Shown piece after piece: positions 1 to 39,817 of a stretch of 39,817 nt of DNA (position 1 is its first letter; every line of letters starts with the position of its first letter). Source of the DNA: Roseofilum halophilum BLCC-M91. GTDB taxonomy: Bacteria; Cyanobacteriota; Cyanobacteriia; Cyanobacteriales; Desertifilaceae. A program made the position numbers and the translations under genes. The notes under the pieces are model-generated. The model had not been told where the DNA came from, searched no databases, and saw only the letters and a list, made by a program, of their open reading frames with translations. The stretch is from NCBI RefSeq assembly GCF_030068445.1, contig NZ_JAQPOK010000032.1, positions 1 to 39,817 of the forward strand, in the 5' to 3' direction.

Positions 1-28
1 GGTAATGGGTAATGGGTAATTGGTAATG
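1..28. repeat. Heptanucleotide tandem repeat, GGTAATG x4
   Basis: Four consecutive copies of GGTAATG (the third reads GGTAATT) run from the left edge, so the array may continue outside the window. Short tandem heptamers of this kind are common in cyanobacterial spacers. No function is visible. Confidence 0.8.
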
Positions 29-96
29 GGAAAACCATTTTTCACGCTATAATCCCCATTTTTCAGGCTTTTCATGGGACAACACTCTCAAGGAAC

Positions 97-137
97 ATTT
101 CGATTACTGTACCTCATAACATCGAAAAACGCTGTAT
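97..137 (+). repeat. Dispersed 41-bp repeat, copy A
   Basis: This 41-bp stretch recurs as its reverse complement at 10676-10716 with only two mismatches (39/41 by my hand alignment). It contains an inverted motif, with CGAT near the start and ATCG near the middle. It lies in spacer DNA next to the hairpin repeat at 151-171, as its partner does next to 10738-10754, so both belong to a dispersed non-coding repeat family. Confidence 0.75.
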
Positions 138-150
138 CAAAGAATTCGAG

Positions 151-171
151 GAGTGCGGGCATCTTGCCCGC
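151..171 (+). repeat. Hairpin repeat with ATCTT loop, copy 1
   Basis: A GAGT flank is followed by the perfect stem GCGGGC / GCCCGC around the loop ATCTT (155-171). Two relatives lie at 10738-10754 and 10785-10801; one has a different stem that still pairs. This looks like a REP/MITE-like family of small palindromes. Confidence 0.7.
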
Positions 172-217
172 TTCTTAACAAATTTTCATGTCCGCTTGCG
201 GAAACCGGACTTGATAT

Positions 218-454
218 GACACAGCTAAAAATGTGCATTAGCGTAGGGTGGGTTAGGCGGCTAAAACCTAGACTCTGACAGCAATCTATCAATCAGCCGT
301 AACCCACCATTTTAGGGTTGTCACGGCAATAGTGCCTTGACACAGCTAAAATAGTGCATTAACGTAGGGTGGGTTAGGCGGCTAAAACCTAGACTCTGAG
401 AGCAATCTATCAATCCGCCGTAACCCACCATTTTAGGGTTGTCACGGCAATAGA
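218..454. repeat. Direct duplication of a 121-bp palindromic element
   Basis: Two nearly identical copies sit head to tail, starting at 218 and 339 (GACACAGCTAAAA). Each holds an inverted repeat: GGGTGGGTTAGGCGG near its start and the near complement (C)CGCCGTAACCCACC about 45 bases later, followed by ATTTTAGGGTTGTCACGGCAATAG. The copies differ at a few positions, for example CAGCC versus CGCCG in the right arm. I see no reading frame through it. It looks like a MITE-like or REP-like element. The rest of 1-484 holds no gene that I can support. Confidence 0.75.
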
Positions 455-480
455 GTGCGATAGAGTGCGATAGAGTGCGA
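451..480. repeat. Decanucleotide tandem repeat, TAGAGTGCGA x3
   Basis: Three exact copies of TAGAGTGCGA directly follow the second copy of the 121-bp element. The last runs into a GCGATCGCC (HIP1) site just downstream of the stop codon of the minus-strand lipid kinase gene. This suggests slippage expansion in the spacer. Confidence 0.85.
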
Positions 481-484
481 TCGC

Positions 485-1390
485 CTAAACCCAGCCTTGA
501 TGAAGCGGTTGAGGCTTCGATTCCGGAATAAAAATCGATAAAGCTTTAGGAATAACCCGGAAGTGAGCCGGAGTCGTCGTCGTAAGTTCCCCATCCGTAT
601 TGATCGGCAAAGCATGGCGAGTGTAAACATGCAGTTCCGTACCATTAAGGGATAAAACCCCCGGCAGAGTATGATAGCGTCCGTGATAAATAGCAGGAAA
701 AATAGCCAGAATCTGCCACCAATGCTCTAATCCTAAACTGTAGAGATCGAGGCGTTGATCGTCGATCGCCGCATCATGGGCGATCGCCATTCCCCCTCCA
801 TAATAGCGCCCATTACCAATCGCAATTTGAATCGTTTTCACCCGATGGGAGCGATCGCCTTCCCGAATTTCCGCATCAAACAAACGAGATTGGGCCAACA
901 CCTTCAGAGCAGAAAGCGCATAAGCAACAATCCCCCAACGGCCTTTAGATTGATGACTCAGACCATCCGTAATCTTCACACTCAAGCCCAAACTCGCCAC
1001 ATTAAAGAAATACTTCCCATTCACCCAGCCTAAATCAATTTGATGCAATTTTCCGTTGGCGATCGCCCGACAAGCCGCCGGAATTGACAACGGGATCTGT
1101 AGCGTTCGTGCCAGATCGTTAGCCGTTCCCATCGGTAAAATACCCAAAGGTCGTTGGATCTCCACCAGAGCATCCACCGCCCCATTCAAAGTCCCATCCC
1201 CCCCACCAATAATCACCAAATCCATCTGGGGGCCATACTCGCGAATCACTTGTGGTAGTTCTTGATAATTTGAAGGAGAAACCGCGCATAACTCAAATCC
1301 ATGATGTTCCAAATAGGCGATCGCCTCCTCGCGAGAATGCTTTCCCCGTCGCGAGTGAGTATTAATCAAAAATAGCGCTTGTCTCGTCAT
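485..1390 (-). CDS. YegS/DagK-type lipid kinase
   Basis: Predicted soluble kinase of the diacylglycerol kinase catalytic (DAGK_cat) superfamily, which phosphorylates diacylglycerol or related lipids at the membrane face using ATP. The 301-residue product has the nucleotide-binding GGGDGT motif at residues 62-67 and the second glycine-rich motif GTANDLA at 88-94. A C-terminal beta-rich half follows, with the conserved NGRYYGGGM stretch (about 193-201) and a late DGE motif. Length is typical of the YegS/BmrU family (about 290-310). The ATG at 1390 faces the gene at 1470 across 79 bp, so the two are divergent and may share a promoter region. The exact lipid substrate cannot be told from sequence; sphingoid or undecaprenol kinase activity also occurs in this superfamily. 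Confidence 0.9.
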   Translation of the reverse strand: MTRQALFLINTHSRRGKHSREEAIAYLEHHGFELCAVSPSNYQELPQVIREYGPQMDLVIIGGGDGTLNGAVDALVEIQRPLGILPMGTANDLARTLQIPLSIPAACRAIANGKLHQIDLGWVNGKYFFNVASLGLSVKITDGLSHQSKGRWGIVAYALSALKVLAQSRLFDAEIREGDRSHRVKTIQIAIGNGRYYGGGMAIAHDAAIDDQRLDLYSLGLEHWWQILAIFPAIYHGRYHTLPGVLSLNGTELHVYTRHALPINTDGELTTTTPAHFRVIPKALSIFIPESKPQPLHQGWV

Positions 1391-1469
1391 AAATTTCCAT
1401 TACAAGCAGAATATGCCTAATATGGTACTCTGAACCGATTCACACTACCGATTACCAAAGCGCAGCACA

Positions 1470-3098
1470 ATGATTCACCGCACCATTCGACCCATAGGAG
1501 TTTACGATCTCCGAGGATTAGCCTCTTATGAGTCTAAATTACTTTCCCTAGACTCCATACGCGGTTATCTTCTCCAGATCGATCCCCAAAATGATAATAC
1601 AACCATCCTCAACCCCAATGAACTCCCTGAAATCAAATATGCCAACGGTTTAGCCATTTGGGAACAAACCCTCTGGTTTACCCGCGATCACAGCGTCTAC
1701 ACCTGTTCCCTAGCAGATTTCCAACCCCGCTTATTTGCCACTTTACCCTTCCGCGCTGAGGGGATCGCCGTTTGGGGAACAACCGTTTACGTCTCCTGTA
1801 AGGAAGGCTGTTATATCCAAGTCTTGAACGATAAGGGACGCATGATTACCCAATTACGTCCCCCAGGAGTAGGAGTCGAAAGTCTAGCCATCCGCAATGA
1901 AGAACTTTGGGTCGCTGACAAGGAAGAACAGACCGTTTATTGTATGGATCGGGCCACAGGGGAAATTAAGTTTAGTTTTTTAACCCCCTTTGATAGTCCC
2001 ACCGGATTATCTTTTTATACCGATCCGACCACTTCAGAAGAATTGCTCTATGTTTCCTACGCCAGCGAAAAACCCTTTATCCGTGACGATCCCAACTCCG
2101 ATCCCCCCCTGGAGTTAGCCTGGCGCGATCGCACCTTTATTCATCCGCTTTACTATGCCTATAATGCCGACGGCTATTATGGTCTCTCCAACGGCTATCT
2201 GATCGAAATGTCCTATGTGGAAGAACTCTCTCCCCTCGATCCCCTGGAATTAAAAAACTTGCAATGGCGTATTGCTCTACCTTCAGAAACCGCGCGGCAA
2301 AAAGTCCGCTCCATCGAGGCGATCGGTGTAGACTTTACCGAAGAAATTCAAGATGGGCAAAAGGTAGCCGTCTTTAACTTTGACCACCTAAAACCCTACG
2401 AAAAACGCATCTTTGGCTGGAAAGCCTTAATCGAAGTTTACAGCATCAAATATAGCCTTGTCCCTCTCGATGTGGAAAAAATTCCCGCCCTAGAACCAGA
2501 CTTACAACAGCGCTACCTCATTGATGATGATAATCTGGCCATGGAGACAGAAGTCGTCCGAGAAGCCGCTCAACAAGCAGTCGCTGGAGAAAACAACTTT
2601 TTACGGCGCATGATTGCCTTGCGTAATTATGCTTACGACAGGCTCTCCTATCGACTCACCACCAAAATCGAAACCCCCGATGTTGTCCTCTCCAGAGGGG
2701 CAGGATCTTGTGGCGAATATGTAGGCGTATTACTCGCTCTCGCCCGCTTAAATGGCATTGCCTGCCGTACCATTGGCCGCTACAAATGCCCCGCCAGTCC
2801 TGAATACAAAGGCGTTCCCCTAGAGCCAGATTATAACCATGTTTGGCTCGAATTTTATATTCCCAGTATCGGCTGGGTTCCCATGGAATCCAATCCCGAT
2901 GATATGGAAGACGGCAATCACTTATCCCGGTTTTTTATGGGGTTAGCCTGGTATCATATTGAAATCGGCAAAGGCATTCCCTTCGAGCGCATTCGCTTAG
3001 ATGGAAAGCCCGTAGACCGAGAACAGCTCTCCGTGGGAGATTTAGCCTTAAATCATGTCCGGTTTACCATTCTGGAAGAAGTAGCTCCCTCGTGCTGA
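1470..3098 (+). CDS. Beta-propeller-like plus transglutaminase-like protein
   Basis: The 542-residue product has two parts. Residues 1 to about 240 contain repeated blade-like segments (phrases such as GLAIWEQTLWFTRD, GIAVWGTTVYVSCK and SLAIRNEELWVADK), as in NHL/SMP-30-type propellers. Residues about 340-485 form a transglutaminase-like (papain-fold) domain, with Cys414 in the GSCGEY motif, His457 in NHVW and Asp477 in ESNPDD as the likely triad. Such domains act as proteases, amidases or crosslinkers, and the substrate is unknown. There is no signal peptide, so a cytoplasmic location is likely. The gene lies 31 bp upstream of the membrane-protein gene at 3130 on the same strand, so co-transcription is plausible. 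The transglutaminase part is well supported by its residues; the propeller part is an inference from repeat texture. Confidence 0.8.
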   Translation: MIHRTIRPIGVYDLRGLASYESKLLSLDSIRGYLLQIDPQNDNTTILNPNELPEIKYANGLAIWEQTLWFTRDHSVYTCSLADFQPRLFATLPFRAEGIAVWGTTVYVSCKEGCYIQVLNDKGRMITQLRPPGVGVESLAIRNEELWVADKEEQTVYCMDRATGEIKFSFLTPFDSPTGLSFYTDPTTSEELLYVSYASEKPFIRDDPNSDPPLELAWRDRTFIHPLYYAYNADGYYGLSNGYLIEMSYVEELSPLDPLELKNLQWRIALPSETARQKVRSIEAIGVDFTEEIQDGQKVAVFNFDHLKPYEKRIFGWKALIEVYSIKYSLVPLDVEKIPALEPDLQQRYLIDDDNLAMETEVVREAAQQAVAGENNFLRRMIALRNYAYDRLSYRLTTKIETPDVVLSRGAGSCGEYVGVLLALARLNGIACRTIGRYKCPASPEYKGVPLEPDYNHVWLEFYIPSIGWVPMESNPDDMEDGNHLSRFFMGLAWYHIEIGKGIPFERIRLDGKPVDREQLSVGDLALNHVRFTILEEVAPSC

Positions 3099-3129
3099 GT
3101 GCCTTAACCGGTAGTAAAATAATTGCAAT

Positions 3130-4614
3130 ATGAGCAGTTTGGAACGTTTATCAAAAAAACAACGGGGCGCGATCGCTCTGTGGTATGAACGCATTATGGC
3201 GGCGATCGCCACCTTTAATTTAGCCCTAGTTGCCTTTGACATCAGTTATATCCAACTGCGTAACTTTTGGCTGCAAGGAACCATTCAAATTCCTTTCGTG
3301 GGCATCATTATTCAAGCCCCCATTCTCTCCGATTCCATCGATTCTTCTCCGGTGACAACTTGGTACGATCCCATCAAAGGCATCCAACCTAACCGAGATA
3401 CAGAAAACTATTTAGAAGTCGTCAGCGAGCTACAAATACAGGCTCAGAAAACCGGGTATGGATCGACTCAATCTCAAAGCATTTTAACTGAATTGCGAGA
3501 ATTAAGCGAACAAATGATCGATGAAAATCCTTTTCAGGGAGCCGATAAAAGCGGAACCTTGGAAAAGATCAAAAATCGAGCGCGAGATCATATGGGTGTA
3601 GAGTCTGCCAAAGAAGCCTTTAACCAATTTTGGACACCAGAAAACTTATTAAACAGTTCTGAAAATCCAGTCGAACTTTTTGATACAAAAATCGCTCCGT
3701 TAATGGCAACCAACTACTATCGCTCCATTGATGAAACCGGAGGATATACCAATCTATTTGCCGCCCTAGATTTTCCCTTTACTATTATATTCTTAGTCGA
3801 GTTCTTAGTTCGCAGTTTATACATTTCTCGCAAATACGATACGATTACCCTCACCGATGCCATGCTCTGGAGATGGTATGATATTGTGCTGTTTTTGCCT
3901 TTCTTTCGATGGTTGCGCGTTATTCCGGTCACCATCCGCCTACATCATGCCAAACTGATCAATTTAGAACCCATTCGCGCCCAACTGAGTCGAGGATTTG
4001 TGGCCACAATTGCCGGGGAACTGACCGAAGTAATTATTATTCGGGTCATTAATCAACTGCAAAATGAAGTCCGCAGTGGTTCCCTCGCGCGAGAATTATT
4101 TGAAGGAGCAAGCCGTGAATATATCGATCTCAATAATATTAACGAAATTGAAGCCATTACCAATCGCTTAACCGAAGTAATTATTTGTCAAGTCTTGCCC
4201 ACACTGCAACCGCAAATTCAACAAATCATCAACCATAATATCGAGCAAGTAGCTGAAGCCACCCCCTTCTATCAAAACGTCAAAAATATTCCGGCATTGT
4301 CCCAATATCCCCATCAATTGAGCCAACAAATTTCTGAGCAACTCTCCCGGTTAATTGCTGACGGCTCTCAAAATCTCTATGAAGCGATTAAAAATGACCA
4401 AGTGGGGGCAGAATTAATGAATCAATTGGCAGAAAGTTTTGGTAAATCTCTCAATGCCGAATTGCAACAAAAACATACTACCCAAGAACTCGAATCTCTC
4501 GTGAACGACTTTTTAGAAGAATTTAAGATTAATTATGTGCAACGCCTAGGAGAAGAAGATATTGAGAACATTTTAGAAGAAACCAAACGTCTGGAAAAAG
4601 GCAAGAAACGTTAA
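3130..4614 (+). CDS. Membrane protein with voltage-sensor-like helices
   Basis: I do not recognise a named family. The 494-residue protein has a hydrophobic helix at about 20-42, a long polar region (43-208), and two more helices at about 209-232 and 247-275. A long, mostly helical, soluble C-terminal half follows, rich in Gln, Glu and Leu. The helix at 215-233 carries E224 and R228 in the order LVEFLVR, as in the S2 helix of voltage-sensor domains. The next has D251 in WYDIVLFLPFF (S3-like), then arginines R260, R263 and R270 at near-regular spacing (S4-like). No pore helix or selectivity filter is present. It follows the transglutaminase gene by 31 bp. That it is a cyanobacterial membrane protein is secure; the voltage-sensor reading is inference. 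Confidence 0.7.
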   Translation: MSSLERLSKKQRGAIALWYERIMAAIATFNLALVAFDISYIQLRNFWLQGTIQIPFVGIIIQAPILSDSIDSSPVTTWYDPIKGIQPNRDTENYLEVVSELQIQAQKTGYGSTQSQSILTELRELSEQMIDENPFQGADKSGTLEKIKNRARDHMGVESAKEAFNQFWTPENLLNSSENPVELFDTKIAPLMATNYYRSIDETGGYTNLFAALDFPFTIIFLVEFLVRSLYISRKYDTITLTDAMLWRWYDIVLFLPFFRWLRVIPVTIRLHHAKLINLEPIRAQLSRGFVATIAGELTEVIIIRVINQLQNEVRSGSLARELFEGASREYIDLNNINEIEAITNRLTEVIICQVLPTLQPQIQQIINHNIEQVAEATPFYQNVKNIPALSQYPHQLSQQISEQLSRLIADGSQNLYEAIKNDQVGAELMNQLAESFGKSLNAELQQKHTTQELESLVNDFLEEFKINYVQRLGEEDIENILEETKRLEKGKKR

Positions 4615-4639
4615 CCCCATGGGCCAGAAAAGCAGAGGC

Positions 4640-4680
4640 TCTAGCGTAGGAGCGAGAAAATAGATTATAATCAAGAGTAA
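4640..4680 (+). promoter_or_regulatory. Candidate promoter for the rimP operon
   Basis: A consensus TATAAT lies at 4666-4671, in the only sizeable gap upstream of rimP. No good -35 hexamer is present 17 bp upstream, which is not unusual in cyanobacteria. A start near 4678 would give a leader of roughly 280 nt. Low to moderate confidence, because it rests on one hexamer. Confidence 0.4.
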
Positions 4681-4960
4681 CTGTGCTTGACTGGGAAAGG
4701 TGACTGAATCTCCCCGATCCAGACTCAAGTGGGTTCGATCAATGCATTCAAGATTCAGCTTGGCATTGAAGATCGTCTATCCTTTCTCCTGAAACCCCGA
4801 TCCCTAATCTCAGGGAGAGAAAATAGACGACTCACCATTGGGTGAGGTAATCTCCAGTCTATGGCTAGGGGCGATCGCCATAACGATCCTTCCCTAACCT
4901 CATCACAGACGCTTGAGTGGGAACTAACCCGCTTTTTTTTATGGCAGTACATGGTGTGTT
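4680..4960 (+). promoter_or_regulatory. Structured leader of rimP-nusA-ylxR-infB (candidate attenuator)
   Basis: This 345-bp gap (4615-4960) carries no credible gene but has dense secondary-structure potential. P1 pairs CTTGACTGG (4686-4694) with CCAGACTCAAG (4719-4729) around a two-base bulge. A long hairpin pairs TCGTCTATCC... (about 4773-4792) with ...AGAAAATAGACGA (about 4810-4830). Next is the perfect hairpin CTCACC-ATTG-GGTGAG (4831-4846), then TATGGC / GCCATA (about 4860-4882). An intrinsic terminator closes the leader at 4916-4940. ACTCAAG (4723-4729) is also perfectly complementary to CTTGAGT (4912-4918), which overlaps the 5' arm of the terminator. TGAGGT (4843-4848) can likewise pair with ACCTCA (4898-4903). 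Mutually exclusive pairings of this sort are what a transcription attenuator needs. The ligand or signal is unknown. Confidence 0.6.
4916..4940 (+). terminator. Intrinsic terminator 20 nt upstream of rimP
   Basis: The stem AGTGGG / CCCGCT (one G-U pair) encloses the loop AACTAA and is followed directly by eight T residues. There is no room for a promoter between the T tract and the rimP ATG at 4961, so operon transcripts must read through it. It is therefore better read as an attenuator than as the end of the gene that stops at 4614, 300 bp earlier. Confidence 0.7.
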
Positions 4961-5413
4961 ATGGTTCATCCTTTAATTCCACAAATTCTGGAGTTGGCTA
5001 CCCCAGTCGCCCAAAAACTGGGATTGGAAGTCGTTGGTGCGACCTTCCAAACCAACCAAAATCCGCCCGTATTGCGGGTTGATATTCGCAACCGCGATCG
5101 AGATACCGGGTTAGATGAGTGCGAACAAATGAGCCACCTCCTAGACACAGCCCTAGAAGAGAGTCAACTGATTACCCAATCCTATGTCTTGGAAATCTCC
5201 AGTCCTGGAATCTCCAAACGCCTAACCACAGACCGCGACTTTATAGCCTTTAAGGGATTTCCCGTGATCGTGATGACCGATCCCCCCTATAAGGATAAAT
5301 CCCAATGGCAAGGTACGCTCAATCGTCGCGATGAAACAAGCGTGTATCTCAACCAAAAAGGCCGCAATATTGCTATCCCTCGCGATCGGATTCTTTGGGT
5401 TGAGTTTTGTTAA
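4961..5413 (+). CDS. rimP: Ribosome maturation factor RimP
   Basis: RimP is needed for late assembly of the 30S ribosomal subunit, helping uS12 join the 16S central pseudoknot. The 150-residue product has the two-domain RimP layout. The N-terminal alpha/beta domain includes VLRVDIRN and the DECEQMSHLLD helix, followed by the family signature YVLEISSPGISKRL (about 85-98). A C-terminal Sm-like beta domain ends in RILWVEF. Length is typical. It is the first gene of the rimP-nusA-ylxR-infB operon, an order widely conserved in bacteria. The ATG at 4961 lies 20 nt after the terminator T tract, so its expression should depend on read-through. An earlier ATG at 4941 (ATGGCAGTAC) is in a different frame and is not used for this protein. 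Confidence 0.95.
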   Translation: MVHPLIPQILELATPVAQKLGLEVVGATFQTNQNPPVLRVDIRNRDRDTGLDECEQMSHLLDTALEESQLITQSYVLEISSPGISKRLTTDRDFIAFKGFPVIVMTDPPYKDKSQWQGTLNRRDETSVYLNQKGRNIAIPRDRILWVEFC

Positions 5414-5475
5414 CTCCCAACTTGACCCCTGATAGCAATCCCCAATTTACCTAGAACAAAGGACAAGAATTAACA

Positions 5476-6846
5476 ATGTCAATGGTTAACTTGCCTGGAC
5501 TCAAAAACTTAATTGAGAGTATCAGCAAAGAACGAAATTTACCCAAAACAGCAGTGCAAGCAGCCCTGAGAGAAGCCCTGATGAAGGGTTATGAACGCTA
5601 TCGCAAAGCGCAACACCTCAAAACCTTTGAGGAAGACTATTTTGATAACTTTGAAGTGGAACTCGATCTCGATGAAGAAGGGTTTCGGATTCTCTGCACG
5701 AAGGTGATTATGGAGGAAGTGGATAATTTCGATCATCAAATTTCCCTCAAAGAAGTGCAAGAAGTGGTCGATGAAGCCCAAATCGGTGAAACCGTGGTAT
5801 TGGATGTCACCCCAGATCAAGGGGACTTTGGGCGCATGGCAGCCATTCAAACGAAGCAGGTGTTAGCCCAAAAATTACGCGATCAACAGCGTAAGTTGAT
5901 TCAAGAAGAGTTTCAAGACCTCGAAGGAGAAGTGCTACAAGCGCGAGTATTGCGGTTTGAACGCCAATCCGTGATTCTGGCGGTTACCAGTGGCTATGGA
6001 CAGCCCGAAGTGGAGGCCGAGTTACCGAAACGGGAACAGTTGCCCAATGATAATTACCGCGCCAATGCCACGTTTAAGGTCTACCTGAAAAAAGTGGGAT
6101 CGGGTTCCCATCGGGGCCCCCAGTTGATGGTTTCTAGAGCCGATGCGGGTTTAGTGGTATACTTGTTTGAAAATGAAGTCCCAGAAATTGAGGATGAGGT
6201 GGTGCGGATTGTGGCCGTAGCCAGAGAAGCCAATCCCCCCTCCCGTTATGTGGGGCCTCGAACCAAAATTGCCGTGGATACGTTGGAGCGGGATGTAGAC
6301 CCCGTGGGCGCTTGTATTGGGGCGCGAGGATCGCGGATACAGGTGGTGGTCAATGAACTGCGGGGAGAAAAGATAGATGTGATTCGTTGGTCTCCCGATC
6401 CAGCGACCTATATCGCCAATGCTTTGAGTCCGGCACGGGTAGATGCGGTCTATTTAATCGACCCCGAAGTGCGCCAAGCCCATGTGTTGGTGGCCGAAGA
6501 TCAGTTAAGTTTAGCCATTGGAAAGGAGGGGCAAAATGTCCGTTTAGCAGCTCGATTAACGGGCTGGAAAATTGATATTAAAGATGGGGCGCTTTATGAT
6601 GCAACCGCCGAACATCAGAAAATGGCGGCGATTATTGAAGCTCGCCATGAAGCCGAAGGTCAATCAGAGGAAGCCTTAGAGGAATCTGCTGAGGAATCTT
6701 TAGAAGAGAGAATATCGGTTGAGACTCCGGTGGAAGATTCTTTAGATCCAGAGGAAGATTCCTCAGAAGTCGCAGAATTAGTAGAATTAGAAGAGGAGGA
6801 TGTCATTGCACAAGAGGAGGAGGAAGAAGAGGAAGAGAACGCATAA
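5476..6846 (+). CDS. nusA: Transcription termination/antitermination factor NusA
   Basis: NusA binds RNA polymerase and nascent RNA and modulates pausing, intrinsic termination and antitermination. The 456-residue product has the N-terminal polymerase-binding domain (1 to about 125, starting NLPGLKNLIESISKERNLPK), an S1 RNA-binding domain (about 135-205), and KH1 and KH2. KH1 has DPVGACIGARGSRI and KH2 has AIGKEGQNVRLAARLTGWKIDI. Instead of the C-terminal acidic repeats of enterobacteria it ends in a low-complexity tail of Glu/Asp/Ser (about 395-456) with a run of glutamates. It follows rimP by 62 bp. Because the operon leader contains an intrinsic terminator, NusA could affect its own synthesis; that is inference. 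Alternative initiation at Met3 would change only two residues. Confidence 0.97.
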   Translation: MSMVNLPGLKNLIESISKERNLPKTAVQAALREALMKGYERYRKAQHLKTFEEDYFDNFEVELDLDEEGFRILCTKVIMEEVDNFDHQISLKEVQEVVDEAQIGETVVLDVTPDQGDFGRMAAIQTKQVLAQKLRDQQRKLIQEEFQDLEGEVLQARVLRFERQSVILAVTSGYGQPEVEAELPKREQLPNDNYRANATFKVYLKKVGSGSHRGPQLMVSRADAGLVVYLFENEVPEIEDEVVRIVAVAREANPPSRYVGPRTKIAVDTLERDVDPVGACIGARGSRIQVVVNELRGEKIDVIRWSPDPATYIANALSPARVDAVYLIDPEVRQAHVLVAEDQLSLAIGKEGQNVRLAARLTGWKIDIKDGALYDATAEHQKMAAIIEARHEAEGQSEEALEESAEESLEERISVETPVEDSLDPEEDSSEVAELVELEEEDVIAQEEEEEEEENA

Positions 6847-6861
6847 CCCCTAGGGGTTATG
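6842..6861. repeat. Perfect 20-bp palindrome across the nusA stop codon
   Basis: CATAACCCC TAGGGGTTATG reads the same on both strands and includes the nusA TAA at 6844-6846. In RNA it can form an 8-bp stem with a CTAG loop just before ylxR (start 6881). There is no T tract, so it is not an ordinary terminator; mRNA processing or protection, or a protein-binding site, is possible. Confidence 0.8.
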
Positions 6862-6880
6862 GTGAAGTGAGGGCAAGAAC

Positions 6881-7174
6881 ATGAAGCCGAATCAACGCCG
6901 TTGTGTCAGTTGCCGAAAAGTAGATCGCAAACAAGCCTTTTGGCGAATTGTCCGAGTTTATCCGGATGATGAGATCCAATTGGATGAAGGCATGGGGCGC
7001 TCGGCTTATTTGTGTCCCCAAGGGGATTGTTTGAAAGCGGCTCAAAAAAAGAATCGATTGGGGCGATCGCTCAAAGCGTCTGTTCCCCCGTCGGTCTATG
7101 AGAGGCTCTGGTCTCGTTTACAAGCAGTTGATGACCCCTCACATTCACAGCCGAGGCCAAAATCAGAGCCATAA
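6881..7174 (+). CDS. ylxR: YlxR family RNA-binding protein
   Basis: A small basic protein of the YlxR (DUF448) family, found almost always between nusA and infB and believed to act in RNA-linked processes; some members affect RNase P or gene regulation. The 97-residue product has the family signatures RRCVSCR (residues 6-12) and GRSAYLC (about 39-45), followed by a Lys/Arg-rich helix. The four cysteines (8, 11, 45, 50) resemble a degenerate metal site. The C-terminal 15 residues are polar and probably disordered. It starts at the ATG at 6881, 34 bp after nusA, with the 20-bp palindrome in between. About 195 bp separate it from infB, which is wide for this operon. Confidence 0.92.
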   Translation: MKPNQRRCVSCRKVDRKQAFWRIVRVYPDDEIQLDEGMGRSAYLCPQGDCLKAAQKKNRLGRSLKASVPPSVYERLWSRLQAVDDPSHSQPRPKSEP

Positions 7175-7369
7175 AGGGCGATCGCTAATCTTCTGGATAG
7201 GAAATTTCTAAAAATCATAACAATCTCTCCAGTTGTTTAACGATTTGTGCAAGATTAAATAGAGAAGCGTAGATCGCCTCAGTGGCGATCGCTTCCGTCC
7301 CTGTAGTTGTCGTCGAAAGGCAGGCCACTATGTAAAACCCAGTCGATATCACAAAAGAGGCAAGTGTGG

Positions 7370-10300
7370 ATGAACAACGGCAAAGTCAGAATATACGAGC
7401 TATCCAAGGAATTGAATTTGGACAATCATTACGTTTTAAATCTTTGCGACCAATTGAATATCACGTACAAAAGTCATAGCAGTACCATATCCGAATCTGA
7501 AGCAGAGCGGATTCGTGCTTGGGCTGAAAAACATCCCCCCAGCGAAACCTCACCAGGAAAACCAACTCATCATCGCTCCAAATCTCAGGGGAGCGAAAAA
7601 CCCATTAAGAAGAAAAAACAACAAATCCTAGAAGTTCGCAGACATTCCTCTGAGACAGACAAAGGGACTCCATCAGCAACAGATGCACCCCGTGACACAT
7701 CAGACGATGCCCTTTCCCTGCAATCTCCTCCGTTGCGACCTTCACCTGCGCTGAAATCGTCTCCACCCACTCCTCCCGTTGACCCCGATCCGCAACCTCA
7801 AGAACCAGAGGTTTCTCCCCGTCCACCGGAAAAAACCCCAGCTCAAGAGAGTACCCAACCCTCCTCCGAGTCACCATCTAGGGATACAACTCCAACCCCA
7901 TCCATGTCTGATGAAGATCAAAAAACAGAACTGATTGGCCCTCCGGTGCGCCCAACTTCACCCACGAAGGTCGCCAAAACGGATGAGAACACTGCCCCAG
8001 AAGTCTCTGAGGGAACCGTTAGTCCATCCCCTGCGCCAGAGACCCAGCCGGCCAAAACGAATAAATCGCCTAAACCGCCGCGATTGAAGCGATCTGGAAA
8101 CGGGTCGAAATCCGAAAGTGCTGAGACCAAGAAACCTCAAGGAAATAAGCCGATTATCCTCAAAGACAAAGAAAGTGGAAAAGCGGAAAAACCCGGTGGG
8201 GCTAAAAAAGGACAACGTTCTTCAGGATCGGGTGATGTAGTTGCCGTGGGCACGAAATCGAAAAAGTCCTCGAAACCCGATACTCAGAAAGAGAAATCCT
8301 CCGATCCTTTGCGCCCCCGTCCAGTGCGACCTGGAGAATCGACCAAGGGTAAAACTGAAAATTCAGATGACGAAGATCTCCAGATCGATCCTCTGGAAAA
8401 CTCAGAACCAGAGGAAGAACTGGAATTGGAATTAAGACGGCCGATGCCTCGACCCACTAAAAAAGTGAAGAAACGGTCAGAGGAAGAAGAAGATGACGAG
8501 CGGCAAAAGTTGAATGCTAAATCCGGTAAAGGGGTGACCAAAAAACGCCGTCCTCATATTATTGAGGATGATTTAGACGACGATCTAGATGACGAGAGCG
8601 AGGATGGTGATAGCGCCACAGAAGTGAGCCTATCCCTGGCGCGTCCGGCTAAACCGAAAGGCCCCTCTACGTCCCCTCCGAAACCCACAGGAACTCCAGT
8701 CACCAAGAAGCGATCGCCCAGTCAACAGCGAGATAACAATAGAAGCCGACGGATGGGCAATAAAGGGCCAGAGAAAGCCGAGAAACCTGAAAAAATCACC
8801 CTCAAAGGTGAATTAATGGTGCGGGAATTGGCCACTTTATTGGCAGTTGCGGAAACCGAAGTGGTTAAACGCTTATTCAACAAAGGTATTGCAGCCACTG
8901 TAACCCAAACCTTAGATCTGGAAACAGCCATCTGGGTGAGCGAAGATTTAGGGGTAGAAGTGGAAACACCGGCTGCCGAATCGGAAGCGAAGAAAACCCA
9001 GATGCTCGAAGAAGGAGACTTGGAACATCTCCATCGCCGACCCCCAGTGGTCACGATTATGGGCCATGTGGATCATGGAAAAACTACGCTCCTGGATGCC
9101 ATTCGCAAAACCAAGATTGTCGATTCGGAAGCCGGTGGTATTACCCAACATATCGGGGCGTATCATGTGGACGTGGAGCATGACGAGAAAACCCAGCAAA
9201 TCGTCTTTTTAGATACGCCGGGTCATGAAGCCTTTACCGCCATGCGGGCCAGAGGAACCAAGGTTACTGATATTGCTATTTTAGTGGTAGCTGCCGATGA
9301 TGGGGTTCGTCCTCAAACCATTGAAGCGATTAGCCATGCTAAAGCGGCCGAAGTGCCCATTGTGGTTGCCATTAACAAGATTGATAAGGAAGGGGCTTCT
9401 CCCGATCGCGTCAAACAGGAGTTGATGGAACATGGTTTGGTTCCCGAAGAATGGGGCGGCGATACCATTATGGTTCCCGTGAGCGCAATTCAGGGTGAAA
9501 ACTTAGATGGTTTGTTGGAAATGCTGCTTCTGGTCTCCGAAATAGAAGAACTCTCTGCTAATCCCGATCGCCTGGCACGAGGCACTATTATTGAAGCCCA
9601 TTTGGATAAATCTAGAGGCCCCGTAGCCACCTTATTGGTGCAAAACGGAACCCTGCGGGTTGGCGATGCCGTAGTCGCTGGAGCCACCATGGGTAAAGTC
9701 CGCGCCATGGTAGATGACCGAGGCGAACGAGTCGAAGAAGCCCTCCCCTCCTTTGCAGTTGAGGTGTTAGGTCTGAGCGAACTGCCCTCAGCCGGGGATG
9801 AGTTTGAATGTATGGCCGAAGAAAAAGAAGCGCGGGCGATCGCCAATTCTCGCGCGGCTGACCAACGGGAAACCCGTCTACAACAAGCACTCGCCTCTCG
9901 TCGCGTTACCCTCAGCTCCCTAAGTGCCAAAGTCCAAGAAGGAGAACTCAAGGAACTCAACCTCGTCTTGAAAGCCGATGTTCAAGGATCGGTAGAAGCC
10001 ATTCTCGGCTCCTTGCAACAACTGCCTCAAAATGAAGTTCAACTGCGTATCCTTCTCGCCGCAGCCGGTGAAGTGACCGAAACGGACGTGGATCTAGCGG
10101 CTGCCTCCAATGCCGTCATTATTGCCTTTAATACCACCTTTGCCAGTGGCGCTCGTGCAGCCGCCGATCAAACCGGGGTAGATGTACGGGAATATGACAT
10201 TATCTATAACCTCTTAGATGATATCGAAGGGGCAATGGAAGGTCTGCTCGATCCAGAACTGGTGGAAGAAGAACTCGGCCAGGTGGAAGTCCGAGCCGTA

Positions 10301-10564
10301 TTTGCCATCGGCAAAGGATCGGTCGCTGGATGTTATGTGCTATCCGGTAAAGCCATCCGTAACTGTAATTTGCGGGTACTCCGTGGCCAAAACGTCATTT
10401 ACGAAGGATTCCTTGATTCCCTGCGTCGGGAACGGGATGACGTAAAAGAAGTGAATGCTGGTTTTGAATGCGGCATCGGGGTGGATAAGTTCACCACTTG
10501 GCAAGTTGGCGATCTAATCCACACCTATCGCATGGTGACCAAACGGCGAACCTTGTCGAGCTAG
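7370..10564 (+). CDS. infB: Translation initiation factor IF-2
   Basis: IF-2 is the GTPase that brings initiator fMet-tRNA to the 30S subunit and promotes subunit joining. I place the start at the ATG at 7370 ([17 protein letters not shown]), preceded by AGAGG at 7356-7360; the frame also stays open to a TTG at 7307, but that start has no support. The product is 1,064 residues. It begins with an IF2_N motif (about 1-50) and continues with roughly 430 low-complexity residues rich in Pro, Lys, Ser and Glu. A second IF2_N-like domain (about 475-525) comes next, then the GTPase domain with P-loop GHVDHGKT at about 565-572, DTPGHEAF and NKID. Domains II, III and IV follow, with [15 protein letters not shown]-type and KFTTWQVGD motifs. 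The N-terminal linker is much longer than in Escherichia coli, as is usual in cyanobacteria. Confidence 0.97.
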
Positions 10565-10603
10565 AAGATAGAGCGGTAGACACGCGATCGTTCTGACCAG
10601 AAA

Positions 10604-10649
10604 AGTTGGGTCTAAAGTCCCGCCCTTCCAGGGCGGCTTTTTCCCAACT
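10604..10649 (+). terminator. Intrinsic terminator of the infB operon
   Basis: The inner stem CCGCCC-TTCCA-GGGCGG (10620-10636) is followed by CTTTTT. An outer arm AGTTGGG (10604-10610) is perfectly complementary to CCCAACT (10643-10649). It begins 40 bp after the infB stop codon and ends the rimP-infB transcript. The gene beyond it is convergent. Confidence 0.9.
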
Positions 10650-10675
10650 CCTCGTGTTATAAACATTGCGCTCTA

Positions 10676-10716
10676 ATACAGCGCTTTTCGATGTTATGAG
10701 GTACAGTTATCGAAAT
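10676..10716 (-). repeat. Dispersed 41-bp repeat, copy B
   Basis: This is the reverse complement of 97-137 with 39/41 identities. It is followed at 10738 by a hairpin repeat of the same family as the one beside copy A, but in a different relative order. The stretch 10650-10849 contains only repeats of this kind and no gene. Confidence 0.75.
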
Positions 10717-10737
10717 TTTAAGGGTTGAGTTAAACTA

Positions 10738-10754
10738 GCGGGCAAGATGCCCGC
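10738..10754 (-). repeat. Hairpin repeat, copy 2
   Basis: GCGGGC-AAGAT-GCCCGC is the same stem as at 155-171 in the opposite orientation (loop ATCTT on the minus strand), again with a flanking GGGAGT on that strand. Confidence 0.7.
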
Positions 10755-10784
10755 ACTCCCTTAATTATTTGGTATTACTGGAGT

Positions 10785-10801
10785 GGGAGCATCTTGCTCC
10801 C
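10785..10801 (+). repeat. Hairpin repeat, copy 3, with altered stem
   Basis: GGGAGC-ATCTT-GCTCCC keeps the loop and the preceding GGAGTG of copy 1, but both arms have changed together (GCGGGC/GCCCGC to GGGAGC/GCTCCC). Pairing is conserved while sequence is not. Confidence 0.7.
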
Positions 10802-10849
10802 TACATTTTTAATTATGGTATTCAAGCGGATTTGATATCAGTTGGGGCA

Positions 10850-11596
10850 TCAAACTGGTTCTTCCTCCAGTGAAGCCGTTTTCTTCTCGATCGCCAGAGG
10901 AGGACGCAGCCAGAAATAGACAACTAAACCAAAAAAGGGAATCAAGCGGGTAACCCACAGTATAGTTGGATTCTGCCATTGGCGGCGTTTCATGTCATCG
11001 CCAACAAGCCAAGATTGAAACAGGGAAAAGAAGAGTAAATCGATCGCAAAGGAATAAGCCAGGCGATCGCGACCAATAATCTCAATTAAGGCTTGCCACC
11101 GTTCCCCCATATCCCCAAATTCCGGTCTCGCAAACAGGGCCCAACTGAGGGAAAGAAAGAAAATTCCACTTAAAAATAGACTCCAACCGCGACTTTCTGT
11201 AACTTGTTCTAATCGCGATAAAGGGCGATCGCCCAATTGGGCATCTGTGCGTCTAATCCCTAACCAAGGCAAATAAAACACATTGGTCAGAAAGGCAATC
11301 CCCACTAAAAACGGAAACATCGGCCACCGTTGACCCCGACCATCCACCAAAAAGCCCCACAATAATAAAGCCCAAGCCACAACCCCATTAAATAAGCCTT
11401 CTAAGGCAGGATGTAAAACTGGCGCAGACTCCGGTAAAACCAGGGGAGTAATAAACCAAAAGTTTAAGCTTAAATCCCAGACTTCTTGCAGTAATTCTGA
11501 ATTAATATGCAGCAAAGAGGGGCCAGGGGGCAGGTCAGAAAACAAGAGATAAATCACATAAACGAACCATATCGTCCAAATCAAAACTTTACTCAT
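10850..11596 (-). CDS. Six-helix membrane protein, unknown
   Basis: I do not recognise this family. The 248-residue product is strongly hydrophobic, with about six membrane segments: roughly 4-20, 68-85, 92-113, 136-156, 178-196 and 213-232. Short charged loops include GIRRTDAQLGDRPLSRLE and GDDMKRRQWQNP. The C-terminal tail is charged and probably cytoplasmic. No transporter or enzyme motif stands out, though conserved-looking Trp, Asp and Arg residues in the loops suggest a specific role rather than a simple anchor. It lies 14 bp downstream of the 179-residue gene on the same strand, so the two are likely co-transcribed. It converges on infB, from which it is separated by the terminator and repeats. 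Confidence 0.75.
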   Translation of the reverse strand: MSKVLIWTIWFVYVIYLLFSDLPPGPSLLHINSELLQEVWDLSLNFWFITPLVLPESAPVLHPALEGLFNGVVAWALLLWGFLVDGRGQRWPMFPFLVGIAFLTNVFYLPWLGIRRTDAQLGDRPLSRLEQVTESRGWSLFLSGIFFLSLSWALFARPEFGDMGERWQALIEIIGRDRLAYSFAIDLLFFSLFQSWLVGDDMKRRQWQNPTILWVTRLIPFFGLVVYFWLRPPLAIEKKTASLEEEPV

Positions 11597-11610
11597 GACT
11601 CATTACTCAG

Positions 11611-12150
11611 TTAAGCCACCTGATGAGAACATTGACATTTAGGTAAGTTATCCAATAATTCACTGTTAGGGTTGCTGACTGGGGGAGGGGTTTCACCTGG
11701 CTCTAAAATAGCTTGCTCGGCAGGAATTGGTTTTTCGCTCGCTTGGGTCAGCCTTTCACCAATGCGACTCAAGATAGCCTGATTATCCACAGGCGATCGC
11801 GGTAACGGTAAATCCAAATTCGGCCAAGTTGAGAGATTAATACAAGGACAAGTTTTGCTCTCCATACTCCCAACAGTCATGGGAATAGGCATAACACAAC
11901 GACAGCAGAGAATCATGTCCCATTTTGGGGTCAATAATTCGGCAATGGTTTGATCCGTATCTTCTAAATAACAGTCTCCAGAATCATCAGAAACTACGGT
12001 TTGCCAACAGTCTTCAAAGGCCTTACTGTAGCGATTTCCTTCAATAACAGGAGAAGGTGATAGACTCCGATCCCCATTATGAATGTAAATTTTTCGCCCT
12101 AATTGAAGCCAATGAGCTAAATATTTTTTAACTTCGTTTGCGGATGCCAT
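11611..12150 (-). CDS. Cysteine-containing soluble protein, unknown
   Basis: I do not recognise this family. The 179-residue product has no signal peptide or membrane helix. Residues 1-100 look folded, beginning MASANEVKKYLAHWLQLGRK. They include a cysteine cluster, with CCRC at about 82-85 and CPC at about 101-103, that could bind metal. After that it is proline-rich and probably disordered, ending in CQCSHQVA with two more cysteines and a histidine. The ATG at 12150 starts a two-gene unit with the membrane protein gene, whose start lies 14 bp beyond this stop. The paired Cys motifs at both ends may indicate a zinc or iron-sulfur site; this is inference. Confidence 0.7.
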   Translation of the reverse strand: MASANEVKKYLAHWLQLGRKIYIHNGDRSLSPSPVIEGNRYSKAFEDCWQTVVSDDSGDCYLEDTDQTIAELLTPKWDMILCCRCVMPIPMTVGSMESKTCPCINLSTWPNLDLPLPRSPVDNQAILSRIGERLTQASEKPIPAEQAILEPGETPPPVSNPNSELLDNLPKCQCSHQVA

Positions 12151-12352
12151 AAATAATCTAACCTGAATACAGCTTATGAATTTTCACAACTGGGATAATG
12201 GGTTCATTCATTGTTTTTGTGGGAAGCTCACCGATCGTCGATGCTGCTAGTGAGGTTACACGAGCTGCTCACGTATCCCTATCTTAACCTCTATTCCCCG
12301 TACCCGATCCCCATCAAAAGAGGGAAATTCAACTATCAAAGGTCACAAAAGT

Positions 12353-12919
12353 CTAAAGATTGGGGGTTAACGGAGTCCCTAACACTTTTAAATTGAGGGC
12401 ATAGCCACCTGTTACTAGGTATACGGGGTCTGCGATCGCTCCCACATGACGAATTAAGTTTCCCAGGCGATCGCGGAAGGTTCGCCCCAATGGATAAGCT
12501 GGAACTACACCCCATCCCGTTTCCTCGGCCACTAAAATCAGATCCGCTTGCGTTTGTTTGACCTGAGATAAAAACTGTTTCTCCATCGATAACCAAGCCT
12601 CATCCTCTAGCTCCAGACAGTTAGCTAACCAAGTTCCTAAAGAATCAACCAATAAACATTCCCCACACTCCCCCTCTTCCAGACACTGGCTTAACGCCCT
12701 GGGAACCTCCCTCGTTTGCCATTGTCCAGGTCTTCGCTGCTGATGTCGTGCAATACGCTGTTGCCATTCTTCATCCGTGGGATCGCGTTGGGCCGTAGCC
12801 ACATAAACCACCGGTTTTTGACTCTGCTGGGCTAGGGTTTCCGCCCATTCACTTTTACCCGATCGCGCTGGCCCCGTTACTAAAATGACCGTTCCTGAAC
12901 GGCAAGAATCAGTTGGCAT
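12353..12919 (-). CDS. cobU: Adenosylcobinamide kinase/guanylyltransferase CobU
   Basis: A bifunctional enzyme of the late cobalamin pathway: it phosphorylates adenosylcobinamide and then transfers GMP to give adenosylcobinamide-GDP. From the ATG at 12919 the product is 188 residues (MPTDSCRSGT). It has the P-loop GPARSGKS at 16-23, the VYVATAQ strand, the RIARHQQRRP motif with His59 as the likely guanylylated histidine, and LLVDSLGTWLAN as the Walker B region. Length fits CobU (about 180). The frame is open upstream to 12982, but that extension runs through the terminator hairpin at 12948-12976, so I prefer the internal ATG. No other cobalamin gene and no cobalamin riboswitch is visible nearby. 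Confidence 0.9.
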   Translation of the reverse strand: MPTDSCRSGTVILVTGPARSGKSEWAETLAQQSQKPVVYVATAQRDPTDEEWQQRIARHQQRRPGQWQTREVPRALSQCLEEGECGECLLVDSLGTWLANCLELEDEAWLSMEKQFLSQVKQTQADLILVAEETGWGVVPAYPLGRTFRDRLGNLIRHVGAIADPVYLVTGGYALNLKVLGTPLTPNL

Positions 12920-12947
12920 GGTCAATTGTTCTCTTCCCCATACAAAA

Positions 12948-12976
12948 CAACCAGGTACGCTTAGTGTACCTGGTTG
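12948..12976 (-). terminator. Hairpin terminator after the peroxiredoxin gene
   Basis: A perfect 11-bp stem (CAACCAGGTAC / GTACCTGGTTG) encloses a 7-base loop, 30 bp past the peroxiredoxin stop. On the minus strand it is followed by TTGTTTTG, a weak T tract. It separates the peroxiredoxin gene from cobU. Confidence 0.75.
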
Positions 12977-13005
12977 ATTCACTTCTGAAGTGTATTTTTT
13001 ATATT

Positions 13006-13608
13006 TTATACAGCAGCGAAGTAAACTTTGGATTTAACCGGATCGGGGTTCATGGTTTTTTCACCCGGTTTCCAACCCGCAGGACAAACTTCATCGGGGT
13101 GAGATTGAACATACTGAATCGCTTGCAGCACGCGCAAAGTTTCATCAACATTGCGACCAAAGGCTAAGTTATTAATGGTGGCATGTTGAATCACACCTTC
13201 TTTATCGATGATAAACAGACCCCGGAGGGCAATGCCTGCATCGGGATCGAGGACATTGTAAGCAGCGCTAACTTCTTTTTTGATATCAGAAACTAGAGGG
13301 TAGTTCAGATCGCCAACACCGCCAGATTTACGGTCGGTTTGAATCCAAGCTAAGTGAGAAAATTCACTATCTACAGAAATTCCTAGGACTTCGGTTCCTA
13401 GATTCTTGAATTCTTCATAGCGATCGCTAAATGCGGTAATCTCAGTCGGACATACAAAGGTGAAGTCAAGGGGATAGAAGAAAATCACCACATACTTACC
13501 TTTATAGTCAGATAATTTGATCGTCTTAAACTCTTGATCGACCACTGCGGTTGCCGTAAAGTCAGGGGCAGCCTGTCCAACGCGGATACATCCTTCTGAT
13601 TGAGTCAT
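13006..13608 (-). CDS. Typical 2-Cys peroxiredoxin
   Basis: A thiol peroxidase that reduces hydrogen peroxide and alkyl hydroperoxides and is recycled by thioredoxin; in cyanobacteria it protects the photosynthetic cell. The 200-residue product has the peroxidatic Cys53 in DFTFVCPTE and the resolving Cys175 in [11 protein letters not shown]. The GGVG motif at 97-100 and the C-terminal Tyr-Phe at 196-197 are together the signature of enzymes sensitive to overoxidation. No signal peptide is present. The ATG at 13608 is preceded on the minus strand by GGAG with a 9-base spacer. The gene appears to be monocistronic, bounded by the hairpin at 12948-12976 and by the tRNA upstream. Confidence 0.96.
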
Positions 13609-13768
13609 GTCTGCTTTCTCCGTTACATATTGTTACGAATCATATCATACTCATAGTCGTTATGACTCCTTTTTTTTGCCAATTTTCCCTAATTTCAATT
13701 TTCCATCCCATAAAAACCGCCTATATCCAGGGGACACAGACGATTTCGGAGACTATTGAATAGATTGA

Positions 13769-13842
13769 TGGCTCGGGGCAGATTTGAACTGCCGACCTTG
13801 GGCTTATGAGTCCCCTGCTCTAACCAACTGAGCTACCGAGCC
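13769..13842 (-). tRNA. tRNA with CAU anticodon (tRNA-Met, elongator type)
   Basis: A full cloverleaf reads on the minus strand. The acceptor GGCTCGG pairs with CCGAGCC and the discriminator is A. The D stem is GCTC/GAGC, and the T arm is GGCAG-TTCAAAT-CTGCC. The anticodon loop CTCATAA carries CAU. It is 74 nt with no encoded CCA. The 5' end G1-C72 pair and the lack of initiator features argue against tRNA-fMet. A CAU tRNA-Ile read after lysidine modification cannot be excluded. The anticodon stem (GGGGA against GCCCA) has only three Watson-Crick pairs, with A31-G39 and G27-A43 apposed at its ends. Confidence 0.92.
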
Positions 13843-13930
13843 AAGATTGCAACTTTACCATTATAAACCAATTTTCACCAAAAAAGCAAGACAGATAGGG
13901 AAAAATATCCCTATCTGCGGATCGTCCAGA

Positions 13931-16501
13931 TTAACGGTTGGGCAAATAGGCCATCGGGTTAACTGCACTCTGTCCAGCCGGATGGATTTCAAAGTGCAGG
14001 TGAGGGCCGGTACTATAACCGGTACTACCCATTTCTGCAATTTGCTGACCTTGGCGGACTCTCTGTCCCTTACGGACTAACAGACGGTTATTGTGGGCAT
14101 AGCGGGTCAAGCTGCCATCAGGATGACGAATATCTACCAAATTGCCATACCCTCCGGAATTCCAACCAGCATAATCCACCACACCAGGAGCGGCGGCAAA
14201 AATTGGCGTACCAATGGGGCCAGCAATATCAATACCCCGGTGCATTCTGCCCCAACGCCAACCGTATCCAGAGGTGAAAACTCCTTGAGCTGGCCAAATA
14301 AAGCCATTCATGCGATCGCCAGGTAGATAGCGTTCACTCGGAGCCAACGGCGGAACTTCTGGGGAAACCATTTCTCCAATTGGCAACTTACTCGGATCGT
14401 AAGCATCTGGCCCCAGGGGAGCCACCGCTACATTTTGTACCCCTCCAGAAGTTGGAGCCGTTGGAGTTGGGGGAGCCGAAGGACTAGACGAGCGATATTG
14501 CTCCTGTAAGCGTCGTAACTCAGCTTCCAAATTGCCACTAGAACTAGAAGGAGCAAATTCAGGATTAACCGGTTCTACAGGCGCAGGAGAAGCCACTGGA
14601 GTCACTGGCTCTTCCACTGAAGTTGAGGGCTGAGTCCGGGGTAGACTCAAGCTCGCCGGTTGATTTTGATACTGTTGACGAAGCTGATTAATTTCCGTGG
14701 TTAACCCTTCCACATAGGTACTATAGGAGGAGGTATTGGCCTCAGAATAGCTGGTGAATTGCTTGGCAGATGACGAGCCATTCAAATCCATTAAAGCCAC
14801 CGGTTGACGAGGATTCAAGTCAGCCGAACTAATCTGGGTAGTATTGTTCCCTGGAATTAGGGTCGTCGCAGTTGTCGAGTCTAAAGTATTGCTGTTAGGA
14901 ATCTTTAGGTTTTGATTGACTCGAATTAAATTGGGATTGGTAATGTGGTTCACTCGGATTAACTCAGATCGCGTTACGCCATAGCGACGGGCGATCGAAT
15001 CCAAGGTTTCTCCTCTCTGTACCTGATGGAGTCTAGCTTGAGGAAAACCAGAATTGTTCAAATTAAATGTAGAAGCTACAGGTGTCGAATTTAATGAGGG
15101 AATCGTCGGTAAATTCGGTAGCTCTGGCTCGGTTTGAGTTAAACTCACATCCACTGAGGGGATTTCCTTGCTCTGCTCTTTAGTCTGGGCAGAAAATTCC
15201 GAAACCTCACTTTCTGGCTCCGCCGTTTTCGAGGAAGCTTCAACTTCTTCTAAAGCTGGAGCCACAGATGTTAGAGGAGTCAGAGGTTGGATGGGTAATG
15301 TCTCAGTTGAGGGAATTGATGGATACTCAGTTAACGGTTTGGCTGTACCATCAAACTCCTGTAGGGTTTGCAGTTCTCCAGAGGATTTCCAGGTGAGGGA
15401 GGGTTTCACTTCAGTTGAAGGGATAACCGAGGATGAACTTTCAAAGCGAGGCAGGGCTAAGGACTGATTCACTTCGAGTTGATCCGGATTGCTCAGTTGA
15501 TTGGCTTGAATCAGGGTTGATGAATCTACACCATGGGTTTGAGCAATGGTGTCTACTGTGTCTCCCGATTCAACCTGATAGAGTTCCAGAGTCACTTTCT
15601 CTGGAGCCGCTTCTACCTGTACTTTTGGCGCAGTCGCCGCGTTAACCGTCCAATTGGGATCAACGGTTGTGGCCGACTCAGGTATTGTTTGGGTCTGCCG
15701 ATTTTCCCAAGAGGGCTTGACTGCGCCCACTGTCTCCAGCTTGGCTTGTGTCGCTTCCTGGGGAATTACCGATACCGATGGAGATGCCGATGGAACGGAA
15801 GATTCTTCTATGGAAAAGCTTTGAGCCTTGGGAGGGGTTTTTCCAGAGGGAAGAACGGTTAAGGTTCGGGAAGATTCTGGGTTAACTGACTCTAATACTT
15901 TTAAGTAGTTAACTGCCTCATCTAAGGCTGCCTGCTTTTGCTCTTCCGGTTGAGCCACGGGCATGTTTTGAGCTGAGTCTTCTGCTGGCTCCGTGGGCAG
16001 GACTAGGGGCGAGGACACTAGAGCCTCTGGGTTTTGGCTGAGATCCCTTGATTGCGGGGTCTCCTCCAACAAGCTTACCGGCGCGAGAGGCTGTGATGTG
16101 ACCAGGGCTGAGGCTGGATTTAAGGTTTCCTCTGTCGTCACCCCTGTATCTCCGAAAATCACAGGCGAATTTCCCAGAGAACCAGGAACAGCATTGAACC
16201 CTGGAGAAGCTACTGTCGTTGCAATTCCATCACCGATTAAACTCGGTTGGGATGCTCGATCCGTAGTCTGATTGGGGTCAAGCGCTGCTGGTTCTGCTGC
16301 TCTAGCCGCTTGCTGACCTTCTGGGAATAATAGGTTTGGAAAACCCATGGAAATCGCAGCCAAGCCAATCATGGCTGCCGATGTACACACCCTGCGGTTG
16401 CTATCTGGTGAAACCTGCTTCAAAGAACCTAATTCCGCAGGCAATGCGGCGGTTGGAAGCAGAACCGATTGATTATCTTTCTGGGAATTTGCTCGTTTCA
16501 A
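13931..16501 (-). CDS. LysM and M23 peptidase-domain envelope protein
   Basis: A large cell-wall protein of 856 residues. A short charged N-terminus and one hydrophobic segment (about 40-60, ending near ARAAEP) resemble a signal peptide or anchor. LysM domains, which bind peptidoglycan, lie at about 307-350 and 492-535, separated by long Ser/Thr/Pro-rich linkers. The C-terminal M23 (LytM-type) endopeptidase domain at about 745-847 keeps the zinc ligands His754 and Asp758 (HRGID) and His836 (HLHFE), plus His803 and His834, so it looks catalytically intact. It could cleave peptide crosslinks or act in division as an EnvC/NlpD-like activator. The start is a TTG at 16501 with a perfect AGGAGG (16514-16509) seven bases upstream. 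No partner gene is adjacent. Confidence 0.92.
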   Translation of the reverse strand: MKRANSQKDNQSVLLPTAALPAELGSLKQVSPDSNRRVCTSAAMIGLAAISMGFPNLLFPEGQQAARAAEPAALDPNQTTDRASQPSLIGDGIATTVASPGFNAVPGSLGNSPVIFGDTGVTTEETLNPASALVTSQPLAPVSLLEETPQSRDLSQNPEALVSSPLVLPTEPAEDSAQNMPVAQPEEQKQAALDEAVNYLKVLESVNPESSRTLTVLPSGKTPPKAQSFSIEESSVPSASPSVSVIPQEATQAKLETVGAVKPSWENRQTQTIPESATTVDPNWTVNAATAPKVQVEAAPEKVTLELYQVESGDTVDTIAQTHGVDSSTLIQANQLSNPDQLEVNQSLALPRFESSSSVIPSTEVKPSLTWKSSGELQTLQEFDGTAKPLTEYPSIPSTETLPIQPLTPLTSVAPALEEVEASSKTAEPESEVSEFSAQTKEQSKEIPSVDVSLTQTEPELPNLPTIPSLNSTPVASTFNLNNSGFPQARLHQVQRGETLDSIARRYGVTRSELIRVNHITNPNLIRVNQNLKIPNSNTLDSTTATTLIPGNNTTQISSADLNPRQPVALMDLNGSSSAKQFTSYSEANTSSYSTYVEGLTTEINQLRQQYQNQPASLSLPRTQPSTSVEEPVTPVASPAPVEPVNPEFAPSSSSGNLEAELRRLQEQYRSSSPSAPPTPTAPTSGGVQNVAVAPLGPDAYDPSKLPIGEMVSPEVPPLAPSERYLPGDRMNGFIWPAQGVFTSGYGWRWGRMHRGIDIAGPIGTPIFAAAPGVVDYAGWNSGGYGNLVDIRHPDGSLTRYAHNNRLLVRKGQRVRQGQQIAEMGSTGYSTGPHLHFEIHPAGQSAVNPMAYLPNR

Positions 16502-16945
16502 AGAACGACCTCCTAGTAGACGAGCGCTTAACAGCGTCTGAGTTAATATAACCTAACTTTCGTGATTTGAAACACTGGAGTTAGTCGATCAAGATCACAG
16601 ACAATGAATAGGCTTAGGCAAGATTACCCTGCTTTTTTTAATCTGACAACCATGAAGTTTTGTTTCAATGATTGTAGCTTTGAGTTGGGAAATTGTCATC
16701 CTTACTCTTTTTCTAGATTCTTTAAGGGTTTCGGCAATTGGGCAGACTATCCGGAAAGCGCTTATAGAAATTTCTTATTTAATTGTCCAGAATCTTATAT
16801 ATAACGCTTTCTTGTGTCACGTTTGCAGAGGATTCCTAGATGCTGAGGACCCTCCATGCCGATCGCCTCATTATAGTCAGAGATCTCTTCTGAAGGAATC
16901 AGGGTATGCCCCCCTTTTTTCGGAGAATTCAAACAGGGGCATCCC
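16502..16945. other. 444-bp spacer between trmL and the M23 gene
   Basis: I see no credible gene here. Two overlapping plus-strand frames (16604-16804 and 16668-16949) have no ribosome site and no recognisable product. The spacer probably contains the promoter of the M23 gene; TATATT on the minus strand at 16550-16545 is a possible -10 box. It also holds a weak inverted repeat near the 3' end of trmL: TATGCCCC at about 16904 with GGGGCAT at about 16936. Confidence 0.4.
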
Positions 16946-17413
16946 CTAAAGTCGATCCAGTTTACCCAGTTGGCGACGGGCTTCAAATAGCCCCAAAGCG
17001 GTACTGACTGAGAGATTCAGGCTCCGCACTCCGGGTTGATCCATCGGAATTTTGACTACACAATCACAATAGTGCAAGGCTTCTGGGGGCAAGCCTTGGG
17101 TTTCACTGCCAAAGAGGAGCCAGTCATTACTTTGGAAGGCAAAATGGATGTAGTTGGTAGTTCCGGAGGCACTAAAGCCGATGCACCGTCCTCCTTGAGC
17201 CAGTTGATGAGTGGTGAAAGTCTCCCAATCTAGATGATAGGTGAGATCGACGAAGGGCCAGTAGTCGAGTCCGGCCCGTTTCAGATAGCGATCGCTAATT
17301 TCAAAGCCTAGGGGCCCCACTAAATGTAGGGGAGTACGAGTTGCCGCACAAGTTCGGGCAATATTCCCGGTATTGGGAGGAATTTGGGGATGAACCAGAA
17401 CCACCCTAACCAT
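16946..17413 (-). CDS. trmL: tRNA (cytidine(34)-2'-O)-methyltransferase TrmL
   Basis: A SPOUT-superfamily enzyme that 2'-O-methylates the wobble base (C34 or U34) of leucine tRNAs with S-adenosylmethionine. The 155-residue product has the three SPOUT motifs: PQIPPNTGNIARTCAAT (residues 9-25), LLFGSETQGLP (about 98-108), and IPMDQPGVRSLNLSVSTALGLFEA (about 121-144), which forms the knotted cofactor site. The length is exactly that of the minimal TrmL/YibK family, with no extra RNA-binding domain. It is minus strand, 81 bp upstream of the gshA stop side, and may be transcribed on its own or after gshA. The ATG at 17413 is the natural start because the first strand (VRVVLVHP) follows directly. 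Confidence 0.94.
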   Translation of the reverse strand: MVRVVLVHPQIPPNTGNIARTCAATRTPLHLVGPLGFEISDRYLKRAGLDYWPFVDLTYHLDWETFTTHQLAQGGRCIGFSASGTTNYIHFAFQSNDWLLFGSETQGLPPEALHYCDCVVKIPMDQPGVRSLNLSVSTALGLFEARRQLGKLDRL

Positions 17414-17494
17414 AACCCTTTATCGTATCAGGAATTTTAATCAAACTGAACACTGACCCAGCCTCAAGGGAAGCGATTATTGGTTGTACAAAGA

Positions 17495-18631
17495 TTAAGC
17501 CACTAAGGGATGACAGAGGTGATCGGCCATTTCCTGTTCTTCTTGTTCAGTGTGAGCGATCGCCTGTTGCATCACCTGCTCCAGATTACCATAGCGTTGA
17601 TATTCCTGTAACCAGCGTAAGCTCTCATTGCCCTGGCGCAAAATCTTTTTCACGGGAGAAAGAAAACAACTAAATCCTTTTTGTTTGGCAAAGGGCCAAA
17701 CCCGATCGTAGAGTTCTTCTATCCACTCCCTGGCTAAAATTGAGCGTCCATCTTGCCAATGGGTTAACCGAGCCTCCAGACTCGACTGAGCCACCGCTTC
17801 TTCATTGGTAGCGGTTAGATCGACCAACCCTTGAGGATCGTCGCACAGCAAGAGGGGGTCTAAGCCTGGATCGGCGATCGCTTGCCATAACCGAGCCTCT
17901 AAGAGGGCAGTAATAGCTAAAAGGGCGATCGGATCGGTGACGAGATCGCAAATTCTCAATTCTAAACGATTGAGGTTATAGGGACGGCGATCGCCATTGG
18001 GACGTACCGAACTCCACAAATGGCGCACATTTTGCATCGTTCCTTTCGCCAACTGTTCCTGAGTCCAATCAATATAGTGGCGATGGCTTTCAAACAAGGG
18101 CACAAACTCAGGGGTTTGGGGAAAGACTTGCCAGCGCGTGGAATGGGAACCCGTCACCTGGCCATTAAAAAAGGGAGATGAAGCACTCAACGCTAGATAT
18201 AGGGGAGCTTCTAGGCGCACCAAACGACATGCCCGCATTAATACTTCGGGGTCAGCGATACCCATATTGATATGAATACTAGCGGTGACCACCTTTGTAC
18301 CATAAGTCTTTTCGATATATTCATGGTAAGGATTTTTGGGGTCAGAGCGATAAAAGCGATCGCCCCCACCCAAAGATAAGGTGCTGCCCGGAATCAGGGT
18401 ATAGTTCCCTAACCCCTTCAGATATTGGCGCAACCGTTGCCGAGGCACAACCAGTTCGCACAACAAACTCTCGTAACGACATAGGGGAGCAGTGGTGTAT
18501 TCCACATTGCGGCTATCGGGTTCGCGCACAAAACCATTGAGATCGGCCACAATGCGATCGGAAAGCCCCACGATCTCACCCTGGGGAGTCCCCGTGTACA
18601 TTTCAATTTCAAAGCCTTTGGAGAGGAGCAT
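17495..18631 (-). CDS. gshA: Glutamate-cysteine ligase, cyanobacterial type
   Basis: Catalyses the first, rate-limiting step of glutathione synthesis, joining glutamate and cysteine with ATP. The product belongs to the cyanobacterial gshA class: opening LSKGFEIEMYTGTPQGEIVGLSD, then NVEYTTAPL, the SIHINMGI strand, and NRLELRICD near residue 220. I prefer the ATG at 18631 because GAGGA on the minus strand lies six bases upstream of it; an ATG two codons earlier (18637) lies too close to that site. That gives 378 residues, the usual length. The gene begins only a few bases after the stop of the RCK channel-like gene, so the two are almost certainly co-transcribed. The last 25 residues are Glu/His-rich and probably disordered. 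Confidence 0.93.
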   Translation of the reverse strand: MLLSKGFEIEMYTGTPQGEIVGLSDRIVADLNGFVREPDSRNVEYTTAPLCRYESLLCELVVPRQRLRQYLKGLGNYTLIPGSTLSLGGGDRFYRSDPKNPYHEYIEKTYGTKVVTASIHINMGIADPEVLMRACRLVRLEAPLYLALSASSPFFNGQVTGSHSTRWQVFPQTPEFVPLFESHRHYIDWTQEQLAKGTMQNVRHLWSSVRPNGDRRPYNLNRLELRICDLVTDPIALLAITALLEARLWQAIADPGLDPLLLCDDPQGLVDLTATNEEAVAQSSLEARLTHWQDGRSILAREWIEELYDRVWPFAKQKGFSCFLSPVKKILRQGNESLRWLQEYQRYGNLEQVMQQAIAHTEQEEQEMADHLCHPLVA

Positions 18632-18644
18632 ATCCATTCCTCAA

Positions 18645-20420
18645 TCATTCTTGTTCTAGCTTATAGCGATCGCCCTCCCTCCGGAAAGGATAGCCATTCC
18701 CCATTTCTGGCTCGGACGTACCTTGACTCCCCCGAATCCCCCCAGAAGAAGATTTTACCCGCCATAACTGATCCAGTTGGGTCGCTGGAATGGTCAAATA
18801 CAAAACATCCCCAGGGGTTAACAAGGTCTCTAATAAATCCCAACTATGGACGACCTGATGATAATTCGTTTCCAAATACAGGGGCACAAAATCCGCCTGC
18901 ATAGCCGCATCTTTCACCCGTTGGCCACAAAAGGGATGGCTGGGGGTAATTAACGCCGCCAGAGCAACCCACAAACTTTTACCCGTCATCCCATTACCCA
19001 AGATTCTCCCCCCTAGGGCAGCCGCCGCAAAGGAAGGAGCCGCTAAATCAATGGGACTGAGAACCGAGTCGAGATCGAAGACTTGTTGGAATAATTTAGC
19101 AAAATGGGGGTCTTGGTTTCGGACAATCACCGGTAATTTGGGCACTAAACCCTTACTGCTGAGGGCAATTTCCAGATTAATCGTATCATTGCTGGTTACG
19201 GCAAATAGGCTCTCTGCCCGTTGGATATTGGCCGTCTCTAAGGTGGTGGCTAAACAGGCATCACTCAGAATGACGGGCACTTTTAGGCCATAAGCAGCAT
19301 TCAGAAACCGACACTTAGCATCCGGTTCAATGACCACCACTTCATAGCCTTTAGCGTGGAGTTGACGGACGATTTCCATACCGATACCGCCTAAACCACA
19401 AACAATATAGTGATTGCGTTGGGGAATGGGGGCAGTTTCTAGAAGTTTGCGGAATCGAGTTCCCAAAACCCAATCGTTGAGCAGAGCGTAGCCAATACCG
19501 ATAATGCCTGCCCCCATTAGCATCATCAAGGCAGTGAACACTTTAATCGCAGCAGGGGCTTGTTCAGCCACTTCTTCTTGTCCCCCTGCACCGGTAATCA
19601 TGCCCACGGAAAAATAGAGAGCATCGACAACAGGAACTTCCCAGTTGATGGTGGTATAGGTGAAAGTAGCCACCAGAATGGTTAGAAGCAGCAGTAGGGT
19701 AACCAGAACTGAGGATTGAAAATGTTGTTGAAATTGGCGTAAATAGGTGATGAATTTGCCAATTTTAGCCAAGATTGAGGTGGAGGAGAGTTTGGGACTC
19801 GGTTCAGTGGCTAGAATGAGGCGATCGCCGATTTGTAATTCCCGCTCTTGCATCACCCCAGATATTAAATCGGTTTTGCCATGGTGGGGCAGATAGTAAA
19901 TCAGCATTCGATGGGGATTTTCCCACAGAGCTGTTAGGCTCGTTCCCAGCCAAGGATGATTGGCATCGATACATTCTTCGTAGATGGGCCAAGTTTGGTT
20001 GTAGAGTTTCAGTTGACCAATGGCATGATTGCCAAATGCGGCAAACATGAATACCGGTGCAGCCAGGGAAGACACACTCATGGTGGTGTGTTGGGGTAGA
20101 GTGCGATCGAGGCGATCGCCTAAATTCGTATTAAATAAGCGATTAATCACCCGAATCTGAGGATTTAAGATCCTCGCTTGCACCAAAATCGCCAAATTTT
20201 CCGCATCATCATTACTAGCAATGACCAAAGTGTCGGCTTTCACGATTCCAGCCTTCAGAAGAGTAGAGGCTGAACGCAAGTCACCCACAACAATATTGGT
20301 ATTTTCGCCAGGAACCGGTTTGGTCGATATGCCAATCACCACAGCTCCCTGTTGTCTGAGCAGGGAATAAATAGTGTATCCAGTACGTCCAAGACCACAA
20401 ACAATAATTCGAGGTTTCAT
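18645..20420 (-). CDS. Two-RCK channel-like protein with unusual pore filter
   Basis: A 591-residue membrane protein with the layout RCK_N (Rossmann motif GLGRTG at 9-14), RCK_C, two-helix pore (TM1 about 237-255, TM2 about 290-314), second RCK_N (GLGGIG at 342-347) and RCK_C. Such proteins gate ion flow in response to nucleotides or other ligands. The pore loop reads FSVGMITGAGGQEE where potassium channels have TVGYGD, so selectivity is probably not that of a classical K+ channel. An N-terminal RCK before the pore is also unusual for MthK-type channels. The start at 20420 puts the Rossmann strand right at the N-terminus; the frame also opens with a GTG at 20444. It directly precedes gshA. 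CASTOR/POLLUX-like or KefC-like relatives are possible, but I cannot decide between them. Confidence 0.85.
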   Translation of the reverse strand: MKPRIIVCGLGRTGYTIYSLLRQQGAVVIGISTKPVPGENTNIVVGDLRSASTLLKAGIVKADTLVIASNDDAENLAILVQARILNPQIRVINRLFNTNLGDRLDRTLPQHTTMSVSSLAAPVFMFAAFGNHAIGQLKLYNQTWPIYEECIDANHPWLGTSLTALWENPHRMLIYYLPHHGKTDLISGVMQERELQIGDRLILATEPSPKLSSTSILAKIGKFITYLRQFQQHFQSSVLVTLLLLLTILVATFTYTTINWEVPVVDALYFSVGMITGAGGQEEVAEQAPAAIKVFTALMMLMGAGIIGIGYALLNDWVLGTRFRKLLETAPIPQRNHYIVCGLGGIGMEIVRQLHAKGYEVVVIEPDAKCRFLNAAYGLKVPVILSDACLATTLETANIQRAESLFAVTSNDTINLEIALSSKGLVPKLPVIVRNQDPHFAKLFQQVFDLDSVLSPIDLAAPSFAAAALGGRILGNGMTGKSLWVALAALITPSHPFCGQRVKDAAMQADFVPLYLETNYHQVVHSWDLLETLLTPGDVLYLTIPATQLDQLWRVKSSSGGIRGSQGTSEPEMGNGYPFRREGDRYKLEQE

Positions 20421-20704
20421 ATAAAGGTAGGGTATCACCGTCACGAGCTGAATTCAGCGGTGTTATCAGATTGAACCTTCCATTGTTGATGAGTATGGCC
20501 CCCTAGACTGTAACTGAAAACACCATCAGTGCTGCTCACCTGAGTTTTCGCTGATGGCTAACCTGAAAGAAATGAGTGGCGATCGCTTCCTGCACGGGAG
20601 CTACGGTTACTGGAGTCAGTTTTTTAGTCTTCATGACCCATGACCTCTGAGGTTCGTGGTAAAATTGATATTGCGACTCAGCTCACTGACACAACAAAAC
20701 ACTC

Positions 20705-21343
20705 GTGTATCTGCAAGACGATCCTTACGCTCAAAAGAGAAAACAGTTTATCACTTTAGTAATGAAACGGGTTAAACCAGGTACGGGTAGTAGTTTGGAT
20801 TTTTTAAATCAAAGAACATGGATCTATCCAGTGACCAATCTTAAAACCATCATTCTTCAAGCGCCTTTTGTCATTGTGGAAGGAATTGCTACTCGGCTAT
20901 ATATGCCCGAAAGAAACACTCTTGATTTAGATATTTTAATTTTATCAGAAGATGCTCTATTGGTTTATCAAGATTTAGAACGAGCCAAAAGTAGACGAAT
21001 CGGAAATTTAAGCATTCCTGGGAGTCAGTGGCAGTTATCTGATGGCACTTCTCTAGATGTCATCGAATCTACTACATCTTGGGCAACAGAAGCCATTGCT
21101 AATCCTAATTATGCTCCTGATGGACTGCCCATTATTGCTTTACCTTATCTGGTTTTAATGAAGTTAACAGCGAGTCGATCTCAAGATTTAGCCGATATCA
21201 GTCGCATGATGGGAGGCACGGAAGAGTCCCAACTGCAAGAAGTTAGAAGGATCGTTCAAGTTTACCTACCCAGTGCCGCAGAAGATTTAGAAAGCTTAAT
21301 TACTCTGGGAAAGCTAGAAAGAGAAACTGATGAAATAGGATGA
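20705..21343 (+). CDS. Nucleotidyltransferase-fold protein (AbiEii-like)
   Basis: A predicted member of the DNA polymerase beta-type nucleotidyltransferase superfamily. The 212-residue product has VEGIATRLYMPERNTLDLDILI, with the paired metal-binding Asp74 and Asp76, and a third candidate Asp118 in GTSLDVIES. A helical segment (YLVLMKLTASRSQDLADISRMMG) follows, typical of AbiEii/MenT-like and related proteins. These often act as toxins or modify tRNA or proteins, but many are uncharacterised. The start is a GTG at 20705; an internal ATG at residue 20 is an alternative. No antitoxin-like gene lies next to it: the 284 bp upstream contain no convincing frame, and the next gene is unrelated. Its AT content is higher than that of its neighbours, which hints at acquisition. 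Confidence 0.7.
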   Translation: MYLQDDPYAQKRKQFITLVMKRVKPGTGSSLDFLNQRTWIYPVTNLKTIILQAPFVIVEGIATRLYMPERNTLDLDILILSEDALLVYQDLERAKSRRIGNLSIPGSQWQLSDGTSLDVIESTTSWATEAIANPNYAPDGLPIIALPYLVLMKLTASRSQDLADISRMMGGTEESQLQEVRRIVQVYLPSAAEDLESLITLGKLERETDEIG

Positions 21344-21461
21344 GAAGCCTGGTTTCTTTAACCCGACTTCTAGCTCACCCGAAAATTATCCCACTAAGGA
21401 ACATTTTCTGCCCCGATCTGTCTTTACGAGGAGTGGACTTGAAGTTTAGGAGTTTGGCAAA

Positions 21462-22103
21462 TTGAAACCCATGCCCCCCATTTTCACCCAAGCGAATCTT
21501 AAAAAATCTGTCAGTATTGTCTTGCTCTTACTGGGCATTTATGTCACTGGATTAGGGACTTGGATAAAAATTCAAACGACTTTAGCGCTGCGAGAATCTC
21601 CCCAACCCGAAGCGATTTTAATGTTGGGAGGAAATCATGAACGGGAACCCTTTACGGCACAATTTGCCGCCCAGCAAGAGTATCCCCTAGACATCTGGGT
21701 TTCTTCTGGAGTGGGGCGTAAAAAAGCGACTGAAGCGTTCCAAGCGGCGGGAATTCCGGAAGAACAGGTTCATCTGGATTATCAGGCAGTAGATACAGTA
21801 ACCAATTTTTCCACATTAGTCGATGATTTGACAGCTAAAGATATTGACCATGTTTATCTAATCACTTCTGATTTTCATATGCCTAGATCGAAGGCGATCG
21901 CTACTATTATTTTAGGCAGTCAAGGGATTGCGTTTACCCCCATCGAAGTGCCGTCTTCAGATGATGGAGAATCTCCCCTCAGTATTGCGAGAGATGTGAG
22001 CCGGTCGATTTTATGGACATTGACTGGGCGCACTGCGGCGACGCTGAATCCGCAATTCCATAAATTGCGTGCCCAGAATCTGAAGGAAGTTGAAGCGCTA
22101 TAA
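21462..22103 (+). CDS. YdcF/SanA-family protein (DUF218)
   Basis: A membrane-anchored member of the YdcF (DUF218) superfamily, whose members include SanA and ElyC and act in envelope or peptidoglycan precursor metabolism; the reaction is unsettled. The 213-residue product has one N-terminal membrane helix (about 16-36). Family motifs follow: AILMLGG (51-57), the SSGVG loop, DTVTNFSTL and VYLITSDFHMPRS, whose HMPRS matches the conserved H-x-x-R element. The start is a TTG at 21462, with AGGAG at 21448-21452 nine bases upstream; an in-frame ATG three codons later lies too far from that site. The stop codon forms the first bases of the heptamer repeat that follows. Confidence 0.88.
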   Translation: MKPMPPIFTQANLKKSVSIVLLLLGIYVTGLGTWIKIQTTLALRESPQPEAILMLGGNHEREPFTAQFAAQQEYPLDIWVSSGVGRKKATEAFQAAGIPEEQVHLDYQAVDTVTNFSTLVDDLTAKDIDHVYLITSDFHMPRSKAIATIILGSQGIAFTPIEVPSSDDGESPLSIARDVSRSILWTLTGRTAATLNPQFHKLRAQNLKEVEAL

Positions 22104-22142
22104 CAATTAACAATTAACAATTAACAATTAACAATTAACAAT
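22101..22142. repeat. Heptanucleotide tandem repeat, TAACAAT x6
   Basis: Six perfect copies of TAACAAT fill the gap between two convergent genes. The first TAA is the stop of the YdcF gene, and the last base begins the minus-strand stop codon of the cupin gene. The whole intergenic space is repeat. Confidence 0.95.
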
Positions 22143-22603
22143 TATTGAAATAGTGCTTTTGTGCGATCGCCTCGGCGCAAAACTTCAAAGTCTTCTGTGT
22201 CTAATTCTACGGGAGTACCACTGCGAATCAGTTCGGCAAAATCTTCATTGGGAACCATAATACAGAGGGTGTACATGCGCCCTTTTCCTGTATTTTCAAT
22301 CACATGGGTTCCTGTGGGGGGAACCATTAAACTATCTCCGGCTTGAATGGTGACTACTTTGCCGTCACAATAGGCTAATCCTTCTCCTTTTAAGATAAAA
22401 AACATTTCTACGGCTAATTGATGGCGGTTGGGGGGCGTTTTACCTCCTGGATCGAAAATTTCAATACAATAGGTTAAGGAAAAATCGGACATGGTAGGAT
22501 CGAAGACGATCGCCAGCCGATTGCTGTCTTGAGGACTGATGCGGTAGGCTTGGTATTCAGTGGGAGATTTGACCACCGGAATCATACAATGATGCTTATT
22601 CAT
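22142..22603 (-). CDS. Cupin-domain protein
   Basis: A 153-residue single-domain cupin of the Cupin_2 type. The beta-barrel core contains HQLAVEMFFILKGEG (His61, Glu66 as possible metal ligands), followed by GDSLMVPPTGTHVIENTG (His100). Only three of the four usual ligands are clear, so metal binding is plausible but not certain. It may be an enzyme (isomerase or dioxygenase type) or a small-molecule sensor. It starts at an ATG 40 bp after the stop of the isochorismatase-family hydrolase on the same strand, so the pair probably forms an operon acting on one substrate, unknown at present. Confidence 0.82.
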   Translation of the reverse strand: MNKHHCMIPVVKSPTEYQAYRISPQDSNRLAIVFDPTMSDFSLTYCIEIFDPGGKTPPNRHQLAVEMFFILKGEGLAYCDGKVVTIQAGDSLMVPPTGTHVIENTGKGRMYTLCIMVPNEDFAELIRSGTPVELDTEDFEVLRRGDRTKALFQ

Positions 22604-22643
22604 AATCTTTCAGTAAAGAATAATAAATAATAGAATCTGAGCT

Positions 22644-23417
22644 TTAATCGGGTTCAATTCCCTTAAGGATCGCTTCACTGTGACAGACAAAGCCAAAACA
22701 TTGTTTGACATTATAAAGGGTAGCATCCCAGCAATAGGGGGGTGAGGTAGTGGCGGTGCAGTCTTGAACTAAAATACAGTCGTAGCCAAGAAAGTTGGCA
22801 TCTTGTAAGGTACAGAGAACACATTGATCGGCATTCACTCCGGCAAAAAAGAGGGTGGTTTTGCCCAGGTTGCGGAGAATACTGTCGAGGGGAGTATCCC
22901 AAAAGCCACTCATACGGTATTTGGCGATGTGAATATCTTCCGGTTGCGGTACGAGTTCGTCAACAATGGCGGCAGCCCAACTGCCTGTGGTGAGTACCTG
23001 TGCGTCTTTTTCGGGTAGGCGATCGCCTAAGCCAATGCCTTCTCCGGTCGGATTATACACATGCCTTAAGCCAGCGCTGATATTGAGTAAGTCGGGACGG
23101 TTGCCCCAGTTGAGCCAAATAATGGGGACTTTCTCGGCGCGAAAGCGGGGTAAAAGCTGATTTAAGGGAGCAATGGGCGATCGCGCTGGAGACACATCGA
23201 CCCCAATATGGGCTAACCAACCCTGGGGATGACAAAAGTCATTTTGCATATCAATTACCAATAGGGCAGACTTGGCTAAATCTAACCGTAAGGTTTTGGT
23301 GGCAGTGGTGAGGGTAAGGGGTTGGGGAGGAATCGCAGGACGGGTAATATCAGCAGTATCGGCATTCACCTGCCAAGCATTGGGTGGAGTACCCAGAGAA
23401 TTGAGCGCAAGAGTCAT
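22644..23417 (-). CDS. Isochorismatase-family cysteine hydrolase
   Basis: A hydrolase of the isochorismatase-like superfamily, which cleaves C-N bonds (amide, ureido or biuret types) through a cysteine nucleophile. From the ATG at 23417 the product is 257 residues. The triad is visible: Asp56 in VIDMQNDF, Lys166 in HIAKYRMSGF and Cys199 in GVNADQCV, with the usual cis-peptide region before the cysteine. The N-terminal ~45 residues are an extra segment not needed for the fold. The minus-strand GAGGAG lies a few bases before this ATG. The frame opens five codons earlier at a TTG that overlaps this ribosome site, so I reject that start. It is divergent from gvpA and probably co-transcribed with the cupin. 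Substrate candidates include biuret and ureidoacrylate-like compounds. Confidence 0.88.
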   Translation of the reverse strand: MTLALNSLGTPPNAWQVNADTADITRPAIPPQPLTLTTATKTLRLDLAKSALLVIDMQNDFCHPQGWLAHIGVDVSPARSPIAPLNQLLPRFRAEKVPIIWLNWGNRPDLLNISAGLRHVYNPTGEGIGLGDRLPEKDAQVLTTGSWAAAIVDELVPQPEDIHIAKYRMSGFWDTPLDSILRNLGKTTLFFAGVNADQCVLCTLQDANFLGYDCILVQDCTATTSPPYCWDATLYNVKQCFGFVCHSEAILKGIEPD

Positions 23418-23466
23418 GGGATAGCTCCTCAAATTATGATGAATTTAAGTAAAGTGTAGGCGAAAT

Positions 23467-23498
23467 TTGACGAAAATCACGCCATTGTCCGATAAAAT
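23467..23498 (+). promoter_or_regulatory. Candidate gvpA promoter
   Basis: TTGACG (23467-23472) and a -10-like element, GATAAA (23491-23496, 18-bp spacer) or TAAAAT (23493-23498, 20-bp spacer), lie 135-165 bp upstream of gvpA. The spacer lengths are not ideal, so this is a suggestion. The region is shared with the divergent hydrolase. Confidence 0.4.
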
Positions 23499-23632
23499 AG
23501 AGAACTATGAGCCGAAGTCAGGGAAGGAGAGATCGATACATTGGCGATCGATCCAAAACATCCTCACCTGATGGGTATATGCTTGGCTCTTCTGCACCTC
23601 CAATTGCCCAATCAAAACAGGGAAAAATTATT

Positions 23633-23851
23633 ATGGCTGTTGAAAAAGTAAACTCTTCATCGAGTCTCGGAGAAGTGGTCGATCGCATCCTCGATAAAGG
23701 AATTGTAATTGATGCTTGGGTTCGGGTCTCCTTAGTGGGCATTGAATTACTGGCCATTGAAGCCCGTGTGGTCATTGCTTCAGTTGAAACTTACCTTAAA
23801 TATGCCGAAGCAGTCGGATTAACCGCTCAAGCGGCTGTTCCGGCAGTTTAG
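23633..23851 (+). CDS. gvpA: Gas vesicle structural protein GvpA
   Basis: The main shell protein of gas vesicles, which gives the cell buoyancy; it assembles into the ribs of the hollow, air-permeable protein cylinder. The 72-residue product starts [40 protein letters not shown] and is almost invariant across cyanobacteria: a short helix, two amphipathic beta strands ([16 protein letters not shown]), then a second helix. Length is standard. The frame is open upstream to 23507, but GvpA homology begins at the ATG at 23633, preceded by a weak GGGA. It is the first gene of the cluster, and a 10-bp hairpin at 23894 separates it from gvpC. Only one gvpA copy is present here. Confidence 0.98.
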
Positions 23852-23893
23852 TCTCAGGATTAAACTGGCTTTCGATGAGGTATTGCTATCTTG

Positions 23894-23923
23894 GAGGAAA
23901 TAGGAACTCCTTTCTATTTCCTC
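23894..23923 (+). terminator. Hairpin between gvpA and gvpC (partial terminator)
   Basis: A perfect 10-bp stem GAGGAAATAG / CTATTTCCTC encloses a 10-base loop. No T run follows, so it probably trims or stabilises gvpA mRNA, or partly terminates it, keeping GvpA levels above those of downstream genes. Confidence 0.6.
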
Positions 23924-23998
23924 TGATTAGAAAGTTAAATCAAATATTAGGACTGCGGTCTGAGAAACAGAGCTTCTAGGGAAGGGGATGAAAAGACT

Positions 23999-25021
23999 AT
24001 GGCGCTTAAAGATGAGTGGCGATCGCAAAGAGAAGAACGCCAAACCCAAACACGCGAGCGATCGGAGGAAGTCCAAACTCAGATACAGAACCTCAATGAC
24101 CAACGTCAAGCGGCAACGGCCCAACTTCAAGACCAACTGCGGCAGTTTCGGACAGAATTGGCCCAAGGCGAAGCAGATCGGCGTTTAAGGGGTCAGCAGC
24201 AACAGGAAGATCTGCAAACCTACGCCCAAGAATTACGAGAGGAGATCGAAGATTTTTTAGAAACCTCGACCACAGAACGGTTTCTGATGAGCGATGAGGT
24301 GGCAACCCATCTCCAGGAAACCATGGAGCGCCTGCAAACAGAAACCCAAAACTTTTTGAGGGTGGCTCGCCAAAGTCGTCAACAGCGCTACGGGGAACTT
24401 CAGGAAGACCTGGCCGAGTTTATCGAAGATTTGCATCTGCAAATGGACAGCTATCGTCAACAGCTAGAACAACAGCGCCAAGAGCGGATAGCCGAGATCC
24501 AGAGCCGCAAAACGGAGGTAAAAAAAACTCTCTCTAGCACTCGTCAACAACACCAAGAGAGTGCCCAAGCTCTGCAACTAGAACTCGATAGTTTTATCCA
24601 GAGTTTGCGAGACTATCGTCAGAGCCTCTATCAAGCCGTGTGGGGCGATACACCGGTGGGGGTTGCCCCACCAGCCGTTAAACCAAAACCCGCTTTCAAG
24701 TCCAAGCGCCCAAAAGCCAGCCCAAAAGCAGCCCCAGCACCTAAACCAGCAGTCGCAGTTCCCAAACCTGCCCCCAGAGCGGCAACGGCTCCACCTCCAG
24801 CCCCAGAACCGGTGACAGAAAAAGCGGATAAAAAAAATGTAAACAATCTATCCACGGAAGAAGAGCAGGTTTATAATTTCTTACGCAAGTCACCCTCATC
24901 GCGATTAACGGTCATTGAAGAAGCCCTAGGGATTAACCGCGTGCAAGCAGTAGATACTCTGAGATCGCTGATAAAAAAAGGCATGGTGACTCAGCGCGAT
25001 CGCCTGTACTCCGTACTCTAA
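23999..25021 (+). CDS. gvpC: Gas vesicle protein GvpC with C-terminal winged-helix extension
   Basis: GvpC binds the outside of the GvpA shell and strengthens it. The 340-residue product begins MALKDEWRSQREERQ, the typical cyanobacterial GvpC opening. It contains three 33-residue helical repeats at about 72-104, 105-137 and 138-170, preceded by a shorter related unit and followed by a segment ending in YQAVWG, as in other GvpC. It then departs from the usual protein. Residues about 217-275 are a Lys/Pro/Ala-rich linker, and residues 287-340 form a winged-helix-like domain (VYNFLRK...IEEALGINRV...LRSLIKKG). The same domain occurs at the end of GvpN. The basic linker and domain suggest an extra binding role. 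ATG at 23999, with a purine-rich GGAAGGGG region 8-14 bases upstream. Confidence 0.9.
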   Translation: MALKDEWRSQREERQTQTRERSEEVQTQIQNLNDQRQAATAQLQDQLRQFRTELAQGEADRRLRGQQQQEDLQTYAQELREEIEDFLETSTTERFLMSDEVATHLQETMERLQTETQNFLRVARQSRQQRYGELQEDLAEFIEDLHLQMDSYRQQLEQQRQERIAEIQSRKTEVKKTLSSTRQQHQESAQALQLELDSFIQSLRDYRQSLYQAVWGDTPVGVAPPAVKPKPAFKSKRPKASPKAAPAPKPAVAVPKPAPRAATAPPPAPEPVTEKADKKNVNNLSTEEEQVYNFLRKSPSSRLTVIEEALGINRVQAVDTLRSLIKKGMVTQRDRLYSVL

Positions 25022-25032
25022 CTTGACTCCCC

Positions 25033-26142
25033 ATGCCCACCTTACTCAACGCCCGTTCTAGGGGCTTTGTCAATACGCCCACCATCGAGCGACTGACGAA
25101 CCGCGCCCTGCGCTATCTTCAGTCCGGGTTTTCCGTGCATTTGCGCGGCCCCGCAGGAACCGGAAAAACCACCCTCGCCTTACATTTAGCCGATTTACTC
25201 AGTCGTCCCATTATGCTCATTTTTGGCGACGATGAACTGAAAACCTCAGATTTAATCGGCAACCAATCTGGGTATACCCGCAAAAAAGTCGTCGATAACT
25301 ATATCCACAGCGTGATTAAACTCGAAGACGAGCTGCGGAAAAACTGGGTAGACTCCCGACTGACTCTAGCAGCCAAAGAAGGATTTACCCTGGTTTACGA
25401 TGAGTTTAACCGCTCTCGTCCAGAGGTCAATAATGTGCTGTTATCGACCTTAGAAGAAAAATTGCTCGTTCTTCCCCCCAATAATAGCCGCACCGAATAT
25501 ATCCGGGTTCATGCCCAATTTCGGGCCATATTTACCAGTAACCCCGAAGAATACTGTGGGGTTCATGCCACCCAGGACGCGCTGTTAGACCGGCTGGTAA
25601 CCTTAAATATGCCCGACCCAGAAGCGGAAACCCAGACGGCTATTTTAGTGGAAAAAATCGGCATTACCCCGGAAGAGGCGCAAACCATCGTCGATATTGT
25701 GATGGCGTTTCAGCAGAAAACGGGAAACCAGAAAACGATTGGTTTGCGATCGGGACTGATGATCGCTAAAATTTGTCACGAACATGAAATTGCGATCGCC
25801 ATCAACCAAGAAGCCTTCCAGGAAGTCTGCGAAGATATCCTGCTCTCGCGTACCGACTTAGACCTTAGTAAAGCCAACCGGGTAATCCAAACCCTATTTG
25901 ATCCTCAGAGTCTCAATGCTCAGAGCGCTCTACCCCCTCCAACTCCTGCGGTATCTGCACCCGAACCGCCTCAACCCGCGCAAAAAGTATATAGCTTCTT
26001 ACACCAAAGTCAAGGGGCAAAACTCTCGGATATCGAAAGTGCAGTCGGATTAAATCGGGTAGAAACGGTAAATATTTTGCGCCATTTAATGGAACAAGGC
26101 AAAATTCGGCTCAATGAAGAGCGCAAATATATCGCCCAGTAA
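25033..26142 (+). CDS. gvpN: Gas vesicle AAA+ ATPase GvpN, with C-terminal winged-helix extension
   Basis: GvpN is a MoxR-like AAA+ ATPase needed for vesicle growth beyond small bicones. The 369-residue product has Walker A GPAGTGKT at 39-46, Walker [12 protein letters not shown] at about 121-131 with D123 and E124, sensor IFTSNPEEY at about 166-174, and the arginine-containing second half. Up to about residue 290 it matches a normal GvpN. A Pro/Ala-rich linker then leads to a C-terminal domain (about 318-369) clearly related to the end of GvpC: 18 of 38 aligned core residues are identical by hand alignment. It starts 11 bp after gvpC, so the two are translated from one transcript. Confidence 0.95.
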
Positions 26143-26186
26143 TTCATGGGGCGATCGTTAAGATAAAATTCAACATTAAATCCGAT

Positions 26187-26218
26187 CTCCGCGTCCCCGC
26201 GTCCCCGTGTCTCCGTGT
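26187..26218. repeat. Octanucleotide repeat CYCCGYGT x4
   Basis: Four units (CTCCGCGT, CCCCGCGT, CCCCGTGT, CTCCGTGT) follow each other in the gvpN-gvpJ gap, then a broken fifth. The C/T-rich array sits just upstream of the gvpJ start. It looks like a slippage-prone repeat. Confidence 0.75.
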
Positions 26219-26248
26219 CTTCCCTGCGTCCACCTATCCCCCATTCCC

Positions 26249-26584
26249 GTGCCTGCTAACTCCCGTCCCCTAACCTCAAGCCAAAGTTCCACCCTCGCTG
26301 ATGTCCTCGAAAGAGTGCTAGATAAGGGGGTTGTCATTGCTGGTGATATCTCCGTTTCCGTCGGTTCAACGGAACTGCTCAACATTCGCATTCGCCTCTT
26401 AATTTCCTCCGTTGATAAAGCCAAGGAAATTGGCATTAACTGGTGGGAGAGCGACCCCTATCTGAGCAGTCAGCATAAACAACTACAAGAAACCAATCAA
26501 CAGTTACTAGAGCGCATTGAACAACTCGAAACCCAACTCAAAGCCTTAAAATCTTCTGAAACTGAACCCGAAAGTCCGACATGA
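26249..26584 (+). CDS. gvpJ: Gas vesicle minor protein GvpJ
   Basis: A GvpA-family minor shell or initiation protein, proposed to act in vesicle nucleation. I place the start at the GTG at 26249, giving 111 residues (MPANSRPLTSSQSSTLADVLERVLDKG). The frame opens at a GTG at 26207, inside the octamer repeat, which is unlikely to be used. Residues about 14-70 are GvpA-like: LADVLERVLDKGVVIAGDISVSVGSTELLNIRIRLLISSVDKAKEIGINWWESDPYL, the last part being the GvpJ signature. A coiled-coil tail of about 35 residues (Gln/Leu/Glu-rich) follows. It lacks the long repeat tail known in some other cyanobacterial GvpJ. The 106-bp gap after gvpN contains the repeat array. Confidence 0.93.
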   Translation: MPANSRPLTSSQSSTLADVLERVLDKGVVIAGDISVSVGSTELLNIRIRLLISSVDKAKEIGINWWESDPYLSSQHKQLQETNQQLLERIEQLETQLKALKSSETEPESPT

Positions 26585-26599
26585 ACCTGTCCGCGACAG

Positions 26600-26620
26600 C
26601 AGCCCAAAGCGCTATAATGG
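26600..26620 (+). promoter_or_regulatory. Candidate -10 element for der
   Basis: A consensus TATAAT at 26613-26618 lies 54 bp before the der start. No convincing -35 box is present. It would let the essential der gene be expressed independently of the gas-vesicle operon. Confidence 0.4.
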
Positions 26621-26671
26621 ACTGCTTGGCTTAAATTTCTAAACCTATTTCTCAACCCTAAAAACTGTGCT

Positions 26672-28033
26672 ATGAAACTGCCTATCGTCGCCATTATTGG
26701 CCGTCCCAATGTCGGTAAATCTACTCTAGTCAATCGGTTAGCTAAAAGACAAGAATCGATTGTTTTCGATCAACCGGGAATTACCCGCGATCGCACCTAT
26801 CGTCACTGCTATTGGGGCGATCGCGACTTTCAAGTGGTCGATACCGGGGGATTACTCTTCCACGATGATACCGAATTTTTGCCCCTGATTCGGGAACAAG
26901 CCCTGTTAGCCTTAAGGGAATCAAGCGCCGCCATTTTCCTCGTCGATGGTCAAACTGGCCCCACCCCTGGAGATCTGGAAATTGCCCAATGGTTGCATCA
27001 ACAATCAATTCCCGTGGTTTTAGCCGTGAATAAATGCGAATCTCCAGACCAAGGACTGATTCAAGCAGCCCAATTTTGGGAATTAGGTTTAGGCGAACCC
27101 TATGCCATTTCTTCTATTCACGGTAGTGGAACCGGGGATCTCCTCGATGCGCTCATCCCCCACTTACCCGTCGTTGAAGACTCGGAAGAATCCACAGAAA
27201 CCAAAATCGCCATTGTCGGCCGTCCCAATGTGGGCAAATCCAGTTTACTCAATGCCTTTCTAGGGGAAAACCGGGCGATCGTTAGTCCCATATCTGGAAC
27301 CACTAGAGATGCCATTGATACCGTAGTTGAACATGAGGGCAAAACCTACCGGTTGGTTGATACCGCAGGCATTCGCAGGAAGAAAAACGTGGAATATGGG
27401 CCGGAATTTTTCGGCATTAATCGGGCTTTTAAGGCTATTCGGCGATCGGATGTGGTATTGCTGGTGATTGATGCCCTCGATGGGGTAACCGAACAAGACC
27501 AAAAACTGGCCGATCGCATTGCCGAAGAGGGTCGCGCTTGTGTGATTGTGGTGAATAAATGGGATCGGGTAGAAAAAGACACTTATACCATTTTGCACTA
27601 CGAACAACAGGTGCGCGATCGCCTCTACTTCATCGACTGGTCAGAAATGATCTTCGTTAGCGCTCTCACCGGTCAACGGGTTCCCAAAATTCTCAAGTTA
27701 GTCGATAACGCCGTCAGCGAACATCAGCGTCGCGTCTCCACTGCGATCGTCAATGAAGTCTTGCAAGAAGCCATCAGTTGGCACACTCCCCCCACCAACC
27801 GCCAAGGGAAACAGGGCAAAATTTACTATGGCACGCAAGTGAGTATCCAACCGCCCAGTTTTAGTATTTTTGTCAACGATCCCAAACGGTTAGGAGAAAA
27901 CTACCGCCGCTATATTGAGAAACAAATCCGCCAACAACTCGGATTTACCGGTACACCCATTCGCCTCTTTTGGCGAGGCAAAAAAGCCCGCGAGTTGGAA
28001 GCCACCGGAGCCAATCGAGCCATCCGAGTTTAA
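26672..28033 (+). CDS. der: Ribosome-associated GTPase Der (EngA)
   Basis: Der is an essential tandem-GTPase required for 50S ribosomal subunit assembly. The 453-residue product has two G domains and a C-terminal KH-like domain. Domain 1: P-loop GRPNVGKS at 10-17, DTGG at 57-60, NKCE at 120-123. Domain 2: GRPNVGKS at 183-190, DTAG at 230-233, NKWD at 295-298. The KH part covers about 360-440. The first NKxD motif is NKCE, a mild departure from the usual Asp. The ATG at 26672 is clear, and the gene lies 87 bp after gvpJ, so its placement beside the gas-vesicle genes is probably a matter of location rather than function. Confidence 0.97.
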
Positions 28034-28089
28034 ATGTCCTCTCCCTCTACCAGGGAGTTTTCTAGGGTAAATCGGACTGGATATCATTT

Positions 28090-30825
28090 ATGGATTTAAT
28101 TTTGTGCCATACCACCGCAGACTTTGATGCATTAGGGGCAGCAGTGGGGTTAACACGCTTAAAACCCGGCACTCAGGTGGTGCTGACTGGGGGATGTCAT
28201 CCCACGGTGCGGGAGTTTTTGGCCTTTTATCGGGATGAGTATGCTTTAATTGAGCGTCGGTCAGTGAACGTTGAACAAATCCGCAGTTTAATCGTAGTCG
28301 ATACCCAACAGCGCGATCGCCTCGGTCTAGCTGCCAGTTGGTTTGATATTCCCCATCTCGAACAAGTGGAACTCTACGACCATCACCTCGACATCGAAAC
28401 CGATCTTCCCCTGACGCACTCGATGATTGAACCGGTTGGTGCAACCACCACCCTGATTGTCGAACGACTGCAACAGCTCGACCTTCTAGAACTCACCCCC
28501 GCAGAAGCAACCGTAATGGCCTTGGGAATTCATGTGGACACTGGTTCCCTGACCTACGATGCGAGTACCCCCAGAGATGCCCTCGCCCTCGCCTGGTTAA
28601 TGACCCAAGGAGCCAGTTTATCCGTGATTGGGGAGTATGTGGAACCGGGATTATCCCCCCAACTCCAGGACTTACTCACCCTCGCTCTAGAAGAACTGCA
28701 CACTACAACCTGTGAAGGATATCAATTATCCTGGACTCTCCTACCCACCCCTGACTTTATTCCTGGATTATCCAGTGTTGCTACCCGATTAATCGGATTA
28801 ATCCATAGTGATGCTTTATTATTTGGCACGTGGTATGAAATCGGGCAAGAAAAGCGGTTAACCGTCATTGGTCGTTCTCGTCAGCGTTGCCGCTCTTCCT
28901 CCCATCCTCCTCTTAATCTGCATACCCTGTTTGCCCCCCTGGGAGGAGGGGGTCATGCACAAGCAGCCTCCCTAACGCTGCGAGGGACAGAGATTGAAGA
29001 TACTTTTGCCGATCTGGTTCAAAACCTAAAAAACCAAGTCCCCAATGCACCCACTGCACGGGAGTTGATGTCTTCCCCGGTGCGAACGATCTTGCCGGAA
29101 ACCACGATCGCCCAAGCCCAACGTATTCTGTTACGCTATGGCCACTCTGGGTTATCTGTGGTCGATGCCGACGGGACGTTAGTGGGGATCATTTCCCGTC
29201 GCGACCTGGATATTGCCCTCCATCACGGCTTTTCCCACGCTCCTGTAAAAGGGTACATGACTCCCCATCTGAAAACTATCACCCCAAAGACCCAACTGCC
29301 GGAAATTGAGGCATTGATGGTTACTTATGATATTGGTCGTTTGCCCGTATTAGAGGAGGGTAACTTAGTGGGCATTGTCACCCGTAGCGATGTTTTGCGC
29401 CAATTTCATCTTCAGGAAACCGGGCAGCAAGTGGGGTCAAAAATGCGCCTGAATCGGTTGCAGTCCTGCTATTTGCCGGAAACGATGAAGCAAATAGTAC
29501 AGGAGAGCCTAAGCGCACCCTTGCAGGAAGTGCTGCGACAAGCGGCGATCGCCGCCGAGCAAAGGGGATGGCACTTATACTTAGTGGGCGGAGGCGTGCG
29601 CGATTTATTACTGGCCGATGCAGATACCATCATCGATCTCCAGGATGTAGATTTAGTTGTCGATGGCTATCATCGTGCCGCTCAACCGGGGGCTGGAGTC
29701 GAGTTAGCCAAAGTCTTACAGCAAAAATATCCGGGCGCTCGCTTGCAAATTCACGGGCAATTCCAAACGGCAGCGCTGCTCTGGCACAAACACCCAGAAT
29801 TAGGCAACCTTTGGATTGATATTGCTACAGCTCGCACGGAATTTTACCCCTATCCGGCTGCTAACCCGGAAGTAGAAGCCAGCTCTATTCGCCAAGATTT
29901 ATACCGCCGAGACTTTACGATTAATGCCTTAGCCTTGCGGCTTACTCCTCCTCGTATGGGTGAAGTCTTGGATTTTTTCGGTGGTATTTTAGACTTGGAA
30001 GCGAAGTTGATCCGGGTGTTACATGCCAATAGCTTTATCGAAGATCCCACCCGCATTTATCGCGCTGTGCGGTTTGCGGTGCGCTTAGGGTTCCGCTTAG
30101 AAGGACAAACCGAAGGCTACATTCGCTATGCGATCGCCAGTGGGGTGTACGATCTCTCTGTGGCTGAAAATAACCGAGCGCCCGCCCTGCAAACCCGACT
30201 GAAAAACGAGTTAAACTATATTTTAGAAGCACCCTATTGGCAAAGAGCCATTCAACTGCTCGGAAATCTAGATGCACTTAAATGTATCCACTCGAGTTTA
30301 GAACTGACTCCAGACTTATGGAAACAACTGAGTTTAGTTGACCGATGTTTACGCCGGTTTAACCCCCCTGGACTCTGCCCCCCTTGGCAACTGTTGCTAG
30401 AAGTTATGATTGCCTATCTTGCGCCCGAATACCGCTATCCAGTGGCTTCCGGGTTTCAATTGCCAGCCGAAAGTATGGAACGATTAAAAAATTTAGAAGC
30501 CGCCAAAATCGATCTTTTTTGCCGCCTCCCCACCTGTGAATCACCGAGCAGTATTGTTAACGCTCTCAACCCTCATCGCTTTTCTACTTTAATTTTAGTC
30601 ATGGTACAAAGTCCCAGACCTTTACGGCGAAAGATCTGGTTATATTTGTGGAAGCTGGCACAAGTGAAACCAATTTTGAACGGCAATGACTTAAAAAAAT
30701 TGGGCTATAAACCTGGTCGTCAATTCAAAGTGATGTTGGATAAACTCCTGGAGATGACATTAGATGGAGAACTGCCAAACCGCGCCAGTGCCCAAGCATT
30801 CTTACAGGAGAATTTTCCCTCTTGA
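28090..30825 (+). CDS. DHH-CBS-tRNA nucleotidyltransferase fusion
   Basis: A 911-residue protein combining four modules. An N-terminal DHH phosphoesterase-like domain comes first (about 1-150; DFDA at 11-14, DHH at 97-99). Next come DHHA1 (about 230-310, GGGGHAQAA), then two CBS domains (about 325-376 and 388-440) that may bind adenosine nucleotides. The last is a class II CCA/poly(A) polymerase head (about 490-640: LVGGGVRDLLL, DVDLVVD with Asp519 and Asp521, RRDFTINAL), with its C-terminal body. This architecture is that of the A-adding tRNA nucleotidyltransferases known in cyanobacteria, which complete the 3' CCA end after a separate CC-adding enzyme. A CC-adding partner is not in this window. 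The ATG at 28090 lies 56 bp after der. Confidence 0.92.
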   Translation: MDLILCHTTADFDALGAAVGLTRLKPGTQVVLTGGCHPTVREFLAFYRDEYALIERRSVNVEQIRSLIVVDTQQRDRLGLAASWFDIPHLEQVELYDHHLDIETDLPLTHSMIEPVGATTTLIVERLQQLDLLELTPAEATVMALGIHVDTGSLTYDASTPRDALALAWLMTQGASLSVIGEYVEPGLSPQLQDLLTLALEELHTTTCEGYQLSWTLLPTPDFIPGLSSVATRLIGLIHSDALLFGTWYEIGQEKRLTVIGRSRQRCRSSSHPPLNLHTLFAPLGGGGHAQAASLTLRGTEIEDTFADLVQNLKNQVPNAPTARELMSSPVRTILPETTIAQAQRILLRYGHSGLSVVDADGTLVGIISRRDLDIALHHGFSHAPVKGYMTPHLKTITPKTQLPEIEALMVTYDIGRLPVLEEGNLVGIVTRSDVLRQFHLQETGQQVGSKMRLNRLQSCYLPETMKQIVQESLSAPLQEVLRQAAIAAEQRGWHLYLVGGGVRDLLLADADTIIDLQDVDLVVDGYHRAAQPGAGVELAKVLQQKYPGARLQIHGQFQTAALLWHKHPELGNLWIDIATARTEFYPYPAANPEVEASSIRQDLYRRDFTINALALRLTPPRMGEVLDFFGGILDLEAKLIRVLHANSFIEDPTRIYRAVRFAVRLGFRLEGQTEGYIRYAIASGVYDLSVAENNRAPALQTRLKNELNYILEAPYWQRAIQLLGNLDALKCIHSSLELTPDLWKQLSLVDRCLRRFNPPGLCPPWQLLLEVMIAYLAPEYRYPVASGFQLPAESMERLKNLEAAKIDLFCRLPTCESPSSIVNALNPHRFSTLILVMVQSPRPLRRKIWLYLWKLAQVKPILNGNDLKKLGYKPGRQFKVMLDKLLEMTLDGELPNRASAQAFLQENFPS

Positions 30826-31010
30826 CAGGATATCAAATCTGGTTCATGGGTTAAGAATCTCCCCCAGTCAACTAGCAATAGAGGGATAGGGGTTTAGATT
30901 ATCCAGCTTGCCGAGAGTTCGGGTTGATTACCAGCGATCGCCGCTTTTCGGTTACAGTGATATGTAATTTCAACAAATCGCACTAACGTAGGTGAGCAAT
31001 TCAATCACGG

Positions 31011-31361
31011 ATGGACAAGGATTTAGACCCTAGTGTACAACCCTGGGAACAGGAACTGAGCGCCACCCTAGAGCGGATAAAAACCTTAGCCGCTCTACAT
31101 CAAGAGGATTCAGTGACCTTACTGGCCATTCTACGCCGTCTCGAACAGATGCATCATCACATTCGAGAAACTTGGTTTCAAGAGTCTCTTCCCGATAACC
31201 GTCAAACCTTGTATGCCCTTCTGCGGGATATGGAAACGGAAGGAGGATGGCCCTATATTAGTCGAATGCAATTACAGACCCTTCTCAAAGTTTGGTTTCA
31301 AGCCGAGGTGAACCGTAATTTACCAGAGTCCTTAGAGTCTGAGCCTCTTGATGAGCCATAA
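31011..31361 (+). CDS. Small helical protein, unknown
   Basis: I do not recognise this family. The 116-residue product has no signal peptide, membrane helix or cysteine and is predicted mostly helical. Residues about 10-60 form an amphipathic stretch with LERIKTLAAL and LLAILRRLEQMHHHIRE, and a second block is GWPYISRMQLQTLLKVWFQAEV. The tail is acidic (ESLESEPLDEP). The conserved Trp residues in the second block may mark a small interaction domain. It starts at an ATG 185 bp after the tRNA nucleotidyltransferase gene, and its stop is eight bases before the next gene's ATG, so it is likely co-transcribed with the cupin gene. Function cannot be inferred. Confidence 0.7.
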   Translation: MDKDLDPSVQPWEQELSATLERIKTLAALHQEDSVTLLAILRRLEQMHHHIRETWFQESLPDNRQTLYALLRDMETEGGWPYISRMQLQTLLKVWFQAEVNRNLPESLESEPLDEP

Positions 31362-31369
31362 CATTGCTA

Positions 31370-31729
31370 ATGAAAATCACTCACTTAAATGACTTACCCC
31401 AAGAAGGCGTTTCTCACAATCGGAATATCCGTAAGCAAGTGATGTTACGCATGGGAGAGTTACCCCATTTAACCAATTTTTCCCAAGCTAGATTTCCTCC
31501 TGGAGCAGTAGCCAATGGTCATGCTCATCAAGATATGTGTGAGGTGTTTTTTATTGAATCAGGTACAGGAAGAATTACAGTCAATAACCAGGAGTATGCC
31601 CTATCTCCAGGCACTTGTATCGCCATTGATGTGGGTGAAGTGCATGAACTGTGCAATACGGGGTCAACAGAATTAGTGGTGACCTATTTTGGCTTACGAG
31701 TGCCCTCAGAAGTCATCCGTCAGGAATAG
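31370..31729 (+). CDS. Small cupin-domain protein
   Basis: A 119-residue Cupin_2 protein with a full set of likely metal ligands: His51, His53 and Glu58 in GHAHQDMCEVFFIESGTG, and His92 in DVGEVHELCN. This suggests a bound Mn, Fe or Zn ion, and a role as a small enzyme or binding protein. The barrel follows the usual cupin order. The frame opens at a TTG two codons before the ATG at 31370; I use the ATG, which lies eight bases after the stop of the unknown gene at 31011. The two genes are probably translated together. It is unrelated in detail to the cupin at 22142. Confidence 0.82.
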   Translation: MKITHLNDLPQEGVSHNRNIRKQVMLRMGELPHLTNFSQARFPPGAVANGHAHQDMCEVFFIESGTGRITVNNQEYALSPGTCIAIDVGEVHELCNTGSTELVVTYFGLRVPSEVIRQE

Positions 31730-31904
31730 ACTCAGAAGGAAATCATACAATTATACAGTTGATGGCAGAAATCGATCGCCCCATTCCGGGATGCCCGATT
31801 GAGTGAGAGTAAGCAAAGATAACCTGAGACGACAAGCAAGAGGGGCAACTTCTTTGCGGTAACTCTTGCCTATGTGACTCTAGCCATTTAAGTCTTGAGA
31901 TATA

Positions 31905-31941
31905 TTTTGTATATTGTCCAATCCATGTAACCAACAGGAGA
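31905..31941 (+). promoter_or_regulatory. Promoter-like -10 and ribosome site upstream of the secreted protein
   Basis: TATATT at 31910-31915 is a possible -10 box. AGGAG at 31936-31940 lies nine bases before the ATG at 31950 but only three before an ATG at 31944, and so decides the start. No convincing -35 box is visible. Confidence 0.4.
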
Positions 31942-31949
31942 GTATGTCA

Positions 31950-32429
31950 ATGAAATCCTTCCTTACCCTGTCTGCTGTACTACTGAGCTTAGTGAGCTTG
32001 CCCAAAGTGGCTCTGGGGCACGCGGTAGAAACCGATTTTCAGAGTATGTCCGATCGCCTGGAAATCCAATCTATGTTCAGTACCGGTGAAGCCTTTGAAG
32101 GTGCGCCTGTGGTCGTTTATGCCCCGAATGACCCCACCACACCCTGGTTAGAAACCACAACCGATGCTAACGGTCAATTTGTCTTTCAACCCGATCCCTC
32201 GATTCCGGGTGAGTGGTCTGTAGAAATTGGAGAAGGTGGCCATTGGGATAATATTATCGTTCCCGTTAACGACCAAGGGATTGAATCTCAGAACATCAGC
32301 TATCTAGAGGGACATCCTTACCATACTCATAACCGTATGGCGAATCGCTATATCCTCGCTGGTGTGGCTGGAGTGACGATCGTTGGGGGTGTCGGTGGCA
32401 CTTTCTTACGTCGCAAGTTCAAAGGCTAA
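31950..32429 (+). CDS. Secreted, tail-anchored protein with metal-uptake-like traits
   Basis: A 159-residue exported protein. Residues 1-23 are a signal peptide (MKSFLTLSAVLLSLVSLPKVALG), and cleavage would leave His24 as the N-terminal residue. A beta-rich body follows, with a carboxypeptidase-regulatory-like/DUF4198-like texture (APVVVYAPNDPTTPWLETTTDANGQFVFQPD). A histidine-rich stretch HPYHTHNRM comes next, then one C-terminal membrane helix (about 137-152) and a basic end. Proteins of this kind accompany Ni/Co transporters (NikK/NikL-like). That reading is inference; no transporter gene is adjacent. The start is the ATG at 31950, chosen by spacing to AGGAG. It is convergent with nupC, with a hairpin between. 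Confidence 0.72.
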   Translation: MKSFLTLSAVLLSLVSLPKVALGHAVETDFQSMSDRLEIQSMFSTGEAFEGAPVVVYAPNDPTTPWLETTTDANGQFVFQPDPSIPGEWSVEIGEGGHWDNIIVPVNDQGIESQNISYLEGHPYHTHNRMANRYILAGVAGVTIVGGVGGTFLRRKFKG

Positions 32430-32435
32430 TTGGCT

Positions 32436-32480
32436 GCGATCGCATATAGCGCTACCGCAGGTAGCACTGTATGCGATCGC
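32436..32480. terminator. HIP1-ended hairpin between convergent genes
   Basis: Arms of 21 bases (32436-32456 and 32460-32480) each carry GCGATCGC at the outer end and pair around a 3-base loop with two G-U (or C/A) positions. It lies between two converging stop codons and may act as a bidirectional terminator; no T tract is evident. Confidence 0.65.
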
Positions 32481-32485
32481 CACAA

Positions 32486-33703
32486 TTAGAGTAAAATACC
32501 GGCAATACAAGCGGTCATACAACAGGCCAGAAATCCCGCAATCATGGCTCGCAGACCCAATGCTGCCAGATCGGATTGTCGAGAGGGAGCGATCGCCCCA
32601 ATACCTCCCAACTGAATGCCGATAGCCCCCAAATTAGAAAACCCACAGAGAGCATAAGTGGCGATCGCTGCGGTGCGATCGGAAAGCTGTTGATTGCGAA
32701 TTAACTCGCTCAAATCCACATAAGCGATAAACTCCGTCAGGATCGTCTTTTTCCCCAGCAGCTCCCCCACCACCAAACAATCTGCCCAAGGAACCCCCAT
32801 CAACCAAGCCACAGGTGCAAAGATTACGCCAAAAATCCCCTCTAAGGATAATGTCGGTAAGCCAACAAATCCCCCCATCCAAGCCAATACAGCATTAATA
32901 AACGCCAGGATACCCAAAAAGGCAATGAGCATCGCCGCAATATTCAGTGCCAACTTCATGCCCTCCGAAGCCCCTGTAGACAGGGCATCAATAGCATTCA
33001 CATAGGTTTTCTCTACCTCAATAGACACCGTTCCCATCGTCGGAGAGCTTTCCGTTTCTGGATACATCAGCTTCGAGATCGCCAGTGCTGCGGGAGCAGA
33101 CATCACCGACGCGGTAATCAGATGTTCTGGCGCAATACCAAAAGAAATATAAGCCACCAAAACCCCTCCTGCCACCGTTGCAAACCCACTGGTCATAATT
33201 GCATGGAGTTCAGACATCGTAGTAGTCGAGACATAGGGTTTAATCAGCAACGGCGCTTCTGTCGAACCGACAAAAATATTCGCGGCTGCCGTCAGAGTTT
33301 CCGATCCCGACGTTTTCAGGGTATATTGCATCAACCGAGCGATCGCCTGCACCATGCGCGGTAAAATTCCATAGTAGTAAAGCACACTAATAAACGCGGA
33401 AAAGAAAATCACCGTCGGCAACACCCGAAAGGCGAAAATATACACCTCATTGTTCACCAACTGGGACGAAAACACAAACTCAGACCCCACATCCGAGAAT
33501 TCTAAAAAGGTCTGGATGCGATCGCCTAAAAAGCGAAATAGAGCCAAGCCAAACGGAACCTTTAAGATCAAGACAGCCAAAACAAACTGCAAGCCCAGCC
33601 CCATGGCTACCACTCGCCATCGCACTGCCCCACGGTTAACGGAGATGCCATAGGCAAAAGCGACAAAAACACCGAGTCCCAACAGGGAAATTATGCGCTC
33701 CAT
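32486..33703 (-). CDS. nupC: NupC-type concentrative nucleoside transporter
   Basis: An inner-membrane nucleoside importer of the CNT family, driven by proton or sodium gradients. The 405-residue product has the family hallmarks SGSETLTAAANIFVGSTEAPLLIKPY (about 130-157) and GFSNLGAIGIQLGGIG (about 362-377), and around ten membrane segments. Length matches bacterial CNT proteins (about 400). The ATG at 33703 faces purC across 145 bp, in which a repeat element lies. The divergent pair of a nucleoside transporter and a purine-synthesis gene is suggestive, but no operator is identifiable. Uptake direction and specificity (pyrimidine or purine nucleosides) cannot be decided. Confidence 0.95.
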   Translation of the reverse strand: MERIISLLGLGVFVAFAYGISVNRGAVRWRVVAMGLGLQFVLAVLILKVPFGLALFRFLGDRIQTFLEFSDVGSEFVFSSQLVNNEVYIFAFRVLPTVIFFSAFISVLYYYGILPRMVQAIARLMQYTLKTSGSETLTAAANIFVGSTEAPLLIKPYVSTTTMSELHAIMTSGFATVAGGVLVAYISFGIAPEHLITASVMSAPAALAISKLMYPETESSPTMGTVSIEVEKTYVNAIDALSTGASEGMKLALNIAAMLIAFLGILAFINAVLAWMGGFVGLPTLSLEGIFGVIFAPVAWLMGVPWADCLVVGELLGKKTILTEFIAYVDLSELIRNQQLSDRTAAIATYALCGFSNLGAIGIQLGGIGAIAPSRQSDLAALGLRAMIAGFLACCMTACIAGILL

Positions 33704-33756
33704 GGTTTCAGGAAGTGAAGGATAATGGCCAACTTTACAGTAGTTTCTGTACCCAA

Positions 33757-33805
33757 AGATCTCCCCTAACCCCCCCTGCTTAAAAAGGGTGATTTAGGGG
33801 GATCT
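33757..33805. repeat. Palindromic spacer repeat (AGATC...GATCT)
   Basis: AGATCTCCCCTAAC at one end and TTAGGGGGATCT at the other are near-perfect complements around an A/T-rich centre with CCCCCC and AAAAAGGG inside. It is a MITE/REP-like element of the GATCCCCCTAA type often seen in cyanobacterial spacers. It lies between nupC and purC. Confidence 0.7.
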
Positions 33806-33848
33806 ATGAGGTATGGTAGGGCTGTTGGATATAAGTTCTCAACGCTTT

Positions 33849-34577
33849 ATGACCAAACCGACTCAACTCTACGAAGGAAAAGCCAAAATCGTCTATACCA
33901 CGGATGATTCCGATCTCCTTCTGACTTACTTTAAGGATGATGCGACGGCGTTTAATGCTCAAAAACGAGGCACGATTACCGGTAAGGGACAGATTAATTG
34001 TGCGATTTCCCGTCATTTGTTCCAAATGCTCGAAGCGCAGGGGATTCCCACCCACTATGTTGATTGTCCTTCGGATCGGGAAATGCGCGTGAAAGCCGTT
34101 ACGATTGTGCCGATTGAGGTGATTGTGCGTAACCTGGCTGCGGGGAGTCTTTGCAAACAAACGGGTTTGGCTCTGGGAACTCAAATCGATCCGCCTCTGG
34201 TAGAGTATTGCTATAAGAATGATAGTCTCGGCGATCCTCTGCTGACTCGCGATCGCCTTTTGCTCCTTAACTTGGCTACACCGGAAGAACTCGACTATAT
34301 CCGGCAAATGTCCCTGGATATCGATCGCCACCTGAGTGCCTTTTTCCAAGAGTGTGGCATTATCCTGGTTGATTTTAAGCTAGAATTCGGGCGCGATCGC
34401 CAAAATAACATCATTCTAGCCGACGAAATTAGCCCAGATACCTGTCGGTTATGGAAACAGGGCGAAACTGACCCCCAAGCGCGTATCCTAGATAAAGACC
34501 GCTTTAGACAAGACTTAGGTGATGTTGAATCAGCCTATAAGCAAGTGCTAGAGAGAGTTTTAGGCCAGGCAAAATGA
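33849..34577 (+). CDS. purC: SAICAR synthetase PurC
   Basis: Catalyses the ATP-dependent joining of aspartate to CAIR in purine nucleotide synthesis. From the ATG at 33849 the product is 242 residues (MTKPTQLYEGKAKIVYTT), the usual size. Family motifs: LYEGKAKIVY with the ATP-contacting lysine, DDATAFNAQK, VRNLAAGSL, LVDFKLEFG and ADEISPDTCRLW. The frame is open further upstream to 33813, but the extension has no family match and overlaps the repeat's edge. No strong ribosome site precedes the ATG. The gene precedes bamA by 136 bp on the same strand, and purC beside the omp85/lpx block is a known cyanobacterial arrangement. Confidence 0.96.
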   Translation: MTKPTQLYEGKAKIVYTTDDSDLLLTYFKDDATAFNAQKRGTITGKGQINCAISRHLFQMLEAQGIPTHYVDCPSDREMRVKAVTIVPIEVIVRNLAAGSLCKQTGLALGTQIDPPLVEYCYKNDSLGDPLLTRDRLLLLNLATPEELDYIRQMSLDIDRHLSAFFQECGIILVDFKLEFGRDRQNNIILADEISPDTCRLWKQGETDPQARILDKDRFRQDLGDVESAYKQVLERVLGQAK

Positions 34578-34713
34578 AAATAGCTCTTCAGAAGTGTTAA
34601 GTTAAGGGGTTGATTGAGGTGTTTTGGCTGGAGTCGTAGGGTTTTCTAAAGACCAATACCTGACTCAACAGCCAAACCAACTGTTCAATGTGGTGTGTGG
34701 AAGTTTACGGAAC

Positions 34714-37350
34714 GTGAAAACAATGCGCTTGTCTCCTGTCTGGTTGACTCTCTTAACAAGTTCGGCAACTCTCGGTTTTGTCGATGCTGTCCAAGGTCAA
34801 GTTTTAGACTCTACTGCGGAAACGGTAGACCCCTCTCCTTATTTTTATACGACTGATGGCGATCGGGAGATCGATCGGCAGTTAGTGCAAATAATAGCAC
34901 GGTCTGCGAAAGAATCGATCCCCATTACTCATCAGTCTTTACAGTTTTCTTCTTCTAAATCTGTAGGAGAAAAGTTCGCGTTTACCTCCTTTTCAGAGGT
35001 TCAGGAAACTGCGGTAAATGAGCCACAACAATTAGCCTTTACTTCGCTTCCCCAACCGCAATCATTAGAAGAAAAATCAGAACAACTGGCGTTCACTTCC
35101 TTTTCAGAGGTTCAGGAAACTGCGGTAAACGAGCAACAACAATTAGCCTTTACCGCCTTGCCTCAACCGCAATCATTAGAAGAAAAATCAGAACAACTGG
35201 CGTTTACTTCCTTTTCAGAAGTTCAGGAAACTGCGGTAAACGAGCCACAACAATTAGCCTTTACCGCCTTGCCTCAACCGCAATCATTAGAGAAAAAATC
35301 AGAACAACTGGCGTTTACCTCCTTTTCAGAGGTTCAGGAAACTGCGGTAAACGAGCCACAAACGTTAGCCTTTACCGCCTTGCCTCAACCGCAATCATTA
35401 GAAGAAAAATCAGAACAACTGGCGTTTACTTCCTTTTCAGAAGTTCAGGAATCAGAAGCACAGAAAAATGCGCCAATAGAAGAAACTCCTATTTTGGTGG
35501 AAACTGTACCTGCAAACACCGTTTCCCTAAAAACTCAATTGAGCCAAAATAATTCATCAGAACCAGAACCGAGGGTATTAGTTGCCGAGGTGATGGTGAT
35601 GGGAGTAGATGGTGACTTAAGAAATCGGGTATTTGAGGTGATTAGTACCCAAGCTGGACGGACGACAACTCGTTCTCGACTGCAAGAAGATATTGATGCT
35701 ATTTTTGCCACGGGATTCTTTTCTAATGTGCGAGCAACTCCAGAGGATACCCCATTAGGTGTGCGCGTCACATTTGAAGTAGAACCTAATCCAGTTTTAC
35801 GACAAGTTAATATTAATGCAAATCCAGGAACAGATATTCCTTCGGTGGTTCCCCAGGACGTGATTGATGAGATTTTTGGAGATCAATATGGGAGAATTCT
35901 TAATCTGCGTCGCTTGCAGGTGAGTATTCAGGATTTGAATACTTGGTATCAAGAGAATGGGTATATTTTGGCTCAGGTGGTGGATGCGCCAGATGTTAAT
36001 GAGGACGGTACAGTTAACCTGGTGATTCCGGAAGGGGTGATTGAAGATATTGAGATTGTTTATCTGAATCGAGATGGACAGGATATAGAAGAGACTGGAG
36101 AACCGGTTCAGGGGAAAACGCGGGAGTATATTATTACTCGGCAGTTGAATTTAGAAGCCGGAGATATTTTTAATCGGGATACGATTCAAGCAGATTTACA
36201 GCGCGTGTATGGCTTGGGTATTTTCCAGGATGTGAATGTGACGTTAAATCCGGGAACTGACCCCACGAAAGTAGTGGTGGTGCTGAATGTGCAGGAACAA
36301 AATACGGGATCGATCGCCGCAGGAGGCGGTATAAGTTCTGCCAGTGGCTTCTTCGGTTCTTTAAGTTATCAAGAAACAAACTTCGGCGGCAATAACCAAA
36401 CCCTGCGTACAGAAGTGCAGATCGGAACCCGTGATTTCTTGTTTGATGTTAGCTTTAGCGATCCGTGGATTGGTGGAGATCCCAAGCGTACAGCTTATAC
36501 CATGAACGGCTTTAGACGGCGCTCGATCTCCCTGGTTTACGATGGAGATGAAAACCCGATCCGCTTAGACAATGGCGATCGCCCCCGCATCCTGCGGACA
36601 GGCTTCGGTATCCGCTTTTCCCGTCCCTTGGGTGAAGACCCCTTAAACCCCGATTGGATCGGTTCTCTGGGCTTACAGTACCAGCATGTTTCCATCCGCG
36701 ATGCCGATAACAAACTCACCGCTAGAGACGAAGACAGGGAACGCCTAGCCTTCCATAATACGGGAGTCGATGACCTCTTTATGCTTCAGTTTGGCATCGT
36801 CAGCGATCGCCGAAACAACCCCGCTCAACCCACCGGTGGCTCCCTCACCCGCTTTAGTATCGAGCAGTCCATCCCCGTCACTAGCGTCATAATGAGTCGT
36901 CTACGGGGCAGTCACACCTTCTATGTGCCCGTCAAATTCACCGACTTCCATGAAGGCCCCCAAGTCCTCGCCTTTCAAGTTGAAGGGGGGGCAACCTTGG
37001 GAGACCTCCCCCCCTATGAAGCCTTCATTCTCGGCGGTCTAGAGTCCGTGAGGGGCTTTGCAGAAGGGGATCTCGGCAGTGGTCGATACTTCCTAGAAGG
37101 AACCCTAGAATACAGATTCCCCGTGGTTGAACTGTTGGGAGGCGTATTATTTGTAGATGCAGCAACTAACCTCGGATCGAGCAATGCCGTCATTGGTAAC
37201 CCCTCCGATCGGCGTGGCTTACCCGGCTCAGGGGCATCCGCAGGCGTTGGAGTTCGGATCAATACTCCCCTAGGCCCCATCCGTATTGACTACGGATTCA
37301 CCACCGATGGCAGTAGCCGAGTCCACTTTGGTATTGGAGAGAAATTTTAG
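34714..37350 (+). CDS. bamA: Omp85/BamA outer-membrane assembly protein
   Basis: The core outer-membrane beta-barrel insertase. From the GTG at 34714 the product is 878 residues; an ATG three codons later is an alternative, and the frame opens at a TTG at 34624. A signal peptide (about 1-30, ending VQGQ) is followed by about 200 residues of low complexity, including a 37-residue in-frame repeat (about 88-245). Three POTRA domains lie at about 265-520 (first [17 protein letters not shown], then [15 protein letters not shown], then [16 protein letters not shown]). The 16-strand barrel contains the conserved VRGF motif near residue 770 and ends in a C-terminal Phe. Three POTRAs fit cyanobacterial Omp85. 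lpxC follows two bases after the stop. Confidence 0.95.
34975..35448 (+). repeat. 111-bp in-frame tandem repeat within bamA
   Basis: Four full units start at 34975, 35086, 35197 and 35308, with a partial fifth from 35419. Each encodes 37 residues of the type [19 protein letters not shown] followed by [18 protein letters not shown], so each has two half-units beginning LAFT. Units are nearly identical in DNA as well as protein, implying recent expansion. They lie between the signal peptide and the first POTRA. Confidence 0.95.
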
Positions 37351-37352
37351 AA

Positions 37353-38180
37353 ATGGCGATCGCAACCTCCCTCAACCAAGCCTTTACCCAATCCGGCATC
37401 GGTCTGCATAGCGGCCAAAAAACCCAAGTCACAGTTCTACCCGCCCAACCCGGAAGCGGACGATACTTTGTGCGCGTCGATCTCCGTGATCGCCCCACCA
37501 TTCCCGCCAGCATCGAAGCCGTTAACTCTACCGTTCTCTCCACAGAACTCGCCGTGGGAGAAGCCAGCGTGCGTACCGTCGAACACCTCCTCGCCTCCCT
37601 CCTCGCCCTCGGCATCACCGATGCCCAAATCGAGATTAACGGCCCCGAAGTGCCCCTACTCGACGGTTCCGCCGCCCCTTGGGTCGAGGCCATTCTCCGC
37701 CATCAACCGGAGGCGGGGCAATTTCCTCGATCCGAAACCACCTTAACTCAACCCATTTCGATTACCGATAAAGATGCCTTTGTAGCCGCCATACCCGCGC
37801 CAGAACTGCGCTTTACCTATGGGATTGAGTTTGATTTAGGGGCGATCGGTCAACAATGGCACAGTTGGCAACCCGATCGCGAACCCTTTACCACCACCAT
37901 CGCCCCCGCTCGCACCTTCGGCCTCGCCCACCAAATTGAACACTTACGAGCGCAGGGGTTAATTAAAGGTGGTAGTCTGGATAATGCCCTCGTTTGCGGC
38001 CCTGAAGGTTGGCTCAATCCCCCCTTACGATTTGTCAACGAACCCGCCCGTCATAAACTCTTAGACCTGGTGGGAGACCTGAGCTTATTGGGAGTTCCCC
38101 CTGTAGCTCACTACCTGGCATTCAAGGCCAGCCATCACCTTCATGTGCAACTGGCGAGGAAAATTGCCCACCTAATTTAA
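37353..38180 (+). CDS. lpxC: UDP-3-O-acyl-N-acetylglucosamine deacetylase LpxC
   Basis: The zinc deacetylase that commits to lipid A synthesis. The 275-residue product has the zinc ligands His78 (VEHLLASL), His234 and Asp238 ([15 protein letters not shown]) and a His at 261/262 in the catalytic position, with spacing that matches the enterobacterial enzyme. [10 protein letters not shown] is also present. It starts two bases after bamA, so translation is probably coupled. Upstream and downstream genes are all envelope genes. Length is a little short (about 300 is common) but complete. Confidence 0.96.
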
Positions 38181-38204
38181 TCCCTGTTCTCGATCCTCTA
38201 ACCC

Positions 38205-38702
38205 ATGTCCACAGAAACTGAAACCAGCCCAGAAACCCCTGTTCTCGATCCAACCCACACCGTTTTCACTGTCGAAGAGATCCACAAACTCCTTCCCCAT
38301 CGCTATCCCTTCGCCCTAGTAGACCGGATTATTGCCTATGAACCCGGCAAACAGGCCGTAGGACTGAAAAATGTCAGTTTTAATGAACCCCAGTTTCAAG
38401 GACATTTTCCCGGTCGTCCCATTATGCCAGGGGTACTCATGGTCGAAGCCATGGCCCAAGTCGGGGGTATTGTAGTCGTGCAAATGGACAACTTTGCCAG
38501 TGGATTATTTGCCTTTGCAGGTATCGATAAGGTTAAGTTTCGCCGTCCCGTCGTTCCTGGAGACCAGTTAATTATTACTGCCAAAATTCTCAAAGCTATG
38601 CCCAAACGGGGTTTTGTTGCCATGACAGGGAAAATAGAAGTCAATGGTGAATTAGCAGTAGAAGGAGAGCTAAAATTTGCGATTTTGAGTGATAGTAATT
38701 AG
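38205..38702 (+). CDS. fabZ: 3-hydroxyacyl-ACP dehydratase FabZ
   Basis: Dehydrates 3-hydroxyacyl-ACP in fatty acid elongation and competes with LpxA for the same acyl pool. The 165-residue hot-dog-fold product has [11 protein letters not shown] (32-42) and the catalytic pair His67 ([11 protein letters not shown]) and Glu81 (VEAMAQ) at the family's 14-residue spacing. About 20 extra residues precede the core, acidic and Thr/Pro-rich. It starts 24 bp after lpxC, inside the same operon. The ATG at 38205 is the first in the frame and has no competitor. Confidence 0.96.
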
Positions 38703-38760
38703 TGATTCGGTGTTCGCCAGATTAGAGAAACAAGATAAGAGCAATTAGAATGGGAGAGAT

Positions 38761-39561
38761 ATGACCACCCTAATTCATCCAACGGCAGTTATCCACAGTG
38801 GTGCGAAGGTTCATCCGACGGTGAGCGTTGGCCCCTACGCCGTGATTGGGGACAATGTGACCATTGGGGCGAATACAACTATTGGCCCCCATGTGGTGTT
38901 GGAGGGATGGACGGAAATTGGCGAGGGCAATGAGATTTTTACGGGAGCAGCTATTGGTTTGGCTCCCCAAGACCTCAAGTATGATGGGGCGCAAACTGCG
39001 GTCAAAATTGGTAATTATAATTCTATTCGCGAATATGTGACGATTAATCGAGCAACGGGCCCCGATGAAGCGACGGTGATTGGCGATCGCAATTTACTGA
39101 TGGCCTATGTGCATGTGGCCCATAATTGCCTGATTGAAAATGAAGTGGTTGTAGCCAACTGTACCGCATTTGCTGGCCATGTGCATGTAGAATCTAAGGC
39201 CAGAATTAGCGGACTGTTAGGGGTTCACCAGTTTGTGCATATTGGCCAGATGGCGATGGTGGGTGGAATGAGTCGGATTGAGCGGGATGTGCCTCCCTAT
39301 ATGACAGTGGAGGGAAATCCCGCTAGGGTGCGATCGCTCAATGCGATCGGCTTAAAACGCTCTGGCTTAACTCACCATGATTTTGGTATCCTCAAATCTG
39401 CCTATCGCCTGTTGTATCGCTCGGAAATGACGTTTCAGGAAGCCCTAGAGCAGTTAAACACCCTACCCGAAACAGAGCAATTAAGCCACCTACGCCAGTT
39501 CCTGCACCTCTCTCTAACGGAAAAACACCGCCGAGGCCCCATTCCAGGGAATAGAGAATAG
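38761..39561 (+). CDS. lpxA: UDP-N-acetylglucosamine acyltransferase LpxA
   Basis: The first acyltransferase of lipid A synthesis. The 266-residue product consists of left-handed beta-helix hexapeptide repeats (VIGDNVTIGANTTIGPHVVLEG and later GNYNSIREYVTINRAT). Catalytic His121 lies in VHVAHNC, followed by GHVHVESKARISGLLGVHQFVHIG and NPARVRSLN. A C-terminal helical part follows. Length (about 262 in E. coli) fits. A strong GGGAGAG lies just before the ATG at 38761. In many cyanobacteria lpxB follows in this cluster, but here the next gene is convergent. Confidence 0.97.
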   Translation: MTTLIHPTAVIHSGAKVHPTVSVGPYAVIGDNVTIGANTTIGPHVVLEGWTEIGEGNEIFTGAAIGLAPQDLKYDGAQTAVKIGNYNSIREYVTINRATGPDEATVIGDRNLLMAYVHVAHNCLIENEVVVANCTAFAGHVHVESKARISGLLGVHQFVHIGQMAMVGGMSRIERDVPPYMTVEGNPARVRSLNAIGLKRSGLTHHDFGILKSAYRLLYRSEMTFQEALEQLNTLPETEQLSHLRQFLHLSLTEKHRRGPIPGNRE

Positions 39562-39570
39562 ATCAAAAGT

Positions 39571-39817
39571 TTAACCATGAGGTGGCAGATTATCCGGGTC
39601 TAAACCCATGGCAATCAAGCGATCTCTCAATTCCTGCAATGCGGTTTGCGCTTGCTCTTTCTCTTGCCGTTCCCGTTCTTTCTCCTGTCGCTCCCGTTCC
39701 CTTTCCTCCGCTTCTGTCGGAATTAAATTCCCCGACTCATCATAAAAGCGCAACCATAACCGCTCTATTCCTTTATGACTTCCTTGCCATAATCTCAAGC
39801 CTAATCCTAACTCTTCT
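39571..39817 (-). CDS. Uma2-family endonuclease-like protein, C-terminal part
   Basis: A partial gene: the stop is at 39571 and the coding frame runs off the right edge of the window, so the start is missing. The readable 81 residues begin EELGLGLRLWQGSHKGIERLWLRFYD, the typical C-terminal part of Uma2 (DUF820) proteins of the PD-(D/E)XK fold. A charged coiled coil of Glu/Arg/Lys (EERERERQEKERERQEKE) follows, and the end is LRDRLIAMGLDPDNLPP. Such genes are abundant in cyanobacteria and their role is not settled. It converges on lpxA, with 9 bp between the stops. Confidence 0.85.
   Translation of the reverse strand, partial: EELGLGLRLWQGSHKGIERLWLRFYDESGNLIPTEAEERERERQEKERERQEKEQAQTALQELRDRLIAMGLDPDNLPPHG

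Follow-up and report, generated by a model that had tools for sequence, protein, structure and literature searches.

Downstream of a 346 nt gap (4615–4960), four genes are arranged as rimP-nusA-ylxR-infB in the window, by which we mean the whole stretch of DNA analysed (39,817 nucleotides from Roseofilum halophilum BLCC-M91). This locus raises the question whether the gap holds a transcription attenuator for the operon and, if so, which signal such an attenuator may read. The RimP protein of the window has its best named match in R. acuticapitatum (94% identity). The genes of the operon are:

4961–5413, forward strand: rimP (Pfam RimP_N, 5.6e-14)
5476–6846, forward strand: nusA (Pfam NusA_N and NusA-like KH)
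6881–7174, forward strand: ylxR (Pfam YlxR, 5.7e-24)
7307–10564, forward strand: infB, encoding IF2 (Pfam IF-2 and GTP_EFTU; the start is the mechanical ORF start)

The original prediction placed an intrinsic terminator with a 6 bp stem and 8 T before the start codon of rimP. Sequence and a terminator scan confirm this; the terminator in the window is real and correctly placed, with 20 nt between the end of the T tract and the ATG at 4961:

4916–4933, forward strand: terminator hairpin AGTGGG-AACTAA-CCCGCT (pattern and terminator scan; same terminator in 112 of 131 leaders, see below)
4933–4940, forward strand: T tract of the intrinsic terminator, 8 T (sequence and terminator scan)
4941–4960, forward strand: spacer to rimP; its first four letters, ATGG, correspond to an RTTG conserved among the leaders

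The stem consists of the pairs A4916-U4933, G4917-C4932, U4918·G4931, G4919-C4930, G4920-C4929 and G4921-C4928, closed by the loop AACUAA. Taken alone, this hairpin is weak (−7.8 kcal/mol, with a median of −8.7 kcal/mol among the representatives defined below).

Conservation was assessed on 153 loci, of which 16 had no rimP alignment (among them L027, which is no rimP locus). This left 137 leaders and, after subtraction of 6 duplicates, 131 distinct rimP leaders. These are not independent, and 63 representatives (<80% similarity) were used in the antiterminator, boxA/word and promoter-box screens. Counts on spacer, stem, antiterminator, promoter box and the loose Anabaena-type motif refer only to leaders matching the terminator expression; the leader sets collected by RimP similarity and the sequence-free terminator finder did not require this expression. 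L109 was omitted from alignment A1, and L093 (row identical to L083) from alignment A3.

Among the leaders collected by RimP similarity, most of the rows displayed have a terminator before rimP. With the terminator expression, the same terminator is found within 300 nt of rimP in 112 of the 131 distinct leaders; the 19 leaders that miss the expression include four degenerate variants (L008, L009, L011 and L097). Three of these (L008, L009, L011) come from one genus of the same family and carry a degenerate GAGGGTAAATACCCGC followed by 8 T, 35 nt before rimP. A finder without sequence requirement located 114 terminator sites in the rimP leaders of the 131 loci and 7 elsewhere in the same loci. 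At genome scale, the strict pattern AGTGGGN{3,9}CCCRCTTTTTT has 41 matches in 39 related genomes versus 1 for the reversed pattern, which is far beyond chance. Comparison of coordinates with the places of RimP puts 33 matches, one per genome, just upstream of rimP. Of the 34 genomes that contain the strict pattern, only G010 departs from this; the other 5 of the 39 relatives lack it (G007, G008, G009, G023, G038).

A looser pattern, counted genome-wide, gave 108 matches in 72 genomes of the class of the window (13 matches in other classes were left out); in 57 of these genomes a match falls in the 300 nt upstream of rimP, and 51 matches are located elsewhere in the 72 genomes. It is missing near rimP in 15 of the 72 (G010, G138, G077, G087, G154, G075, G067, G107, G111 and all six of family f39), and the valve is therefore dispensable. 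In G010, the match on the rimP contig (C113:9097-9117) shares the strand of rimP but lies 1.6 kb upstream, which would fit an insertion between attenuator and rimP. Family f39 (L132–L137) consists of small genomes with the pattern near rimP in none of the six examined, and may have lost the attenuator. In other classes of the phylum, a GAGTGGG..CCC[AG]CT hairpin occupies the same region in L138, L139, L142, L148, L149 and L151, mostly with poorer T tracts (nearness to rimP judged from coordinates); it is absent from all three members of f40 and all seven of f41 examined.

A terminator at this place could in principle belong to the gene upstream or act as an insulator, with rimP read from a promoter of its own downstream of it. 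In the window, the ORF at 3130–4614 upstream of the leader (494 aa; no Pfam match at E≤0.001) is co-directional with rimP, which would suit this explanation, as would the TANNNT found within the spacer in 30 of 112 leaders. However, in 95 of 112 leaders no more than 27 nt separate the T tract from the ATG (median spacer 15 nt), so that little room is left for a promoter downstream of the terminator; as a candidate, a promoter within this spacer was rejected because the spacer is too short in most leaders. In four loci, moreover, the terminator is kept next to divergent upstream genes, whose starts lie 287, 247, 141 and 403 nt upstream (L018, L025, L074 and L116, respectively); by Pfam, these neighbours are a CDP-alcohol phosphatidyltransferase, a PTPS, a zinc dehydrogenase and a Uma2 protein. 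At these loci, the terminator is hard to explain as that of the upstream gene.

Promoter-like boxes upstream of the terminator point the same way. In the window, the corresponding features are:

4666–4671, forward strand: TATAAT, likely the −10 box of the operon promoter (invariant in 5 aligned Roseofilum leaders, in an alignment begun at the box)
4678–4915, forward strand: upstream part of the leader RNA, with predicted genus-level hairpins (e.g. 4775–4828, and CTCACC/GGTGAG at 4831–4846)

A sigma-70 scan missed this TATAAT, as it has no good −35 box; from its position we infer a start site near 4678. Across the 63 representatives, GCTANACT-like boxes lie 30–250 nt upstream of the terminator on the sense strand in 26, 16 of them 50–65 nt before GTGGG. 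On the other strand there are 2, and shuffles gave a mean of 2.1 and a maximum of 5; the GCTANACT pattern had been chosen after enriched words were seen in the same set, and reverse strand and shuffles are therefore the fair comparison. With divergent neighbours such as those above, the terminator most likely acts on transcripts entering rimP; a plain terminator or insulator is very unlikely.

The leader between promoter and terminator had been described in the original prediction as holding several strong hairpins and two alternative long-range pairings that might switch the terminator. The whole 346 nt gap does fold well (−109.9 kcal/mol, z −1.98), yet 4 of 100 shuffles were as good, so that the hairpins are only modestly beyond chance. 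Likewise, both pairings form in the window: ACTCAAG (4723–4729) matches CTTGAGT (4912–4918) in 7 of 7 positions, and TGAGGT (4843–4848) matches ACCTCA in 6 of 6, the latter partner being located at 4897–4902, one base off the 4898–4903 first given. Yet in the four other aligned Roseofilum genomes the first pairing reaches 5 or 6 of 7 and the second 2 of 6, so that they are fully formed in one of five genomes only; since they are incomplete in the other four, a switch by these long-range pairings is not supported. A sixth member of the genus (L006) was left out of this comparison as too diverged upstream of the terminator.

Within the five-genome Roseofilum alignment, 130 of the 240 positions in columns 1–240 are invariant, as are 57 of 60 in columns 241–300, from the terminator to the start codon. 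The consensus fold has 79 pairs, of which 2 show two-sided change, and its covariation term is unfavourable. A screen for antiterminators over the 63 representatives stayed at chance level (6 of 63 at p≤0.1, mean excess −0.03); no antiterminator is conserved across this set. As another candidate, a boxA (NusB/S10 site) was rejected, since the leaders are no nearer to boxA-like words taken from the rRNA of the loci than shuffles are (mean mismatches 4.83 versus 4.77).

The length of this leader and its somewhat better fold than that of shuffles might suggest a metabolite riboswitch with an aptamer in 4678–4910. On the other hand, the leader has no Rfam match at gathering scores (at E≤10 there are three weak matches to miRNA families, on the other strand), and outside the genus the sequence upstream of the terminator is not alignable by eye. 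Neither the Rfam families nor the genus alignment revealed a conserved aptamer with covariation. We regard a riboswitch as extremely improbable.

A two-state attenuator would be another matter: here an upstream antiterminator would pair with the 5′ arm of the terminator, and an RNA-binding factor (a ribosome-assembly protein, an RNA chaperone or a cold-shock factor) would choose the state. The leaders that come closest to this are of the Anabaena type, namely L088 (family f17) and 18 members of f31, the family that includes Anabaena sp. 4-3. Four features are common to these 19 leaders: the terminator, a promoter box, a ACTTCTTGGAAGATATC stretch that hardly varies, and a 5′ hairpin in which one pair shows two-sided change (C-G/U-A, in 7 of 19). 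The ACTTCTTGGAAGATATC stretch can pair with the 5′ arm of the terminator. In all 19, ACTTCTTG..CAGGAAGT is nearly invariant, and RNAalifold favours it over the lower terminator stem; in L109, one pair of this hairpin is kept by a two-sided change (one row). In L030 (2893–2987) and the 18 other leaders of alignment A3, the near-invariant ACTTCTTGGAAGATATC..CAGGAAGT hairpin competes with the terminator. Predicted folds give the upstream hairpin for L030 RNA that ends before the 3′ arm and the terminator for L030 at full length. Full-length L080 and L095 likewise give the terminator, but L012 and L017, members of other families, retain the upstream hairpin at full length. The motif is present in a loose form in 32 of 112 leaders.

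Several observations weigh against a two-state attenuator. It is not seen in Roseofilum, where the predicted pairings are not conserved, and complementarity over the 63 representatives is no better than in shuffles. The loose motif comprises 11 distinct arm pairs whose changes are mostly one-sided, and the Anabaena-type antiterminator therefore stays a candidate. For the operon of the window, a two-state attenuator seems rather unlikely.

What is conserved in the terminator itself is mainly its letters. Over 59 distinct rows with a stem of 9 pairs, 94.4% of cells are paired; 4 pairs are invariant, 3 vary on one side and 2 show a single two-sided change each. Part of this invariance is built in by motif selection of the rows (GTGGG and CC.C are invariant by construction, because the rows were selected by the expression), and the G-rich arm is the same with the sequence-free finder. 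The inner pair varies among the 59 rows (UA 18, UG 18, AU 1, other 22; A..A in the window). Covariation of the stem is no better than in shuffles, because the stem barely varies: two-sided change at 2 of 9 pairs was reached by 41 of 500 shuffles, and the score by 349 of 500. The stem stays paired chiefly through conservation of the letters themselves. This points to recognition of the sequence, as Naville and Gautheret (2010) also argued for the rimP-leader family.

Conservation extends past the T tract. The four positions following it read RTTG among the 63 representatives (A/G in 63, T in 57, T in 54, G in 52), and RTTG is conserved although its distance to rimP varies; it also follows the T tract in L099 and L094, whose rimP genes begin 172 and 230 nt farther downstream. 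As the spacing varies, a conserved reading frame from RTTG is unlikely, and RTTG may act in the transcription complex. A leader peptide starting from an NTG after the T tract was rejected: frames relative to rimP are 25/24/12 (61 of 63 representatives), spacer length varies freely and stops are not conserved. Because the end of the T tract itself forms part of the start word in 22 of the 61, the NTG counts are not relied on here.

If the sequence is recognised, the binder may be NusA, or else the GGG/CCC stem may be read by another factor, for example a ribosomal protein, NusG or RimP. Letters kept beyond pairing, as in the TGGG adjoining the loop at 110 of 114 sequence-free terminator sites of rimP leaders, would fit any specific binder, and feedback by RimP was also raised in the discussion by Naville and Gautheret (2010; PMC2965389). 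Against this, the literature passages on this operon report its control by NusA in Bacillus subtilis and Escherichia coli and name no other binder. We consider recognition by a factor other than NusA unlikely.

Known systems provide the closest guide to NusA. The rimP-leader, as presented by Naville and Gautheret (2010; PMC2965389), is a terminator with a GGG/CCC stem and no visible antiterminator, for which NusA was proposed as effector. The element described here resembles that account in being an intrinsic terminator in the 5′ leader of rimP-nusA-infB (112 of 131 leaders; Pfam in the window); in a G-rich 5′ arm and C-rich 3′ arm forming a GGG(...)CCC stem with a T stretch; in its distance of 4–130 nt from the gene start (20 nt in the window, and at most 130 nt in 110 of 112 leaders); in the lack of a general antiterminator (screen of 63 representatives at chance level, with f31 as possible exception); and in a motif specific to rimP. 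It differs in that the inner c..g of the published GGGc..gCCC (lower case in the paper) is not kept, whereas the outer AGT/RCT and the following RTTG are conserved in cyanobacteria. The Rfam model RF01770 (‘rimP’) has a gene context that is alike by name. None of the 39 genomes reaches its cut-off of 47 bits or has a listed match at rimP, and there is none in the window; among 14 control genomes only 1 exceeds the cut-off, and the model is therefore narrow.

In B. subtilis, NusA is described as autoregulated by NusA-stimulated termination in its own leader (Mondal et al., 2016, as summarised in a review). The terminator in a nusA operon leader is common to both systems, and an antiterminator was not found here either; NusA dependence is reported for B. 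subtilis and putative for cyanobacteria. For E. coli, two terminators upstream of rimP are reported, and operon transcripts rise when termination by NusA is reduced. The E. coli metY-rimP-nusA leader (L155) contains CTGGGCTTTAGGCCCTTTTTTTATG before rimP, has CTGGGCTTTAGGCCC followed by 7 T and ATG, and carries ATG at the place of RTTG; it differs by a tRNA gene upstream, tandem terminators and the presence of Rho. Cyanobacteria are described as lacking Rho. In a 2026 study on Synechococcus elongatus (PMC13289151), NusA stimulated two intrinsic terminators in vitro, and intrinsic termination was credited with only 22% of transcription units.

The original prediction knew of no named riboregulator of this form for cyanobacteria. 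Among the best matches listed we likewise found no cyanobacterial description of a rimP-leader attenuator (supplementary species lists of the 2010 paper aside), and ‘cyanobacteri’, ‘Synechoc’ and ‘Nostoc’ do not occur in the main text of that paper; in other bacteria, however, the form does have a name. The element is best classed with the rimP-leader family, which it resembles in the way it would work, as a representative from cyanobacteria.

Based on this dataset, we favour NusA feedback through the intrinsic terminator before rimP-nusA-ylxR-infB, with a probability of roughly two thirds. Transcription of the operon would start upstream of 4916 and meet the short terminator at 4916–4940 before rimP. 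In part of the rounds, RNA polymerase would stop there and release a short leader RNA; read-through would lead to expression of the operon. NusA, the product of the second gene, would strengthen the weak hairpin and thereby set the stop, such that high NusA would lower the operon and low NusA would raise it. An antiterminator would not be needed. Conservation, position, promoter-like boxes and literature support a putative attenuator inside the operon transcript, and the action of NusA on it we infer by analogy. The suggested attenuator with NusA as likely effector is thus upheld at this level, but its switch by long-range pairing is not. A bolder version is doubtful in our view: cyanobacteria would possess a sequence-frozen NusA sensor that includes the DNA past the T tract (RTTG), which in Anabaena-type leaders and some relatives would be a true two-state switch, with the ACTTCTTG..CAGGAAGT antiterminator between promoter and terminator reading a further cue, for instance cold or the assembly of ribosomes.

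NusA feedback at this place would extend the rimP-leader to a phylum that lacks Rho and in which intrinsic termination is important. In model strains, it would offer a compact and testable candidate for how NusA levels are kept steady, and the cyanobacterial consensus could broaden the narrow Rfam model.
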